A stretch of 64,000 nt of DNA from Dyadobacter sandarakinus. GTDB lineage: Bacteria > Bacteroidota > Bacteroidia > Cytophagales > Spirosomataceae. This document shows, in pieces, positions 1-64,000 of this stretch; positions within the stretch are counted from its first letter, which is position 1; each line of letters begins with the position of its first letter. The notes beneath the pieces were generated by a model. It searched no databases, was not told where the DNA came from, and was given only the letters and a program-made list of their open reading frames with translations. Location of the stretch: the NCBI RefSeq assembly GCF_016894445.1, contig NZ_CP056775.1, positions 310,001 to 374,000 of the forward strand. Direction: 5' to 3'. The translations under genes were made by a program, and so were the position numbers.

Positions 1-342
1 CGGATCGTGTCTGTATATTTTGAAAAAGACAACTTTTTTCTGGTTGTCAGTGAAAGCAAGCAGCTGCTTTTCTGCAACCGGTTCCGTTTTTCAACCGTGC
101 AGGAGCTGGCCTATATCATTCTTTTTACCCTGAACCAGCTCGAACTGCTGCCGGAGGAAATCAAGGTGATCGGTTATGGAGATGTAACCGCGGGCTCGGA
201 AACCTTTGCAGAGCTTTCGCGATTTTTTCCCAATTTGCAGATCGGCAAGGGGCCTACCACACTGAAATACAGCGGGCAGTGTGCGGATGTGCCCGGGCAC
301 AAGTATTTTGGTCTTTTTAATACCTACCTGCTCTCATCCTAG
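1..342 (+). CDS. DUF3822 family protein, C-terminal fragment
   Basis: The frame is open from the first base, so the N-terminus lies outside the window; the GTG at base 7 is probably not the start. About 113 residues remain. The pattern of a predicted helix-rich stretch followed by a short IGYGD-like strand and an end reading GLFNTYLLSS resembles the C-terminus of DUF3822 proteins, which in Bacteroidota often sit just upstream of coaD. The stop is 10 bases before coaD, so the two are likely co-transcribed. Biochemical function of the family is not established. The call rests on position and general resemblance, not on a catalytic motif. Confidence 0.6.
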   Translation, partial: RIVSVYFEKDNFFLVVSESKQLLFCNRFRFSTVQELAYIILFTLNQLELLPEEIKVIGYGDVTAGSETFAELSRFFPNLQIGKGPTTLKYSGQCADVPGHKYFGLFNTYLLSS

Positions 343-352
343 TTATTGTTTT

Positions 353-835
353 ATGAAGCGCATAGCACTTTTTCCCGGGTCTTTTGATCCGTTTACCAAG
401 GGCCACGAGGACATTGTGATGCGGGGATTGAGGCTTTTTGACGAAGTTGTGATCGGTATCGGTAACAACGCCAGCAAGAAGCGCTACTTTTCCATAGAGG
501 TGATGCGGGAACTCATTGAGCGCACATTTGACAAACATCCCGCAGTGAGCGTGGTCACCTACGATGATCTTACCGCACATACCGCACGCGAGCTCGGCGC
601 TACTTTTTTGCTGAGAGGACTCAGGAATACCACCGATTTCGAGTATGAAAACGGCATTTCACAGGTGAACCGCTACCTGTATGGAGAAATTGAAACTGTT
701 TTCCTGATTACGTCGCCCAATTTTGCACCCATCAGTTCCAGCATTATCCGCGACCTGCACCGCTACGGGCAGCCCGTGGATAACTTTTTGCCTTATTCCT
801 TATCGGAACTCAACAAGCTGAACAAGGAAAACTGA
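353..835 (+). CDS. coaD: Pantetheine-phosphate adenylyltransferase
   Basis: Cytoplasmic enzyme that transfers AMP from ATP to 4'-phosphopantetheine, the penultimate step of coenzyme A synthesis. The 160-residue length is typical. The N-terminal nucleotidyltransferase signature FPGSFDPFTKGHEDI includes the TxGH ATP-binding motif, followed by LLRGLRNTTDFEYE and the C-terminal ISSSIIR motif that binds the triphosphate. The ATG at 353 is chosen because it directly precedes the conserved beta strand; an in-frame upstream start at 281 would lie inside the preceding gene. The gene ends five bases from the convergent NUDIX gene with no obvious terminator between them. Confidence 0.96.
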   Translation: MKRIALFPGSFDPFTKGHEDIVMRGLRLFDEVVIGIGNNASKKRYFSIEVMRELIERTFDKHPAVSVVTYDDLTAHTARELGATFLLRGLRNTTDFEYENGISQVNRYLYGEIETVFLITSPNFAPISSSIIRDLHRYGQPVDNFLPYSLSELNKLNKEN

Positions 836-840
836 GCTGA

Positions 841-1524
841 TTATTTTACTTTCTGCATTTTACGGAGACTGTCCACTACGTACCGGATGGAGCTGTACGA
901 GTTCACCAGCACGGCCTTGATCTCCTCGGTGTTGCACCATTCCAGCTTTTCGATCTGTTCTTCGGCCTGCGGCTGCATATTAGCATCATTCACGCAGTCA
1001 AATAAGTACCACTTGGTGCGTTTCAGGATGCGGTTATTGTTGAGAGCATAGGTATGCCAGGTGGTACAGATTTTCTCCCTTAATGCCACGTTCACGCCTG
1101 TTTCTTCTTCTATTTCACGGGCGGCGGCAGTGCGCGAGCTTTCTCCTTTGTCGAGCTTGCCTTTCGGCAGGTCCCACTTTTTGCGGCGGTACATAAACAG
1201 CCACTTGCCGTCCTTCACAACTACGCCGCCGGCAGCCTTCACAACTTTATACAAGCCCTTGATTTTTTCTTCCATATCCGCCTTTTCGCGCGTTGCCAAA
1301 GTAATGGAGAGCAGCTCCTTAGGGGGTTCCTGTTCCAGCATGTGAATGACCTGGCGTGCCGCAGAAAATGTAGCATTCAGGAAAAGAACATGTCCGGAAA
1401 GCATGCCTTTTTGCAGCTTTTCAAGTCTCAGATCAACGATACGGTCGAACGCCGCACTTTCGGCCTGGCTGAGCCTGCTAGCCCGTACAATTTTAAATGG
1501 GCGGTCGTCGAAGAAGATGGTCAT
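841..1524 (-). CDS. NUDIX hydrolase with N-terminal extension
   Basis: Hydrolase of a nucleoside diphosphate linked to another moiety; the substrate cannot be read from sequence. The Nudix box lies at about residues 122-144, with the metal-binding core REIEEETGV preceded by GKLDKGES. The preceding strand DGKWLFMYRRKKWDLPKG is also typical. The first 90 residues are an extra domain of unknown role, so the protein (227 residues) is longer than a minimal NUDIX enzyme of about 150. It is divergent from the CorC-like gene, with a roughly 100-bp shared upstream region, and converges on coaD. Confidence 0.9.
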   Translation of the reverse strand: MTIFFDDRPFKIVRASRLSQAESAAFDRIVDLRLEKLQKGMLSGHVLFLNATFSAARQVIHMLEQEPPKELLSITLATREKADMEEKIKGLYKVVKAAGGVVVKDGKWLFMYRRKKWDLPKGKLDKGESSRTAAAREIEEETGVNVALREKICTTWHTYALNNNRILKRTKWYLFDCVNDANMQPQAEEQIEKLEWCNTEEIKAVLVNSYSSIRYVVDSLRKMQKVK

Positions 1525-1550
1525 TGTATAAAAGGTACGTTAAATAGGGC

Positions 1551-1558
1551 CAAAATTA
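1551..1558 (-). promoter_or_regulatory. Candidate -7 element for the NUDIX gene
   Basis: On the minus strand this reads TAATTTTG, matching the Bacteroidota -7 consensus TAnnTTTG, 27 bases before the NUDIX start. No good TTTG is seen at the -33 spacing, so this is only a half-supported promoter. Confidence 0.35.
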
Positions 1559-1572
1559 AGTAAAGAGTTTAG

Positions 1573-1602
1573 TTTCGACAGAGATTATTATTGATAAATT
1601 TG
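1573..1602 (+). promoter_or_regulatory. Candidate Bacteroidota promoter for the CorC-like gene
   Basis: TAAATTTG at 1595-1602 matches TAnnTTTG exactly. TTTC at 1573-1576, one base off the -33 TTTG, lies 18 bases upstream. The element is 24 bases before the TTG start at 1626, which supports that start. Confidence 0.5.
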
Positions 1603-1625
1603 TACTGATATCAAATACAAGGTTC

Positions 1626-2930
1626 TTGGAACTCCTGATAATACTACTTCTTGTGCTTCTCAATGGTATTTTTTCAATGTCTGAGATAGCATTGGTTTCG
1701 TCCCGGAAATCACGTTTGGAAGCAGCTGCAAAAAATGGTGATTCAAGTGCGAAAGCTGCATTGAACCTTGCCAATTCACCCACCCGGTTCCTGTCTACTG
1801 TCCAGATCGGTATCACCCTCGTAGGGCTGCTGACGGGTATGTACAGCGGCGACAACATCACTGCGCATTTCGAACAGATGGTATCGTCGGTGGCCTTGTT
1901 CCGGCCCTATGCACATTCACTGGCAGTGGGCGCGGTGCTGGTGTTTATAACTTATCTTTCGCTTGTACTCGGTGAGCTCGTTCCCAAACGGATCGGTATG
2001 GCCAATCCTGAGGGTATCTCCAAGGTGATGGCTACGCCCATGAACCTGCTTTCCAAGCTTACTGCACCCTTTATTGCACTGCTGGGCTTGTCGAGCGACC
2101 TTATCATCAGGCTGATGAACATACGGCCAAGTGAAAATTCCGTGACCGAGGAAGAAATCAAGAGCTTGATACAGGAAGGTACTTCCGGTGGTGTTTTTGA
2201 AGAAATAGAGCAGGAAATCGTACACAATGTATTCCAGCTGGGCGACCGGCGGGTGACCTCGCTGATGACCAACCGGCAGGAAATCGTCTGGCTCGACCTG
2301 GAAGACACGATGGAAGAGAACAAGGCTAAAATGTTCGAAACGCGCCACTCGGTTTACCCGGTCTGCCGCGGTACGGTGGATGACGTAGTTGGCCTTGTTT
2401 ATGTAAAAGACCTGATCGCAACCGATATTGAAGCTCAGCTGGCTGCCTTGCAGTCGGTGCTGAAAGATCCGGTATACCTTCCCGAAAGTAACCGGGCTTA
2501 CCAGGCGCTTGAAAAGTTTAAGGAGCAGCGCGTTTACTTCGGTATTATTGTCGATGAATATGGCGGAATCCTAGGGGTACTTACCATGCACGACATCATG
2601 GACGCGCTCGTCGGCGACATTTCGGAGGATAGGGAAGAGGCATTCGAGATCGTGAAGCGGGATGATGGAAGCTACCTGATCGACGCCCAACTGCCGTATG
2701 ACGACTTCCTGAATTATTTCAGTATTAACATTCCGGAGTCCGAGCGCAAGGAGCTGACAGGCTTTAATACCCTGGGCGGCTTTGTGCTGCATATTCTTGA
2801 AAACATCCCGAGAACAGGAGAAAAATTTAAATGGAAGCAGTTCGATTTTGAGGTGATGGACATGGACCGTAGCCGCATCGACAAGCTTTTGGTATACAAT
2901 CACAATCAAAAAGAAGATTCGGAAGAATAA
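1626..2930 (+). CDS. CNNM/CBS-domain membrane protein (HlyC/CorC family)
   Basis: Integral inner-membrane protein of the family once called haemolysins, now linked to Mg2+/Co2+ efflux. An N-terminal DUF21/CNNM domain with about four membrane segments covers residues 1-190 and opens with the family-typical LLNGIFSMSEIALVSSRK. A pair of CBS domains follows (about 200-330, including VYFGIIVDEYGGILGVLT), then a CorC/HlyC C-terminal domain (about 345-425). The start is TTG at 1626: the next ATG at 1677 would cut into the first membrane segment. The gene ends one base before pyrE begins, so the two are co-transcribed. Confidence 0.9.
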   Translation: MELLIILLLVLLNGIFSMSEIALVSSRKSRLEAAAKNGDSSAKAALNLANSPTRFLSTVQIGITLVGLLTGMYSGDNITAHFEQMVSSVALFRPYAHSLAVGAVLVFITYLSLVLGELVPKRIGMANPEGISKVMATPMNLLSKLTAPFIALLGLSSDLIIRLMNIRPSENSVTEEEIKSLIQEGTSGGVFEEIEQEIVHNVFQLGDRRVTSLMTNRQEIVWLDLEDTMEENKAKMFETRHSVYPVCRGTVDDVVGLVYVKDLIATDIEAQLAALQSVLKDPVYLPESNRAYQALEKFKEQRVYFGIIVDEYGGILGVLTMHDIMDALVGDISEDREEAFEIVKRDDGSYLIDAQLPYDDFLNYFSINIPESERKELTGFNTLGGFVLHILENIPRTGEKFKWKQFDFEVMDMDRSRIDKLLVYNHNQKEDSEE

Positions 2931-2931
2931 C

Positions 2932-3573
2932 ATGCTCGAAGAACGGAATGTAGAAAAAAGGGTGGCAGAGCTGCTGCTGGAAGCCCGCGCGATCAAGCTG
3001 AGCCCTGAAAAACCTTTTCAATGGAGCTCCGGCTGGCTTTCACCTATTTATTGCGACAACAGGGTGGCACTGTCTTACCCCGACACGCGTACCTACATCA
3101 AAAAACAGCTTGCAGAACTTGTCAGGAACGTGTACCCGGAAGCCCGGGCAGTGGCCGGCGTAGCTACGGGTGGTATCGCGCAGGGTGCACTTGTGGCCGA
3201 CATGCTTGAACTTCCGTTTGCCTACGTCAGGCCCGAACCTAAGAAACATGGTATGGGAAACCAGATCGAAGGAAGGCTAGAACCCGGCCAGCCCGTCGTG
3301 ATCATTGAAGATCTGATTTCAACCGGCGGAAGCTCGCTTAAAGTTGTGGATGTACTGCGCGAAGCCGGAATCGGAATTGCAGGGATGGTGGCGATTTTTA
3401 CTTATGGTTTTGAAATTGCCGAGCAGAATTTTAAAAATAAAAATGTAAAGTTGACTACGGTGAGCAACTACAATGCATTGATTGATACGGCATTGGAGCA
3501 CCAGTATATTGATGGTTCGCAGCTGGAAAGTCTGGCCGCCTGGCGGCTTGCTCCGGAAAGCTGGGGTCGCTAG
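2932..3573 (+). CDS. pyrE: Orotate phosphoribosyltransferase
   Basis: Converts orotate and PRPP to orotidine 5'-monophosphate in de novo pyrimidine synthesis. The PRPP-binding motif VVIIEDLISTGGSS lies at residues 122-135, and the catalytic-loop region YVRPEPKKHGMGNQIEG precedes it. Length of 213 residues is normal. The ATG is one base after the stop of the CorC-like gene, indicating translational coupling or at least one transcript. A strong hairpin terminator follows at 3637. Confidence 0.96.
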   Translation: MLEERNVEKRVAELLLEARAIKLSPEKPFQWSSGWLSPIYCDNRVALSYPDTRTYIKKQLAELVRNVYPEARAVAGVATGGIAQGALVADMLELPFAYVRPEPKKHGMGNQIEGRLEPGQPVVIIEDLISTGGSSLKVVDVLREAGIGIAGMVAIFTYGFEIAEQNFKNKNVKLTTVSNYNALIDTALEHQYIDGSQLESLAAWRLAPESWGR

Positions 3574-3636
3574 GGACCACGTTGCGGTGTCCGTTCAGGA
3601 TGCTGCGGACAGTACAATCAGGATGATTTTCGCTGG

Positions 3637-3674
3637 TAGCGGCGGGCAGCTTCTGTCCGCCGCTAACTTTTTTT
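3637..3674 (+). terminator. Intrinsic terminator after pyrE
   Basis: A 13-bp stem with one G-T pair (3637-3649 with 3653-3665), a three-base loop and seven consecutive T at 3668-3674. It separates the CorC-pyrE unit from the PPK1-like gene. Confidence 0.85.
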
Positions 3675-3746
3675 GTTGGGCCCCGGGATGTTCTTGCCTG
3701 TCAATTGTGCCTATATTGTGCACAAATTGTTCCTGCACCACATAAG

Positions 3747-5843
3747 ATGATAGACGTCGCGTTTCCATACTTTGACACGAATCTTAGCTGGCTATCCAAC
3801 AATTACCGCCTGTTGCTGGAAGCCAATGATGAAACGGTACCGGTGCGGGAACGCCTGCGTTTTCTGGGCCATTATGCCTACCAGACAAAGGAATTTTTCA
3901 GGGTAAGAATCCCCAACCTGCTGGCGATGGGCGAGGTCAGCAATGATATCCGCAACAAGCTTAACCTCTTTCCCGACTCCCTGTTGGAACATGTTTTTGA
4001 AACCGTGGACAACCAGCTGCGGGAGTTCAATGACATACTGACCGGCAGCCTGCTGCCTGCATTGCATGAACAGGGGGTGCATCTGTATTACCGGGAGGCA
4101 TTAGCGCCCGAGCACCTGGGTTTTATCCGCAAGTTTTATATTGAAAAGCTTTTCCGGCATCTTCAGCCGGTTTTTCTCGATAGCCGCCGCAGTGTCAAAA
4201 CCCCCTTTTTCGAAGCACATAAGATTTACCTGATTGTGCGGATGCAGCATTGGGAAAGTCCGGAAGAAGACTGGTATGCGCTGGTGAATGTGCCTTCGGA
4301 TCACTTTGGAAGGTTTATTGAACTTCCCGAGCTCGATGGCCGCCGCCACTTTGCTTTCATCGACGATGTGGTTCGTGAAAACCTTTCGCTCCTGTTTGCC
4401 GGCTATCAGATCCTCGAAAGTTACGGTATCCGTGCGGAGCGTAATACGGAGCTCATGATCGAGGACGAACATCCGGCACAACTTGCCCAGCGGATTCTTA
4501 AACAACTGGAAAAACGGAATTTTGTGCTGCCGGCACAGTACTTCTTCGAGTCGGGAATGCCGCTTTATATCCGTCAGTACCTGGCCGAAAAAGCCGGCAT
4601 TCCGATGAATGAATTTTATGAGCGCGGGCATTACGTTCACATGCCTGATCTCGCCGGTTTTCCTGCCTTGTCGCGCCGGATGGACTATCCGTATCAAAAG
4701 CCGATACCCATGCAGGATCAGGATGATTCGCTGTCTATCTTTGAGTCTTTGCAGAAAGGCGATCAGCTGCTGCACCTGCCTTATCACTCCTACGAACCCA
4801 TAGCCCGGTTTTTTAATGAGGCTGCGATTGATCCGCATGTGCGCGAAATTCATGTTTCATTATACAAAATCAGCGCAAGCTCATTTTTGCTGAACTCGCT
4901 GATCAGTGCATCCCGCAATGGAAAGCGCGTGACTACTTACGTGGAGCTGAATACAAAGCTTGACATCCAGGAAAACCTGCAATGGTCGCGGAAAATGCGC
5001 GATGCAGGTGTGAAGATCATGCTCAGCGAGCCCGGTCTGAAGGTACATGCCAAGGTAGCCCTGGTCAAACGGAAGGTACAGAAAGGCTGGGAGCGGTATG
5101 CATTTCTGGGAACGGGCGGGTTTCAGCGTTTGACAAGCCGGGAAATCGTCGATCATGCATTATTGACCAGTCACCGCGAGCTGACCAATGAGCTGGAACT
5201 CCTGTTTGGGTACCTGTCCACCCAGGATGAGCCCAAAAAGTACAGGTACCTGCCTTTTAACTTTTTAAGCATTACACAATTTAATCTGCAGCGCAGGCTT
5301 TTGGACCTGATCGACCGGGAAATTGCCAATTGTAATGCCGGGCTAAAATCCTTTGTAACGATCAAGATCAACCAGTTGCAGGATCATATTCTGATCGACA
5401 AGCTTTACCAGGCGGGGCAGGCCGGGGTACCTGTACAGGTTATTGTGAGTGAAAGCTGCGGTCTGATTTCGGGTTTACCATCGATCAGCGACAATATCGT
5501 AGTGAGCCGGCATGTTGACCGCTACGTGGAGAATACGCGTATTTTTCATTTTGCCAATCGCGGGAATGATGAAATTTTTCTTTCATCCTGCGACTGGACC
5601 CATCGCAACCTGCATCGCCGCATTGATATCTGCTTCCCGGTACTCGATGAAAACTTGAAAAACCAGATGCGGCAGGTACTGCGCAATTATGTCAACGACA
5701 ACCAGAAGTCGGTGCGGCTGGATCTGTACCAGAACAACCTTCGGATACAGGACGATACCCGCGGGAAGGTACGTGCTCAGGAGGCAAACTACCGCCTGGT
5801 AGAAAAGATCGAGAGAACCGGTCCGGTCAGGAAAACAGAGTAA
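3747..5843 (+). CDS. PPK1-family protein with degenerate active site
   Basis: 698 residues, aligning along the whole length of polyphosphate kinase 1: N domain (NLSWLSNNYRLLLEAND), head domain, then two phospholipase-D-like domains. PPK1 normally makes polyphosphate from ATP through a phosphohistidine. The residue matching the phosphohistidine, E. coli His435, is kept (His434, in LKVHAKVALVKRK). But the counterparts of E. coli Arg375 and Arg405 read as Lys, Tyr468 as Ile, Arg564 as Ser and His592 as Asn596 (RYVENTR instead of LEHxR), and GTGNYN reads GTGGFQ. So it is clearly of the family, but its synthase activity is doubtful; it may be a paralogue with another role. The ATG at 3747 is preferred over an in-frame TTG at 3705 because homology starts there and AAG-rich sequence precedes it. 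Confidence 0.8.
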   Translation: MIDVAFPYFDTNLSWLSNNYRLLLEANDETVPVRERLRFLGHYAYQTKEFFRVRIPNLLAMGEVSNDIRNKLNLFPDSLLEHVFETVDNQLREFNDILTGSLLPALHEQGVHLYYREALAPEHLGFIRKFYIEKLFRHLQPVFLDSRRSVKTPFFEAHKIYLIVRMQHWESPEEDWYALVNVPSDHFGRFIELPELDGRRHFAFIDDVVRENLSLLFAGYQILESYGIRAERNTELMIEDEHPAQLAQRILKQLEKRNFVLPAQYFFESGMPLYIRQYLAEKAGIPMNEFYERGHYVHMPDLAGFPALSRRMDYPYQKPIPMQDQDDSLSIFESLQKGDQLLHLPYHSYEPIARFFNEAAIDPHVREIHVSLYKISASSFLLNSLISASRNGKRVTTYVELNTKLDIQENLQWSRKMRDAGVKIMLSEPGLKVHAKVALVKRKVQKGWERYAFLGTGGFQRLTSREIVDHALLTSHRELTNELELLFGYLSTQDEPKKYRYLPFNFLSITQFNLQRRLLDLIDREIANCNAGLKSFVTIKINQLQDHILIDKLYQAGQAGVPVQVIVSESCGLISGLPSISDNIVVSRHVDRYVENTRIFHFANRGNDEIFLSSCDWTHRNLHRRIDICFPVLDENLKNQMRQVLRNYVNDNQKSVRLDLYQNNLRIQDDTRGKVRAQEANYRLVEKIERTGPVRKTE

Positions 5844-5967
5844 TGCAGTTTGAATCCCATTAAAAATCGGGAAAGCCTATCACCTGGCGATAAGGGTTCG
5901 TACGGGATGATTTCTCCAAAACTTCACTCGAAAAGCGGCATCGGATTGCCAATCGCCGGTTATGCAG

Positions 5968-5998
5968 TTGAACCGTAAATGGGGGATGGTTATATTTG
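5968..5998 (+). promoter_or_regulatory. Candidate promoter for the TetR gene
   Basis: TATATTTG at 5991-5998 matches TAnnTTTG, with TTG at 5968-5970 twenty bases upstream. It lies 44 bases before the TetR start. Confidence 0.55.
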
Positions 5999-6042
5999 AA
6001 AGCATATGATTCTTACTCACTCAATAAAGCACCTTTTAGAGC

Positions 6043-6636
6043 ATGGGAATAGTAGAGCGGAGAGAGCGCTTAAGAATACAGGTACGTTCCGATATCGTTA
6101 AAACTGCCAAAGAAATTGCCCGTGAAGATGGCTGGCCGGCTGTGTCTATCCGCAAGATCGCTGACGTGATCGAATATAGCCCGCCAATCCTTTATGAATA
6201 CTTCGAAAGTAAAGATAAGTTGCTTGAAGCGATTCGCGTGGAAGGGTTTGATTTCCTGCAGGCTGAATTTTTAAAAATCAAGACACATTTCAGCAATCCC
6301 CAGAAGCAGCTGGTAGAGGTTGCGCAGACGATATGGAACTTTGCAGTGAAAAATCCTGAGGTTTTTCAGGTCATGTTTAATCTGGAAGGTGCTTACTGTG
6401 ACGCCAAGAAGGTTTATTCCCATGCCATGAATATCACTGGCAATCCGGTATGGGAAATGATAGCGAGCCTGAGGCCGAAGTCAGGGGAGGCTGTAACCAA
6501 AACCTATTATGAATGGTGGTGCCTTACTTTTGGTTTTATCAGTATTACCATGACCACCCAGCCGCGGCATGCTTTTCCGCAGGCAGAGCCGGTTTATATG
6601 GAAGGAATCCGCCGCTTCATCCGGAGCATTATGTAA
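6043..6636 (+). CDS. TetR/AcrR family transcriptional regulator
   Basis: 197-residue ligand-responsive repressor. The N-terminal DNA-binding domain covers about residues 10-58 and contains the helix-turn-helix region [20 protein letters not shown] followed by [11 protein letters not shown]. The C-terminal half is a ligand-binding/dimerization domain with an aromatic [11 protein letters not shown] stretch. No obvious efflux or enzyme target is adjacent on the same strand; the nearest genes are PPK1-like and a convergent serine acetyltransferase with which its 3' end overlaps by eight bases. Target and ligand are unknown. Confidence 0.88.
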
Positions 6637-7462
6637 CGGATGGAGCCGACTGCTGGCGTATCTCTATTTTGCTCTGGTGATAAACCTGCGAAAATGGAGG
6701 TACGCTCCTGACGAGCCATGCATTGCCGCCAATCACAGAGTCGTGGCCGATGACCGTATCCCCGCCCAGTATTGTTGCATTTGCATATACCACCACATTA
6801 TCCTCAATGGTCGGGTGACGCTTGCGGGAAGCGAGTGATTTAGACACATGCGTCGCGCCCAGCGTCACACCCTGATACAACTTCACATTGTTGCCGATGT
6901 GCGTAGTTTCACCAATGACCACGCCCGTGCCATGATCAATAAAAAACGAATGTCCGATAACCGCGTTCGGGTGAATATCGATGCCCGTCTGACCATGGGC
7001 AAACTCGGTCAGCATGCGGGGCAGGAGCGGGATACCGCAATGCGCAAAGCTATGTGCAAACCGGTACGTTGCGATCGCCATAAAGCCGGGGTACACTGAA
7101 ATCACTTCCTCAATGCTAACCGACGCAGGATCATTGTCCGTGATGGAACGGGCATCAAGCAGCAGCATGTCGTAAATCTGCGGGATAGAAGCGAACACCT
7201 CGTTCAGAATTTCTTCTTTGTCTTTTTCAAGGTGGGGTATCAACGGCTGCAGCATACAGTCCAGATCTTTCCGCAAATCGGCGTATTTCATCGTCAGGTC
7301 TTTATTCGGGCAGGCAGGGCAATCCTGACTGATCGGAAAAAGAAAGTTGATCAGGTTCTGGATGAATTTGCCTGCATCCTGACGTGAGGGCAGTTTATAC
7401 CGGTATTTATCGTTTTGCCGCGACAATCGGGAAAGAAAAGAATCTGGATGATCTGATGTCAT
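6629..7462 (-). CDS. epsC: Serine O-acetyltransferase (EpsC-type)
   Basis: Acetylates L-serine with acetyl-CoA, the first step of cysteine synthesis. The C-terminal half is a left-handed beta helix with hexapeptide repeats: [20 protein letters not shown] carries the catalytic Asp-His pair, followed by [20 protein letters not shown]. The alpha-helical N-terminal region is long, giving 277 residues, in the range of EpsC rather than short CysE enzymes. It contains a CPAC pair of unknown meaning. The symbol cysE would also be acceptable. The 3' end overlaps the convergent TetR gene by eight bases. Confidence 0.92.
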
Positions 7463-7654
7463 TAAACCCTGGTATTAAACTTTTGAGAGGGAACGTTGTG
7501 TCCTTGTTTTCTCTGCTAACAAAGAATGCGGCGGAAAAATTTTTGCACCCTGAGCATTTCGAAAAAGTGCATTGAAATTCGGCGAAATTCTATGTTAAGT
7601 CGTATATTGAAATATCCTGTAAGTTATTAAATACCGTGGCATTCCCGGAAGTAT

Positions 7655-8572
7655 ATGGTCAGTTTTAAATTTCTCCGGAGCACATTATGCTATCTTTTCC
7701 TGGCGGCCTCACTTACTTCGTGTTTTTCCAAGTACACCATTACAGCGAAGCAGGTCAGGAAACATTATGCGCTTAAAAAGGTAAAGCCTGAAGAATATAT
7801 CATCAAAAATGACACACTAACCCTTTGTGTGGCGAGTGTGGGTGCCGATACCCTTCCGATGCTGCTGCTGATCCATGGCGCACCCGGCTCATTATGGGGT
7901 TACATGAACCTGATGGATGATCAGGACCTGCAAAAAAATTTCCACATTGTGTCTGTGGACAGAGTGGGCTATGGAAAGTCACGTCTCAAAAAACTCCGGC
8001 ATGTAACTTCCATTGAGATGCAGGCCAACTCCCTGCTCCCTGTACTGGCCATGAATAAGAGCAAGCAGAAGATTACCGTGCTGGGCAGGTCGTACGGTGC
8101 CCCGATCGCTGCCAAATTTGCCTCCCTCGTACCCGATCAGGTTAAGGAGCTGGTGATGGTATCTCCGGTGATCGATCCGGAAAGAGAAAAGTTTTACTGG
8201 TTTTCCAAATGGGGTCGCAATGCATTTATCCAGCTTTTCCTTCCGGGCGAATTCAATACAGCTACTGCGGAGAAATACAGCCATTCTAACGAATTGAAAA
8301 AGATCCTTCCCATCTGGCAGGATCTCACAATGCCTACGACAGTTATCCAGGGTGGAAACGACTGGATCGCCGATCCGAAAAATATTGACTTTGCCAAAAA
8401 GCACATCAAGAGCAAGCGCGCCCAATACATTTATCTGTATAATGCCGGGCATATGATCACCTACACGCATCTTTCCATGATCAAGGAGCTGTTGCTGAGA
8501 GGCCAGCTGGTACGTGATGGCATTACTTCCGTCTCGGTTCCTCCGGCTGCCGAAGTTTCCTCGGGGAACTGA
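7655..8572 (+). CDS. Alpha/beta hydrolase lipoprotein
   Basis: 305 residues. The N-terminus is a lipoprotein signal peptide with the lipobox LTSC (Cys about residue 23), so the enzyme is anchored in the cell envelope. The hydrolase fold is evident: HGAPG oxyanion-hole motif, nucleophile elbow GRSYGAP, acid residue in GGNDWIAD and catalytic His in AGHMI. The substrate cannot be told. A perfect 13-bp terminator follows the stop codon, so the gene ends its transcript; the upstream 190-bp gap is shared with the divergent serine acetyltransferase. Confidence 0.86.
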   Translation: MVSFKFLRSTLCYLFLAASLTSCFSKYTITAKQVRKHYALKKVKPEEYIIKNDTLTLCVASVGADTLPMLLLIHGAPGSLWGYMNLMDDQDLQKNFHIVSVDRVGYGKSRLKKLRHVTSIEMQANSLLPVLAMNKSKQKITVLGRSYGAPIAAKFASLVPDQVKELVMVSPVIDPEREKFYWFSKWGRNAFIQLFLPGEFNTATAEKYSHSNELKKILPIWQDLTMPTTVIQGGNDWIADPKNIDFAKKHIKSKRAQYIYLYNAGHMITYTHLSMIKELLLRGQLVRDGITSVSVPPAAEVSSGN

Positions 8573-8587
8573 TATCAGCGTTTACAA

Positions 8588-8623
8588 AAATAAAGGGCTG
8601 TCAGATGGCAGCCCTTTATTTTT
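8588..8623 (+). terminator. Intrinsic terminator after the lipoprotein hydrolase
   Basis: Perfect 13-bp inverted repeat (8588-8600 with 8609-8621), an eight-base loop and a T-rich end. Its A-rich left arm lets it work for the minus-strand transcript arriving from 8700 as well. Confidence 0.88.
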
Positions 8624-8699
8624 ACATAAATTCTTGAAAGCCGTGATTTGCAGGCAGGCTGAAATGTAAGTTTCAACCATTTACCATGATTCCGGTTGC

Positions 8700-9806
8700 T
8701 CAGTGCATGACCTTCTGGGTAACGGTGTCGGTACCATTATCGGCCTTGATAAGATAAATGCCGCTTGGAAGACGGGAAAGATCAAAGACTTCGTCCGTAG
8801 CTACTACTGCCGCCTTGGTGTTTGTCTTCCGCAGAATTCTTCCTTTCAGATCAATAAGCTGCATGCTGATTACGGCACGGTTCCGGCTGTATACTTTTGC
8901 ATTTACGTAACTATCGGTCGGATTGGGGTAGGCTTCAATCGAAAGTGAAAGGCCTTGCCCATCCAGGCCCGGATTCGACGTGATGACTCCGCCATCCTCA
9001 GCCGATTCGTAAGGCGGTATTTCCACGGTAGGCCCACCTTTGTCTGTCACAGAAATGGCACCTTCCCGGTAACTTTCCGATATTTTTGCACCATCGCGCC
9101 ATTCATCCACCACAATTGCATAGAGGTAGACACCTACTACTTCGGGTGCCTGCCAGACCAGCTTTTTCTGCGCAGGATCAATCTTGAATATGCCTTTTGC
9201 ACTGATTTCGTTCGGGTACACGTAACCTTTTTCAAGCATGCGCACGCCACAGGTACCCGGCGAAGCACCGCTGAGTCGCTGCACACGTACCGAAACGCTG
9301 TCTGACTCGGTACCCCGCGGGGTAAGATCTACGGAAAATACCTGCCGGATTCCCGCTTCGAAATTGAGATATGGCAATACGGGTGTTGCATTGCTGAACT
9401 TCGTATTAACGATCGTCCACAAAAACATAGGCTTGTTCTGCGAGTTGGTCAGGTTAAGGGAGTTTACCCTGTTGTTCAAAGAAACCGAAACCTGAAACAT
9501 GTCGGCGGATGGAAATGTATGCCGCCCGACATAGTCGCCTACCGCAATGCCGCTGAGCCCGGGAAGATCGGTGTATGACTTACGGGAAAACGTGGCTGTG
9601 TCACCATCACCGAAACAAACGGAAACTAACTGTTGTGAATCAGCAGCGCCTCCTCCGTTTGCCCTGTCAAAGTACACCCTTACGGTAATATCGAAAGTCT
9701 GACCCGACACATGCGACGCAAGTATTTCGCCACCTCTAAGGTGTGTGGCGAGCGCGGCCGGGCCTGATATAAGCAGCAGAAGCAGGAATAGGTAAATAGA
9801 TTTCAT
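8700..9806 (-). CDS. Secreted T9SS cargo protein, function unknown
   Basis: 368 residues with a Sec signal peptide (about 1-20). The mature start THLRGGEI is typical of large surface proteins of gliding Bacteroidota. The middle looks like beta-sandwich repeats with no catalytic motif that I recognise. The last 80 residues form a type A T9SS sorting domain: SIEAYPNPTDSYVNAKVYS, then IDLKGRIL, and an ending SGIYLIKADNGTDTVTQKVM. The protein should cross the outer membrane by type IX secretion. It lies 76 bases downstream of the isoaspartyl peptidase gene on the same strand. Confidence 0.82.
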   Translation of the reverse strand: MKSIYLFLLLLLISGPAALATHLRGGEILASHVSGQTFDITVRVYFDRANGGGAADSQQLVSVCFGDGDTATFSRKSYTDLPGLSGIAVGDYVGRHTFPSADMFQVSVSLNNRVNSLNLTNSQNKPMFLWTIVNTKFSNATPVLPYLNFEAGIRQVFSVDLTPRGTESDSVSVRVQRLSGASPGTCGVRMLEKGYVYPNEISAKGIFKIDPAQKKLVWQAPEVVGVYLYAIVVDEWRDGAKISESYREGAISVTDKGGPTVEIPPYESAEDGGVITSNPGLDGQGLSLSIEAYPNPTDSYVNAKVYSRNRAVISMQLIDLKGRILRKTNTKAAVVATDEVFDLSRLPSGIYLIKADNGTDTVTQKVMH

Positions 9807-9882
9807 ATATACATCGAGTGCCGGTAAGTAACGGTTTTATTATGTTGAAAACGTCGGTGTAAAGGTTATTTGTATCGAAAGG

Positions 9883-10944
9883 TTAGTCTTTATAAATCAG
9901 AATCTCGCTTTTTTCATCACTTTTGATGTAACCGCGGTACATTCCCTCGCTGTTGAATGGCATCGAGATGTTGCCCTGCCTGTCCAGCGCGATCACACCT
10001 CCTTCGCCGCCACGCTCAACCAGCTTTTTCATCACCACCTCTCTGGCAGCTTCATCCAAAGTCATGCCTTTGTATTCCATCAAAGCAGAAATATCGTAAG
10101 CCACCACCGAGCGGATAAAGTACTCGCCATGTCCCGTGGCCGACACTGCGCAGGTATTGTTATTGGCATAAGTACCCGCCCCGATCACCGGAGCATCCCC
10201 GATGCGTCCATAACGTTTGTTGGTCATACCGCCTGTAGAAGTCCCCGCCGCTAGGTTCCCGAAGCGGTCCAGTGCCACGCAGCCTACCGTTCCGTACTTT
10301 TTTCCTTCATCAAAAATCAGGTTTTCAGGCGCATTCATGCCCGACTTAGGGCCTTTTTTCAGTGCTTTCTCGTCTTTGGCATTGTGGTCCAGCTCTGTTT
10401 TCTCCTCTTCCCGGGCTCGCTGCAGAGCCTTGTACCTGCTTTCGGTATAAAAGTAGGAGGGATCCACGATTTCCAGCCCTTTTTCCCTGGCAAACTCCTC
10501 CGCTCCCCTCCCGGCCATCATCACATGCGGCGATTTTTCCATAACCGCAATCGCAGCACTGATCGGGTTCCGGATCGTGGTCACGCCCGCTATGGATCCT
10601 GCTTTCAGGGATTGGCCTTCCATAACAGAAGCATCCAGCTCGTTTTTGCCCTCGTGCGTAAACACGGCACCTTTTCCCGCATTGAAGAGGGGCGAATCCT
10701 CCATCACGCGGATCGCTGCTTCCACAGCCTGCACGCTCGTGCCACCTTTTTTCAGTACATCATACCCTTTATGCAAAGCCAGCTGCATGCCTTCCCGGTA
10801 GGCTTTTTCTTTCTCCGGCGTCATGTTGGCACGCGTGATTGTACCGGCACCACCATGAATGACAAGCGTGATTTTATCCGAAAAATCCTGTGCAAATGCG
10901 GGCAGCATGGTCATTATGGCAAATAATGTGAACAAGCATTTCAT
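9883..10944 (-). CDS. iaaA: Isoaspartyl peptidase / L-asparaginase (Ntn hydrolase)
   Basis: N-terminal-nucleophile hydrolase that removes isoaspartyl residues and hydrolyses asparagine. The precursor cleaves itself before the nucleophile Thr219 in KYGTVGCVALD; other family motifs are IHGGAG near the start and ATGHGEYFIR after the nucleophile. The linker before the cleavage site is Lys/Glu-rich, as expected for a processed region. A signal peptide (about residues 1-18, ending AFA) sends it to the periplasm. 353 residues is typical of the exported form. Confidence 0.93.
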   Translation of the reverse strand: MKCLFTLFAIMTMLPAFAQDFSDKITLVIHGGAGTITRANMTPEKEKAYREGMQLALHKGYDVLKKGGTSVQAVEAAIRVMEDSPLFNAGKGAVFTHEGKNELDASVMEGQSLKAGSIAGVTTIRNPISAAIAVMEKSPHVMMAGRGAEEFAREKGLEIVDPSYFYTESRYKALQRAREEEKTELDHNAKDEKALKKGPKSGMNAPENLIFDEGKKYGTVGCVALDRFGNLAAGTSTGGMTNKRYGRIGDAPVIGAGTYANNNTCAVSATGHGEYFIRSVVAYDISALMEYKGMTLDEAAREVVMKKLVERGGEGGVIALDRQGNISMPFNSEGMYRGYIKSDEKSEILIYKD

Positions 10945-10969
10945 CCTGGTGTCGAAAAGGTGAGCAAGC

Positions 10970-10977
10970 CAAAACTA
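10970..10977 (-). promoter_or_regulatory. Candidate -7 element for the isoaspartyl peptidase gene
   Basis: Minus-strand TAGTTTTG fits TAnnTTTG 26 bases before the start codon. No clear -33 partner is visible. Confidence 0.35.
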
Positions 10978-11072
10978 GCAACTTTGCGGCTAAAACCATT
11001 GCAGAAAGTAGCGGCGTTTTGGGCAGTTCTTTGTAATTATGCCGCTGCTATTGTCGATCTAAACACTTTTTC

Positions 11073-12926
11073 ATGAAAAAATTTACATGGTGCCTGCTCA
11101 TTCTTCTTGCCTGTATACGGACGCAGGCGCAGGAAACGTCCAACTGGAAATATGTTGAAGGGAAAATTGTCACCGAGTGGGCCGCCAAGGTAGTGCCGGC
11201 CAATGTCCATGCCGAATACCCACGCCCGCAGCTGGTACGGCAGCACTGGTTCAACATCAATGGGCTGTGGGACTATGCTATTTTGCCCAAGGCATCGGGA
11301 GAAACTGTTCCGCCTGCCTTTCAGGGTAAAATCCTGGTACCATTCGCCGTAGAATCTTCCTTGTCGGGAGTGGGTAAAACGGTGGGGAAGGACAGCATCC
11401 TATGGTACCACCGCGTTTTTGATTTTTCATCTAAACTGAAATCACAGCGCGTGCTGCTGCATTTCGGTGCGGTAGACTGGAAGTGTGACGTTTTTGTAAA
11501 TGGGAAACCAGCGGGTACGCACCAGGGAGGCTACGATCCTTTCACCTTTGATATTACTGATTTACTCTCCAAAAAGAAGCAGCAGGAAATCACCGTGAAA
11601 GTATGGGATCCCAGCAGCGATGGTCCGCAGCCGCGCGGCAAGCAGATCAAAAATCCCCACGCCATCTGGTACACGCCGGTGACCGGGATCTGGCAAACCG
11701 TGTGGATTGAAACCGTTGCCGATGCATACATTACCGACCTGCCTTACACAGCCGACATCGACCAGCAGACCCTCAAAATTACGCCGAAAGTAGCGCGGGC
11801 GGCTGCCGGGGATATGGTGAAAATCGTTGCCCTCGACGGACAGACGAAGGTTGCCGAACAGTCGTGTGCGCCCGGAAGCGAATGCACGCTCAGCATTGCA
11901 AATGCAAAGTTGTGGTCACCTGAAAATCCGTTTCTGTACGACCTGATGGTGACGGTAACCCGCGGTGGAAAAGTGGTGGATGAGGCTAAAAGTTACTTTG
12001 CCATGCGCAAGATCAGCATGCAGGCTGATGCTGCGGGCATTCAGCGTATGATGCTCAACAACAAGTTTCTATTTCAGTATGGCCCCCTCGACCAGGGCTG
12101 GTGGCCTGACGGCCTTTATACCGCACCGACGGATGAAGCCTTGAAGTTTGACATCATCAAAACGAAAGAAATGGGCTTCAATATGATCCGGAAGCACGTA
12201 AAAGTGGAGCCTGCACGCTGGTACCGGTACTGCGACGAGCTGGGTATGCTTGTATGGCAGGATATGCCAAGCGGCGATCTCGGCAACGAGTGGAACCCAC
12301 ACCCGGGTATCACCGGCAATGAAAGCGAGCAGCAGCGCACGCCGGAATCAGAAAATATCTATAAAACAGAGTGGAAGGCGATCATGGATGCCAACAGGCA
12401 TTTTCCTTCAATTGTAGTGTGGGTACCTTTCAATGAGGCATGGGGCCAGTTTAAAACCACCGAAATCACAGAATGGACTATGCAGTATGATCCGACCCGG
12501 CTTGTAAACAGTGCGAGCGGCGGTAACTTTTTTCCGACCGGCCATATTGTGGATTTACATAATTACCCGGCCCCTGCCATGCCGCGACCCGATTTGTTTG
12601 GTGCCAAGCAGGTGATTGTACTGGGGGAATTCGGCGGGCTCGGACTGCCGGTAAACGATCATACATGGCAGCAAAAAGACAACTGGGGTTATCAGACATT
12701 CAAGAATCCGGAAGAGCTGTATGCCCGGTACGAAACCTTCATTAAGAGGTTTGAGCCACTGATCAGAAAAGGGCTTTCGGCCGCAGTTTACACCCAAACG
12801 ACAGACGTGGAAGTGGAGACGAACGGGCTTATGACTTATGACCGGAAGGTGATCAAGTTTCCGGAGGCAAAACTGAAAGAAATACATTCGAAGCTGTACA
12901 ATCCTGCATTTGTCCAGTTCAAGTAA
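11073..12926 (+). CDS. Glycoside hydrolase family 2 enzyme
   Basis: 617 residues with a signal peptide (about 1-19, ending TQA). Three-part GH2 layout: jelly-roll sugar-binding domain (about 45-200, with HRVFDFSSKLKSQRVLLHFG and DVFVNGKPAGTHQGGYDPF), immunoglobulin-like domain (about 205-300) and a TIM barrel to the end. The acid/base is Glu455 in WVPFNEAWGQF and the nucleophile is Glu519 in VLGEFGG. Members cleave beta-galactosides, beta-glucuronides or beta-mannosides; specificity cannot be fixed here. The gene is monocistronic, ending at a strong terminator, and is divergent from the isoaspartyl peptidase gene. Confidence 0.9.
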   Translation: MKKFTWCLLILLACIRTQAQETSNWKYVEGKIVTEWAAKVVPANVHAEYPRPQLVRQHWFNINGLWDYAILPKASGETVPPAFQGKILVPFAVESSLSGVGKTVGKDSILWYHRVFDFSSKLKSQRVLLHFGAVDWKCDVFVNGKPAGTHQGGYDPFTFDITDLLSKKKQQEITVKVWDPSSDGPQPRGKQIKNPHAIWYTPVTGIWQTVWIETVADAYITDLPYTADIDQQTLKITPKVARAAAGDMVKIVALDGQTKVAEQSCAPGSECTLSIANAKLWSPENPFLYDLMVTVTRGGKVVDEAKSYFAMRKISMQADAAGIQRMMLNNKFLFQYGPLDQGWWPDGLYTAPTDEALKFDIIKTKEMGFNMIRKHVKVEPARWYRYCDELGMLVWQDMPSGDLGNEWNPHPGITGNESEQQRTPESENIYKTEWKAIMDANRHFPSIVVWVPFNEAWGQFKTTEITEWTMQYDPTRLVNSASGGNFFPTGHIVDLHNYPAPAMPRPDLFGAKQVIVLGEFGGLGLPVNDHTWQQKDNWGYQTFKNPEELYARYETFIKRFEPLIRKGLSAAVYTQTTDVEVETNGLMTYDRKVIKFPEAKLKEIHSKLYNPAFVQFK

Positions 12927-12934
12927 AAAAGAAG

Positions 12935-12961
12935 CGTCCCGGATAGCTCCGGGACGTTTTT
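12935..12961. terminator. Bidirectional terminator between GH2 and malic enzyme
   Basis: Nine-bp GC-rich perfect stem (12935-12943 with 12948-12956), four-base loop, T-run on the plus side and A-run on the left. It sits in the 41-bp gap between convergent genes. Confidence 0.85.
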
Positions 12962-12967
12962 GCTTTC

Positions 12968-15238
12968 TTACATCTTCATTTGTGCCTCTACGACGGCAAT
13001 TGCAACCATATTCACAATCTCGCGTACCGAGCTGCCCAGCTGCAGTACGTGTACGGGTTTTTTCAATCCCAGCAGGATAGGTCCGATCGTTTCCAGCTCG
13101 GCTACCTCTTTCAGAAGGTTATAGGCAATGTTACTCGCCGAAAGATTGGGGAATATAAGCGTATTGGCGCCACCTTCAACCAGGTCGCTGAATGGATGAT
13201 TCTCTTTCAGCAGTGTTGTATTGAAGGCAAGGTGAGCCTGGATTTCGCCCTCTACGGTCATCGACGGGTTTCTCTTTTTGAGAATAGCTGTCGCCTCGCG
13301 CATCTTTTCGGCATCTTCTCCGCCTGCACTGCCATAGTTGGCATAAGTAACCAGCGCAATCCGCGGCTGAATGTTGAAACTCTCGACCGCTTTCGCAGTC
13401 AGCTCGGTAATTTCAACAATATCATTTACGGATGGGTTAAGGTTCACAGTGGTATCCGAGAAAAAAAGCGGCCCTTTGGGCGTGAGAAGGATATACATAC
13501 CCGCCACCTTGTTGACACCTTCCTGTTTTCCGATCACATGCAAGGCCGGGCGGATCGTATCCGGGTAGGTCCTCGTCAAACCGGAAATGAGCGCCTCCGC
13601 TTCTCCGTTTTCCACCATCATTGCGCCATAGTAGTTTTTAAACAGCATGGTACGACGGGCTTCAATGGGGGTTAATCCCTTTCGTTTCCGCTTGTCATAT
13701 AGCAGGGTTGCGTATTTTTCTACCATTTGCTCACTTTCCGATGCGCGCGGATCAATGATGGTGACATCACCGAGGTCAAGCTGGCTTTCACTGATCAGGT
13801 GCTGAATCGCATCTTTTCCACCCAGCAGAATCGGTACAGCAATGCCTTCGTCACGTACCTGCTGCGCTGCCCGCAATACCTGAATGTTTTCAGCATCTGC
13901 AAATACAACTCTCTTGGGCGCGAGTTTGGCTTTACTAAGAATCACCCGGGAGATCTGCTCATTGCGACCGAGACGGCCCGACAATTCCTGCTCATAGGCA
14001 TCCCAGTCCGTAATCACCTTGCGGGCTACGCCGGTGTCAATCGCAGCACGGGCTACTGCAGGTGCCACTGTGGTAAGCAGGCGCGGGTCTACGGGTTTGG
14101 GTATGATGTAATTTTTTCCGAACACAATGTTCGTTTCATTGTAAGCCAGGTTGACGATATCCGGAACTGGCTTTTTGGCCAGATCTGCCAGCGCGTGTAC
14201 GGCAGCCAGCTTCATTTCTTCGTTAATTTCCGTAGCACGAACATCCAGCGCACCCCTGAAAATGTAGGGAAAACCCAGTACGTTGTTGACCTGATTGGGA
14301 TAATCCGAGCGGCCGGTAGCCATGATCACGTCCTCCCTTGCTTCCACAGCGTCGGGGTAGGGGATTTCGGGATTGGGATTCGCCATAGCCAGTACGATGG
14401 GATCTTTGGCCATCGACTTCACCATATTCTTGGAAACAATATCGGCAGTGGAGAGGCCCAGGAACAAATCGGCACCTTTCATGGCATCTTCGAGCGACTC
14501 GTAAGCAACATCCGTAGCGAACTGCTTTTTCATTTCACCGAGATCTGTACGACCATTGTGAATATGTCCTTTCGTATCGAACATTGCCACATTTTTTGGA
14601 TTTACACCCAATGAAAGGTACAGTTTGGTACACGAAACTGCCGATGCACCCGCGCCGGAAACAACCACGCGGATATCGCCGATCTGCTTGTTAACAAGTT
14701 CCAGTGCATTGAGCATGGCTGCGGCGCTGATGATGGCAGTACCATGCTGGTCGTCGTGCATGACGGGAATATTCAGCTCTTTTTTGAGCCGCGACTCGAT
14801 TTCAAAGCATTCGGGAGCCTTGATATCTTCGAGGTTTACACCGCCGAATGTAGGTTCGAGAATTTTGACGGTACGCACAAACTCGTCCACGTCTTTGGTA
14901 TTAAGCTCTATATCAAATACGTCGATATCTGCATATATCTTGAAGAGCAATCCTTTTCCTTCCATCACCGGCTTGGAAGCCTCAGGTCCTATATCACCCA
15001 GGCCCAGTACGGCCGTACCATTGCTGATCACTGCTACCAGATTTCCTTTGGCAGTGTAAATGTATGCGTCTTCAATATTTTCAGCTATTTCAAGGCAGGG
15101 CTCGGCTACACCGGGCGAGTAGGCTAATGTGAGGTCTCTTTGTGTGCTGGTCTCTTTGGTAGGGATCACCTGGATTTTGCCGGGCCTCCCTTTGGAATGG
15201 TAGTACAGGGCATCCTCTTTCCTGATCTTTTTGTTCAT
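12968..15238 (-). CDS. maeB: NADP-dependent malic enzyme with phosphotransacetylase-like domain
   Basis: 756 residues. Converts malate to pyruvate, CO2 and NADPH. The malic-enzyme part covers about residues 1-425: LTLAYSPGVAEPCLEI, the metal and substrate region GLGDIGPEASKPVMEGK, HDDQHGTA and the Rossmann motif VVSGAGASAVSC. The C-terminal 330 residues resemble phosphate acetyltransferase and act as a regulatory module in MaeB enzymes of this size. Neighbours are unrelated. It could be read as NAD-dependent, but the MaeB layout favours NADP. Confidence 0.95.
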   Translation of the reverse strand: MNKKIRKEDALYYHSKGRPGKIQVIPTKETSTQRDLTLAYSPGVAEPCLEIAENIEDAYIYTAKGNLVAVISNGTAVLGLGDIGPEASKPVMEGKGLLFKIYADIDVFDIELNTKDVDEFVRTVKILEPTFGGVNLEDIKAPECFEIESRLKKELNIPVMHDDQHGTAIISAAAMLNALELVNKQIGDIRVVVSGAGASAVSCTKLYLSLGVNPKNVAMFDTKGHIHNGRTDLGEMKKQFATDVAYESLEDAMKGADLFLGLSTADIVSKNMVKSMAKDPIVLAMANPNPEIPYPDAVEAREDVIMATGRSDYPNQVNNVLGFPYIFRGALDVRATEINEEMKLAAVHALADLAKKPVPDIVNLAYNETNIVFGKNYIIPKPVDPRLLTTVAPAVARAAIDTGVARKVITDWDAYEQELSGRLGRNEQISRVILSKAKLAPKRVVFADAENIQVLRAAQQVRDEGIAVPILLGGKDAIQHLISESQLDLGDVTIIDPRASESEQMVEKYATLLYDKRKRKGLTPIEARRTMLFKNYYGAMMVENGEAEALISGLTRTYPDTIRPALHVIGKQEGVNKVAGMYILLTPKGPLFFSDTTVNLNPSVNDIVEITELTAKAVESFNIQPRIALVTYANYGSAGGEDAEKMREATAILKKRNPSMTVEGEIQAHLAFNTTLLKENHPFSDLVEGGANTLIFPNLSASNIAYNLLKEVAELETIGPILLGLKKPVHVLQLGSSVREIVNMVAIAVVEAQMKM

Positions 15239-15332
15239 ACATCATAGACGATTAGTTCGTGGCTAAGGTACAAACATTCATTCCAACGCAAACTGACGCG
15301 TTGCATTTTCACAGGAAATCAGGGTAGAAATC

Positions 15333-16541
15333 TTACAATTCCCGCAGGATTTTGCCGGGACCGGAAAGGTCATCATCGTTAAAAGAAGGACTTTTTACAA
15401 GTTTCTTCACTGCCTTGCCCGTGCTGATCCTTCTTTTAAGCATATGCGCCACGATCATGTAAACACCAAACATACCGATGTAGATATACAGCGAGGCGGT
15501 ATTGGTAATGTCCCCGTGAAAAATGAAAAACAACGTAGTATTGACAATCGTGACCATCCACAGCACAAACGACGCCCAGAAATGGTTGAGACCGTTGTCG
15601 ATGAGAATGTGATGCATATGATTCCGGTCGGCTACGAATGGTGAGCCGCCTTTGAAAATGCGAACAATAAATACGCGCAATGTATCAAAGATGGGTACGA
15701 TCAGCAGTACCATCACGATGATCGGCGCATTGAAATACGCACTGGTATCATGCAGGTAGCCCACGTTCAGAGACAGGAACTCAACTGAAAAGATGGAAAG
15801 CAGGTAACCTACAATGAGCGAACCGGTGTCGCCCATGAAGATTTTGCTGGTTTTTGAAAAGTTGAACCGCAAAAATCCCAGCAGTGACCCTGACATCGCA
15901 AAAGAAAGACATCCGAATGAAAAATGGTCATTGAGAATGAACCAGATCCCGAACCCGACACCCGCAATCAGGCTGATCCCGCCTGCAAGCCCGTCAATGC
16001 CGTCGATCAGGTTAATGGCATTAATAATGGCAATGAATATAAAAACGGTAAGCGGGATGCTTATAAAATCAGAAACATCGTGAATGCCGAAAATGCCGTA
16101 AAAATTGTCCACCTTGAAATTGCCCATAGCCACCAGGATCAGTGAGGCAAAAATCTGGATAATGAGCTTTTTGGTAGGATCCACAGCCAGGATATCATCC
16201 TTGATCCCGAGGAAAAACAAGATAATAATACCGGTCATCGACAGGCTGATCAGGTTGGAATCCAGGATGTTTTCAGAATGGGGCCAGAGGAAATAGGCGA
16301 TCAGGGTGGAGGCAAAAATTGCAATGCCGCCCAGGGTAGGTGTTTCGGTCTCGTGAGAGCTCCGGAAGCCGGGCTTGGCGGTAAGGTGCAACAGGTTGGA
16401 AAGATTAATAATAATGGGGATAGAAATGATCGACAGGAAGCAGGCAATCAGGAATGACAGGATACACTGGTAAATGTCATGGTGAATGAAGCTGCCGGCA
16501 TTTCCGTCGCTCAAAATCTGAAGTGGTAATGTTAAATCCAT
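15333..16541 (-). CDS. WecA/MraY-type undecaprenyl-phosphate sugar-1-phosphate transferase
   Basis: 402-residue membrane enzyme with about ten hydrophobic segments. It attaches a sugar 1-phosphate, probably GlcNAc, to undecaprenyl phosphate and so starts a surface polysaccharide. The family aspartate motifs are present: GIKDD, NLIDGIDGLAGG, FMGDTGSL and the cytoplasmic RNHMHH near residue 315. It lies 138 bases downstream of the glycosyltransferase operon on the same strand, so it is a good candidate for the initiating enzyme of that pathway, although it could have its own promoter. MraY is ruled out by the C-terminal sequence and the absence of murein genes nearby. Confidence 0.88.
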   Translation of the reverse strand: MDLTLPLQILSDGNAGSFIHHDIYQCILSFLIACFLSIISIPIIINLSNLLHLTAKPGFRSSHETETPTLGGIAIFASTLIAYFLWPHSENILDSNLISLSMTGIIILFFLGIKDDILAVDPTKKLIIQIFASLILVAMGNFKVDNFYGIFGIHDVSDFISIPLTVFIFIAIINAINLIDGIDGLAGGISLIAGVGFGIWFILNDHFSFGCLSFAMSGSLLGFLRFNFSKTSKIFMGDTGSLIVGYLLSIFSVEFLSLNVGYLHDTSAYFNAPIIVMVLLIVPIFDTLRVFIVRIFKGGSPFVADRNHMHHILIDNGLNHFWASFVLWMVTIVNTTLFFIFHGDITNTASLYIYIGMFGVYMIVAHMLKRRISTGKAVKKLVKSPSFNDDDLSGPGKILREL

Positions 16542-16679
16542 AGTGTCTGCACGATATTTAGGTCAATAGAACGTGATAGAGGAAATGGGGTTCAAGAGCT
16601 TAAATATACTTTAATATTTGAAAACAAAAATTGCGCTTGTAGAAATAGTTATTGACAGGCTACCTGCCTCAAAACCAGG

Positions 16680-17423
16680 CTAAAAAAACTGGGTAACTTT
16701 TCGCAGCGGCTTTAACAGCAAGGTATAAAAACGCGGTTTCAAATCATTGATCAGCCATGCTTTCTGATCATTCCGGTTGGCCGCAATCCGGTTCTTCAGC
16801 GTACTGTTGCTTACACCTCCGACCCGCATTTTGACGAGCACTTTGGGCAGGTAAGCTACCGAAATCCCGGCTTTGTGCACCACTCTCAGCATAAATTCAT
16901 AATCCGCCGCACTGCCCAGGTCCAGCCTGAATGATCCCCATTTTTCATACACTTCCCTTTTTACAAAGAATGCAGGATGAGGAGGCATCCAGCCGTTCAG
17001 GAAGGCACCGGGCTTGTATACGCCCGACTTCCAGTTTCTTTTGATTTTATCTTCCTGAAAAAAATCCACGTACTGCAGGTCACCGTAACAACCCTGTACA
17101 TTCTTTTCCTCCATCAGCCCGGTCACTTCCGAAAGTATTGAGCTCCCTGCGTAAAAGTCATCCGCATTCAGGATCCCTATGATGGTACCCGTTGCTAATT
17201 TTATGCCTTTGTTCATCCCGTCGTATATGCCCCGGTCGGGTTCGCTGATAAACCGGGTAATTTTGTCACCGTAAGATACAACAATCTGCTGGGTACCGTC
17301 GGTGCTGTTTCCGTCCACGATAATGTACTCCACCTCCGGGTGATCCTGCATCAATACCGAGTCGATGCATTGCCGGATGGTGCTGGCTCCATTGTAGACG
17401 ACGGTGATAATACTGACTTTCAA
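16680..17423 (-). CDS. Family 2 glycosyltransferase
   Basis: 247 residues with a GT-A fold. The opening MKVSIITVVYNGASTIRQCI, the VDGNSTDGT nucleotide-binding segment and the LNADD (DxD-type) motif are all present, as is the downstream WMPPHPAFFVKREVYEKWG typical of transferases related to WcaA/WcaE. It is a soluble or membrane-associated cytoplasmic enzyme adding one sugar to a lipid-linked glycan. Its start overlaps the stop of the acetyltransferase by four bases (ATGA), so the two are translationally coupled. It is the last gene of the tight operon. Confidence 0.9.
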   Translation of the reverse strand: MKVSIITVVYNGASTIRQCIDSVLMQDHPEVEYIIVDGNSTDGTQQIVVSYGDKITRFISEPDRGIYDGMNKGIKLATGTIIGILNADDFYAGSSILSEVTGLMEEKNVQGCYGDLQYVDFFQEDKIKRNWKSGVYKPGAFLNGWMPPHPAFFVKREVYEKWGSFRLDLGSAADYEFMLRVVHKAGISVAYLPKVLVKMRVGGVSNSTLKNRIAANRNDQKAWLINDLKPRFYTLLLKPLRKVTQFF

Positions 17424-17986
17424 GGCTTCAATATTCTTGTTTTGACAATGTTAGCTGGATTTCCCTGGTAAATGCCGTAGGGTTCGAGGTTTTTTGAGGC
17501 TACCGATCCCACCGTCAGCACAGCGTGCGTACCCACGGTTACTCCCGGACAAACCGTGGCCCGGGCACCAATCCAGGCTCCTTTGGCAATGGTGATCGGG
17601 CGGGTAATGAGGTCGAAAGCAGGTCGGGTGTAGTCATGGTTTCCGGTGAGGAGCATACATCCCTGCGAGAGGCATACATCTGATTCCAATATCACCATAG
17701 TGAGGTTGTCGATCCACACCTTTTCACCTATCCAGCAGTCATTCCCGATCCTTAAAAACCAGGGATATTTGATGTTCACAGCGGGCTTGATGACAACCCC
17801 TCTGCCAATTTTAGCCCCGAATAACCTCAATATAAAATGCTTGAATGCATTGGGGTAAAGCATGCGGGTATTGATAAATAGTCTGCCGGCAACATACCAT
17901 GCCAGCAGTTTCAGCTTACTGCCCGGCCGGTACCAGCCATTGTTATAGGCGGACAGACTGGTTTGGGTTTGTGAGGTCTTTTCCAT
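17420..17986 (-). CDS. WcaF-type polysaccharide O-acetyltransferase
   Basis: 188 residues of left-handed beta-helix acetyltransferase. Hexapeptide repeats run from GAKIGRGVVIKPAVNI through IGNDCWIGEKVWID to GAWIGARATVCPGVTVG, with the catalytic His in LLTGNHDY. The family acetylates sugars of colanic-acid-like exopolysaccharides using acetyl-CoA. The ATG at 17986 is chosen because it begins the family-typical N-terminus; a longer reading to 18061 would intrude 119 bases into the upstream gene. Even so, the gene overlaps the preceding glycosyltransferase by 44 bases. Confidence 0.87.
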   Translation of the reverse strand: MEKTSQTQTSLSAYNNGWYRPGSKLKLLAWYVAGRLFINTRMLYPNAFKHFILRLFGAKIGRGVVIKPAVNIKYPWFLRIGNDCWIGEKVWIDNLTMVILESDVCLSQGCMLLTGNHDYTRPAFDLITRPITIAKGAWIGARATVCPGVTVGTHAVLTVGSVASKNLEPYGIYQGNPANIVKTRILKP

Positions 17987-18869
17987 ACTCTGTCCTGAAA
18001 TGTGATATAATATGCTCTTTGTTCCTGCCTGCGCGGCGGTATACCTCGAAGATTTTGGCATCCACCAGAAAGCGGTACCAGAAACCCTGCAGGCAGTGCC
18101 AGATCAGCCCGCGGGTACCATCCAGGAAACCGAATTTGAACAGGTAGCGGTACAGGAAATAAATAAACGGACGCGTAAAAAGCGGAAGTGCCGCGTACCT
18201 GATTTTCAGATAGCGCGTGCGTTGCTCCTGCGTGCCCCATAAGCCCGGCTCCACGGTTTGCTTGTTGTCAAAGTTGTACCTGATATTCAGAAGATCGATC
18301 ACTTCCCTGATTGCATAGTTGTTATGCTTTTGCGTCCACCAGGTAAGGTTGTTGAGATTGTGGTCCACAATGTCATGCCGGAGCTGGGCAGTGTTGCCGC
18401 TGCTGAGCTTGATATGTTCGTCCATCCACAATTCTTCACAGGTGCCCATACCGCTCCGCCAGATACGTAACAGCCAGATAGGATAGTAGCCTCCGCGCCG
18501 GATCCATTTTTCCATGAAAATGACGCGCCTTTTTACATACAGTCCGGATGTACCGGCGTCCACTTTCGGGAGGGTGGCGGTAAGTTCCGCGGCAAGCTCT
18601 GGTGTGATGTATTCGTCGGCATCCATGCGCATGACCCAGCCGGTACCGAATGGATTATTCTGGATTCCGAAATTGAACTGGAAAGCGTAGGATACCCAGG
18701 GATTCTGTACGACGATCGCCCCCAGGTTGCGGGCCAGTGTTACTGTATTATCCGTAGAAAAGGAGTCGACGATGAAAATTTTGTCTGTTACCTGATGAAG
18801 GCTCTGGATACAGCGCTCGATGTGCCTGGATTCGTTGTGTGTTAAAATAATGACGGATAAATCAATCAT
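17943..18869 (-). CDS. Family 2 glycosyltransferase (WaaE/KdtX-like)
   Basis: 308 residues. DLSVIILTHNESRHIERCI opens the GT-A domain; FIVDSFSTDNT and the catalytic MRMDADEY follow. The arrangement, with a long C-terminal part and a Trp-rich WWTQKHNNYAIRE stretch, resembles the WaaE/KdtX glycosyltransferases that act on lipopolysaccharide core or exopolysaccharide. A hydrophobic C-terminal region suggests membrane association. Its 3' end overlaps the acetyltransferase gene. The acceptor is unknown. Confidence 0.88.
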   Translation of the reverse strand: MIDLSVIILTHNESRHIERCIQSLHQVTDKIFIVDSFSTDNTVTLARNLGAIVVQNPWVSYAFQFNFGIQNNPFGTGWVMRMDADEYITPELAAELTATLPKVDAGTSGLYVKRRVIFMEKWIRRGGYYPIWLLRIWRSGMGTCEELWMDEHIKLSSGNTAQLRHDIVDHNLNNLTWWTQKHNNYAIREVIDLLNIRYNFDNKQTVEPGLWGTQEQRTRYLKIRYAALPLFTRPFIYFLYRYLFKFGFLDGTRGLIWHCLQGFWYRFLVDAKIFEVYRRAGRNKEHIISHFRTEYGKDLTNPNQSVRL

Positions 18870-18912
18870 ATCCAGAAAACAGGAATTCAGAAGTATGGGT
18901 TAAAGGTAGCGG

Positions 18913-20058
18913 TTATTTTTTAATTTTCTTGTATTCTTCCAATAACCGGCCGGCTACTACACGGATATCAAAATTTTCCGTGACCATTGAAAAGGCGCGA
19001 TTTGCGACTTCCGCAGCAAACGCTTTGTCTTGTAATATTTTAAGAATCCCCTCAGCCACACCATCGGGATTTAAGGGTGCCAGAAAGGCTGCATCGTACT
19101 GCCGGATATAATCTCCGAAGCCTACCCGGTCGGACACTACGGTAGGTACCCGGGAGGTCATCGCTTCAAGCACGGAGATCGAAAAACCTTCGGAATACGA
19201 GGGTTGTACAAACAGGTCGGCGTCGGCCAGGGCCTCTTTCTTGTGTGCGTCCGTGAGCATACCTGCGAGCTGAATGCGGCTCGTAAGCTGGTGTTTATGA
19301 ATAAATTCTTCCGCTTGTGCCTGGTAACCGTCATCGGGTCCGGCAAGTACCAGGCGTGCGCGGGGTACCTGGCGATGGATTTTCTCAAATGCAGGCAACA
19401 GCAGGTCCAGCCCTTTTTTTACATTGAGCCTTGCCATAAAAAGGACCAGCTGCTCATCCTCCGCAATCCCCATTTTACGTCTGAAAATACCCTTGGGAGG
19501 AAGATTGGTGAAGTCGGGGACCTTCATGCCATTGGGAATGATCACCATGTTCTTCGGCCGGTAGCCAAGGTACCGGATCACGTCCGCCTCCTCATCCGTA
19601 TTGTTGATCTGGATCAAGTCCGCTTTGCCGAGCAGCCGCTTCTGATACAAGAAGGTAACCAGATCCTTCTTCCATTTGCTGTGCGCTACGGCCCATTGGT
19701 CGAGCAGCCCATGGATGGTAATGACAAGGACGGCTTTATTGGGGATTAAAAAAGGCGCCAGACTCCCGAAGTGCCATATACCATGCATATGTATGACGTC
19801 ATATTCATGAATGTGCTTCACCAGGTACCGGTACATTTCAATAGAAAATTCGCGGTAAATGTTGCTGATAGGGGTGGTGCGGGCGCAAGGGATCAGGCGG
19901 GCTCCCTCGGGTGCGGGGTACATCTTTTCACCCGGTGTCATGGGGCTCAGGATGTCTACCTGGTGACCAAGCCGGAGCACTTCCGTCGTATGGTCGTAAA
20001 TGATCCTGGCAGGTCCTCCGATCGCCCAGGTGTAAGCACAAATATTTAAAATCCGCAT
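18913..20058 (-). CDS. Family 4 glycosyltransferase
   Basis: GT-B fold enzyme, about 381 residues from this start. The N-terminal half begins MRILNICAYTWAIGGPARII, and the C-terminal nucleotide-sugar domain shows LVLFMARLNVKKGLDLLLPA and the E-x7-E signature in PSYSEGFSISVLEAM. It transfers a sugar from an NDP donor during assembly of the surface polysaccharide. Another in-frame ATG at 20082 would add eight residues and cannot be excluded. Downstream gap to the GT2 gene is 43 bases. Confidence 0.9.
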   Translation of the reverse strand: MRILNICAYTWAIGGPARIIYDHTTEVLRLGHQVDILSPMTPGEKMYPAPEGARLIPCARTTPISNIYREFSIEMYRYLVKHIHEYDVIHMHGIWHFGSLAPFLIPNKAVLVITIHGLLDQWAVAHSKWKKDLVTFLYQKRLLGKADLIQINNTDEEADVIRYLGYRPKNMVIIPNGMKVPDFTNLPPKGIFRRKMGIAEDEQLVLFMARLNVKKGLDLLLPAFEKIHRQVPRARLVLAGPDDGYQAQAEEFIHKHQLTSRIQLAGMLTDAHKKEALADADLFVQPSYSEGFSISVLEAMTSRVPTVVSDRVGFGDYIRQYDAAFLAPLNPDGVAEGILKILQDKAFAAEVANRAFSMVTENFDIRVVAGRLLEEYKKIKK

Positions 20059-20098
20059 TGATTCCGCTTTAAGGTCCGGCATACTGGTGTACCGGTAT

Positions 20099-21238
20099 TT
20101 ACAAGGACTGAAAGGCAGCTGCCATTTGCGCAGCTACTTTTGTGGAAGAAAATGGTGCGACCAGCTTTTCCGATTCCCTGCCCATGCTACTGATCCGGTC
20201 AGGATGCTGTACAAAGTACAGCATGGCTTTTTCGAGATCCGGCTGCCTGAGCGGGTCAAAGGTAAAACCGTTTTGCCCATTCACCACCAGATCCTGCACA
20301 CAGCCGCATTTTTCTGACACGATGACCGCCATGCCGCAGGTCATCGCCTCATTGACAACCAGCCCCCAGGGCTCAGACAAGCTGGGAAGTACCAGTACAT
20401 CCGCCCTGGCAAGCTGTCCGGGCACCTGGTACCAGGGCATGCCGCCTGTAAAGTGGATGTTTGCACTTGCTGCACTTTTATGGGCCAGGTTCTGAAGCAT
20501 TGCGCTCTCGGAGCCATCGCCTGCCAGCACCAGTTCCCAGGTGTAGGTACCGGTGCGTACGGAGGTAATGTTATCAAATGCCCGGATGAGCATGGATAGG
20601 TTCTTTTCAGGGGCAAGCCGGCCTACAAAAATAAACCGCCGCACATTTTCGGGCCGTGGTAGTGCGGCCGCGAGCTGGTACCGGCCGGAAATTACATCCT
20701 CGTCGATCACGGCTCCATGTTGTACCAGGATCTGCTGCTTCCGCACACCCAGACTAACCAGGTAGTCGGCCGGACTTTTACCAAAACAGAAAAACCCTTG
20801 TGCCTGCCTGAGGATCAACTTCTTAATGCCCTCCTTCCAGAACGAACGCTGCTGGTCCATTACCGAAGACTCGGATGAAATAACCACTTTCACACCCTTC
20901 GAACGTGCATAGGCCATCAATGCAACCTGTGCCCAGTCTGCATAGCCTGTGATGTTGAGGATGGTCGGCTTGTAGGCATTGAATGCTTGAAAAAGGGCTT
21001 TGGTACGTTCCTTCAGACTCACTTCTTCCAGGCTTTTCTGGAACAGGACACAGTAAGGGTAATCATATACAATGGTATTGTCGGGCTGCATGGCCTTGCG
21101 GCTGCGTTCGTACAGGGCGATCTGTATCACCTGCATGTCGCTGCCGGGCGCCTGCTTTTTCAGTGCCTCGTACAGTTTGTTGAAAAGCCTTGATTTATAG
21201 TGTGCCCATAGCTGGTTATGTATGATCAGTATGCGCAT
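20099..21238 (-). CDS. Family 4 glycosyltransferase
   Basis: 379 residues, GT-B fold. The N-terminus is MRILIIHNQLWAHYKSRLFN; the C-terminal domain has FIFVGRLAPEKNLSMLIRAF and the E-x7-E signature in LPSLSEPWGLVVNEAM. A conserved NITGYADWAQ segment in the acceptor domain is seen in GT4 enzymes of exopolysaccharide clusters. It shares one base with the stop of the SGNH hydrolase gene upstream, so both are translated from one message. Donor and acceptor cannot be named. Confidence 0.9.
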   Translation of the reverse strand: MRILIIHNQLWAHYKSRLFNKLYEALKKQAPGSDMQVIQIALYERSRKAMQPDNTIVYDYPYCVLFQKSLEEVSLKERTKALFQAFNAYKPTILNITGYADWAQVALMAYARSKGVKVVISSESSVMDQQRSFWKEGIKKLILRQAQGFFCFGKSPADYLVSLGVRKQQILVQHGAVIDEDVISGRYQLAAALPRPENVRRFIFVGRLAPEKNLSMLIRAFDNITSVRTGTYTWELVLAGDGSESAMLQNLAHKSAASANIHFTGGMPWYQVPGQLARADVLVLPSLSEPWGLVVNEAMTCGMAVIVSEKCGCVQDLVVNGQNGFTFDPLRQPDLEKAMLYFVQHPDRISSMGRESEKLVAPFSSTKVAAQMAAAFQSL

Positions 21239-22221
21239 TATTTGCCGAGTTTTAAATAATCTTTAAACAATGGATACAGGTTGTCTGCCATAAACTGCTG
21301 GCCCTGGCTATTGTAGTGAATAACATCCATTTTCCTGTAAAATGAAGGTTTGATCCCCATTTGAAGCTCGTTTATAAGCCGGATGTTATGAGATTGTGCA
21401 AATGCAATGATCTCGTCACCCTGATCATTGAAGTGCCCCAGCTCCACCTCTGAAATTTCGGGATGGAGATAAATGAAGAAGGGGATATTGTGCGCCTGCG
21501 CCATGCTGTAAAGCTGACCGTAGCCCGGATTGAATCCCACGCCCGGCTTGCGGATACCCGCGGCTTTCAGCTCTTCCCGCCGCAGTGAGTCGGGCTGCGC
21601 TCCGCCGGTTTCCTGTACTTCCGGAGCAAAGAAAACGGTGTTCCAGTAGTAAAAGAAAATCCACCGGTACCGGTCCCAAAGTTCATACAATGCAACCTTA
21701 TATTGCTTGTCAGGCATGCCGGGATTGACCCCCACGGTATTCTGGTGCGACATGATGTCGTGTGCGTCGTGGCTGCTGGTGACGAGGCACATCAGCTTCG
21801 CTTTGAAGAGTCCGTATTTTTTCAGAAAAGCAGCCATATTATCCGGTCCCCAGGAACCGGCGCTGATGTTGAGAACCCGTACGCGCTGATTGAAATCACG
21901 CAGAAAACGCTTTTCGAGCAGGGTAGTGGCAATGCTGTCCTGATCTGTGAGGCTCCCGCCATTCACGACCGAGTCGCCGATCAGCAGGATCACAAGGCTG
22001 TCGGTGGGTAACACTTCCTCGCTACGCATGCTCAGACTGTTAGTGCGCAGCGCGTAGCCAAACCGCGTCACGTCCTGGTTGGGCGCGTAAATGTATTCAA
22101 AGTCGGGATCGGAGATGTAGAGGGGGGAGTTGCAGAATCCGTACCTGACCCTCAGCACCACTTCGGCAATACCGGCAAGGACGATGATGAGGATTAAAAA
22201 TCTGTACAGGTACTTCAACAT
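21238..22221 (-). CDS. Membrane-anchored SGNH/GDSL hydrolase
   Basis: 327 residues. A single N-terminal membrane segment (about residues 5-22) is followed by an extracytoplasmic SGNH domain: block I LIGDSVVNGG with the nucleophile Ser, an Asn/Gly block around NISAGSWGPDN, and the C-terminal catalytic pair in DVIHYNSQG. Such enzymes add or remove O-acyl groups on polysaccharides. As first gene of the operon that also encodes a WcaF acetyltransferase, it probably edits acetylation of the same glycan (inference). Confidence 0.82.
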   Translation of the reverse strand: MLKYLYRFLILIIVLAGIAEVVLRVRYGFCNSPLYISDPDFEYIYAPNQDVTRFGYALRTNSLSMRSEEVLPTDSLVILLIGDSVVNGGSLTDQDSIATTLLEKRFLRDFNQRVRVLNISAGSWGPDNMAAFLKKYGLFKAKLMCLVTSSHDAHDIMSHQNTVGVNPGMPDKQYKVALYELWDRYRWIFFYYWNTVFFAPEVQETGGAQPDSLRREELKAAGIRKPGVGFNPGYGQLYSMAQAHNIPFFIYLHPEISEVELGHFNDQGDEIIAFAQSHNIRLINELQMGIKPSFYRKMDVIHYNSQGQQFMADNLYPLFKDYLKLGK

Positions 22222-22253
22222 GGTTCAATGGCAGGGAATGCGCTTGGGCCGTG

Positions 22254-22261
22254 CAAATTTA
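22254..22261 (-). promoter_or_regulatory. Candidate -7 element for the exopolysaccharide operon
   Basis: Minus-strand TAAATTTG fits TAnnTTTG 33 bases upstream of the first operon gene. A TTTG at 22275-22278 exists but the 13-base spacing is shorter than usual. Confidence 0.4.
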
Positions 22262-22480
22262 GAATTACTTTTTCCAAATACGATTTTATCGGATAAATAG
22301 GCATACAAACCCAATCAGAAGCCCCGACTTTCCACATGTTGTTCAGCACCTGACTAGAAAAATGCTCAACCACCAGGCCGGCTCAGGGTACCCCATTTTG
22401 GAATGATAATTTCCTGCCTGTACTCTGTAAACAAGAACCCGGATCATGCCGGGCTTAAACCACTACTAAAATTCAGCATT

Positions 22481-23359
22481 ATGAAATTTATCGAATCAAA
22501 AGCCGGTCTCGCAGGAGAATCTGTGAAGATACTGGTCCATGAAGTTGGACAAGGCAAACCTGTTGTGTTCATCTCGGGCTGGCCGCTCAGCCACGAAATG
22601 TGGGAGTACCAGTTCAATGAGCTGCCAAAGCATGGCATCCGTTGTATCGGCTATGACAGGAGAGGGTTCGGACGCTCGGACAAGCCTTGGGATGGCTATG
22701 ATTATACCACACTTGCCGGTGACCTGAAAGCAGTAATCGACGAGCTCGACCTGCACGATGTGATTCTGGTAGGATTTTCAATGGGTGGAGGCGAAGTAGT
22801 GCGGTACCTCTCTCACTATGGCAGCAGCCGGATCAGTAAAGTAGTCCTGATCAGCACCGTACTCCCTTATATGTTGCAATCGGACAACAATCCGGACGGG
22901 GTACCGGGTGACCTTTTTGATGGCTTTGTGGCAGATGTTGAGAAAGACCGGCCTAAATTCCTGTCGGGCTTTGCCAAGGATTTTTATGGAAATACGCTTT
23001 TGCACAATGCGGTAAGTGACGAAATTATGCTTTGGCACGCCATGCTTGCTCTGCAGGCTTCCAGCCGTGCTACCAGCCAGTGTATCCGCAGTTTCAGCTC
23101 GACCGATTTCCGCGAGGAAGTAACCAGGCTGGATGTTCCGGTGCTGATCATTCACGGAGAAGCTGACAAAACAGTCCCCATTAAAGCCAGCAGCAACCGC
23201 ACAGCCGAGCTGCTGCCGGGAGCGGAGTACATCGTGTACGAAAGTGCGCCTCACGGTTTGTTCATCACGCACAAGGAGCGCCTGAATGAAAACCTGATCC
23301 AGTTTATCAACCAGGAAGTGGTCACCGTGAGCAACCCTTATGCAGATATTACGGACTGA
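22481..23359 (+). CDS. Alpha/beta hydrolase (non-haem chloroperoxidase-like)
   Basis: 292 residues, cytoplasmic. The sequence shows the alpha/beta-hydrolase catalytic set: nucleophile elbow VGFSMGGGE, acid residue in IHGEADKTVP and His in SAPHGLF, plus the oxyanion region FISGWPLS. The YDRRGFGRSDKPWDGYDYTT segment is highly typical of the cofactor-free chloroperoxidase/esterase group. The physiological substrate is unknown. The ATG at 22481 begins the conserved strand; an earlier ATG at 22403 adds 26 unconserved residues. A terminator follows. Confidence 0.88.
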   Translation: MKFIESKAGLAGESVKILVHEVGQGKPVVFISGWPLSHEMWEYQFNELPKHGIRCIGYDRRGFGRSDKPWDGYDYTTLAGDLKAVIDELDLHDVILVGFSMGGGEVVRYLSHYGSSRISKVVLISTVLPYMLQSDNNPDGVPGDLFDGFVADVEKDRPKFLSGFAKDFYGNTLLHNAVSDEIMLWHAMLALQASSRATSQCIRSFSSTDFREEVTRLDVPVLIIHGEADKTVPIKASSNRTAELLPGAEYIVYESAPHGLFITHKERLNENLIQFINQEVVTVSNPYADITD

Positions 23360-23383
23360 TAAAATCCCGGATATTCATTGAAG

Positions 23384-23414
23384 CGGGCCCGGCTGACGGG
23401 CCCGTTTGATTTTT
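23384..23414. terminator. Terminator between convergent hydrolase and VOC genes
   Basis: Eight-bp GC-only stem (23384-23391 with 23397-23404), five-base loop, then TTTGATTTTT. The arm sequence CGGGCCCG is itself palindromic. Confidence 0.8.
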
Positions 23415-23416
23415 AT

Positions 23417-23785
23417 TTAAACATGCATTTCAATCAGCTCAATCCGGTTGCCGAACGGATCGCGGAAAGAAAACCGGTTCCGGCCCGGGATCGGGCTTTC
23501 GTTTTTGATGGGAATATGGTGCTGCTCCATCAGCTCCCGCGCGGCCTGTAGATTATGGACCTCAAACGCGGGATGTCTTTGCGACAGATCCTGCGTTTTT
23601 TCTGCGCGGAGGTGAAGTTGTATATCTCCCATCTGAAACCATATCGCTCCGTTGGGGAGCGGATAGCCCAGATTAGTCAGTTCTTCTAAGCCTAATATTC
23701 CACTATAAAAATCACGTGCATCCTGCTCTTTCCCTTCCGGAATGCAGAGCATGATGTGGTCAAGTCTTTTGAAATCAATTCCCAT
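23417..23785 (-). CDS. VOC (glyoxalase/bleomycin-resistance fold) protein
   Basis: 122-residue protein with the two beta-alpha-beta-beta-beta modules of vicinal oxygen chelate enzymes: KRLDHIMLCIPEG...ARDFYSGILGLEEL in the first and RFSFRDPFGNRIELIEM in the second. Metal ligands would be His17-like and Glu near the end. Substrate unknown; glyoxalases, fosfomycin-resistance enzymes and dioxygenases share the fold. The ATG at 23785 is preferred over a TTG at 23809, because a -7 element overlaps the TTG. Confidence 0.85.
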   Translation of the reverse strand: MGIDFKRLDHIMLCIPEGKEQDARDFYSGILGLEELTNLGYPLPNGAIWFQMGDIQLHLRAEKTQDLSQRHPAFEVHNLQAARELMEQHHIPIKNESPIPGRNRFSFRDPFGNRIELIEMHV

Positions 23786-23806
23786 GCGTACTTTTCTGTT
23801 TAAGGT

Positions 23807-23814
23807 CAAAAATA
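23807..23814 (-). promoter_or_regulatory. Candidate -7 element for the VOC gene
   Basis: Minus-strand TATTTTTG fits TAnnTTTG, 22 bases before the ATG at 23785. It argues against the TTG at 23809 as start codon. Confidence 0.4.
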
Positions 23815-23878
23815 GCCGCTGATCTGAATAAAACCAGGATTTTGCGATCTATGCTTTCATAACCTGCGGGCAATGCGC

Positions 23879-25201
23879 CTATCTGCTCAGCGGACCCCGG
23901 CTCACTTCATTTCCGTCTTTCCATATTGCGCCGATATTTCTCGTGTTTGTAATATTTTCAGCCGGATTCGCATTCAGCACGATAAAGTCAGCCTTTTTAC
24001 CTTTTTCCAACGTACCATAATCCTGCCCGATATGCAATGCACCTGCTGCATTGCGGGTACTTACCGTAAGAGCCTGCAATGGAGAGAGACCCGCTTTCAC
24101 CATCAGTTCCATTTCCAGGTGCTCCGTAAATCCCTGCGTACGGATCGGAAATGCTCCCGAGTCGGTTCCCAGCGCGACGATAATGCCGGTATCGTAGACC
24201 TTCTTGAGATTTATAAGTGCAATGCGAGCTGCTTCCACATTTCTGGGATACTCGGGCGAGTTGCGCACTTTTTCCTGGTAACCTTTATCGGTCACCATTT
24301 CCAGCACGCCGGGTTCAAGCGACGAGGTGAAAAACGGATCGCTGATCCAGGCGGGAGTACCGGCATAGGCGATCTGGTATTGATCCAGGGAAAGCGTTGG
24401 GATATAGACTACCTTTTTTTGTTTCATTTTGGTCAGCAGGTCCGTATCAACCTCCTTGTCCCGGATGCTGTGGGCAATGATATCGACGCCTGCATCCACC
24501 AGCGCACGCGCATCCTCAGCGTAAAAAAGGTGCGCTGCAACGCGGATATTACGACGGTGTGCTTCTGCGATAATGGCTTTGTAAATTTCGGGTTTCATCT
24601 TCTGCCCCCCGCCGTGGTCGTCCACCCAGACCTTGATCACCGTGGGCTTCACGGCGGCTACCTTCTCCATCATGGCTGGCACATCCTCCGGCTTTTCGGG
24701 CCTTTGCAGCAGGTTCATCCATGATGCCGGCTGCGGATCGGGTGTGTTGAAGCCGTATCCCGCAGAAAACAGCCGGGCACCCGGCAGCAAGCCGGCCTCG
24801 GTAGAGTCGCGGAGGCCTTCAAAGATCAGCGGACGGTCTGTACCCATAACCAGGATGGCACCCACGCCATAGTCGCTGTATTTTTTCAGATGGCGCAGTA
24901 CATTTTCCCGCGTATAGTTCTCTGCCGTTGACGTGGTGCCTTTCAGCGTGCCGATATGCGCATGGGCACAAATGAGGGACGGGATCAGGGTTTTGCCACG
25001 AAGGTCTACTTCCCGTGCACCCGTTGCTTTGAGGTTTTTGCCGACGGCAGTGATGCGCTGGCCGGTGATGAGCAGATCTGCCTGCCTGGGAGCTGAGCCG
25101 GTACCATCAATGATGGTGGCATTTTTAAACAATGTAGTAGTATTCTGCCCAAAGGCAGCTGTGCACAATGCAAGCAACAAAACGGAAAGTTGTTTTTTCA
25201 T
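23879..25201 (-). CDS. Secreted metal-dependent amidohydrolase
   Basis: 440 residues with a Sec signal peptide (about 1-18, ending AFG). The amidohydrolase TIM barrel has the first metal site in HAHIG, the lysine-bearing strand VIKVWVDDHG, histidines in AAHLFYAED and AHSIRDK, and the last-strand Asp in ALGTDSGAF; the C-terminus ends in the usual GTLEKGKKADFIVL. This points to the imidazolonepropionase/Xaa-Pro dipeptidase-like group found in periplasms of Bacteroidota. Substrate may be a cyclic amide or dipeptide; not determinable here. Confidence 0.9.
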   Translation of the reverse strand: MKKQLSVLLLALCTAAFGQNTTTLFKNATIIDGTGSAPRQADLLITGQRITAVGKNLKATGAREVDLRGKTLIPSLICAHAHIGTLKGTTSTAENYTRENVLRHLKKYSDYGVGAILVMGTDRPLIFEGLRDSTEAGLLPGARLFSAGYGFNTPDPQPASWMNLLQRPEKPEDVPAMMEKVAAVKPTVIKVWVDDHGGGQKMKPEIYKAIIAEAHRRNIRVAAHLFYAEDARALVDAGVDIIAHSIRDKEVDTDLLTKMKQKKVVYIPTLSLDQYQIAYAGTPAWISDPFFTSSLEPGVLEMVTDKGYQEKVRNSPEYPRNVEAARIALINLKKVYDTGIIVALGTDSGAFPIRTQGFTEHLEMELMVKAGLSPLQALTVSTRNAAGALHIGQDYGTLEKGKKADFIVLNANPAENITNTRNIGAIWKDGNEVSRGPLSR

Positions 25202-25355
25202 GATCTGAATGGGTTTAATACCTGCTTCAACACAATTATACCAAAGCCTTGGGGCCTGAGCCTCAGTGCTGGAACGGGATTTGTTGAGTCATTGAAAATC
25301 CTAAAATATTACCATACAACTAAGAAATACAAGGATATAACTGAATAGAAAAATC

Positions 25356-25532
25356 ATGGCAAAATATTCCCAGGCAGCAAGCAATAAAGTAGGTGAAGTT
25401 CTACATGAGCAGAAAGAAGGCAAGTTGAAGTCTGGCACCGGCCGCAAGGTTACTTCGCGCAAACAGGCCATTGCCATAGGATTGTCCGAAGCCCGCAAGG
25501 AAGGAGCAAAAGTGCCCGAAAAGCAGGATTAA
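25356..25532 (+). CDS. Small basic DUF6496-like protein
   Basis: 58 residues, rich in Lys and Gly: MAKYSQAASNKVGEVLHEQK begins the protein, and the core KSGTGRKVTSRKQAIAIGLS resembles the DUF6496 domain found in many short bacterial proteins, sometimes in stress-related neighbourhoods. It is likely cytoplasmic and, given its charge, may bind nucleic acid (inference). There is no signal or membrane segment. It stands alone between the amidohydrolase and a 340-bp intergenic stretch. Confidence 0.8.
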   Translation: MAKYSQAASNKVGEVLHEQKEGKLKSGTGRKVTSRKQAIAIGLSEARKEGAKVPEKQD

Positions 25533-25871
25533 GCCACATACCATTTGTCAGTTTATTTTCAGAACAGGAAAATGTGCAAATGACAGGGTTTTTTGCATTT
25601 AAAAATAAAAGTAGCTGAAATGGCGTTTAGGGGTACATAAAATCCCCGCCCTGCACGATGGTACCGGATTGAATGTTATTTAAGGGCAGAAATGCTTACA
25701 ATTGAGCGATCTTTTTACAAAAACGTAAAGTATTGTAGTATTTGTTTTATCCAAAAACTAAAAAGTATTACAAACTTTATGATGGTTGGTCGTTTGATAT
25801 TCAAATAAAGACTATCTTGTAGGGCCAATTGGAAGGTAGACTGACCTCACGTCCGGATGGGCATTTAGCTA
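25533..25871. other. Intergenic stretch before the hybrid kinase
   Basis: 339 bases, A/T-rich in the second half, with no credible gene. A weak hairpin near 25569-25600 could end the small DUF6496 transcript. A loose promoter for the kinase is TTTG at 25793-25796 followed after 16 bases by TATCTTGT (25813-25820), which departs from TAnnTTTG at the last bases. Confidence 0.5.
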
Positions 25872-28800
25872 ATGAATAAAACTAGGAGAGTACTTTACCA
25901 TATCCTGCGTGCAGACGAATCCGTTTACGAGTTCATTCAGGATTCGGGTACGGAGGGAGTATTGATATGGAAGTATCAGGATGCCGCAGAGCACTGGGCG
26001 GATGCAAGGCTTGCTGCGATATTGGGCGTGGAAGACGGGCAGGTCGCGGGCATACTGAAAGGTCCGGAAAATGCGATTAATGTCTACGTACAATCCGTCA
26101 AAGAACACTTTTCCCGGTCGGACAAGCCCTATGCAGAACGGATCAGCTGGGGCGGTCAGTTCCTGGTGCTGCGCTCTGTATTCCGGAAAGATGAGGTTTC
26201 AGATTCCAAATATATCATTACAGGCTTTCAGGCCGCCAATACCTTCAGTACCGCACAAACCGATAGCCTGCCCGATGATACCCAGCTTTATGGCACGTTC
26301 ATGGACAGCCAGTCAATGTATGTCATCGGGGTGGATGTGGAAGGTAATTATGTGTATGCAAACGATTATTTCTGCGAATTTTATAATGTTACCAAAGAGG
26401 AGCTGCTGGGGAAGTCTTCCATGCTCGGCATTGTTCCGGAAGACATAGAGAAATGTCTGGCGACCGGTGAGAAGTGCAAGACAGAGCCAAACAAGCCGCA
26501 TACGGTCGTTTTGAGGAAAGAAATGCATACCGGTGAGATCAAGACCACCCACTGGGAGTTTACCGGGCTTACTGATCATCTCGGACAGATCAAGGTGATT
26601 TTCTGTATCGGGTATGATATCCTGGACAGGACTGGCGCGGAGGAAGATCTGACAAAGCTGATCACCAACATGCAGGATGTATTGTTCACCCTGGCGGATG
26701 ATGGCTGTATTTCTTTCGTTTCACCCAGCTGGACAACCGCTTTCGGGTATACACTCTCGGAGTCCCTCGGTAGACGCATTTCTGACTTTATTCATCCCGA
26801 CGACCTGAAAGCTTTCGCCGATGCGCTGATCAGGATTGAAGCCACAGGTGAGCCTATGACGCTCGGCCTGGAACACCGTATTCTTTGCAAGGACGGGCAA
26901 TGGTCGTGGCGGAGTACTACCGCCAAGCGCGACAAACTGAAGAATGAGATTGTACTGACAAGCCAGGATATTACCGAGCTGCGAAACTCCCGGGAAAGGC
27001 TGCGGGAGCTGTCGGTGGTGGCCTCCAATACGACGGATTACATCGTGATCACGGACAGCCGTGGCTTTATCACCTGGGTGAACCGTGCATTTGAGGAGAA
27101 AAACGGGTACTACTGGAAAAATGTAAAAGGCATCCGGCCGCCCGATCTCATTTACGGGCCGGAAACCGACTTTGCCACCGCAGAACGCATTTATGCCGAC
27201 TGCCAGGAGCACAAGGTGACCCAGAAAGAGATACTTTGCTACACAAGCTACGGGGCCAAATACTGGGTGGATGTAAAGGTTACCCCTGTATTTGATAACC
27301 AGCATAACTGCACCAACTTCATTGCACTGGCGCGGGATATCACGCTGCGAAAAAAGTCGGAGGACGAGATGCGCCGGATCACGGACATGCTCGAACAAAC
27401 CAATAAGGTAGCGCGCGTGGGAGGCTGGGAGCTCTATCCCAAAGAAAATGACCTCTTCTGGTCGTCCATTACAAGGGATATTCATGAGGTTAGTGAAGAC
27501 TTTATCCCTAAAAGAAATTCGGCCGTCAGCTTTTACAAGCAGGGAGAGAGCCGTGATACCATAACCCGGGCCCTGGACGAATGTATCAACTTCGGTACAC
27601 CCTGGGACCAGGAACTTCAGCTGATCACGGCGAGGGGAAATGAGGTTTGGGTGCGTACCATCGGAAAGGCGGAGATGCGTGACGGACATTGCGTCCGCGT
27701 TTTCGGGGCGATTCAGGATATTACCAAAGGCAAGCGCTCTGAAATGGATATCCTGAACTCGGAAGCCAAGTTCCGGAGGCTGTATGATGCAACGAGCGAC
27801 GCGGTGGTACTGCTGAACAGAAAGGGTTATCTGGATTGTAATGAGGCCGCATTGAAAATGTTCAGGCTGTCGTCGGTGGAGCAGCTGGTGGATATGCCCC
27901 TGGGCTATTTGTCGCCCGAAACCGACGGGCAGGAGGAAGTAGCCGAGTTGCAGCAGCAGCATATTGATGCGGTTTTTGAAAAAGGCAGTTTCAGCTTTGA
28001 ATGGGTTTACCGCCGCATCGGCACGGACGAGACTTTCATTGCAGAGGTTTTGTTTAACCTCATTGAAATCAACGATGAGCAGATCATACAGGCCGTTATC
28101 CGGGATATTACCTTGCGTAAGCAGGCCGAAATGGAGCTATTGGAAGCGCGGGAACACGCCGAAGCTGCCAGTAAGCTGAAATCTGAGTTCCTGGCTAATA
28201 TGAGCCACGAAATCCGCACCCCTCTCAATGGCGTGGTCGGGTTTACGGACCTGCTGATGAAAACCAATCTGGACGAAACCCAGCAGCAATATATGTCCAT
28301 GGTGTTTCAGTCGGCCAACTCGCTGCTGGACATTATCAATGATATTCTTGACTTTTCAAAAATAGAGGCCGGCAAGCTCGAACTGGTACCTGAAAAAACC
28401 GACCTGCTTGAAATATGCGGGCAGGTTGCGGATATGGTCACGTACCAGGCACAGCAGAAGCATTTGGAAATGCTGCTGAACATTCCGCCGGCTGTGCCTC
28501 ATTTTGTGTTTACCGACTCCATCAGGCTCCGGCAGATCCTGGTGAACCTGCTGAGCAATGCAGTGAAGTTTACCCAGGTAGGTGAAATTGAACTGAAAAT
28601 CGAGGTGCTCAACGAAGTAAGCGACGAGGAGCTGAACCTGCGTTTTTCGGTACGTGATACGGGTATTGGGATTGAACCGCAAAACCAGCGCAAGATCTTT
28701 GAGGCATTTTCTCAGGAGGACTCGTCCACTACCAAGCGTTTTGGAGGTACCGGGCTGGGACTTACCATATCTAACAGCCTGCTCGGCTTGATGCACAGCA

Positions 28801-29723
28801 AGTTACAGCTTGTAAGTACAGTGGATATCGGCAGTGTGTTCTTCTTCGATGTCGTCATCAAAAAGGTAGTAGGAGAGGAGGCATTTGAATGGGAGAATCC
28901 TGATAATGTCCGCCGGATCCTTGTGGTGGACGATAATGGCAAGAGCGGGCATATACTGGCAGAAATGCTGGAAAACAAACACATCCGCGCGGATGTGGTC
29001 CGCAGCGGCCAGGAGGCGCTCGAAAAGCTGGCCAGCAGTGCAAAGTACGACGTGTTCCTGGTCGATGGAGTGATGGCGGGTATGGACGGGTTTGAGACGA
29101 TCCGGAAAATGCGCGCGATTGACGGACTTGAAAGGCAGCCGATTATTTTATTGAATGATACTTTTGAAGATGAAGCCTTCTCAACTTTGCGGGAGGATCT
29201 TAATATCCAGCATTTCCTGGTAAAGCCTGTCAAAATTCAGCAGCTTTTCCATACCCTGTCGCATATCGGTCTGAGGAGTCCGCAGGCTTTGCAGCAGCTT
29301 TACGATCAGCACGGCAGCCAAGCAGACAATTCACTTTCCGAGCCTATTACAATCCTGATCGCCGAAGATCACAAGATTAACATGCTGCTGCTCAGGACAA
29401 TGCTGCTCAAAATTATGCCCAATGCAGACATTCGAGAGGCAGTGAACGGGGCTGAGGCTGTGGTCATGTTTGACGAAATACAGCCTGACCTGGTCTTTAT
29501 GGATATCCAGATGCCGCAGCTGAACGGGTACGAAGCTACCCGGCAGATCAGGAACATTGAAAGGGGCGACCGTATACCCATACTCGCACTCACCGCAGGC
29601 ACCGTAGTCGGCGAGCGTGAAAAATGCATTGCCGCAGGAATGGACGACTATCTCACCAAACCTGTCCTGAAAGACACGCTGGAACATGCTTTGAACCGGT
29701 GGATTGTTAGGGAGAAGGGGTAG
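25872..29723 (+). CDS. Multi-PAS hybrid sensor histidine kinase with two receiver domains
   Basis: 1283 residues with no membrane segment, so a cytoplasmic sensor. About six PAS-type units span residues 10-765 (for example MQDVLFTLADDGCISFVSPS, TTDYIVITDSRGFITWVN and VGGWELYPKENDLFWSS). They are followed by HisKA with the phospho-acceptor His779 in ANMSHEIRTPLNGV, an HATPase domain (about 885-1010, FGGTGLGLTIS), and two receivers: REC1 with Asp1065 in LVDGVMAGMDG and REC2 with Asp1211 in FMDIQMPQLNGYEA. REC1 is less canonical. There is no output domain or adjacent regulator, so phosphate probably passes to a separate Hpt or regulator. A purine-rich tract and a terminator follow. Confidence 0.92.
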   Translation: MNKTRRVLYHILRADESVYEFIQDSGTEGVLIWKYQDAAEHWADARLAAILGVEDGQVAGILKGPENAINVYVQSVKEHFSRSDKPYAERISWGGQFLVLRSVFRKDEVSDSKYIITGFQAANTFSTAQTDSLPDDTQLYGTFMDSQSMYVIGVDVEGNYVYANDYFCEFYNVTKEELLGKSSMLGIVPEDIEKCLATGEKCKTEPNKPHTVVLRKEMHTGEIKTTHWEFTGLTDHLGQIKVIFCIGYDILDRTGAEEDLTKLITNMQDVLFTLADDGCISFVSPSWTTAFGYTLSESLGRRISDFIHPDDLKAFADALIRIEATGEPMTLGLEHRILCKDGQWSWRSTTAKRDKLKNEIVLTSQDITELRNSRERLRELSVVASNTTDYIVITDSRGFITWVNRAFEEKNGYYWKNVKGIRPPDLIYGPETDFATAERIYADCQEHKVTQKEILCYTSYGAKYWVDVKVTPVFDNQHNCTNFIALARDITLRKKSEDEMRRITDMLEQTNKVARVGGWELYPKENDLFWSSITRDIHEVSEDFIPKRNSAVSFYKQGESRDTITRALDECINFGTPWDQELQLITARGNEVWVRTIGKAEMRDGHCVRVFGAIQDITKGKRSEMDILNSEAKFRRLYDATSDAVVLLNRKGYLDCNEAALKMFRLSSVEQLVDMPLGYLSPETDGQEEVAELQQQHIDAVFEKGSFSFEWVYRRIGTDETFIAEVLFNLIEINDEQIIQAVIRDITLRKQAEMELLEAREHAEAASKLKSEFLANMSHEIRTPLNGVVGFTDLLMKTNLDETQQQYMSMVFQSANSLLDIINDILDFSKIEAGKLELVPEKTDLLEICGQVADMVTYQAQQKHLEMLLNIPPAVPHFVFTDSIRLRQILVNLLSNAVKFTQVGEIELKIEVLNEVSDEELNLRFSVRDTGIGIEPQNQRKIFEAFSQEDSSTTKRFGGTGLGLTISNSLLGLMHSKLQLVSTVDIGSVFFFDVVIKKVVGEEAFEWENPDNVRRILVVDDNGKSGHILAEMLENKHIRADVVRSGQEALEKLASSAKYDVFLVDGVMAGMDGFETIRKMRAIDGLERQPIILLNDTFEDEAFSTLREDLNIQHFLVKPVKIQQLFHTLSHIGLRSPQALQQLYDQHGSQADNSLSEPITILIAEDHKINMLLLRTMLLKIMPNADIREAVNGAEAVVMFDEIQPDLVFMDIQMPQLNGYEATRQIRNIERGDRIPILALTAGTVVGEREKCIAAGMDDYLTKPVLKDTLEHALNRWIVREKG

Positions 29724-29770
29724 GAAGGAGGAAGGAAGGGACTATGGAGGAAGGGATGAGGGAGGATGTT
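29709..29770 (+). repeat. Purine-rich GGA/GGAAGG tract
   Basis: About 60 bases almost entirely of A and G, built from AAGGAGGAAGGAAGG-like units, spanning the last codons of the kinase and its 3' flank. A similar tract occurs after the PVC-type gene at 52713. Confidence 0.7.
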
Positions 29771-29774
29771 ATAT

Positions 29775-29815
29775 AAAGCGAAAGGAGATGTGAGAGCATC
29801 TCCTTTCGCTTTTTT
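29775..29815. terminator. Bidirectional terminator between kinase and SDR genes
   Basis: Perfect 16-bp stem (29775-29790 with 29797-29812), six-base loop and T-run to 29815, in the gap between convergent genes. Confidence 0.9.
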
Positions 29816-29823
29816 AATTGGTA

Positions 29824-30681
29824 TTAACCGTTTACTACTTGCCCGCCATTGGGGTGGAGGACTTGTCCGCTCATATAGGATGCGTCGTCGGATGCCAGGA
29901 ATACGTAGCAGGTTGCTACTTCGGCGGGTTGGCCGGGACGTTTGAATGGGGTGTCTTTTCCAAATTTTTCCACCTTCTCGGCATCGAAAGTAGCCGGAAT
30001 CAGCGGGGTCCAGATGGGACCGGGCGCAACTGCGTTCACACGGATGCCTTTCTCTGCAAGACTGTTGGCCAGGGAGCGCGTAAATGCAACAATAGCTCCT
30101 TTGGTGGACGAATAGTCGAGCAGCTGCGGACTGCCGTGGTATGCCGTAACCGATGTGGTATTGACGATTGCATCACCTTCCTGCAGGTGCTGAAGTGCAG
30201 CCTGGGTAAAATGGAAGAATGAGAAAATATTGGTAGCAAATGTATCTGTCAGCTGCTCACGGGTAATTTCCTCAATAGAAGGTTTCGGATGCTGCTCAGC
30301 TGCGTTGTTTACCAGGATATTGAGCTTCCCTAATTCGCTCACCGTCTGCTCAACCGCCTGCTTGCAGAAACTTTCCTCCCGGATATCGCCCGAGATCAGC
30401 AGGCACTTGCGTCCTTCTGCCTCTACCAGCTCCTTAGTTTTTTGGGCGTCATTGTTTTCGTCCAGGTAAACGATGGCCACGTCGGCACCTTCCCGCGCAA
30501 AATGTACTGCCACGGCCCGGCCGATGCCGCTGTCGCCGCCTGTAATGAGTGCCACTTTGCCTTCCAGCTTGCTGCTTCCACGGTAATTTTCACGGATAAT
30601 CACCGGTGCCGGATCCATTTCGTGCTCTATGCCGGGCTGCTTGTCCTGCGTCTGCCCTTTGGTATCAATGTCGTAGCTCAT
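29824..30681 (-). CDS. SDR family oxidoreductase
   Basis: 285 residues, NAD(P)-dependent short-chain dehydrogenase. The cofactor motif TGGDSGIGRAVA, the NNAAEQ segment, and the catalytic Ser and YSSTKGA are present. The N-terminal 45-residue hydrophilic extension (DTKGQTQDKQPGIEHEMDPA) is characteristic of the stress-induced YhdF/YghA-like subgroup. The start at 30681 is chosen over a longer frame because the family begins here and the extra residues are of low quality. Divergent from NDH-2. Substrate unknown. Confidence 0.9.
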   Translation of the reverse strand: MSYDIDTKGQTQDKQPGIEHEMDPAPVIIRENYRGSSKLEGKVALITGGDSGIGRAVAVHFAREGADVAIVYLDENNDAQKTKELVEAEGRKCLLISGDIREESFCKQAVEQTVSELGKLNILVNNAAEQHPKPSIEEITREQLTDTFATNIFSFFHFTQAALQHLQEGDAIVNTTSVTAYHGSPQLLDYSSTKGAIVAFTRSLANSLAEKGIRVNAVAPGPIWTPLIPATFDAEKVEKFGKDTPFKRPGQPAEVATCYVFLASDDASYMSGQVLHPNGGQVVNG

Positions 30682-30888
30682 GATATTGGTTTTTGTATTT
30701 GATGAATGCCCCCACTTTCTAAAACAGCATGCCAGGTACGTCAGCCACTGCATATCAGCGGTAAAAAGGCTGGCTGCGGTCATTTTAATGCAGAAACATG
30801 GGTAGGGGATGCACCAGCCCGCAAAAGCAGGAGACAGGCACAATTATGTTATCAACTTCGTCTTGGAAATCTAAATGGAACACGATCT

Positions 30889-32151
30889 ATGGACCGTAAG
30901 AAAGTTGTTATTGTAGGCGGGGGCTTTGCAGGGATTAACCTGGCACAAAAGTTGTCCCATGACCGTTCATTTGAAATTACGCTTGTTGATAAAAATAACT
31001 ACAACTTCTTCCCTCCGCTGCTGTACCAGGTAGCAACGGGCTTTCTTGAGGCATCCAACATCAGCTATCCCTACCGCAAGTTTTTCCAGAATGATGATAA
31101 TATGAGGTTTAGTCTGGGCGAGTTTCAGGAGGTTTTTCCTGCCGAAAACAGGATCAGGACCGACACGGGCGACCTGCACTACGATTATCTGGTGTTCGCC
31201 ACCGGTACCGAGTCCAACTTTTTCGGAATGGAAAATGTGCAGAAAAATTCGGTGCCCATGAAAACGGTTAAAGATGCACTTGCCCTGCGGAACCACATTC
31301 TGCTTAAAAAAGAGCAGGCCACCAAAATCACTGATCCGATAGAGCGGCGCAAGATTCTGTCCATTGTAGTGGCCGGGGCCGGTCCTACGGGCGTGGAGGT
31401 GTCGGGTATGCTCGCCGAAATGCACCGGAATATTTTCAAGAAGGATTACCCCGAGCTGAACCGGGAGGAAATCAGGATCTACCTCGTGGATGCCCTGCCG
31501 GTTGTGTTAAACCCAATGAGTAAAAAATCACAGGAAGAAACGCTGGAAGAGCTGCGCGGACTGGGCATAGAAGTCCTGCTTGACCACGCAGTGAAAGATT
31601 ACCAGGACGGCGTGGTGACGTTTGCCAATGGAAAAACAATAGCGACCGAAACCCTGATCTGGACTTCCGGCGTGACGGCTGTGAACCTGCCCGGACTGCC
31701 GAAGGAAATTCTCGGCCGGGGCAAACGGGTGATGGTAGACGGGCACAACCGGGTGAAAGGCACTGCAAACATCTACGCCATAGGCGATATCTGCCTGATG
31801 AACACGGATGAGAAGTTTCCCGACGGCCATCCGCAGCTTGCCCAGGTAGCCATACAGCAAGGCAGGAACCTGGCCAGAAACCTGCGTAACCTGGTTCGGA
31901 GCGAACCTTTGTCCGACTTTCACTACAAGGATAAAGGTACTATGGCGATCATCGGGTTCAACAAGGCTGTGGCCGACCTGCCCGGCTTGCATTTCAAGGG
32001 TTTTATCGCTTACTTTCTATGGCTGGTCATTCACTTGTTTTCACTGATCAGGTACCGCAACCGGGTCAAAACATTTTCCAACTGGATGGTGGCGTTTTTC
32101 ACCCGTGACCAGTCACTCCGCTTCATCATGGACGCCAAGCCCGACAAATAG
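30889..32151 (+). CDS. ndh: Type II NADH dehydrogenase (NDH-2-like)
   Basis: 420 residues. Membrane-associated flavoprotein that passes electrons from NADH to quinone without pumping protons. The FAD motif VVIVGGGFAGINLA is at the start; the second dinucleotide motif VVAGAGPTGVEVSGMLAE binds NADH; YAIGDIC is the late FAD contact. The C-terminal hydrophobic patch GFIAYFLWLVIHLFSLIRYR is the membrane anchor of this family. The ATG at 30889 is chosen since the upstream frame is not conserved. The corA gene follows after 33 bases. The symbol is by family, not by exact orthology. Confidence 0.92.
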   Translation: MDRKKVVIVGGGFAGINLAQKLSHDRSFEITLVDKNNYNFFPPLLYQVATGFLEASNISYPYRKFFQNDDNMRFSLGEFQEVFPAENRIRTDTGDLHYDYLVFATGTESNFFGMENVQKNSVPMKTVKDALALRNHILLKKEQATKITDPIERRKILSIVVAGAGPTGVEVSGMLAEMHRNIFKKDYPELNREEIRIYLVDALPVVLNPMSKKSQEETLEELRGLGIEVLLDHAVKDYQDGVVTFANGKTIATETLIWTSGVTAVNLPGLPKEILGRGKRVMVDGHNRVKGTANIYAIGDICLMNTDEKFPDGHPQLAQVAIQQGRNLARNLRNLVRSEPLSDFHYKDKGTMAIIGFNKAVADLPGLHFKGFIAYFLWLVIHLFSLIRYRNRVKTFSNWMVAFFTRDQSLRFIMDAKPDK

Positions 32152-32184
32152 CCCGCAAATTTTACCCCCGTTTCAAACCAGGCA

Positions 32185-33087
32185 ATGATCCACACGATTA
32201 CCAAAGAGCAAGAGCACGATTTTGAATGGATTGATATTGAAGCTCCCACGAAAGAAGAATTAAAGGATGCAGGAAACACATACCGCCTGCACGAATCGCA
32301 TATTGCAGACCTGCAGCAGCACGATCACCTGCCGAAGGTGGAAAAGCTGGACGGATACGTGTTTATCATCATCCGCTCACATGCTGAAAAAACAGGACCA
32401 CAGGCCGATACCGTCACCGAGCTGACCGACAAGGTGGCCATTTTTATGAATGAGCACCAGGTAATCACCATTCACAAAAAGCCATGGTCGGTGCCGGAAA
32501 TGATTAGAGATAACCAGCTCGAAAACAACGATTGCAAAACTGCTCACCAGCTTGTCAATGAAATTGTAAAAAATTGTCTGACAACATTTGAAACGCAGTC
32601 CGACAAGCTCATCAAGGACATTGAGTACTATGAAGAAAACATGTTCCTCAAAAACCGGAAAGCTTCGCTCCTGCAGGGATTGTACTACCTGAGGAGGAGG
32701 GTGGAGGTAACCCGGCGCGTGATCATGCTTACCCACGAAATTGTAGACAAACTCGATGCCCCGGACCGCACCAATGCCTATACCCGCGATACCCGGGACC
32801 TGTATGTCAAACTACAGAGTATTTACGATACGCTTTTTGAAAATATGAACCAGCTGGTAATGATCTACTTCTCGATTTCTTCCCAGCGCACCAATGAAAT
32901 TGTCCGGGTATTAACGTTATTTTCAGTATTTTTCATGCCGCTGACTTTTATTGTAGGTATCTACGGCATGAACTTCGACTACATGCCGGAGCTTCACTGG
33001 AAGTGGGGTTACCCGGGTGTGATGATTCTCATGGCTGTGATTACCGCCGCCGTTTACGCCTGGTTCAAGAAAAAGGGCTGGCTGTGA
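32185..33087 (+). CDS. corA: CorA-type magnesium/cobalt transporter
   Basis: 300 residues. Pentameric inner-membrane Mg2+ channel: a soluble N-terminal domain of alpha/beta type (to about 150), a long stalk helix, then two membrane helices at the C-terminus. The selectivity signature GMN is at residues 261-263 in VGIYGMNF, followed by the short periplasmic loop and the last helix ending in the basic FKKKGWL. It belongs to the shorter CorA subgroup. It lies between NDH-2 and an Fn3/T9SS gene with gaps of 33 and 20 bases, probably one transcript. Confidence 0.94.
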   Translation: MIHTITKEQEHDFEWIDIEAPTKEELKDAGNTYRLHESHIADLQQHDHLPKVEKLDGYVFIIIRSHAEKTGPQADTVTELTDKVAIFMNEHQVITIHKKPWSVPEMIRDNQLENNDCKTAHQLVNEIVKNCLTTFETQSDKLIKDIEYYEENMFLKNRKASLLQGLYYLRRRVEVTRRVIMLTHEIVDKLDAPDRTNAYTRDTRDLYVKLQSIYDTLFENMNQLVMIYFSISSQRTNEIVRVLTLFSVFFMPLTFIVGIYGMNFDYMPELHWKWGYPGVMILMAVITAAVYAWFKKKGWL

Positions 33088-33107
33088 CGGTTTTTAACCC
33101 TGAACCC

Positions 33108-34568
33108 ATGATCCTTAATTATAAGCGGCTACTTTCTCCGGCTTTTGCCTGTCTGCTCCTGGGAATGCTTTGTACGGCTGCGATGGCTGCAGTTCCCAAA
33201 CCACCGGCCGACCTTAAAGCGACGGCCGTATCTCCCAGCCAGATTACCCTTACCTGGACCGATGCATCTGCCGACGAAACAGCTTTCGAGCTGGAACAAT
33301 CGGCTGATGGTAAAACATTTGTAAAGCTTGCCGAGGTAGCTGTGAATGTGGTGACCTACCAGCATACCGGCCTGAAAGCCTCCACCGCATATTGGTACAG
33401 GATACGCTCCAAAAATGCTTCCGGCGCATCCGCTTACTCGGCCATAGCAAATGCTACCACCCAGCCGCCATTGATCACCATCCCCAAAGCCCCGGATGTG
33501 CTGACGGCCACTGCCGCTTCGGGAACCAGGATCAACCTGGCGTGGAGCGACAATGCTTCTGACGAGACGGGCTTTGAGCTGGAACGTTCGCTCAATGGGA
33601 CCAATTTTATCAAAATAGCCGATCTGCCTGCCAATACCGAAGCATTTGCCGACACCGGCCTGGTGCCTGTGACGCGCTATTGGTACCGAATCCTGGCAAA
33701 AAATACTGCCGGCAAATCGGCCTACTCCAATATCGCCAGCGCGGCTACCTTGCAGGTTGTGCCCGCCGCACCCACCGGCTTGCAGGCAAACGCCACATCA
33801 TCTTCCCAGATCAATCTGACCTGGCGGGACAATGCTGGCAATGAAACAGGATACGAGGTAGAAAGATCGCCCGACGGAAATACCTTTACGAGAGTCGGAA
33901 CCCTGCCGCCGAATGCCGCCAGTTTTGGCAGCCTCGGCCTCACGCCGGACACCCGGTACTATTACAGGGTGAGAGCCGTCAATGCAGTGGGTGTGTCTCC
34001 GTACAGCAATGTGGCTGCTGCCACTACCCAGCGCATTCCTGTTCCCGCACAGCCCGAGCGCCTCACGGCCGTGCCGCTGGCGCCGGCACTCATCCAGCTG
34101 AGATGGGCACCGGTGAGCGGCGGTCCGAGCCAGATCGTCGTGGAGCGATCCAAAGGTCTGGATGAAAACTATGCAGCCATTGCCAATCTGCCGGGCAATG
34201 CTACCAGTTACGAGGACAAGGATTCCCTTGAAGTTGACGATTATCAGTACCGCATTAAAGCCACCAATGCAGGCGGGGATTCGCCTTACAGCCTGCTGGC
34301 CATTGTTCGTGCGTCTTCCATTATTACCGGAGAAGTGCTTCCTGCCGGCGCCGAAGTGTATGTCGCTGATGGCAGGCAGCTTGTGGTGAAGCTTATGCAG
34401 GTACAGCCCGCCCAGCTTCGTATTTATGACCCGACTGGCCGCAGGGTTGTGAAACGGACGTTTTCCTCCCCGGCTTATATTAGTCTGGACTGGCTTCCTG
34501 CGGGCATTTATATTGTAGTTGTAGAAGCGGGCCAAATGGTTTTTACACGCAGGATTTTTGTTTATTAA
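33108..34568 (+). CDS. Secreted protein with four fibronectin type III domains and T9SS tail
   Basis: 486 residues with a Sec signal peptide (about 1-27). Four Fn3 modules of about 90 residues occur in tandem at about 28-118, 122-210, 213-305 and 308-400; the first three share the pattern INLTW-DN--DETG-E-ERS and YWYRI--KN. The last 80 residues are a type A sorting domain (LRIYDPTGRRVVKRTF, then LPAGIYIVVVEAGQ). No catalytic domain is seen, so it is probably a surface adhesin or a carbohydrate-binding partner of the chitinase encoded 18 bases downstream. A longer frame from 33003 would overlap corA and is not used. Confidence 0.85.
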   Translation: MILNYKRLLSPAFACLLLGMLCTAAMAAVPKPPADLKATAVSPSQITLTWTDASADETAFELEQSADGKTFVKLAEVAVNVVTYQHTGLKASTAYWYRIRSKNASGASAYSAIANATTQPPLITIPKAPDVLTATAASGTRINLAWSDNASDETGFELERSLNGTNFIKIADLPANTEAFADTGLVPVTRYWYRILAKNTAGKSAYSNIASAATLQVVPAAPTGLQANATSSSQINLTWRDNAGNETGYEVERSPDGNTFTRVGTLPPNAASFGSLGLTPDTRYYYRVRAVNAVGVSPYSNVAAATTQRIPVPAQPERLTAVPLAPALIQLRWAPVSGGPSQIVVERSKGLDENYAAIANLPGNATSYEDKDSLEVDDYQYRIKATNAGGDSPYSLLAIVRASSIITGEVLPAGAEVYVADGRQLVVKLMQVQPAQLRIYDPTGRRVVKRTFSSPAYISLDWLPAGIYIVVVEAGQMVFTRRIFVY

Positions 34569-34586
34569 ACACTTAACCCTTGAACT

Positions 34587-35699
34587 ATGAAACATTTTAC
34601 CTGGTTGGTGGCTGCATTTTGCCTGATGCTCCAAAGCGGACATCTGGCCGCTCAGACAAAAAAGAAGTACGTCGTCAACGGCTATGTGGGCGGCTTTCGC
34701 GGGCTGGTCAATACGGAAGAGATTGATGCGGAAAAGCTGACGCACATCAACTATGCATTTGTCAATGTGCAGGACAGCCTGGCGATACTGACGAATCTGA
34801 CCACCGACTCCACCAATTTTCGCAACCTCAATCTGCTTAAAAAAAGAAATCCCGACCTGAAAATCCTCATCTCAATTGGTGGCTGGGCATGGAGTGAGAA
34901 TTTTTCTGATGCTGTACTGACGGAAACTTCCCGCGCCAAATTTGCCAAATCAAGCGTGGACATCGTCCGGCAGTTTGATCTGGATGGTGTTGATATCGAC
35001 TGGGAGTACCCGGCTATGAAAGGCGAGGAAGGGAATGTTTACCGGCCTGAGGACAAGCAGAACTTCACCCTGATGTTCAAGGCGATCCGGTTTGAGCTGG
35101 ATATGCTTGAAAAAGAAAAAGGGCGGAAGTACCAGCTTACTACGGCTGTGGGCGGCTCACAATCGTTTGTAGATAATACCGAAATGGGGCTGGTCCAGCA
35201 GTATACCGACTTTATTTTTATCATGACCTATGATTACGGTGGAAAGAACAACACCGTATGGCACCACACCAACCTGTATGGAAAAGGCGACGTGTCATCT
35301 GCAGACCGGTCTGTGAAGAGCTTTATGGCTGCCGGTGTGCCGGCCGGAAAGATCGTACTCGGTGCGGCTTTTTACGGCAAAGGCTGGGAAGCCGAAACGA
35401 CCAATCACCACGGGCTTGGTGAAAAAAGGGTGCGCAGGGCTGACGGCGGCGGGTATACCAAGCTGAAAGATACGCTCATTGACCAAAACGGTTATAAGAA
35501 ATACTACGACCGGAAAGCACATGCGCCTTATCTTTTCAACGATTCAACCAAGGTGCTGATCACTTACGAAGACGAAAAGTCGATCCGGGACAAAAGTAAA
35601 TACGTGAAGAAAAACGGACTGGCGGGCATTTTCTTCTGGGAATATTTCAGCGATCCAAAAGAATACCTCATCACGGAAATCAGCCGTAATCTCGATTAA
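34587..35699 (+). CDS. Family 18 glycoside hydrolase (chitinase-like)
   Basis: 370 residues with a signal peptide (about 1-22, ending LAA). The GH18 barrel shows LKILISIGGWAWSENF and the catalytic DGVDIDWEYP with Glu140 as proton donor, then YDYGG and the closing strand GIFFWEYF. Members hydrolyse chitin or related GlcNAc polymers by substrate-assisted catalysis. There is no own chitin-binding or T9SS domain, so it is periplasmic or relies on the adjacent Fn3 protein. Its last four bases overlap the convergent SNF2 gene. Confidence 0.93.
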   Translation: MKHFTWLVAAFCLMLQSGHLAAQTKKKYVVNGYVGGFRGLVNTEEIDAEKLTHINYAFVNVQDSLAILTNLTTDSTNFRNLNLLKKRNPDLKILISIGGWAWSENFSDAVLTETSRAKFAKSSVDIVRQFDLDGVDIDWEYPAMKGEEGNVYRPEDKQNFTLMFKAIRFELDMLEKEKGRKYQLTTAVGGSQSFVDNTEMGLVQQYTDFIFIMTYDYGGKNNTVWHHTNLYGKGDVSSADRSVKSFMAAGVPAGKIVLGAAFYGKGWEAETTNHHGLGEKRVRRADGGGYTKLKDTLIDQNGYKKYYDRKAHAPYLFNDSTKVLITYEDEKSIRDKSKYVKKNGLAGIFFWEYFSDPKEYLITEISRNLD

Positions 35700-38600
35700 C
35701 GGCCCACAAGCGAAAGCAGGTCGGAGCGGGAGAGGGATTTAAGAATGGATGTATCTGTTTTGACGAGGTCCTCAGCCAGCTCCTTCTTGGTTTTTTGTAA
35801 TTCCATGATTTTCTCCTCGATGGTATCCGGGCAGATCAGCCTTACAGCAATGACGTTTTTGTGCTGGCCAATGCGGTAGCTGCGGTCGATGGCCTGGTTT
35901 TCAACAGCCGGGTTCCACCAGGGATCGATTAGATAAACATAGTCGGCTTCCGTCAGGTTGAGCCCGGTACCGCCTGCTTTGAGGCTGATCAGAAACACCC
36001 TTACCGACTGCTCACGCTGGAAACGGTCTACGATGGCGGCCCGGTCCTTGGTTTGTCCCGTCAGGTATTCAAACTGTATTCCGCTGCGGACAAGCTCATC
36101 GCGGATGAGGTCCAGCATGGATACAAACTGCGAGAATACGAGGATCTTGTGCTCTCCTGCCTTACTTCCGATCTGCTCCATGAGTACGTCGATCTTTGCC
36201 GATGCATTGCCATAATACAGATGATCATTCAGCAAAGCCGGCGAATCGCAGATCTGCCGGAGCTTGGTTAACCCCTGCAGAATGTGCAGCGACTTGCGGG
36301 GTATGTCGATTTCCTGCGTACCATTGAGATAGTTGAAAAATTCGAGCTCATAGGCATTGTACACTTTCCGCTGCTCATCGCCCATTTCACAGTACAATAC
36401 CATCTCCGTTTTTTCCGGGAGTTCTTTGGCAACCTGCCGCTTCGTCCGGCGGAGTATGAACGGGTTAATGCGCTTTTGAAGCTCCATCGCACGTGCATTA
36501 TCCTTGAAGCGGTCGATGGGCATGGAAAAATGATTGCGGAACTGGGTTTTGGTGCCGAGCAATCCCGGGCACGCAAATGAAAGCTGCCCATACAGGTCAA
36601 AGGTGTTGTTTTCCACAGGTGTTCCCGTCAGTACCAGCCTGTTGCGCGATTGCAGCAGGCGTGCTGCCTTGTAGCGCTGGGATTCCGGATTTTTAATCGC
36701 CTGAGACTCGTCCAGGATGATGTAGTTAAAACGGTATTTTTTCAAAAAATTCACATCTGAAAGCAGCGTACCGTAAGAAGTCAGGATTACCTCGTAGCGG
36801 TCAAATTCATGCACGTCGGTCACCCGGCCCGGGCCATATACAGTAAGTACTTTCATGGACGGCGCAAATTTTTCCATTTCACCCTGCCAGTTGAAGATCA
36901 ATGAGGTAGGTACGATAATAAGGTTGGTGTTCTGCTTCACTTTGGCCCTTTGCGACAGGAGGAATGCAATCACCTGTACCGTTTTGCCCAGCCCCATATC
37001 ATCAGCAAGACAGCCTCCAAAGCCGAAATCATCGAGGAAGTTGAGCCAGTTGAGTCCTTCCTGCTGGTAGTGGCGCAGCGATGCCGCCAGCTCTGCGGGT
37101 ACCTTTGTTTCGTGGATAGCGTCAAAATCGGCGAAGCGGGTTTGGAGAAAACGGATTTCGTCCCGCACTTCCTTATCCAGCATTTCCGCATCGTACATCT
37201 CAGCTACCGACTGGAAGGCTATCCTGGGTGTGCGTATGGTTTCGCCGGCGATTTCGCCCGCCTCAAAAAATCCCGCAAATTTTTCGAGCCACTGGGCAGG
37301 CAGCATGCCCGTGGTGCCATCGTCCAGCTGTACATACCGCGTGTGGTTTTTGACAGCTTTGTGTAAATGCTTGAGGGTAACCTTCTGATTTCCGAAAAAG
37401 ACATTTGCGGTGGTGTTAAACCAGTTGATACCGCTGATCACATGTACCGATACCCTTGCCTTGTTCAGGTTAAAGCGCTGTTTCATGATCTTGTTGAAGC
37501 CCAGGATGCGAATGTCTTCCTCCTGCCATTCTTCAAAAATCATTGGAAACCAGTCTTCACTCAGGAACCGGGTTTTGTGTAAATAAAAGAAATTGCGCCC
37601 CTCGTTCTGCTCCTCGAAATCGGGATGCTGCCTCCTCAATATGCTGATAAAGCGCACCTCCTCGGCATCCTGCCGGGCCACCACGAAGGGATTTCCGTGC
37701 CCGTCGATGGCATAAATCTGCTTTTCTGAAAATACAGGCACCTCCACCGGCCCGTAGCGGATCACGGGCGTAATCAGGATATACTGGCCAGTCTCTTCGA
37801 GGTAGATGATCTTCTCGCGTTCGTCATTAAAACCCTGTTCTTCCAGCTGCCTGGGGGTAGCAGGCCTGAGGTAGGAATAGGTAATCCGGATGCGGTTTTC
37901 AAGACGGGAAAGCAGCTGCGTTCTGAATTCCTCAAACTTGGACGCATGTACCATGATTTTCTGGTTGTGCTGCCGGAAAAAGGATACGATTTTGAGCGTG
38001 TCCTCACTCCCGATCAAATGCAATGCATCCTGGTGCAGTACAAAATAGTCAAACCGGATCGTAATCGTTTCCAGGTCCAATGCCACACCATTGAGCAGCA
38101 GTTCACCCGAAATCTGGAAAAACTGATTTTTCTGATCGATCATCAGTTGTGGTTCCATTTCTGTGCGCTCCATACGCACCGGCACGAGCGAGGCCACACT
38201 GATGTTCTCGGATATGCTCGAATTATGATAGTAAAAATCAATTTCCAGCGGATTTCTGACAACAGATTTCAGTCCGGCCAGGTCGGTGGACGTTTTACTG
38301 TTCCGGAAATTATTGGAAAACGATGCCACGGCGGAGTAAAACTTTACCACGCTAGTGTCGGCCTCGTCCCACATCATTTCCAATGCATTGAGTGGTACAA
38401 GCGGGTTTTTCAGCTTGCCGTCGCGGGTTGTCGGCGCATCGTACAGTTCCAGAAAAAAATGATCATAATACTTGTTCTGACCCAGTACAGCGATCATTTT
38501 CCGGTTTTCTGCCACTGCCTTTTCGCCGGGCAGCTCGGGCGGTGCCGCGGGCATCAGCCGGGTTTCGAGCTGTGCAACCGAGGCTGCATTTACGGGGATA

Positions 38601-39118
38601 AGTTCTTTAAGCCGGGGTTTGATCAGCAGCTCTTTGCCGGCCAGTTCCAGTGCGAAAAACCGGTCGGGTTCCGGTTCATTTTCCATACCATAGTCGGCGG
38701 CTGCCTGGCGGATCTTTTCGTGCCGGAGCGGCTGATCGAAAAATGCACGCAGGTCTTTGTATCGTAAAATATTATAAAGAAGCTGGATCTGATGCGGGCA
38801 CAGTTTCCGTTCCGGTGCCCCGCATTCGCAGCTCAGGATCACGCTCGTTTTATTCTGGCGAAGCACTACTTTCACAAAGTCCGTGTAGGCGGCAGGGATT
38901 TTGAATATACCGTAATCCACGTCGATTGCCTCGGGTACAATATCAAAAAAGCCCCGCTTTTCCGTGGAAGGCAGCTCGGCGCTGTGGTTCAGGATCACGG
39001 AATGCGTCAGTTCGGCCAGGTTGAAGTTGTCCAGAACGTAGGTATGCAGATTGGTACGGATCACGCCAGTGGAAAAAACAATGGAAATTAAGTCGGGAAA
39101 CCTGTTAAAGGTAGTCAC
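35696..39118 (-). CDS. SNF2-family DNA-dependent ATPase with SWIM zinc finger
   Basis: 1140 residues. A SWIM zinc finger (CECGAPERKLCPH, about residues 98-110) lies near the N-terminus, then a long region of unknown fold, then the two RecA-like lobes from about residue 670: motif I DDMGLGKT, motif II DESQAIKNP, motif III LTGTPVEN, motif V AGGTGLNLT and motif VI QAIDRSYRIGQ. Bacterial members translocate on double-stranded DNA and act in transcription or repair; no helicase activity is implied. The start is GTG at 39118, there being no in-frame ATG close by. Target unknown. Confidence 0.92.
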   Translation of the reverse strand: MTTFNRFPDLISIVFSTGVIRTNLHTYVLDNFNLAELTHSVILNHSAELPSTEKRGFFDIVPEAIDVDYGIFKIPAAYTDFVKVVLRQNKTSVILSCECGAPERKLCPHQIQLLYNILRYKDLRAFFDQPLRHEKIRQAAADYGMENEPEPDRFFALELAGKELLIKPRLKELIPVNAASVAQLETRLMPAAPPELPGEKAVAENRKMIAVLGQNKYYDHFFLELYDAPTTRDGKLKNPLVPLNALEMMWDEADTSVVKFYSAVASFSNNFRNSKTSTDLAGLKSVVRNPLEIDFYYHNSSISENISVASLVPVRMERTEMEPQLMIDQKNQFFQISGELLLNGVALDLETITIRFDYFVLHQDALHLIGSEDTLKIVSFFRQHNQKIMVHASKFEEFRTQLLSRLENRIRITYSYLRPATPRQLEEQGFNDEREKIIYLEETGQYILITPVIRYGPVEVPVFSEKQIYAIDGHGNPFVVARQDAEEVRFISILRRQHPDFEEQNEGRNFFYLHKTRFLSEDWFPMIFEEWQEEDIRILGFNKIMKQRFNLNKARVSVHVISGINWFNTTANVFFGNQKVTLKHLHKAVKNHTRYVQLDDGTTGMLPAQWLEKFAGFFEAGEIAGETIRTPRIAFQSVAEMYDAEMLDKEVRDEIRFLQTRFADFDAIHETKVPAELAASLRHYQQEGLNWLNFLDDFGFGGCLADDMGLGKTVQVIAFLLSQRAKVKQNTNLIIVPTSLIFNWQGEMEKFAPSMKVLTVYGPGRVTDVHEFDRYEVILTSYGTLLSDVNFLKKYRFNYIILDESQAIKNPESQRYKAARLLQSRNRLVLTGTPVENNTFDLYGQLSFACPGLLGTKTQFRNHFSMPIDRFKDNARAMELQKRINPFILRRTKRQVAKELPEKTEMVLYCEMGDEQRKVYNAYELEFFNYLNGTQEIDIPRKSLHILQGLTKLRQICDSPALLNDHLYYGNASAKIDVLMEQIGSKAGEHKILVFSQFVSMLDLIRDELVRSGIQFEYLTGQTKDRAAIVDRFQREQSVRVFLISLKAGGTGLNLTEADYVYLIDPWWNPAVENQAIDRSYRIGQHKNVIAVRLICPDTIEEKIMELQKTKKELAEDLVKTDTSILKSLSRSDLLSLVGR

Positions 39119-39225
39119 AAGCTGCCCATAACCGGGTTTTATTGTCTGATAAAATCACGAACTTGCCGCACGCCTTTACAGGTCGGGCTTGTATTTGAAA
39201 GATCAAATTTAAACATTCTGAAATC

Positions 39226-39678
39226 ATGAAAATAGGCATTGCAGCAGACCACGGAGGATTTGAGCTCAAAGAAAACCTTAAAACATTCCTCACCTCGCAG
39301 GGGTACGAAGTGCAGGATTTCGGTGCATTCGAGCTCAACAGTCAGGATGATTACCCTGATTTCGTGGTTCCGCTTTCGAAGGCAATCGCAGGCGGCGAGG
39401 TTGATCGCGGACTGGCGGTTTGCGGCAGCGGGGTGGGCGCATCGGTCGTGGCCAATAAAGTCCACGGGGTGCGTGCCGCACTGATCAATGATCACTTTTC
39501 GGCCCATCAGGGTGTTGAGGACGATGACCTCAATTTGTTGTGCCTCGGCGGCCGGGTAACGGGCAGCATGGCCGCCCAGGAACTCGTAACCGCTTTCCTG
39601 AAGGCAGAGTTTACCGGGGCTGAAAGGCATATGCGCCGGCTCGGAAAGGTAAAAGCATTGGAACAGAACCAGGGTTGA
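39226..39678 (+). CDS. rpiB: Ribose 5-phosphate isomerase B
   Basis: 150 residues. Interconverts ribose 5-phosphate and ribulose 5-phosphate in the pentose phosphate pathway. MKIGIAADHGGFELKENLK is the family-typical start and the active-site Cys sits in AVCGSGVGASVVANKV; the YPDFVVPLSKAI and RAALINDHFSAH segments are also conserved. Cytoplasmic. Divergent from the SNF2 gene, and followed after 48 bases by the DUF481 gene, which may share its transcript. Confidence 0.94.
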   Translation: MKIGIAADHGGFELKENLKTFLTSQGYEVQDFGAFELNSQDDYPDFVVPLSKAIAGGEVDRGLAVCGSGVGASVVANKVHGVRAALINDHFSAHQGVEDDDLNLLCLGGRVTGSMAAQELVTAFLKAEFTGAERHMRRLGKVKALEQNQG

Positions 39679-39726
39679 AAGCGCTTTAAACCCATTTTGG
39701 CACTATTATTTTGCAAAATCGCGTTG

Positions 39727-40542
39727 ATGAAAACACCCGCGTACCTCATAAGGCATACCGCTTTTTTACTTTTCTGCATTTCCGGCTGGGCACAGGGCCA
39801 GCAGACATCCGGCACCACCAGCGTAACCCGGGCCGACTCGGTGGCCGCAAAGCTCGACAGCGTATCCAAACCGCCGCCACCCCTGTTTGATACGATCCGG
39901 TACCGGTTTATCGGCGATGGTAACTTCACCAGCGGGAACGTGAACCGCAGCCTGATGGTACTGCGTGCGGAACTCACATTCAGCGGGCCGGCTATCAATA
40001 TTGCTACCAACCCGCGGTTTACCTACGGTAAGCAAAATGGCTTCCTCGCCGAGCGGGATAGCTATGTGGACGTTTTCGTGGATATTTTTAAAAAAAGCCG
40101 CACTTATATGTTCGGGCTCGGGGCGCTGGAAACCAGCAACCTGAGGCGCATTGTACTACGGGTCATGGGCGGCGCAGGCGTGGGATACCGGCTAATCGAG
40201 GGTACGGCCAACAACCTTACCCTGACCAATGCAATCCTGTACGAATCAACGGATTTCAGGGAAATAGCGACGGTGACGACCGCACGTAATTCGTTCAGGG
40301 TGAAAGGGAAGCACTCCATTTTACAGGATAAGATCAGGATCAATCACATTACTTTCATACAACCTGCATTGAACGATTTATCCAACCTTCGCTGGAATAC
40401 CATTTTCACATTTGAGCTCCCGCTGAACAAATGGGTGACATTGCGTACCAGCTTTGAGAACTCCTATGAAAGTGTCGTGGAGGCTACCCGGAAGAGAAAT
40501 GATTCACGGATTACATTCGGGGTTTCAGTCGGGAATAAATAG
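39727..40542 (+). CDS. DUF481 outer-membrane protein
   Basis: 271 residues with a signal peptide (about 1-21, ending QGQ). From about residue 60 on, the alternating hydrophobic pattern of an outer-membrane beta barrel is visible, with the DUF481 pattern DGNFTSGNVNRSLMVLRAEL at the start and repeated aromatic-ended strands. DUF481 proteins (E. coli YdiY is one) have no known function. The ATG at 39727 gives a proper signal peptide; an upstream TTG does not. Confidence 0.75.
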   Translation: MKTPAYLIRHTAFLLFCISGWAQGQQTSGTTSVTRADSVAAKLDSVSKPPPPLFDTIRYRFIGDGNFTSGNVNRSLMVLRAELTFSGPAINIATNPRFTYGKQNGFLAERDSYVDVFVDIFKKSRTYMFGLGALETSNLRRIVLRVMGGAGVGYRLIEGTANNLTLTNAILYESTDFREIATVTTARNSFRVKGKHSILQDKIRINHITFIQPALNDLSNLRWNTIFTFELPLNKWVTLRTSFENSYESVVEATRKRNDSRITFGVSVGNK

Positions 40543-40663
40543 TTGATCGTGGCCGGGCAGGCTTGTCAGGGAATGCTGTAAAGAATGCTGTCCTTGCTGT
40601 TGACACATTAAAATTGCCGGACATGTGTCTTGTTATAGAAACGCAACACCAACCCAGCTTGCA

Positions 40664-41827
40664 ATGAAAGATTCACAGGATGACCGCCGCCAGTTTATCA
40701 AGAACTCCGTCAATACCGCAGCAGGGCTGCTCATGTTTCCTGCGCTGGCACCCGAGCGTGCCGTCCATATAACATCTGCCGCACAGGCACAACCTGCTTT
40801 TTCAAAGGCGGCCGCTTCAGTAAAGTTTTCGGTTATTGGAATGAACCACGGGCATATTTACGGGCAGGTCGAAGCGATGCTCCGGAGCGGGGGCGAGCTG
40901 GTGTCTTTTTACGCCAAGGAAGCCAACCTGAATGCAGAGTTTGCAAAAAAGTATCCCCAGGCCAAACAGGCAAAAAGCGAGGAAGAAATCCTTGAAGATA
41001 AATCCATCCAGCTGATCCTGAGCGCGGGTATTCCCGACGAGCGGGCGCCGCTGGGCATCCGCGTGATGAAAAGCGGCAAGGATTACATGGTGGACAAGCC
41101 CGGCATTACTACACTCGAACAACTGACGCAGGTACGCAAGGTGCAAAAGGAAACCAAGCATATTTATTCCATCATGTACAGCGAACGCCTCGAAAACCGC
41201 GCTACGATCAAGGCCGGCGAACTGATCCGGCAGGGCGTGATCGGGAAAGTGGTACAGACGATCGGTCTGGGTCCTCACCGAATGAACACAGCAACTCGTC
41301 CCGAGTGGTTCTTCGACAAAAAACGTTTTGGCGGGATTATCTGTGACATCGGGTCGCACCAATTCGACCAGTTCCTGTTTTTTACGGGAAGTACCAAAGC
41401 GGAAGTGGTAGCGTCGCAGGTAGGCAATGTAAATCACCCGCAATATCCCAAATTCGAAGATTTCGGGGATGTAATGCTCAGCGGCAATGGAGGCGCCGGC
41501 TACATCCGGGTCGACTGGTTCACGCCGGATGGCTTGAAAACGTGGGGAGACGGCCGGCTTACCGTACTCGGCACCGAAGGATATATTGAGATCCGAAAGA
41601 ATATCGACATTGCCGGGCGCGAAGGCGGAAACCATCTTTTTGTGGTCAATAATAAGGATACGCAGTACATCGACTGCAGCGCAGTGACTTTGCCTTACGG
41701 CCGGCAGCTTTTGGAAGACGTAGTCAACCGCACCGAAACGGCCATGTCGCAGGAGCAATGCTTTCTGGCCACCGAACTTGCCCTCAAAGCGCAGAAAAAT
41801 GCGAAAATGCTGAATATGGTAAGTTAG
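40664..41827 (+). CDS. Tat-exported Gfo/Idh/MocA family oxidoreductase
   Basis: 387 residues. The N-terminus bears a twin-arginine signal (DDRRQFIKNSVNTAAGLLM), so the folded enzyme with cofactor is exported to the periplasm. A Rossmann domain (VKFSVIGMNHGHIYGQV) and the Gfo/Idh signature MVDKPGI follow, then a C-terminal beta-sheet domain with WFFDKKRFGGIICDIGSHQF. Such enzymes oxidise or epimerise sugars with tightly bound NAD(P). The exact substrate is unknown. ATG 40664 is chosen because the signal peptide starts here. Confidence 0.9.
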   Translation: MKDSQDDRRQFIKNSVNTAAGLLMFPALAPERAVHITSAAQAQPAFSKAAASVKFSVIGMNHGHIYGQVEAMLRSGGELVSFYAKEANLNAEFAKKYPQAKQAKSEEEILEDKSIQLILSAGIPDERAPLGIRVMKSGKDYMVDKPGITTLEQLTQVRKVQKETKHIYSIMYSERLENRATIKAGELIRQGVIGKVVQTIGLGPHRMNTATRPEWFFDKKRFGGIICDIGSHQFDQFLFFTGSTKAEVVASQVGNVNHPQYPKFEDFGDVMLSGNGGAGYIRVDWFTPDGLKTWGDGRLTVLGTEGYIEIRKNIDIAGREGGNHLFVVNNKDTQYIDCSAVTLPYGRQLLEDVVNRTETAMSQEQCFLATELALKAQKNAKMLNMVS

Positions 41828-41864
41828 CATCGAGTTGTCTGGACATCCAGCAGCTGGAAATAAT

Positions 41865-41919
41865 GCCTGTAAAAAGCGGAGGCGAAGGATACTTTCCTTC
41901 GCCTCCGCTTTTTACAGGC
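41865..41919. terminator. 25-bp perfect hairpin between convergent genes
   Basis: Perfect 25-bp inverted repeat (41865-41889 with 41895-41919) around a five-base loop. The inner part is GC-rich and the outer part is A5 on the left and T5 on the right, so it can terminate both the Gfo/Idh and the aldo/keto reductase transcripts. Confidence 0.88.
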
Positions 41920-41958
41920 TATTACTTAGAATGCCAGCAATACTATCAGAGCAATATA

Positions 41959-42810
41959 TCAGCCTTCTGATAATGCTGCAAAATCTTCTTCGGACAGGTT
42001 GATACTTGCTGCGGCGAGGTTTTCGTGCAGGTGTTCCACAGAGCTGGTACCCGGAATCAGTAGGATATTCGGTGAGCGTTTCAGCAGCCATGCGAGGGCA
42101 ATCTGGGCGGTTGTTGCACCATGCTTTTCAGCAATGCTCCGGATTTTTGCTTCCATTTTGGCCGGTCCTGATGCCAGTGGGAACCAGGGAATAAATGCCA
42201 TGTTACGGCCTTCCGTATAGTCTACGATTTCTTCCCATTTCCGGTCGCCCAGGTTATACAGGTTTTGTACGGACACGATGGGGACTATCTTTTCAGCCCT
42301 TTCAATTTGTGCAATATCTACTTCCGACAACCCTACATGCTTGATTTTTCCTGCATTCACCGCTTCCACCACGGGTGCGAGGGTTTCTTCTATGGGGAAT
42401 TTCGGGTCAAAGCGGTGGAGTTGCCAGAGGTCAATGGATTCCAGTTTCAGGCGTTTAAGGCTGCCTCCAATGGCTTCGCGGATATGGTTGGGGTCTCCGT
42501 TGACCGGCCATTGGTTCGGGCCGGTGCGTTCGAGTCCGCCTTTGGTGGCAATCAGCAGATTTCCGGGGTAGGGGTGCAGTGCCTCTGCGATCAGTACTTC
42601 ATTGGTATGGGGCCCGTAGGAATCAGCCGTATCGATAAAGGTCACACCTGCTTTCACAGCTTCCTGTAATACCTGCTTAGCTTTTTCGCGATCGGGAGCA
42701 TCTCCCCAAACGCCATGCCCAGTCAGCTGCATCCCGCCGTAACCTACTCTGTTGATCTCGATTTCACCTCCGATCCGGAAGGTTAATGTATTATCTGTTT
42801 GTGCACTCAT
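41959..42810 (-). CDS. Aldo/keto reductase
   Basis: 283 residues, cytoplasmic NADPH-dependent TIM-barrel enzyme reducing aldehydes or ketones. The catalytic tetrad is visible: Asp and Tyr in FIDTADSYGP, Lys in ATKGG and His in WQLHRFDP. The cofactor-binding end has LLIPGTSSVEHLHENL. It resembles the group of short bacterial aldo/keto reductases that includes YajO-type proteins. Substrate unknown. It converges on the Gfo/Idh gene across a very long terminator hairpin. Confidence 0.92.
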   Translation of the reverse strand: MSAQTDNTLTFRIGGEIEINRVGYGGMQLTGHGVWGDAPDREKAKQVLQEAVKAGVTFIDTADSYGPHTNEVLIAEALHPYPGNLLIATKGGLERTGPNQWPVNGDPNHIREAIGGSLKRLKLESIDLWQLHRFDPKFPIEETLAPVVEAVNAGKIKHVGLSEVDIAQIERAEKIVPIVSVQNLYNLGDRKWEEIVDYTEGRNMAFIPWFPLASGPAKMEAKIRSIAEKHGATTAQIALAWLLKRSPNILLIPGTSSVEHLHENLAAASINLSEEDFAALSEG

Positions 42811-42953
42811 TGTTTTTTTTGATTAAAGTTCTGCTGCCGGCGTATCCACCGCGCAGGTAACAGTAATTGCCTAAAAAACATGCCGCAGGCGCCGGCCTGG
42901 CAGTTTGTGGCACGATTTTGTCGTTTTGCCGGCTGAACTTAACATCAAGAAAC

Positions 42954-43196
42954 ATGGAAACTACTGTGTACGAGGATCACGCCCGTGCATTGATCGCCGA
43001 GATCAGGCAACTCGTGGAGGCGAAGGGGCTGGACTTGACTGCCGCTATGGCAGATGCGGGCATTGCCGACGAAACTACCCGGCAAATCCTGGACGAACAG
43101 GCAATACCATCCCTGCCCGACTTTCTGGCGATGTGCCAGATATCCGGCATATCGTTTCAGCTCCCCTCGATCGAGACTCCCGATACACCCATGTAG
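42954..43196 (+). CDS. Small HTH-like protein, function unknown
   Basis: 80 residues, acidic and predicted all-helical. The segment LVEAKGLDLTAAMADAGIAD followed by TRQILDEQAIPSLPDFLAMC resembles the helix arrangement of a Cro/C1-type DNA-binding domain, but key positions are not convincing and I do not assign a family with certainty. The ATG at 42954 is preferred to one at 42867, which adds a poor extension. A 12-bp hairpin follows 27 bases after the stop. It may be a small regulator. Confidence 0.6.
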   Translation: METTVYEDHARALIAEIRQLVEAKGLDLTAAMADAGIADETTRQILDEQAIPSLPDFLAMCQISGISFQLPSIETPDTPM

Positions 43197-43223
43197 CGCA
43201 GATTGTATCTCTGATAACACTCC

Positions 43224-43254
43224 CAGCAAGCCCGGTCCAACGCCGGGCTTGCTG
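43224..43254 (+). terminator. GC-rich hairpin after the small HTH-like gene
   Basis: Perfect 12-bp stem (43224-43235 with 43243-43254) and seven-base loop. There is only CATTTC after it rather than a real T-run, so it may be a weak terminator or an RNA-stabilising 3' structure. Confidence 0.55.
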
Positions 43255-43633
43255 CATTTCGGGGGTATCCAGCAGCCGTTTGCTCAATGCGTGAAAATAT
43301 TTTAAAAATTTTTTGAAAAATATTTTGTGAGAATGCAGAATCAAAGTGCATTTCACCTGTAAAAATGCCTATTGGTTAAATCCACTCAGAAGAATATTCG
43401 GAATTGACAATGAAAATTAGAAAAGTATTTGGTGTTAAAAGTAAAGTATACTTAAACTTCTGCACCAACCTTCCGGCTCAAAATGTTACTTGGCGGCTTT
43501 TTTGGTTTTACAGTTGGTTTTAAATTTTTGATCTTTAAATAATACCATGTTTCTGTTTGATCAGACTGGTGTTTCAGAGCTTTCAAACCCAGGTTTATAC
43601 CGAATGATCTATCGGTCAAGATGCTCTTTATGC

Positions 43634-43662
43634 TTTGTATTCAAAATATTGTATTACATTTG
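43634..43662 (+). promoter_or_regulatory. Bacteroidota promoter for the small secreted protein
   Basis: TTTG at 43634-43637, 17-base spacer, TACATTTG at 43655-43662: both elements match consensus. Transcription would start near 43669, about 45 bases before the start codon. Confidence 0.72.
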
Positions 43663-43712
43663 TAACAGAAATCAAGATCAGAAAACAAAAAAGAACATAA
43701 ACACTATTAACG

Positions 43713-43973
43713 ATGAAAAATACAAAAAACATCCTAGTTGGAGCCATGCTGGCCATGACTATTGCGACTTACGCTAATGCTTCTAATAACGTATATAAAG
43801 CAGAAGAAAAAACCAAGGTGACCGGCCTTAACCAGTCGCTGCCCGTATCGCTTCCGGCTTTGGACGGTCCGGCTCCTTTGAAAGAAAAAGTTGCCCTGGA
43901 AAACAGCAAGCATACAGCTGCACAAAAAGCAGCCATCGTAGGTCTGCAACTGAAAAGCAATACTGCGAAGTAA
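43713..43973 (+). CDS. Small secreted protein, function unknown
   Basis: 86 residues with a clear Sec signal peptide (MKNTKNILVGAMLAMTIATY, ending near ANA), leaving a mature chain of about 62 residues. The mature part is rich in Ala, Lys, Leu and Pro, with no Cys and no recognised motif (SLPVSLPALDGPAPLKEK in the middle). It has its own strong promoter and its own terminator, so it is expressed separately, and it stands just upstream of a two-component system. I do not recognise the family. Confidence 0.72.
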   Translation: MKNTKNILVGAMLAMTIATYANASNNVYKAEEKTKVTGLNQSLPVSLPALDGPAPLKEKVALENSKHTAAQKAAIVGLQLKSNTAK

Positions 43974-44003
43974 TCAGCAGCACTGACACCAGCCTCAGAA
44001 ATC

Positions 44004-44031
44004 AAAGGGAAGCACATTGCTTCCCTTTTTT
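44004..44031 (+). terminator. Intrinsic terminator after the small secreted protein
   Basis: Perfect 11-bp stem (44004-44014 with 44018-44028), three-base loop and T6. Confidence 0.88.
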
Positions 44032-44179
44032 GTTGCCCTTACTTTTTTGAAGTGCTGCTTAATACCCTAAAGTTCGCCGACATTAAAGCGAAAGCTGCGA
44101 GAAAACAATATATTTCGGGATGTTACATCCGGGATCAGCTACAAGCTGGACCGGAAAACTGACCAACCAATCCCACCTC

Positions 44180-44878
44180 ATGAAGTTGTTGCTTGTTGAA
44201 GATGAACCGAGTGTGATATCGCTGATACAGCGCAGCCTGTCGGCCTCCGGGCATGAAGTTGCCGTTGCGATGGACGGACAGTCGGGACTGCAGATGGCCT
44301 CCCAGCATGTATTTGACGTGATTATCCTGGACCTGATGCTGCCGGTGATCAATGGAATGGAAGTGTGCCGCCGCCTTCGCGATGCAGGATTTGTGACGCC
44401 TATCCTGATGCTTACGGCGCTGGGAACCACTGAAAATATTGTTTCGGGCCTGGATGCCGGTGCTGACGATTACCTGACCAAACCTTTCAAGCTGGCAGAA
44501 CTCGAAGCAAGGCTGCGGACCCTGGCCAGGCGCGGAAAAGAACCCGAATCTGACAAAACGGAACATGTACTGACGCTGGGTGACCTGGTGCTTGATAAGG
44601 ATACCAAGAAAGTAAAGCGGGGACAGGAGGAAATTGATCTTACCGCCACCGAGTTCAGGCTGCTGGAATACCTGCTGGCCAACCAGAACCGCGTGCTGAA
44701 CCGGATGGAAATCCTGGAAAATGTATGGGACATCAATTTCAACCTGGGTACCAATGTAGTGGATGTTTACATCAACTACCTGCGCAAGAAAATTGATAAA
44801 AATCACGCTGCCAAACTCATCCACACGGTATTTGGAATGGGGTACGTGCTGCGGCTTTCCTATGAAAATTCAAAATAA
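44180..44878 (+). CDS. OmpR/PhoB-family response regulator
   Basis: 232 residues. The receiver domain (1-120) has the acidic pair in LLVEDEPS, phospho-acceptor Asp51 in IILDLMLP, Thr in LMLTALG and Lys in YLTKPF. The winged-helix DNA-binding domain (about 135-228) shows TATEFRLLEYLLANQNRVLN and the recognition-helix region TNVVDVYINYLRKKID, ending GMGYVLRL. Members bind tandem 10-11-bp direct repeats. The start at 44180 begins the conserved strand. The kinase gene begins 17 bases before its stop, so the pair is coupled. Confidence 0.95.
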   Translation: MKLLLVEDEPSVISLIQRSLSASGHEVAVAMDGQSGLQMASQHVFDVIILDLMLPVINGMEVCRRLRDAGFVTPILMLTALGTTENIVSGLDAGADDYLTKPFKLAELEARLRTLARRGKEPESDKTEHVLTLGDLVLDKDTKKVKRGQEEIDLTATEFRLLEYLLANQNRVLNRMEILENVWDINFNLGTNVVDVYINYLRKKIDKNHAAKLIHTVFGMGYVLRLSYENSK

Positions 44879-46226
44879 GATCGCACTGCTTTTTACGATC
44901 CTGTCAGGAGGTATTATACTGGCACTGAGTGTCATGCTATACTTTTTTGCTACCGAAAGTATTTCAGAAAGCTTTTTCCACCGGCTCGAAGTACGCTCCG
45001 ACATTGTGGGGCACGCTGCCCTGGAAGAGAACCGGTCGCGTACATCCATTTACTACGCGATTAAGGAAAAGCACCTGGGCGATCTGCCTTTTGAGAAACA
45101 CAGGGTGATCTGGGACAAGGATACGCTCCGCATCAAAACAGTTCAGGCTCAGCTGCCCATGCCGGCTTCATTCTACACGTCCATCGGTCTCCACCGTCCG
45201 GTACGTTTTTCCAAAGGTGATACAAGCTATGTAGGGCTTGAAATCCGGCATTTGGGGCGGATGGCTGTGGTGATCTCCTCCGCCGTCGACCTGTTTGGGC
45301 AGGAAGAAATAGATTACCTTCAGAAATTGCTTGTGGTGGGCTTTCTGATATCCCTTGCGCTGGTGTTTACCTCCGGTAAACTGTTTTCCGGGCAGATCTT
45401 CAAGCCTGTAAGGCAGATCATCCGCAATGTGAACGGCATCAGCGCGCACAACCTCAACCAGCGTCTCACCGTCAAGGATACCAACGATGACATTTCTAAT
45501 CTTGCCAAAACGTTCAACGATATGCTGGACAGGCTGGAAATTACCTTTGAGATCCAGAATAACTTTGTCAGCAATGCTTCCCACGAGTTTAAAACCCCGC
45601 TTACTGTCATCAGCGGGGAGGCGCAGCTCGGACTTTCGGCTCCCGAACTTTCAGAGGCTGCCAGGCAGTCATTTACAACCATTTACAAAGAGTCGGAGCG
45701 GCTCGAACACCTAACCAATAGTATGCTGAGCCTGGCGCAAACAGGTTTTGACGGCAAAAAAGAGCAGTGGACGCAGCTGCGCATTGATGAGCTGATTATC
45801 GCCGTCAAGGAAGCTGTCAACAAAATAATGCCTTCCAATCAGGTTGAAATAGATTTTAACCTGCTACCTGAAGATGAAGAGCGACTGGTGGTAAGCGGCA
45901 ACGAAGCCCTGCTGAAAGCGGCATTTACGAACATTGTACTCAACAGCTGCAAGTACTCCGACAACAAGCCCGTGCTCATTTCCATCCGCGCCGACCGTGC
46001 CCATGTGATCGTTGACATCCTGGATCAGGGCATTGGAATTCCCGACCGTGAGATTGCCCAGATCTTCGTGCCTTTTTTCAGGGCTTCCAATACAGGTAAG
46101 TACAAGGGGTACGGGATTGGACTGCCGCTTGCACATAATATCATCCGGATGCACAAGGGGAGCGTGAACGTCGAAAGTCAGGTCGACAAAGGAACACGTT
46201 TTGTGACTTTCCTGCCCGTAGCCTAG
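44862..46226 (+). CDS. Two-component sensor histidine kinase
   Basis: 454 residues. Two membrane helices (about 7-28 and 150-170) flank a small periplasmic sensor domain of roughly 120 residues with no recognised fold. A HAMP linker follows (about 175-225), then HisKA with His241 in NASHEFKTPLTVI and an HATPase domain: N box IVLNSCKYSDN, G1 ILDQGIGIPD and G2 GYGIGLPLAHNII. It should phosphorylate the adjacent response regulator. The signal is unknown. The start overlaps the regulator gene by 17 bases. Confidence 0.94.
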   Translation: MKIQNKIALLFTILSGGIILALSVMLYFFATESISESFFHRLEVRSDIVGHAALEENRSRTSIYYAIKEKHLGDLPFEKHRVIWDKDTLRIKTVQAQLPMPASFYTSIGLHRPVRFSKGDTSYVGLEIRHLGRMAVVISSAVDLFGQEEIDYLQKLLVVGFLISLALVFTSGKLFSGQIFKPVRQIIRNVNGISAHNLNQRLTVKDTNDDISNLAKTFNDMLDRLEITFEIQNNFVSNASHEFKTPLTVISGEAQLGLSAPELSEAARQSFTTIYKESERLEHLTNSMLSLAQTGFDGKKEQWTQLRIDELIIAVKEAVNKIMPSNQVEIDFNLLPEDEERLVVSGNEALLKAAFTNIVLNSCKYSDNKPVLISIRADRAHVIVDILDQGIGIPDREIAQIFVPFFRASNTGKYKGYGIGLPLAHNIIRMHKGSVNVESQVDKGTRFVTFLPVA

Positions 46227-46249
46227 CGCCTTCTCATTACTTTCTAATA

Positions 46250-46304
46250 TTCTTAACGAATTTTAATGATCTTCTTAGACGATTATAATCGTCTTCTTAA
46301 TCGG
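46250..46304. repeat. Five 11-bp phased direct repeats (candidate regulator sites)
   Basis: Consecutive 11-mers starting at 46250, 46261, 46272, 46283 and 46294 read TTCTTAACGAA, TTTTAATGATC, TTCTTAGACGA, TTATAATCGTC and TTCTTAATCGG: a TTcTTAa core every 11 bases, one helical turn. OmpR/PhoB-type regulators bind such arrays in tandem. The array lies between the kinase gene and the UspA-like gene. Binding by the adjacent regulator is inference. Confidence 0.65.
46277..46294. repeat. 18-bp perfect palindrome within the repeat array
   Basis: AGACGATTATAATCGTCT is its own reverse complement. It is embedded in the phased repeats, has no loop or T-run, and so looks like a protein-binding site more than a terminator. 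Confidence 0.6.
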
Positions 46305-46377
46305 GCCTAATACCTCTGCTGTAACATTGCATTGTCAAATTTTTTACGAAAAAGATTGTCAATCAAAACATTGCAGC

Positions 46378-46860
46378 ATGAAGACGATCATCATACCCAG
46401 TGATTTTTCAGGTGAAAGCATCCAGGTGGCCGAAACGGTGGTGAGGGACTCGGCAGAGGAGGTCCGCCTGGTTTTTATACATCTTTTCCACGTCTCCCAC
46501 GACATCCAGGACCTGCTCTTCCTGCAGGAGCGGGAGCGTGAGTACTCCTACGTATCCGACCAGTTCTGGGAGGAATGCAAAATGCTGAAAGACTTGTTCG
46601 GAAGACGGCTCAAAAGCATCCGGATCGACTTTTACTACGGCAATAAGCTCGCTTCGTTCAAGAATTTCCTTGAACATCATGAAACTACCGCCATCGCAAT
46701 CTCTGAAAGTTACGGCGTCCCGAAGCTCAACAAAAACAGCATCGATGCCGTACCGGTGCTCAGAAAATGCGGGTACCCCATCGTCGATACCGATCTGATC
46801 CATGTATCTGCACTCACTGCATCAGGCACAACATTCCGCAGGCCCGAGGTTAATTTTTAA
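46378..46860 (+). CDS. UspA-like universal stress protein
   Basis: 160 residues. MKTIIIPSDFSGESIQVAET is the family-typical first strand and helix, with the alpha/beta pattern and ISESYGVPKLN near the position of the usual nucleotide-binding loop, but a canonical G-x2-G-x9-G-S/T motif is not evident, so it may not bind ATP. Cytoplasmic. Role probably in stress adaptation. The bestrophin gene follows after 20 bases, indicating an operon, and the 11-bp repeat array lies upstream. ATG 46378 starts the conserved strand. Confidence 0.65.
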   Translation: MKTIIIPSDFSGESIQVAETVVRDSAEEVRLVFIHLFHVSHDIQDLLFLQEREREYSYVSDQFWEECKMLKDLFGRRLKSIRIDFYYGNKLASFKNFLEHHETTAIAISESYGVPKLNKNSIDAVPVLRKCGYPIVDTDLIHVSALTASGTTFRRPEVNF

Positions 46861-46880
46861 TACAAAAAAACAGTCCGATT

Positions 46881-47789
46881 ATGCTTTTGAAGAAAAATAT
46901 CCCGATAGGTTACATTTTTGGTAAAATCAAGTACCAGGTGTTGTTTGTGACTGTTTATGGGGTAGCCATTGAAGTAATCTACCAGAATTACCATATCACC
47001 AACATCACCATCCCCATTACCGTCACGTCCGTGCTGGGTACCATCATCTCCCTGCTGCTGGCATTCCGGTCCAATCAGGCCTATGACCGCTGGTGGGAAG
47101 CCCGCATTGTGTGGGGCGCGATCGTGAACGATTCCCGCACCTTCGCCCGGCAGGTGATTTCGTTGATGGACGACAGCTTTCAGCCGCTGGCGCTGGACGC
47201 ATTCAAACAGCGGATGATCAACCGGCAGATTGCCTGGTGCTATGCATTGGGTAAAGGGCTGCGTAAGGAAGATCCCATGTCCATTGTCCGCAAGCACCTT
47301 TCGGAAGAGGATTTTGAGTATATCAAGGAATTTGATACCAAGCACGTGGGACTGATGCAGCTGCACGCCCGTGACCTCAACAATGCATTGAAGCAGGGCT
47401 GGATCAATGCATATCAGCAAGTTGAAATTGACCGGACGGTTACGCGTCTTTGCGATGCGATGGGCAAGTGTGAGCGGATCAAAAACACCGTTTTTCCCGC
47501 AACATACAGCCTCTACATTCACTTGGCACTCAACTTTTTTGTCCTGCTGCTGCCATTTGCACTGGTTGATCTGTTTGGATTTCTGATGGTGCCGGTGCTG
47601 GTAGTGACTACGTCCTTCTTTTTCCTGATTGAAAAAATGGCCATTCACTTACAGGATCCGTTTGAGAACAAGCCGACGGACACGCCGATGCTGACAATTT
47701 CAAGCAACATTGAGCGTGACCTTAAACAGATGACGAAAGACCATTATGAGCCTTCGCCCCAGCATGCGGGTAAGTTTTACGTTCTCTGA
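46881..47789 (+). CDS. Bestrophin-family (YneE/RFP-TM) membrane protein
   Basis: 302 residues. Bacterial bestrophins are pentameric inner-membrane channels, mostly for monovalent ions. Membrane segments appear at about 20-38, 47-65, 212-232 and 235-250. Family signatures are ISLLLAFRSNQAYDRWWEAR after the second segment and the FPATYS and DPFENKPTDTPM stretches near the C-terminus. Ion selectivity cannot be inferred. Likely co-transcribed with the UspA-like gene upstream, and it ends just before a strong terminator. Confidence 0.9.
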   Translation: MLLKKNIPIGYIFGKIKYQVLFVTVYGVAIEVIYQNYHITNITIPITVTSVLGTIISLLLAFRSNQAYDRWWEARIVWGAIVNDSRTFARQVISLMDDSFQPLALDAFKQRMINRQIAWCYALGKGLRKEDPMSIVRKHLSEEDFEYIKEFDTKHVGLMQLHARDLNNALKQGWINAYQQVEIDRTVTRLCDAMGKCERIKNTVFPATYSLYIHLALNFFVLLLPFALVDLFGFLMVPVLVVTTSFFFLIEKMAIHLQDPFENKPTDTPMLTISSNIERDLKQMTKDHYEPSPQHAGKFYVL

Positions 47790-47795
47790 ACATCC

Positions 47796-47826
47796 AAACG
47801 CCGGCATTCAGCCGGCGTTTTCTTTT
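47796..47826. terminator. Terminator between bestrophin and the convergent gene
   Basis: Perfect 10-bp stem (47796-47805 with 47811-47820), five-base loop and TCTTTT, six bases after the bestrophin stop codon. Confidence 0.88.
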
Positions 47827-47829
47827 GCA

Positions 47830-48711
47830 CTACCATTTGCGAAGGCCATTGTGGATATCCGTGAGAATGCTGCAGTCGTCCCGCACCCAGTTGCCTGTGT
47901 TGTGCCCGGGATGTTTGGCTTTGAGCAGATAGTCCTCGAAAATAGCCCGGGCTTCCAGCGCATTTTCACGCGAATAAAAACAGTTGATCCACGACTGAGG
48001 CATTTTGTCTTCTTTTACCACACCCACTCCTACATTGAAAAGCTTGATAATACCCTCCGAGAACTCCCACGAAACCGTTTGATCCTTCCTGAGCGCGGCA
48101 TTATTGAGCAGGTAGGCATTATGCCGGATGTAGTTGGTAAGCCGGTAAACAAGCTGGCTGCGGTTTTCGGGGCGCTGGGGCCGGATGCGCCAGGTGTTGT
48201 TGGATGGATGAAAAGGATCTTCCCTGAACCCACCGGTGCGCCGCGCATACTCTACCAGCGACACGCTGTTGCCCGGCGAGAAATCAAGTACCAGCATCCG
48301 CGATCCCTCCCGGGTTACGTCAAAGTCCATCGCGATTTCCAGAGTACTCCGGCCTGAGGTCAGGAAAAGGGACGACGTGCTTGTGTCAACGGCCCACCGG
48401 CCCTGGTCGTACTCACCATTGGTGCGGATCTGCGTAAATGTACTGTCTTCAAAAAAAGAGATCAGCAGCTCATGGTTGTCGGTTACCTGTTGTCTCAGCA
48501 GCTTTTTTCCGCGCGGGTCCACGATCATCGCCTCATCCATTTCACTGATTCCCGTCAGTCGCCAGGTACCGCTGAGGTTCCGGCTGCGCGCGAGTTCCAT
48601 CCGCTCGCGGTAGCTCAGTGCCGGCTTTTTGATCCCGGAGCGGTATATGATCCCGTGGTGGTCGAATATCGTGATCATAATAAAGAGCAAAAGAAGCTTG
48701 ACGGCAGTCAT
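47830..48711 (-). CDS. Hypothetical lipocalin-like envelope protein
   Basis: 293 residues. The N-terminus has one hydrophobic stretch (MTAVKLLLLFIMITIFDHHG) that could be a signal anchor. From about residue 45, NLSGTWRLTGISE and the following beta-rich run recall lipocalin-like domains of Bacteroidota, but no exact family can be fixed. The C-terminal half (residues 170-293) is charged and helical with no known motif. Envelope location is inference. It is monocistronic, converging on the bestrophin gene and divergent from the giant PVC-type gene. Confidence 0.65.
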   Translation of the reverse strand: MTAVKLLLLFIMITIFDHHGIIYRSGIKKPALSYRERMELARSRNLSGTWRLTGISEMDEAMIVDPRGKKLLRQQVTDNHELLISFFEDSTFTQIRTNGEYDQGRWAVDTSTSSLFLTSGRSTLEIAMDFDVTREGSRMLVLDFSPGNSVSLVEYARRTGGFREDPFHPSNNTWRIRPQRPENRSQLVYRLTNYIRHNAYLLNNAALRKDQTVSWEFSEGIIKLFNVGVGVVKEDKMPQSWINCFYSRENALEARAIFEDYLLKAKHPGHNTGNWVRDDCSILTDIHNGLRKW

Positions 48712-48872
48712 ACGGGATCAGGCAGGTCGGTATGGATAAATTTATGAAATTCTTTAAACAACAAAATATAACTGCAAACGCAGGATTGAGTAAGTCACGT
48801 CTTTCTGCATCTTATCAGTTGGGGTTATATTTTTCAAAACCCGTATTTTCCTAAATCCAGGCAACTGTTAAC

Positions 48873-51800
48873 ATGTACTTTTTAAAATCTTTACCTGCCC
48901 TGCTGGTAGCAGCATTGCTCTGCTTCGGCCTGCAACAACAACCAAAACGCGAAATGCCGCCCATCGCCGACCCGCAGCTCCGCGCTGTGCAAAGTGCTGA
49001 TGGTGAAATGATCCGGATTTTCCGGGCCGGTGAAACCAGGCCTGTTCTCACCCAGAATGCAAAGGCGGATTTCCGGCCTTACCTGCACCCGATTGTCGCA
49101 CCCGATGGAAAAGGAGTGCTGACGGAGTACAGCCCGGGTCATCACAAACATCAGACCGGCATATATTGGGGCTATACCCGCGTCAACGGTCGCGATTATT
49201 TTCACCACCCGTCAGACGGATATTGGAAAAAAGTGTCCTCGAAAGTGACCGCGGCAAAAGGCAAGGAGGTGAAGTGGCAGACCGTCTATCATCTCCTTGA
49301 CTCGGCAGGCACCGCCGTGTTGACCGAAACCCAGAACTGGACCATGCGGCAAAAAAACGGGAAGTACCTGCTGGACCTTGAATGGAATGGCGAAGCCCAG
49401 ACGGACGTCACCATCGGCAAGTACGATTATGGCGGTCTGTTTGTGCGGATGCCGTGGAAAGAAGGTATCAAAGGGGAAGTAGTAAACGCTGCACGGCAGA
49501 AAAACGAAAAAGCCGAGGGGCAGGCCGCTCATTGGGTGGACATCGGGATGCAGGTGGAAGGCCGCAGAGACCTGGCGCATATTGCCATTCTGGATCACAA
49601 ACAAAACAAAGGATATCCCCAGACCTGGCGGGTGGACAGTCAGCTGGGAGCCGGCCCGGCACGCGCGCGCAGCGGGGATTGGTTTATCAAAAAAGGCGAA
49701 ACCGAGACCATCAGGCACGAACTCGTTATTTACACAGGTGAGCTGGATGATGTAGCACTTAATAAAACCTTTGGCGAGTTTGTGGGTGATAACGGAATTT
49801 ACAACGCCACTGCATTGTGGGCGCTGGCACAAAAGGAGGGGCGGGAAGCCAAGTTCCTGAGTGCGCAGGAGGCAGTTGCATCCATGACCATCAAAGACGG
49901 GTACCAGGTAAATGCATGGGCTTCCGAACCGATGATGACACAGCCGATGGCATTTTGCTGGGACGATAAAGGCCGGATGTGGATTGCCGAAAACAAGGAT
50001 TACGAATCCCGCGGCAAGGGCTTCTCCAATGCAGGTACCAGCCGCATCCTGATTTTGGAAGATACCGACAAAGACGGAATTGCCGATTCCCGGAAAGTGT
50101 TTGCTGAGGGTATCGCATTTCCTTCTGCCCTCGCAGTGGGCTTTGACGGTGTATTTGTGGGGGCGCCGCCCAATTTGCTTTTTATACCGGACAAAAATGG
50201 TGACGACAAGGCCGATATGGATGATATTCAGGTACGGCTTACCGGCTGGGGCATCCGCGACCGCCATGAGACACTCAACAGCTTTCACTGGGGACCTGAT
50301 GGCTGGCTGTACGGTCTGCAGGGTTTTGCAACACCGTCCACTGTAGGGAAGCCTGCAGGAAAAGGAAAGCTGTACCGGCACAAAGATCCGTTTCCGGAGA
50401 ACATCCAGGTTGAAGATGGCGTGGAGATCAATGGAGGAGTGTGGCGGTACCATCCTGTAAAGCAAAAGTTTGAAGTTGTTGCACACGGCTTTTCCAATCC
50501 GTGGGGCATTGATCATGATGCCAAGGGGCAACTCTTTATTACAGCCTGCGTCATCCCGCATTTGTGGCATGTGGTGCCCGGCGGGATCTACCACCGGCAG
50601 GGCGGGCAGCATTTCAATCCCTACGTTTATAATGACATCAAGACGATCGCTGATCACAGTCACCGCTCAGCACATGGAGGCGCGCGCATTTACCAGTCTG
50701 ATGCATTTCCGGCCTCTGAGAAAGGCAAGATTTTCATGGCCAACATTCACGAGCATGGCATTTTATCGGACATACTGACACCAAAGGGTTCCGGTTTTAC
50801 AGGCAGCCATTCCGACGACTTTATGATGGCCAACAATGCACAGTGGGTGGGATTCAGCATGGAAACGGGACCGGAAGGTGCCTTGTATGTACTCGACTGG
50901 CACGATGCGGATATCTGCGGCTCCGACGTACTGAACTCGGAAACAGGCCGTATTTTCAGGATTACACCCAAAAATTCACTGGCTGAGCATTTTCCCAACC
51001 GCTACGCGGATCTTAATACACTGAGCGATCTGGAACTGGCTTCGCTGCAAACCAGCAAAAGCGACTGGCATGCGCGGCGGGCAAGGGTCATCCTGCAAAA
51101 CCGGGCAGTAAAGGGCAATATTTCCGAAGCTGCAATCGGAAAACTGAATGCTATATTCAGCGAAGGCAGTCCGGACGATCGTTTGCGGGCTATGTGGGCA
51201 CTGCAGGTGATCAATGCATTGTCCGGAAATCAGCTTACTGCTTCGCTGTCAGACAAAGATGCGTATGTACGTGCCTGGTCGATCCAGTTTTTATGTGAAA
51301 ATGGCCAGCCCGCTCCTGAGGTAACTGCAAAGCTGGCCGAGCTGGCCAAGAAAGATCCCTCACCTGTAGTGCGGCTGTACCTGGCCTCTGCTTTACAGCG
51401 CATTGAAGCTGCCTCCAAGTGGAAGCTGGCTTCTGCACTTCTTGCACATGGCGAGGATGCAAATGATCATAATCTGCCTAAAATGATCTGGTTCGGCATT
51501 GAGCCGCTCGTGAAAGAGAATCCTGCGAAAGCACTGGAAATGTCGGCCACGTCGAAGCTCCCGATGGTTACTGCATTCATCGCCCGGCGTACCGTGGACG
51601 CCGACCAGGTAGAAACCCTCATTGCTGCCATCGGGAAAGCGCCTGTCAACAGAATGGACTTGCTGAAAGGAATGCAGGATGCACTGGCCGGCCGGACCGA
51701 TATCAAGACACCTGCCAACTGGCCGCCTGTACTGGCCAGGTTAAAGCAGTCGGATAAAGCGACGGCTTCGCTGGCCACAGAGCTGAACCGGCAGTTTGGT

Positions 51801-52706
51801 AACACCGAGGCAGCCAAAGCCGACCTGGCTACGTTGAAAAGCAAAAGTGCTACTTTGGAGCAAAAGCAGAAAGCATTACAGTCTCTCACGGTCCGACAGC
51901 GTCCTGAGCTTGAAGCGGAGCTGCCCGCATTGCTCAATAATGCCGCACTTCGTGCCGATGCGATCCGGAGCGTAGCTGCATTTGAAAGTGAGCCCCTGGC
52001 CAAGTCCCTGATTGAGAATTATCCCCGTTTTTCAAGAACAGAAAAAGCGGAGGCAATCCAGACCCTTGCTTCAAGACCCAAATCGGGCTGGCTGCTTACA
52101 CAGGCCATTGCCAGCAAAACAATTCCGAAAAAGGATGTTCCTACCTATGTGGCCCGGCAGCTGAGGCGCGTGGTAGGCAGCGGATTTGTGGAAGTGTGGG
52201 GACCTATCGACCACGTCGCCTTTGATGAGAAAGCTTACAAGAAGTACAAGGACCTGCTGAGTGAAAAATCTGTGGCAGAGGCAAGCAAGGCTCGGGGCAG
52301 GATTGTGTTTCAGCGTACCTGTGCGCCCTGCCACAAGCTTTATGGTGAAGGCGGCGTGATCGGTCCGGAGCTGACGGGCTCCAACCGTGCTAACCTGGAT
52401 TACCTCCTCGGCAACATTCTTGATCCAAGCGGCGAAATCCAGGACGACTACAAGATGGTGGTAGTAACCATGCGCGACGGACGGACGTATGTGGGTAATG
52501 TAGCCAAAGAAACCGATCGTCAGCTAACCCTCCGTGTGGTGGGGCAGGATGCAGTGGTTGTCAACAAGGCCGACATTCAGACCCGTGAAGTAAATGAAGC
52601 CTCCATGATGCCGACGGGTTTGCTGGATAACCTGACCGATAAGGAAGTAACGGAATTAATCGCCTATTTGAAGACAAACGCGCAGGTTCCGCTGGTAGGG
52701 AGATAG
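48873..52706 (+). CDS. DUF6807-PVC-type dehydrogenase-cytochrome c fusion protein
   Basis: 1277 residues with a signal peptide (about 1-20). Part 1 (about 25-320) is a DUF6807/PmoA-family domain: RPYLHPIVAPDG and SPGHHKHQTGIYWGY. Part 2 (about 330-690) is the beta-propeller of PVC-type dehydrogenases: GRMWIAENKDYESRG, DTDKDGIADSRKVFAEGIAF and WGPDGWLYGLQG. Part 3 (about 700-1110) is an alpha-helical HEAT-like array. Part 4 carries a cytochrome c domain with the haem site Cys1150, Cys1153, His1154 in CAPCHKLYGEGG. It is expected in the periplasm, perhaps oxidising a sugar or polyol and passing electrons on through the haem. A fusion of DUF6807 with the other three is unusual to my knowledge. 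Confidence 0.87.
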   Translation: MYFLKSLPALLVAALLCFGLQQQPKREMPPIADPQLRAVQSADGEMIRIFRAGETRPVLTQNAKADFRPYLHPIVAPDGKGVLTEYSPGHHKHQTGIYWGYTRVNGRDYFHHPSDGYWKKVSSKVTAAKGKEVKWQTVYHLLDSAGTAVLTETQNWTMRQKNGKYLLDLEWNGEAQTDVTIGKYDYGGLFVRMPWKEGIKGEVVNAARQKNEKAEGQAAHWVDIGMQVEGRRDLAHIAILDHKQNKGYPQTWRVDSQLGAGPARARSGDWFIKKGETETIRHELVIYTGELDDVALNKTFGEFVGDNGIYNATALWALAQKEGREAKFLSAQEAVASMTIKDGYQVNAWASEPMMTQPMAFCWDDKGRMWIAENKDYESRGKGFSNAGTSRILILEDTDKDGIADSRKVFAEGIAFPSALAVGFDGVFVGAPPNLLFIPDKNGDDKADMDDIQVRLTGWGIRDRHETLNSFHWGPDGWLYGLQGFATPSTVGKPAGKGKLYRHKDPFPENIQVEDGVEINGGVWRYHPVKQKFEVVAHGFSNPWGIDHDAKGQLFITACVIPHLWHVVPGGIYHRQGGQHFNPYVYNDIKTIADHSHRSAHGGARIYQSDAFPASEKGKIFMANIHEHGILSDILTPKGSGFTGSHSDDFMMANNAQWVGFSMETGPEGALYVLDWHDADICGSDVLNSETGRIFRITPKNSLAEHFPNRYADLNTLSDLELASLQTSKSDWHARRARVILQNRAVKGNISEAAIGKLNAIFSEGSPDDRLRAMWALQVINALSGNQLTASLSDKDAYVRAWSIQFLCENGQPAPEVTAKLAELAKKDPSPVVRLYLASALQRIEAASKWKLASALLAHGEDANDHNLPKMIWFGIEPLVKENPAKALEMSATSKLPMVTAFIARRTVDADQVETLIAAIGKAPVNRMDLLKGMQDALAGRTDIKTPANWPPVLARLKQSDKATASLATELNRQFGNTEAAKADLATLKSKSATLEQKQKALQSLTVRQRPELEAELPALLNNAALRADAIRSVAAFESEPLAKSLIENYPRFSRTEKAEAIQTLASRPKSGWLLTQAIASKTIPKKDVPTYVARQLRRVVGSGFVEVWGPIDHVAFDEKAYKKYKDLLSEKSVAEASKARGRIVFQRTCAPCHKLYGEGGVIGPELTGSNRANLDYLLGNILDPSGEIQDDYKMVVVTMRDGRTYVGNVAKETDRQLTLRVVGQDAVVVNKADIQTREVNEASMMPTGLLDNLTDKEVTELIAYLKTNAQVPLVGR

Positions 52707-52712
52707 GATTTT

Positions 52713-52859
52713 GGGGAGGAAGGAGGAAGGGAGGAAGGGAGGATGGAGTAAAGGGAGGATGGAGAAAGTCAGACTCCCGCCTTCGCAACTTTTCTTCCTT
52801 CCTCCATTTTTCCATCCTCCATCCTCCCTTCGACCTTCTTCCCTTCTTCCTTCCTCCTC
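52713..52859. repeat. Purine/pyrimidine inverted repeat overlapping the desaturase 3' end
   Basis: The left arm (52713-52768) is almost all A/G, with GGGAGGATGGAG units; the right arm (52790-52859) is almost all C/T and carries CTCCATCCTCCC, the reverse complement. It lies between the stop codon of the PVC-type gene and the desaturase, and the right arm is translated as part of the desaturase C-terminus. Confidence 0.75.
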
Positions 52860-53875
52860 AGGTAAGGCCTATAATGCTCCTCATAAAACTGTCCTTTTGA
52901 GTCACGAAAGCTGCTGACGGCTTTGATGGCGCTCAGAAAGCGTATGTAGTACCAGGCGAGGTCAAACTGGTAGGGCAGAAAGCCGCTGCGGGCGCTGCTC
53001 GGATAAAGGTGATGGTTATTATGCCACTCGCCGGCCACAAGGCCAGGCCACAGCTGGTTGATCGATTTATCGTCATTGTTCAGGTCAATGCCGTCGCGCT
53101 GCTTGTTTTCGCCTTTTCCATGGCCTTCGTAGTTGAATGTACGGACACCTACTGCCCAGAAGCCGGCTGCTCCGAAAAGCGTGCATACCAATGCAAATCC
53201 GCCTATGGCATAAAACACGCAGAACCAGAATGCCCAGTTGAGCAGCCACCCGGTAACTTCCCGTACGGGGTTGGAGTAGGAGCCCCATTTAAGATATTGC
53301 GCATACGTATTGCCTTTTACACCGGTATGCCGCATCAGCTGGCTCACCTGATGATACTGCTTTTCGGTCAGGGTGGTGGAAATAGGCTGGTGATTCACAT
53401 CTGCCAGGAAACAATAGAGGAAGCCGGCTTCCGCATTGTAGGGATCGCCCGGCTTGTCGGACTTGGCATGATGCACGTGATGGGAAATGGTGTAAATTTC
53501 CTCCGGAACCATGCTGATCGTCAGGTTTTTGGTGACGATCAGCCAGAACCGGTTGCTGAACTTGTATGCCTGATGCGTGCAATAGCGGTGATGCCAGATG
53601 GTACCATGCGTCCCCATGATGATCATGCTGTACAAAAACGCAGTGACCAGCAGCCCAACGCTCATGTATTTAAAGAGAAAAAGATAAAAAAGCGGCAGAA
53701 TGCAGATAACTCTGAACCAGCTGAAAAACGGGAGCCAGTTTTTACGGCTTTCGAAAATATTGATCCTGCGAAAAAATTCCCTGATGATCTGGCCGGCGGT
53801 GGGTTTGATAAGTTGTCCGCTGCTGTCCTGCCAACCGTAGGAAGGCACTTGTAACACATGATCCATTAATCCCAT
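52769..53875 (-). CDS. Membrane fatty-acid desaturase
   Basis: 368 residues. Di-iron acyl-CoA/acyl-lipid desaturase, inserting a double bond in membrane fatty acids with O2. The three histidine boxes are present: HRYCTH (about 96-101), HHVHH (132-136) and HNNHH (about 282-286), with membrane segments between. It belongs to the delta-9 (stearoyl-CoA) type. The last about 28 residues (RRKEEGKKVEGRMEDGKMEE and onward) are a Lys/Glu/Gly low-complexity tail encoded by the purine/pyrimidine repeat; conserved family sequence ends before it, so the natural stop seems to have been lost or displaced. No electron-donor gene is adjacent. Confidence 0.9.
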   Translation of the reverse strand: MGLMDHVLQVPSYGWQDSSGQLIKPTAGQIIREFFRRINIFESRKNWLPFFSWFRVICILPLFYLFLFKYMSVGLLVTAFLYSMIIMGTHGTIWHHRYCTHQAYKFSNRFWLIVTKNLTISMVPEEIYTISHHVHHAKSDKPGDPYNAEAGFLYCFLADVNHQPISTTLTEKQYHQVSQLMRHTGVKGNTYAQYLKWGSYSNPVREVTGWLLNWAFWFCVFYAIGGFALVCTLFGAAGFWAVGVRTFNYEGHGKGENKQRDGIDLNNDDKSINQLWPGLVAGEWHNNHHLYPSSARSGFLPYQFDLAWYYIRFLSAIKAVSSFRDSKGQFYEEHYRPYLRRKEEGKKVEGRMEDGKMEEGRKVAKAGV

Positions 53876-54109
53876 AAGCAGTAAATAACCTGTTTAATCT
53901 GTGAAAGACAGAAAGGTGCTGTTCGCCTGAGCTTATGAAAAGGTAACCGATATGTCTGGAAAGAATAACTTGAAATAGCACATTTTATTGCCGGTATCAA
54001 AATCGGGATTTATAATTTTTGGAAAACAACCTGTTTTTCCAAATCTTCTTTGCTTGAAGCCCTATAATTGACGGGTAGATTCTGCATGAGGCCGCGGCAT
54101 TTGCACGAG

Positions 54110-55195
54110 CTAGGGCAGATATGGCTTTCCGATCACCAGCTTATCCCCGGACAGGTCTGTTTCGAATAAATGCGGGTACCGCATGGTACGGCCGTTCACG
54201 CTTTTGTGGCTGTGAACAGACATCAGCCATTTGCCTTCAAACGTCTGAAAAAGCATTCCGTGTCCGAAGTTCGGGGGCGTGATCGGGGCTTTTTCCTGTT
54301 CCCAGGGACCGTCCAGCTTGCCCGTTTTGGAGTAAGCGACGCCTTGGGTATACACATCATAAATCCAGCTGGTCCAGATCATGCCGAGACGGCCGGTGCC
54401 CGTTCGAAAGAGCCATGGTCCATCGGTAACCTTGTTCGGTACGTCTTTTCCATTTACTTTTTCCCTGCTCCACGGACTGTCACTCGCTTTGAAAAGTAGC
54501 TTTGAATGCCCGTCAGGTCCGCTGAGATCAGGTTTGAGCTGTATTTTTTCAATGGTACCATCCAGGTTTTGCAGCCATTCGTAGCAATAAACCAGGTATG
54601 GCTTTCCCTCCTCGACCCACAACGTTCCATCCAGCGTCGGCATATTGGCAGGCAGGTAAACCGGATCTTTCATGGGTACGTAGGGCCCTGCGGCACTGTC
54701 ACTGACCAGTACATGGCATGCGCGGCGCTCGATGATATTACTGCCCACGGTATCAATCTTCACGGCCCGGTTGGTGAAGGTGGCGAAATAGTAAAATCTG
54801 CCCTTGTACTCGTGCAGTTCCGCTGCCCAGATCATCGGATTATCGCCCATCCAAGATGTCGGGTCCGTCATGGCAACTTTATAGGGCCCCGTCCACTTTT
54901 TCAGGTCTTTACTTTTCCAGAGCATCCCCCCGGTGCCGGTCATGTAGTACATGGAGGTACTTTTATCCGCCAGGATGCAGGGGTCGCTCAGCCGGATAGA
55001 GTCCAGGGGAATATCCGTCCGGATTGCTTGCGGCTGGTTCTGAGCCGGCAGGTTTCGGCAGGTGACACTCAGTACAATAATGAGTAAAATGGTTTTCAGC
55101 AGGGACGTTGATGGGTGCGCCACTTTGTTTTGCTGCTCGTCAAGATGCGTAAGTTGGGTGGGTACCATCATCTGTTTCATCGGATGTATGCTCAT
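54110..55195 (-). CDS. Family 43 glycoside hydrolase
   Basis: 361 residues. Five-bladed beta-propeller of the GH43 type (arabinan/xylan-acting). The general-base Asp sits in RLSDPCILAD, the pKa-modulating Asp in MPTLDGTLWVEEG, and the acid may be in a VTDGPWLF segment. A hydrophobic stretch at about residues 33-48 followed by NLPAQ looks like a signal peptide, which makes the first 24-32 residues odd; a GTG at 55123 would give a cleaner signal, and I regard the start as unsettled. It is probably periplasmic. Specific substrate unknown. Confidence 0.85.
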   Translation of the reverse strand: MSIHPMKQMMVPTQLTHLDEQQNKVAHPSTSLLKTILLIIVLSVTCRNLPAQNQPQAIRTDIPLDSIRLSDPCILADKSTSMYYMTGTGGMLWKSKDLKKWTGPYKVAMTDPTSWMGDNPMIWAAELHEYKGRFYYFATFTNRAVKIDTVGSNIIERRACHVLVSDSAAGPYVPMKDPVYLPANMPTLDGTLWVEEGKPYLVYCYEWLQNLDGTIEKIQLKPDLSGPDGHSKLLFKASDSPWSREKVNGKDVPNKVTDGPWLFRTGTGRLGMIWTSWIYDVYTQGVAYSKTGKLDGPWEQEKAPITPPNFGHGMLFQTFEGKWLMSVHSHKSVNGRTMRYPHLFETDLSGDKLVIGKPYLP

Positions 55196-55371
55196 AGGTG
55201 GCGAAGATGAGGAAGATGTTTGGAGGAGTCAAGCAGGAAAGATGATTACAGGAAAAAGTTTAGTGGCTGTTTTCTTCCTACAGCGCCGGGTTATTTTTCA
55301 TCCCAATTTTATATATTGTCTTACTAAATCATGGAATAGTAAAATACAGGCAGTCACTAATGTAGGATCTT

Positions 55372-56064
55372 ATGAAAGCAGGCTTCTTTCTTCTTTTCCT
55401 GATGCTGCCTTTTACAGGAACAGTACAGGCACAGTCAGTCCGGCCCGTAGCGATCATAAGGGTGTTGGACAGGCAGACGTTACAGCCTATTCAGGCTACG
55501 ATCATGATTGTAAGCCAGCACACCGACCGTCAGCTGACGCCCCTGTATGAAGACAAAATGTATAAATTCAAAATCACGCCGGGTGATAGCAGCACACTGA
55601 CCATTTATGCCGATGGCTATGAAACGCTGAATGAACCTGTGTGCGCGAGCCGGATGAGCAGCGTGGAAACCTTTTACCTGAGACCGCTGGCAAACGGTAA
55701 GCTGCCTTTAAGTACGACACCCATTCTGCATGAAGACATCACGACGGTATTGTATTTCAGTCAAAGTGAAGCCAAAGTGCTGGAAAAGTCCCGCCCACAC
55801 CTCGAACGCATTGCGGAGTTTTTACAAAATAATGACAAGCACGCCATTGAGCTGGCAGGACATACCGACAATGTGGGCGATTCCTACAAGAACCTGCTCC
55901 TTTCAAATGCACGTACCGATGTGATCAAAGATATTCTTGTGGATCACCAGATTGCTGCCGGCAGAATCCGGAGCAAAGCATTCGGCGACAAAAAGCCGGT
56001 TGCGCCGAATGATACGGAGTCAAACCGGAGCCTGAACCGGCGGGTAGAAATGCGGGTCAGGTAA
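55372..56064 (+). CDS. OmpA-family peptidoglycan-associated protein
   Basis: 230 residues with a signal peptide (about 1-20, ending VQA). The first half (about 22-115) looks like a carboxypeptidase-regulatory or PEGA-like beta-sandwich (ADGYETL). The C-terminal half (about 120-230) is an OmpA-like domain: LYFSQSEAKVLEKSRPHLER, ELAGHTDNVGD, LSNARTDVIKDIL and the closing SNRSLNRRVEM that holds peptidoglycan. It anchors or senses the cell wall from the outer membrane side. Monocistronic as far as can be seen. Confidence 0.88.
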   Translation: MKAGFFLLFLMLPFTGTVQAQSVRPVAIIRVLDRQTLQPIQATIMIVSQHTDRQLTPLYEDKMYKFKITPGDSSTLTIYADGYETLNEPVCASRMSSVETFYLRPLANGKLPLSTTPILHEDITTVLYFSQSEAKVLEKSRPHLERIAEFLQNNDKHAIELAGHTDNVGDSYKNLLLSNARTDVIKDILVDHQIAAGRIRSKAFGDKKPVAPNDTESNRSLNRRVEMRVR

Positions 56065-56150
56065 GGCAGCCGGAAAGCGGAGTTGTTTCCGCCTTTGCAG
56101 CCGAATGTTGGTAATCGCAGGGATGATGAATGCTTTAACATGCTGATTTG

Positions 56151-56381
56151 TTAATCCTCCTCATCCTCAACGCCTTCAAAATAATTTACCACGGTCATCA
56201 GCGGCAGGGTTGTTGTATCTGCAGCATTGGACATCTGGATCACGGCGCGCTCATTGTTTTTTTCATCAAACCCTGCAAAATAGCCCTCGATCACCTCTCC
56301 GGGGCGCACCTTGTAGCTGATGGCTTTGTCAATGTATTTGGAAGCCCTTTTCTGAAGACCGGTAAGTTCTGTTTCTGGCAC
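56151..56381 (-). CDS. Small acidic hypothetical protein
   Basis: 76 residues, beginning MPETELTGLQKRASKYIDK and ending EGVEDEED. The GTG at 56381 is the first possible start after an in-frame stop. A small beta-rich middle (GEVIEGYFAGFDEKNNERAV) hints at an OB-like or SH3-like barrel, but I recognise no family. It is soluble and probably cytoplasmic. No partner is evident in the surroundings. Confidence 0.62.
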   Translation of the reverse strand: MPETELTGLQKRASKYIDKAISYKVRPGEVIEGYFAGFDEKNNERAVIQMSNAADTTTLPLMTVVNYFEGVEDEED

Positions 56382-56447
56382 GATATGTTACATTTAGTAG
56401 TACGCTTCATTGCAAATATCTTTCCAAAAATCTAAAATCGAAATCCT

Positions 56448-56603
56448 ATGACTTCCGCGCTGGTAATTTTCGGAATACTGCTGGTTTATTATGGCATGCA
56501 GGCGGTAAGGTCCAACCCGGACCGGCCAAACTGGTCACGCGCGATTGTTACCGCGCTGTTCTGGCCGTTGTCTTTGTTTTTCAAAAGAGATCATGTAAAG
56601 TAG
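56448..56603 (+). CDS. 51-residue membrane protein, unrecognised
   Basis: Short open frame from ATG 56448 to TAG 56603. It has a hydrophobic helix (SALVIFGILLVYYGMQAV), a polar turn RSNPDRPNWSR, a second hydrophobic patch (AIVTALFWPLSLFF) and a basic end KRDHVK: a plausible two-helix inner-membrane hairpin with positive-inside charges. The codon choice looks like that of its neighbours. No family recognised. It lies between a minus-strand small gene and the NmrA-like gene. Confidence 0.6.
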   Translation: MTSALVIFGILLVYYGMQAVRSNPDRPNWSRAIVTALFWPLSLFFKRDHVK

Positions 56604-56629
56604 CTTCCTTCTTTCGGCTACAACAACCG

Positions 56630-56637
56630 TAGATTTG
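56630..56637 (+). promoter_or_regulatory. Candidate -7 element for the NmrA/AraC pair
   Basis: TAGATTTG fits TAnnTTTG 57 bases before the NmrA-like start. The upstream -33 element is poor (TTTC at a 14-base spacing). Confidence 0.4.
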
Positions 56638-56694
56638 ACTACGTGTGCTTTTGCCATACTGCTGAATTTTGCAGAAACAAAAAAGCACGGCAAA

Positions 56695-57594
56695 ATGAAA
56701 ATCGTAATTACAGGTTCAATCGGGCACATCAGCAAGCCACTTTCCAAAGCATTGATCGCAAACGGTCACGAAGTAACCATCATCAGCAGCAACCCCGACA
56801 GAAAGACCGAAATTGAGGCACTGGGCGCTGAGGCGGCGATTGGTACCTTTGAAGACGCTGAATTTCTGACCCATACTTTCACGGGTGCGGACGCAGTTTA
56901 CACAATGGTTGCCGCCCACAGCTACATGAATAAGGATCTGGATCTGATCGGTTTCTACAAGCAGCTCGGCCGCAATTATACCGAAGCCATTCAGAAATCC
57001 GGCGTAAAGAGGGTCGTCAATCTGAGCACTTTCGGGGCACATCTGCCGGCCGGAAACGGAATTCTTGCCGGGGCATACCATGTGGAGCAAATCCTGAATA
57101 CATTGCCTGAAACGGTTTCAATCACGCACATGCGGCCGGTATCGTTTTACTACAACCTGTACGGTTATGTGCCGATGATCCAGGCGACGGGCAAGATTTC
57201 GGTGAATTACGGTGCAGACAGGATGATCCCCTGGGTATCGCCACTCGACATTGCTGAGGCGGTAGCTGAGGAAATCCAGTCGGGTTTTACAGGCAGAAGC
57301 GTGCGCTACGTCGCCAGCGAGGAGCTGACAGGCGACGAAACTGCGCGCATCCTGGGACAGGCGATTGGCCGGCCGGAGCTGAAATGGGAGCTGATTTCTT
57401 CGGAAGAGTCACTGAATCAGCTGCTCGCCGTGGGAATGAACCCGACCATCGCAGCAGGGCTGATTGAGATGTACGGTGCATTGTACAGCGGGCTGCTGGC
57501 CGAAGATTACGTAAAAAACCACCCAGTGGTGATGGGGAAGATCAAGCTGGCAGAATTTGCGCAGGAGTTTGCAGGCGCATTCCGGGAGAATTAA
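56695..57594 (+). CDS. NmrA-like NAD(P)-binding protein
   Basis: 299 residues, atypical short-chain dehydrogenase fold. MKIVITGSIGHISKPLSKAL is the Rossmann dinucleotide motif, with GTFEDAEFLTHTFTGADAVY after it. The active-site Tyr-Lys pair of true SDRs is not evident, as in NmrA/QOR2-like proteins that sense NADP(H) redox state. The AraC-type regulator gene starts 12 bases after the stop, so the pair likely forms an operon, possibly with the regulator controlling it. Start 56695 begins the Rossmann strand. Confidence 0.88.
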   Translation: MKIVITGSIGHISKPLSKALIANGHEVTIISSNPDRKTEIEALGAEAAIGTFEDAEFLTHTFTGADAVYTMVAAHSYMNKDLDLIGFYKQLGRNYTEAIQKSGVKRVVNLSTFGAHLPAGNGILAGAYHVEQILNTLPETVSITHMRPVSFYYNLYGYVPMIQATGKISVNYGADRMIPWVSPLDIAEAVAEEIQSGFTGRSVRYVASEELTGDETARILGQAIGRPELKWELISSEESLNQLLAVGMNPTIAAGLIEMYGALYSGLLAEDYVKNHPVVMGKIKLAEFAQEFAGAFREN

Positions 57595-57606
57595 TTAACT
57601 TGTAAA

Positions 57607-58524
57607 ATGTCAAACGTGCAGCCGACCCGATTCAAAACCATCACCGAATTTTTCAGATTCAGGGGTATGCCCGCGCCTGAGCACCCGCTCGTCAGCATTA
57701 TGGATATGTCGCTGGTACGCCATCTTCCCGGTGATCCTCCCGCTGTGGTAAAGGATTTTTACTCCATCGCCCTGAAACGCAATTTCAACATCAGGATGAA
57801 GTACGGTCAGCAGGATGTGGATTTTGACAATGGTGTGATGTTCTTTATGGCGCCTGATCAGGTGCTCAGGTTCGGTACCGACGTTGATACGGGTGTGCAG
57901 CAATCGGGATGGATGTTGTTAATTCATCCCGATTTCCTCTGGAACACGCCGCTTGCCAGGCGTATCAAACAGTATGAATACTTTAACTATCATGTTACAG
58001 AGGCACTTTTTGTATCCGAGAGAGAGGAAGCGACCTTGAACAGCATCATTGAAAATATCCGGCACGAGTACCGCGCCAATATCGACCAGTTCAGTCAGGA
58101 CCTCATCATTGCACAGATAGAACTATTGCTGAAATACTCCGAGCGTTTTTATCACCGGCAGTTTTTAACGCGTAAAAACGTCAATCACAAAATCCTGGAC
58201 CGGCTGGAAGAAATCATCAATGATTATTTTAATAGTGAAGACCTGATGCAAACCGGGCTGCCTACCGTGCAGCACATTGCGGGCAAGCTGAATATTTCAC
58301 CTAATTATCTGAGCAACATGCTCAAAGCACTTACGGGGCAGACGACGCAGCAGCATATTCACAATAAACTGATTGAGAAAGCCAAGGAACGCTTGTCGGT
58401 GACGGACTTGTCGGTCAGTGAAATTGCATATGAGCTGGGATTTGAGCACCCGCAGTCTTTCAGCAAATTATTCAAAACAAAAACCAGCTACTCACCACTG
58501 GAATTCCGGGCTTCCTTTAACTAA
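57607..58524 (+). CDS. AraC-family transcriptional regulator
   Basis: 305 residues. The N-terminal half is a cupin-like sensor domain (GQQDVDFDNGVMFFMAPDQV). The C-terminal domain (about 200-303) contains two helix-turn-helix units: TVQHIAGKLNISPNYLSNML and the second VSEIAYELGFEHPQSFSKLF, followed by the typical GxxPxxxR-like end TSYSPLEFR. It probably acts on its own operon with the NmrA-like gene or on genes nearby; the effector is unknown. Confidence 0.93.
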   Translation: MSNVQPTRFKTITEFFRFRGMPAPEHPLVSIMDMSLVRHLPGDPPAVVKDFYSIALKRNFNIRMKYGQQDVDFDNGVMFFMAPDQVLRFGTDVDTGVQQSGWMLLIHPDFLWNTPLARRIKQYEYFNYHVTEALFVSEREEATLNSIIENIRHEYRANIDQFSQDLIIAQIELLLKYSERFYHRQFLTRKNVNHKILDRLEEIINDYFNSEDLMQTGLPTVQHIAGKLNISPNYLSNMLKALTGQTTQQHIHNKLIEKAKERLSVTDLSVSEIAYELGFEHPQSFSKLFKTKTSYSPLEFRASFN

Positions 58525-58534
58525 GCTGCCAGCG

Positions 58535-59110
58535 TTACACTGCTTTCAGGTTCCGGGCGGCTTGGTCCACGGTTGCTTGAATGCGTTTTTCACGCGTTTC
58601 CGGTCGCCTGGCAGCACTGATCCATTGCAGTATCAATTTCCTGGCTGATGGCGCAAAAGCCATGAAGTTTTTGTAGGCAGGTTCATTTTCATCGAACTGC
58701 CTTTGCAGATCTGCCGGAATCACTTCATTGTCAATATCATTGAGCTTGTCCCACGAGCCATTTTGTTTTGCCTGGTCAATCATTGCCTGTCCCTCCGGCC
58801 GCATCAGGCCCAGCGCGGTCATGCGCAACACCCGTTCCTTGTTGCTTCTGGCCCACGTACTGAAAGGCTTTCGTTTTGTAAAAGTCTGGTACACGCTCCG
58901 GGCGTCGCGCTTCATGGTTTTGCTGTCGATCCAGCCATAACATAGCGCGTGCTCTACGGCCTCGGCATATCCTACGCTGGGTACGAGGCTGTTTTTGTTA
59001 TAAATCACAAGATACACAGGCCCCGACGTGGCAGCGTGCTCTTCCAGCCAATCGCGCCATGCTTTTGCATCGGCAGCGATCACAACTTCCTTTCCGTCCT
59101 TGCTTTCCAT
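58535..59110 (-). CDS. YdeI/OmpD-associated family protein
   Basis: 191 residues, cytoplasmic. The family pattern is present: WRDWLEEHAATSGPVYLVIY, SVGYAEAVEHALCYGWIDSK, the KPFSTWARSNKERV stretch and the C-terminal EKRIQATVDQAARNL helix. These proteins, also called bacteriocin-protection YdeI/OmpD-associated, have no proven activity. ATG 59110 is preferred to an upstream TTG at 59131, because a -7 element sits 11 bases before the latter. It converges on the AraC gene with a 10-base gap. Confidence 0.85.
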   Translation of the reverse strand: MESKDGKEVVIAADAKAWRDWLEEHAATSGPVYLVIYNKNSLVPSVGYAEAVEHALCYGWIDSKTMKRDARSVYQTFTKRKPFSTWARSNKERVLRMTALGLMRPEGQAMIDQAKQNGSWDKLNDIDNEVIPADLQRQFDENEPAYKNFMAFAPSARKLILQWISAARRPETREKRIQATVDQAARNLKAV

Positions 59111-59141
59111 TGTAGTGCTTGTTTTTATCAACAGGATTAAA

Positions 59142-59149
59142 CAAAAATA
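59142..59149 (-). promoter_or_regulatory. Candidate -7 element for the YdeI-like gene
   Basis: Minus-strand TATTTTTG fits TAnnTTTG 32 bases before the ATG at 59110; no clear -33 partner. Confidence 0.4.
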
Positions 59150-59302
59150 GGGTACGCCTGTGACAGCCTTATGTCAGGGGTGTATTCAAAAAAATGCGCT
59201 GATCGTTTCTGCCGGCAAGTTTGATGGGATTAAAACAGTATTTTATTGGAGTTGATTTGCTTTTGCATGATATCTCATTTGTGAATCAAAACAGCTGAAC
59301 CT

Positions 59303-60427
59303 ATGCACCTTATTCGCAAAATATGCCTGGCACTTATCATTATTCTGCATGGCTACGGCAGTCAGGCTGCCGACCAGCCCGAAACGCTCAAAATTGGTGC
59401 GGCTGCGCCCGACTTTAATCTACAAGGGGTCGATGGAAAGCGGTATTCATTGAAAACTTTTGCAGCTGCGGATATCCTGGCGATTGTGTTTACATGCAAC
59501 CACTGTCCGACTGCGCAGGCCTACGAAAACCGGATCAAAGGGCTGGTGAATGATTACAAGGCCAAAAAAGTCGCGGTAGTGGCTATTTCTTCCAATGACC
59601 CGAAGGCGATCAGGCTTGATGAGCTGGGCTATACCGACCTGAGCGACACTTATGAGGAAATGAAAATACGTGCCAGGGATATGGCCTATAACTTTCCGTA
59701 CCTGTATGATGGGGACGATCAGAAAACGGCATTGGCTTACGGGCCGGTAGCTACACCCCATATTTTTATTTTTGATAAAAACAGAAAGCTGCAATATACC
59801 GGTCGCATTGATGATGTGGAAAAACCGAGTGGTACGCCCAAAAATCTGGACGCGAAAAATGCAATTGATGCATTGCTGGCCGGGCAGCCGGTTCCGGCAC
59901 CTGCAACCAAAACCTTCGGCTGCTCTATGAAATGGGCTTCCAAGGAGCAGGGAGCGCAAAAAGAGCAGGCCGGCTGGGCCAAAGAAGTGGTTACCCTGGA
60001 AAAGATCAATGAAGAGGGTTTGAAGGAGCTGATCCAGAACAAATCGGACAAGCTCAGGCTGATCAATGTGTGGGCTACCTGGTGCGGTCCGTGCGTAACG
60101 GAGTTTCCGGATTTCATGGAAATGCAGCATATGTACCGCGGCCGCGATTTTGAATTTGTGAGCATCAGCGCCGACAATCCCGACAAGGAGGCAAAAGCCC
60201 TTAAATTTCTGCAGAGCAAGTTTGCGTCCGGCAAAAACTACATCTTTACGTCAGAGGATAAGTACAAGCTGATTGAAGCCGTAGATCCCAAATGGCAGGG
60301 TGCGCTGCCTTATACCATCCTGGTGGAGCCCGGCGGAAAGATCGTTTACGCCAAGCAGGGACCGATTGATCCTGCAGGAATGAAGAAAATGATTGTTGAA
60401 AATAAATTTGTGGGAAGATATTACTGA
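59303..60427 (+). CDS. Secreted tandem thioredoxin-like protein
   Basis: 374 residues with a signal peptide (about 1-22, ending QAA). The N-terminal domain is peroxiredoxin-like (LKIGAAAPDFNLQGVDGKRY) with a CNHCP motif in IVFTCNHCPTAQAYE. The C-terminal domain is TlpA/ResA-type with the redox motif WCGPC in LINVWATWCGPC. Such periplasmic proteins reduce or isomerise disulfides, often serving cytochrome c maturation. The next gene, a Tat-exported sugar isomerase, starts 20 bases later, suggesting a shared transcript, possibly for an exported carbohydrate pathway. Confidence 0.88.
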   Translation: MHLIRKICLALIIILHGYGSQAADQPETLKIGAAAPDFNLQGVDGKRYSLKTFAAADILAIVFTCNHCPTAQAYENRIKGLVNDYKAKKVAVVAISSNDPKAIRLDELGYTDLSDTYEEMKIRARDMAYNFPYLYDGDDQKTALAYGPVATPHIFIFDKNRKLQYTGRIDDVEKPSGTPKNLDAKNAIDALLAGQPVPAPATKTFGCSMKWASKEQGAQKEQAGWAKEVVTLEKINEEGLKELIQNKSDKLRLINVWATWCGPCVTEFPDFMEMQHMYRGRDFEFVSISADNPDKEAKALKFLQSKFASGKNYIFTSEDKYKLIEAVDPKWQGALPYTILVEPGGKIVYAKQGPIDPAGMKKMIVENKFVGRYY

Positions 60428-60447
60428 CACTTAAAAACCAACTGAAA

Positions 60448-61455
60448 ATGGAACAGCCGGATAATTCAAGACGTAAATTCATCGGGACATCGGCGCTGGC
60501 AGCTGCGGGCTTTATCATGGCACGGAGCCCTATTTTTGGCGCACCTGCGTACGTCAGAAAGCTTGGCAAGCCCAACTCATTGTTTAATGGTGTACAGGTT
60601 GGTGCGATTACCTACTCCTGGCGCAGCCTGCCGCAGGATGCCGAAAGTGTCCTGAAATACTGCATTGACTGCAACATCAGCGCGATCGAAATGATGGGCA
60701 ACACGCCCGAGCAATTTGCAGGTGCACCGGAAGCACCTCCGAGACCAGCCATGGCACCCGGACCCGACGGCAAGCGCCCTGAAATGACCGAGGAACAGAA
60801 AGCAGCGATCAAGGAATACGGAGCCAAAATGGCCGAGTGGCGCGCGAAAGTGCCTATGGATAAGTTTACGCAGCTGCGTAAAATGTACAATGATGCCGGG
60901 GTGACCATATATGCCTACAAACCCAATGCACTGGGCGCCAATAATACAGATGCTGAGGTGGACTACGCATTGCGTGCAGCCAGGGCGCTGGGCGCCAACC
61001 AGGCCACGGTAGAGCTGCCCAATGATCCGGCCCAAACCAAGCGGCTGGGTGATATTGCGGCTAAAAACAAGACGTACATTGCTTACCACGGACATACCCA
61101 GCAAACACCAACCTGGTGGGATACAGCCCTGAGCCAATCCAAATTTAATGCAATGAACCTGGATATGGGCCACTACGTAGCCGCAGGGTTTGATCCGGTA
61201 GAACTGATCAACGTCAAGCACTACCATATCCTGAGTATGCACATCAAAGACCGCAAGTCCAAGGAGCATGGCGGCGCAAACGTGGTTTGGGGCTCCGGCG
61301 ACACGCCGATTATTCCTGTGCTGGAACTGATGCGCACGAAGAAGTACAAGTTTCCAGCTACCATTGAGCTCGAATATGAAATTCCGGCCGGCTCGGACGC
61401 TGTCAAGGAAACCGCCAAATGTGTGGAGTACGCGAAAAAGGCTCTGAATGCATAA
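60448..61455 (+). CDS. Tat-exported sugar phosphate isomerase/epimerase
   Basis: 335 residues. The N-terminus DNSRRKFIGTSALAAAGFIM is a twin-arginine signal. The mature part is a TIM barrel of the xylose-isomerase-like superfamily: QVGAITYSWRSLPQ, SAIEMMGNTP, KTYIAYHGHTQQTP, NLDMGHYVAAGF, MHIKDRKS and the metal-binding Glu in ATIELEYEI. It isomerises or epimerises a sugar or inositol outside the cytoplasm; since phosphosugars are rare there, the true substrate is likely unphosphorylated. A Pro/Ala-rich insertion occurs at about residues 92-112. A terminator follows. Confidence 0.88.
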   Translation: MEQPDNSRRKFIGTSALAAAGFIMARSPIFGAPAYVRKLGKPNSLFNGVQVGAITYSWRSLPQDAESVLKYCIDCNISAIEMMGNTPEQFAGAPEAPPRPAMAPGPDGKRPEMTEEQKAAIKEYGAKMAEWRAKVPMDKFTQLRKMYNDAGVTIYAYKPNALGANNTDAEVDYALRAARALGANQATVELPNDPAQTKRLGDIAAKNKTYIAYHGHTQQTPTWWDTALSQSKFNAMNLDMGHYVAAGFDPVELINVKHYHILSMHIKDRKSKEHGGANVVWGSGDTPIIPVLELMRTKKYKFPATIELEYEIPAGSDAVKETAKCVEYAKKALNA

Positions 61456-61474
61456 GTCCTGCGTCCCTGCCTGT

Positions 61475-61508
61475 AAAAAGACCGTCATATCCTGACGGTC
61501 TTTTTTTT
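61475..61508 (+). terminator. Intrinsic terminator after the sugar isomerase
   Basis: Perfect 13-bp stem (61475-61487 with 61493-61505), five-base loop and a run of eight T ending at 61508. Confidence 0.92.
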
Positions 61509-61634
61509 GTTCGTTCCGCTGCATAAACCGGATTTGGCAGGTACGCATGCATGTTTTATCCGGATATCAGCGGCATTTTTCCAGGTTTTCCTGAGATCTT
61601 TTTTTTACATCAATCAAAAAATAAAAGCTAAGTA

Positions 61635-61664
61635 TTTGTTCGTACGAAAAATTTCCTACCTTTG
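61635..61664 (+). promoter_or_regulatory. Promoter of the blaI-M56 operon
   Basis: TTTG at 61635-61638, an 18-base spacer and TACCTTTG at 61657-61664: both elements match the Bacteroidota consensus. It lies 22 bases before the BlaI start at 61686 and overlaps a TTG, so the ATG is the real start. Confidence 0.72.
61639..61648. promoter_or_regulatory. Candidate BlaI operator in the promoter spacer
   Basis: TTCGTACGAA is a perfect ten-base palindrome in the spacer between the -33 and -7 elements, the expected place for a repressor to block transcription of its own operon. Binding by the adjacent BlaI-type protein is inference. Confidence 0.5.
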
Positions 61665-61685
61665 AATTATTGGATCAGATACACG

Positions 61686-62051
61686 ATGGAACCTACCAAG
61701 TCAGAGCTGGAAATATTGCAGGTATTATGGGAGCACGGCCCTCAAACCGTGCGGTTTGTGAATGACAAGCTTAATGAGGAGAAGCGGTCGGTGCAGTATA
61801 CATCAACATTGAAGCTCATGCAGATCATGGCGGAAAAGGGGATACTGGTGCGGGACGAGAGCAGCATGAAGCACGTTTACCAGCCGGCGGAAGCAGAGCA
61901 CAAGACGAAAGATGCCCTGCTCGGCCGGTTTGTCGACTCGATGTACAAAGGATCAGCTTCGAGTCTGGTAATGCAGCTTTTTGGTAACAGGAAAACCTCT
62001 GCCGAAGAGCTCAAAGAAATCAGGGAATTTCTGAACAACCTGGATCAGTAA
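61686..62051 (+). CDS. BlaI/MecI/CopY-family transcriptional repressor
   Basis: 121 residues. Winged-helix domain (about 1-72): PTKSELEILQVLWEHGPQTV, then SVQYTSTLKLMQIMAEKGIL and the wing VRDESSMKHVYQP. The C-terminal dimerization arm (DALLGRFVDSMYKGSASSLV) carries the region cut by the sensor protease in BlaI/MecI systems. The M56 peptidase gene starts 18 bases downstream, so the pair likely forms a signal-relay operon that regulates itself. The signal may be a cell-wall stress; no beta-lactamase gene is in view. Confidence 0.93.
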   Translation: MEPTKSELEILQVLWEHGPQTVRFVNDKLNEEKRSVQYTSTLKLMQIMAEKGILVRDESSMKHVYQPAEAEHKTKDALLGRFVDSMYKGSASSLVMQLFGNRKTSAEELKEIREFLNNLDQ

Positions 62052-62069
62052 CAAAACCATCTGCCAGTT

Positions 62070-64000
62070 ATGCATTTCAACATCATTCATGCTTCTTTTT
62101 TGAGTGAGCCGGCCAGAGCCATGTGCCTTGCGTTTATGCATTCGTTGTGGCAGGGGCTGATCGCGGCGGTACTGGCAGGCGGATTTCTGATGCTGACCAG
62201 GAAAAGCCGTCCGGCATTCCGGTATAACGTACTTGCCTTCCTGCTCGGAATGCTGCTGATTACCAATGTGGCCACATGCCTGCTGCTGCTGTCCCCCCAA
62301 AATGCATCAGAAATGACGGGTACTGCTTTCATTTCCAGGAGTGAGATTTGGCAAACAGGTATGGCCGCGACAGGTGGATCAGGCAGTTATCCGGAGTTGT
62401 TTCTGCAGCATATTACCAGGTTCTGCGGCGAGCATGCTTTTACCATCGTGGCGGTCTGGCTGGTTGTATTTTTGTGGAAAAGCATGCGTGCTGCTGCGGG
62501 TTTGTGGCATCTGTCAACAATCCGGAGCAGGGGAATACAGGTACCTTCCGCTGACTGGCTGGATGTTTTTGCAGATCTTACCCGAAAACTGGGCATGCAT
62601 GGTCGTATTTCGCTTTTTGAGTCGGGGCAGGTGCATGTGCCTATGGTAATTGGATATATGAAGCCGGTGGTGCTGGTGCCGCTTGGCATGCTGGCCGGGA
62701 TGCCTGCTGCACAGGTAGAGGCCATTTTGCTGCACGAACTGGCGCACATCCGCCGCCGTGACTACCTCGTGAACCTCGTCCAGGTGTTTTGTGAAAACAT
62801 CTATTTCTTCAATCCGGCTGTCTTGTGGTTATCCGCCCTGATCAGGCAGGAGCGGGAGCATTGCTGCGACGAAATGGCGATCGAGGTAAGCGGAAACCGG
62901 GGCTCGTTTGTTCACGCGCTTGTTTCGTTCCAGGAATATAAATCAACCGGCCTTGCAGCAGAAGTTGCTTTTTTCAAGAAAAAGAACCATTTGCTTCACC
63001 GGATCAAACGCATTATCAATCACAACAATAAATCTCTTGATGCCATGGAAAAAGTGTTTGTTTCAGCCAGCCTGATTGCAGCCGTTGCGCTTTCAGCTGC
63101 TATTTCACCCCAGCCTGTAAAAAGTACGCGTTCTTCCGCAGTATCCGACCACCAGCGTATTTACTCGCTGGAAACGGTTCCCGTATCCTCTGTGAGCAAT
63201 GTGCCGGCCGATACCTTGCCCAAGACAAAAAAGGACGCTGCTGTCACGAAAATACATTCGGCAGACGTATATACCCCATCGGAGGGCGTGGCTACGTACA
63301 ATGTGCACATGGACGGCAAGCAGTATGACATTGTCAGGAAAAACGGGAAGATCATCTCGCTGGATGTTGACGGCAGGGAAATTCCTGCCAGTGAGTACGA
63401 GAAGTACAGCGATGTGCTGGCAAGAATTGAAAAGAATGTGAAGGAAGCCCACGAGCAGGCTGAAAAGGAACGTACGGAAGCTGAGCACCGGCGTGAAGAA
63501 GCGGGAGAACAACGCAGAGAAGCTGACAATCAGCGGCTGGAAGCGGCGAAAAGCCGTGCTGAGGCGGATGAGCGCAAACAGGAAGCTACGATCATGCGCG
63601 TACAGGCCGAACAAGTCCGGTTGAATGCCGAGCAGATGAGAAAGCAGGCTGACGTAATGCGTGAGCAGGCCGGACAAATGCGGCAGGAAGCAGAGAAGAT
63701 GCGGGTGGAAGCAGAAAAAAGCAGGGAGCAGGCTGCCGAAATGCGGAAAGAGGCCGAAAAAACGCGGGAAGAATTTGAGAAAAAGCAGGCTGCACTGATT
63801 GAGGATCTGCTGAAAAACGGCATAATTAAAGATACAAAACAATTGTCCTACCTACTGTCCGAGGAGGAGTTCGTGGTCAATGGAGCCAGCCAGCCCGAGG
63901 AAATCAGGAAAAGATTCAGCTCGAAGTACCTATCGAACCCGACCGGAGAGATGGTGTACAACTACAAAGGAAGGACGGGTTATACGTCCAGGGGTACGGT
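62070..64000 (+). CDS. M56-family sensor metallopeptidase, runs off the window
   Basis: Open frame from ATG 62070 to the end, 643 residues with no stop. The N-terminal half has four hydrophobic segments around a zinc protease domain: the HELAHIRRRDY motif with His222, Glu223 and His226, and the EREHCCDEMAIEV segment supplying the third ligand. A further membrane helix at about 325-345 leads to a periplasmic part that contains a sequence-regular helix of 15 heptads (residues 464-568) and then a globular C-terminus that is cut off. As in BlaR1/MecR1 it should sense a signal outside and cleave the BlaI-type repressor. The end of the gene is missing from the window. Confidence 0.88.
   Translation, partial: MHFNIIHASFLSEPARAMCLAFMHSLWQGLIAAVLAGGFLMLTRKSRPAFRYNVLAFLLGMLLITNVATCLLLLSPQNASEMTGTAFISRSEIWQTGMAATGGSGSYPELFLQHITRFCGEHAFTIVAVWLVVFLWKSMRAAAGLWHLSTIRSRGIQVPSADWLDVFADLTRKLGMHGRISLFESGQVHVPMVIGYMKPVVLVPLGMLAGMPAAQVEAILLHELAHIRRRDYLVNLVQVFCENIYFFNPAVLWLSALIRQEREHCCDEMAIEVSGNRGSFVHALVSFQEYKSTGLAAEVAFFKKKNHLLHRIKRIINHNNKSLDAMEKVFVSASLIAAVALSAAISPQPVKSTRSSAVSDHQRIYSLETVPVSSVSNVPADTLPKTKKDAAVTKIHSADVYTPSEGVATYNVHMDGKQYDIVRKNGKIISLDVDGREIPASEYEKYSDVLARIEKNVKEAHEQAEKERTEAEHRREEAGEQRREADNQRLEAAKSRAEADERKQEATIMRVQAEQVRLNAEQMRKQADVMREQAGQMRQEAEKMRVEAEKSREQAAEMRKEAEKTREEFEKKQAALIEDLLKNGIIKDTKQLSYLLSEEEFVVNGASQPEEIRKRFSSKYLSNPTGEMVYNYKGRTGYTSRGT
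63459..63773 (+). repeat. 21-nt periodic region encoding 15 heptads
   Basis: Fifteen consecutive seven-residue units (residues 464-568 of the M56 protein), each starting with Ala, most with Glu/Asp next and Arg/Lys near the fifth position, for example AEQMRKQ, AEKMRVE, AAEMRKE. It encodes one long charged helix, probably a coiled-coil rod. Confidence 0.85.

Follow-up and report, generated by a model that had tools for sequence, protein, structure and literature searches.

A conserved array of 11-bp half-sites as the predicted operator-promoter of a UspA-like/bestrophin operon in Dyadobacter sandarakinus

The window analyzed here, a 64-kb stretch of contig NZ_CP056775.1 of D. sandarakinus, carries genes for a two-component system followed by genes for a UspA-like protein and a bestrophin-family protein, with a phased repeat array in the gap from the end of the kinase gene (46226) to the beginning of the UspA-like gene (46378) (Table 1). 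The regulator consists of a receiver and a winged helix with the recognition helix TNVVDVYINYLRKKI. Its best NCBIfam match was the CusR/CopR model TIGR01387 (223.2 bits; the cut-off of 279.2 was not reached), that of the kinase was TIGR01386 (162.3 bits, below the cut-off of 292.55), and the PmrA model NF007928 gave the regulator 144.5 bits, short of its cut-off of 330. On these scores the regulator was not assigned to the heavy-metal CusR/CopR group or to PmrA, and it was kept within the OmpR/PhoB family by its domains. The sensor region of the kinase, between the membrane helices, was modeled with confidence (pLDDT, 88.2), and Foldseek matches to it were weak, the best being to CpxA (E value, 0.035) with WalK also among them. 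The UspA-like protein had no Pfam (including PF00582) or NCBIfam match, and a Usp-like fold was identified by structure comparison of its model (pLDDT, 87.4). At E values of ≤0.001, 24 of the 33 matching PDB chains were labelled universal stress protein; the top chain (E value, 2.3e−8) was labelled hypothetical (PH0823), and TM-scores were modest (about 0.4 to 0.55). Seven of 28 relatives matched PF00582 (best, 3e−8). The bestrophin-family protein scored 209.9 bits against PF25539, for which the gathering cut-off is 27. No Rfam family reached its gathering score between positions 43900 and 48000.

Table 1. Genes and regulatory features at the locus (window coordinates)
Feature	Position	Strand	Basis or remark
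OmpR/PhoB-family response regulator	44180..44878	+	Pfam PF00072 (Response_reg), PF00486 (Trans_reg_C)
Membrane histidine kinase	44862..46226	+	Pfam HAMP, HisKA, HATPase_c
Upstream half-site pair, CTCAT (46233) and CTAAT (46244), 11 bp apart	46233..46248	+	
Main array, six half-sites at exactly 11 bp	46252..46311	+	Last four align ungapped in 50/50 loci
Spacer from last half-site to −7 box, 10 nt	46312..46321	+	Same length in ungapped 50-locus alignment
−7 promoter element TAACATTG	46322..46329	+	One mismatch to TAnnTTTG
UspA-like protein, 160 aa, first gene behind the array	46378..46860	+	Predicted structure
Bestrophin-family protein, predicted anion channel, 302 aa	46881..47789	+	PF25539, E value 7.5e−62

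Further open reading frames lie around these genes. One of 86 amino acids (43713 to 43973) upstream of the regulator gene had no Pfam match, and ORFs of about 86 to 119 amino acids occupied a similar place in several relatives. A 293-amino-acid ORF on the − strand (47833 to 48711) was likewise without a Pfam match, and several relatives carried a similar ORF of 292 to 312 amino acids behind the bestrophin gene. A single 1,277-amino-acid polypeptide encoded at 48873 to 52706 combines DUF6807, DUF7133, HEAT, and cytochrome c domains.

The first-pass annotation had described the array as five copies of TTcTTAa phased at 11 bp. The spacing was exact, with unit starts at 46250, 46261, 46272, 46283, and 46294; the units were not identical copies and instead alternated (TTCTTAA, TTTTAAT, TTCTTAG, TTATAAT, and TTCTTAA). 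A better description was a 5-base core with half-sites of the CTTA/CTAAT type, giving CTTAA (46252), TTAAT (46263), CTTAG (46274), ATAAT (46285), CTTAA (46296), and CTAAT (46307) in the main array. The last of these had been missed, and together with the upstream pair, which is separated from the main array by a step of 8 rather than 11 bp (46244 to 46252), the array comprises eight units. It can also be read as a chain on the − strand. Using the core [ACT]T[AT]A, chains of five or six units were found in 0 of 5,000 dinucleotide shuffles of the intergenic region and a chain of four units in 4 of 5,000, and no further chain of at least four units occurred anywhere in the 64-kb window. A genome search with a two-unit pattern (TTCTTAA-N4-TTCTTAA, two mismatches allowed) was discarded, as it returned 67 matches compared with 77 in the reversed control; the pattern was uninformative, and whole arrays were therefore modeled. 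An 18-bp palindrome, AGACGATTATAATCGTCT (46277 to 46294), noted earlier as part of the array, is present and perfect in the window. Its five outer base pairs were mostly lost in 16 relatives of the same genus (0 to 4 of the 5 paired), so the palindrome was rejected as a functional site and is regarded as incidental.

Conservation was assessed by searching for the UspA-like protein in 150 genomes of the same family, of which 53 had a match. The family set consisted of the window and 49 of the 53 genomes, with G013, G110, and G138 left out; array sites adjoined the UspA-like match in G013 and G138, and none was shown next to that in G110. A matrix was refined from ten seed loci and then on the same 50 family loci, which scored 27.8 to 69.0. 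Four promoter-proximal units, a 10-nt spacer, and a −7 box resembling TAnnTTTG could be aligned without gaps in 50/50 family loci, a figure that describes the set rather than tests it, since the matrix had been refined on these very loci. Chain length gave a measure independent of the matrix: the mean half-site chain per locus was 3.66 units at a spacing of 11 bp, compared with 1.1 to 2.2 for all other spacings between 6 and 22 bp. With a strict core, chains of at least three units were present in 39/50 loci and of at least four in 28/50. The remaining 11/50 had only two units at 11 bp, and because chains of two were reached by 8 to 32% of shuffles of the same stretch, the alignment in these loci rests on the matrix. 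The longest unbroken 11-bp chain, of ten units, was found in G042, and two other genomes had chains of eight. Within Dyadobacter, strict-core units were located at −30 in 17/17 loci and at −41 in 16/17, the places of the upstream CTAAT and CTCAT, respectively (the CTCAT at 46233 of the window falls outside this core), and the 8-bp step between the second and third half-sites was kept across all 17. An alignment (A1) and a model (R1) were built from 42 of the 50 loci, leaving out L043, L051, L067, L068, L071, L080, L081, and L083, which include the three weakest sites (L068, L081, and L083); 15 columns were invariant across the 42 aligned loci.

The element behind the array resembles Bacteroidota σA promoters, for which PMC9723704 gives a −7 box consensus of TAnnTTTG, numbered −12 to −5 in Flavobacterium psychrophilum. 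The likeness lies in a −7 element whose distance from the array is constant, and a transcription start is predicted near 46334. The last two half-sites begin 26 and 15 bp upstream of this element; in the numbering of PMC9723704, they cover −38 to −34 and −27 to −23, across the −33 position. This is the difference from the σA promoters, as the −33 position is here taken by the last two half-sites.

For a held-out test, loci were drawn from a bestrophin alignment, which named 550, and the 80 best of these were used. Dyadobacter contributed 25, overlapping with the genomes used for training, and other genera contributed 55, of which 3 were excluded as no UspA was found, leaving 52. For 51 of these 52 (within the best 80 of 550), the highest-scoring + strand match anywhere in the locus, which spanned up to 8.9 kb, fell 20 to 170 bp upstream of the UspA-like gene and also scored above the entire − strand. 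The exception, L144 from Imperialibacter, has its own array at 3428 and a stronger match at 184. Genera with an array before the UspA-like gene included Chitinophaga, Pedobacter, Niastella, and Rufibacter. The 51 sites scored −7.3 to 53.3, with four below 0; low scores came mostly from Chitinophaga, Flavihumibacter, and related MAGs with differing half-sites. Maximum scores for twenty shuffled loci averaged −26.6, the highest being −14.2. The held-out loci are related to one another, so a binomial probability computed from them exaggerates the strength of this result. Absence of the array from relatives that share this gene order had been named in the first-pass annotation as a result that would count against the proposal; the array was conserved in 50/50 family loci and 51/52 others.

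A class-wide scan using R1 matched 42 of 295 genomes at an E value of ≤0.01. Of the 29 loci listed besides that of the window's own genome, 21 had a kinase or regulator gene within the 3-kb stretch and 16 had a UspA-like gene, followed by a bestrophin gene in 4, a SulP gene in 4, and a DUF1275 gene in 8; 6 of the 29 had neither a kinase, a regulator, nor a UspA-like gene.

Genes of a two-component system flank the array in 46/50 family loci. For the other four, the best-matching regulator gene was 5.7 to 7.9 kb upstream in three and on another contig in the fourth. The gene following that for the UspA-like protein encoded a bestrophin in 18 loci, a SulP permease in 10, and a DUF1275 protein in 7 (with or without a small gene), with another gene or none in 15; the SulP (PF00916) and DUF1275 (PF06912) domains were identified from one representative each. 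The UspA-like gene is thus the constant target of this branch, and its membrane partner varies by lineage. The array does precede a UspA-bestrophin operon, as first annotated, but the bestrophin gene is not a constant part of the target. As 15/50 family loci have neither bestrophin, SulP, nor DUF1275 following, an anion theme is not universal. A second link to SulP was found elsewhere in the genome of the window (L263; G000:C1:5737000-5744500), where an array directly precedes a 578-amino-acid SulP gene (PF00916) beside another two-component system with a TN-type helix, again pointing to anion transport. The array of L264 precedes an efflux-like operon (named from its sequence), that of L267 precedes an OEP gene (PF02321) with an RND-like gene (likewise read from sequence), and nothing obvious lies behind that of L265. 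The array of L266 (G000:C1:1650500-1658500) is situated 83 bp in front of the gene for a paralogous regulator, which suggests possible self-regulation of that paralogue. No array was seen before the window's own regulator gene, matches in the window outside the array region scoring −14.4 or lower. In two further loci, L233 (G124:C12:30500-37200) and L236 (G086:C25:49500-56200), three separate array matches were seen within ∼1.2 kb downstream of a kinase gene, in a stretch that holds small ORFs of 102 to 162 amino acids.

The association between arrays and regulators was examined across three genomes. The genome of the window (G000) encodes 12 winged-helix regulators, six of which have a recognition helix of the form TN-hh-[DE]VY. 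An array was located within about 1.7 kb of all six of these genes (scores of 56.0, 25.6, 17.4, 11.9, 8.6, and 5.6) and of none of the six others (−23.6 or lower); eight other 3-kb loci of the same genome peaked at −18.2. The result for G015 was the same, 6/6 versus 0/6, with array scores of 6.7 to 30.6 plus one array cut by the locus end and the others at −22.0 or lower. The G015 count includes L286 and L280, whose array is cut by the locus end; L286, L280, and L283 were assigned by hand, the script having placed L286 among the others and given low scores to the cut arrays of L280 and L283. G109 fits poorly, with an array near 1/2 such regulators and 0/11 others: L291 (TNVIEVY) had no array within 1.5 kb, and L281, L285, and L294, with near-variant helices, were also without an array. 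The best matches among the other regulators of G109 reached −5.3 and were not arrays by eye, and the gap between the groups is therefore narrow in places (lowest intact array, 5.6). Pooled over the three genomes, an array was near 13/14 TN-hh-[DE]VY regulators and 0/23 others (Fisher P = 3.9e−9, relatedness ignored), or 13/17 and 0/20 if the three near-variants are counted as TN-type. Together with the conserved gene order, this supports the original proposal that an OmpR/PhoB-type array is tied to the adjacent regulator. Twenty other family array sites were picked by hand, one per genome, from the stronger matches not associated with UspA; 15 had a kinase or regulator gene no more than 2 kb away and one was at a second UspA-like gene, and in the other four neither kind of gene was in view, one of these being at a contig end.

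The half-sites also vary with the recognition helix. Position 5 of the half-site was C in 73/112 units where the helix carries K (28 loci), compared with 48/388 where it carries N (97 loci); the N/K residue is residue 192, counting the first methionine as 1. Placed on the regulator tree, the switch from N to K amounts to just one or two events; the covariation therefore lacks statistical independence and was rejected as statistical proof.

From the units, their spacing, the −7 box, conservation, gene order, and the helix-type association, all of which can be read directly from sequence, a mechanism can be proposed. It is quite likely that the array serves the UspA-like/bestrophin operon as its operator-promoter and that the protein binding there is the regulator whose gene lies 1.4 kb upstream. 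An envelope or periplasmic signal would be sensed by the histidine kinase, which would phosphorylate the regulator; dimers of the regulator would then load head to tail with one protomer per 11-bp half-site. The four conserved promoter-proximal units would be occupied first and the extra upstream units after them. The fixed 10-nt spacer would set the regulator next to RNA polymerase; this spacer, together with the last two units over the −33 place, points to a PhoB-like activated promoter, and the regulator probably activates the operon from a head-to-tail OmpR/PhoB operator. The products would be a Usp-like protein and an anion channel. Since relatives often replace the channel with a SulP permease or another membrane protein, the output looks like an adjustment of anions, pH, or osmotic state with a Usp partner.

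Other explanations of the array differ in how far they depart from this mechanism. That it is a chance repeat or an artefact of A+T-rich intergenic DNA is barely credible: single half-sites are short and common, and the two-unit pattern was no more frequent in the genome than in its reversed control, but a chain of five was absent from all 5,000 shuffles and conservation across many genera contradicts chance. Intrinsically bent or UP-like DNA acting without a specific protein is very improbable. The units are rich in A and T and recur about once per turn of the helix; however, the conserved part is a specific sequence (the 15 invariant columns in 42 loci) rather than A-tracts, the arrays go with one helix type of regulator, and the mean chain at 10 bp was 1.90, compared with 3.66 at 11 bp. 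The array is, on these comparisons, a genuine and conserved predicted operator of a known kind.

Two alternatives accept the operator and differ in its use. In one, which appears unlikely, it serves mainly paralogous regulators or is shared with them, and the neighboring regulator is not its specific partner. Five other regulators of the genome carry nearly the same recognition helix, the half-site cores are similar, and differences between the paralogous arrays are modest, so cross-regulation may occur. Against this, the window array was the best match of R1 in its own genome (E value, 1.5e−9, the next being 0.007, with 150 of 671 candidates scored), the array stays beside the same kind of regulator-kinase pair across genera, and every paralogue is accompanied by an array of its own. 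The second R1 site (0.007) lies between a divergent paralogous regulator gene and an outer-membrane efflux gene (PF02321), and the R1 search missed weaker arrays found near paralogous regulators. In the other, which is improbable, operator and regulator are unchanged, and the regulator acts as a repressor that covers the −33 region or can both repress and activate the operon. The last two units do overlap that region, a place also used by repressors, but the invariant 10-nt spacing from the −7 box is suggestive of a regulator touching polymerase, as at PhoB promoters. Activation by the neighboring regulator is the reading retained here.

Operators of a related kind are known from other systems. 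The CusR/CopR heavy-metal systems supplied the best NCBIfam matches of the regulator and kinase, and some paralogous arrays precede efflux genes (PF02321); the output here differs, being a Usp-like protein and a bestrophin. The classical cop/cus box is an inverted repeat and not an 11-bp direct repeat. The enterobacterial PmrA (BasR) box has the half-sites CTTAAT and CCTAAG head to tail with 5 bp between them (PMC3973317), and has in common with the array an OmpR/PhoB regulator, a period of 11 bp, and an almost identical half-site sequence. It has two half-sites, whereas the arrays described here mostly have four to ten. VbrR of Vibrio parahaemolyticus, another OmpR/PhoB regulator, was crystallized head to tail on TTCTAAT and TTCATCG (PMC10157535); its DNA-binding domains are likewise arranged head to tail and TTCTAAT is itself one of the frequent units in the arrays described here, but the crystal contains two half-sites, and the phylum and the targets are different. 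At pitH2 of Streptomyces, the stretch covered by PhoP comprises four core and two ancillary 11-nt repeats (PMC7866108), and these PHO boxes resemble the array in having several 11-nt direct repeats with four core units and extras. They differ in belonging to a phosphate response in another phylum, and the array here precedes a Bacteroidota −7 promoter. The half-site letters of the PhoP PHO boxes also differ from those of the array. By analogy, the array would work in the manner of a PHO box or a PmrA box. Its physical principle is known, as are even the letters of the half-sites, and the length of the arrays, the helix rule, and the circuit look new; no paper on the circuit, the motif, or the helix-to-array rule was found in searches of an open-access library that lacks most subscription papers.

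A wider reading is offered tentatively, with slightly more doubt than confidence. Bacteroidota regulators of the OmpR/PhoB class with the helix T-[NK]-h-h-[DE]-V-Y may use one operator grammar, consisting of four or more half-sites of the YTWA type, spaced at 11 bp and ending 10 nt before a −7 box, usually just behind the gene of their own kinase. One branch of this class could be an ancient kinase-regulator-Usp-anion transporter module for anion and pH homeostasis in which bestrophin and SulP are interchangeable. To our knowledge, operators of two-component regulators in the Bacteroidota are little mapped, and the role of bestrophins in bacteria is largely unknown. If the operator grammar is true, the targets of many uncharacterized two-component systems would become readable from sequence, and if the helix-to-array rule holds, the targets of orphan systems could be predicted in the same way and tested directly. 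The module would also provide a physiological handle on bacterial bestrophins, through their signal pathway and the genes that replace them.
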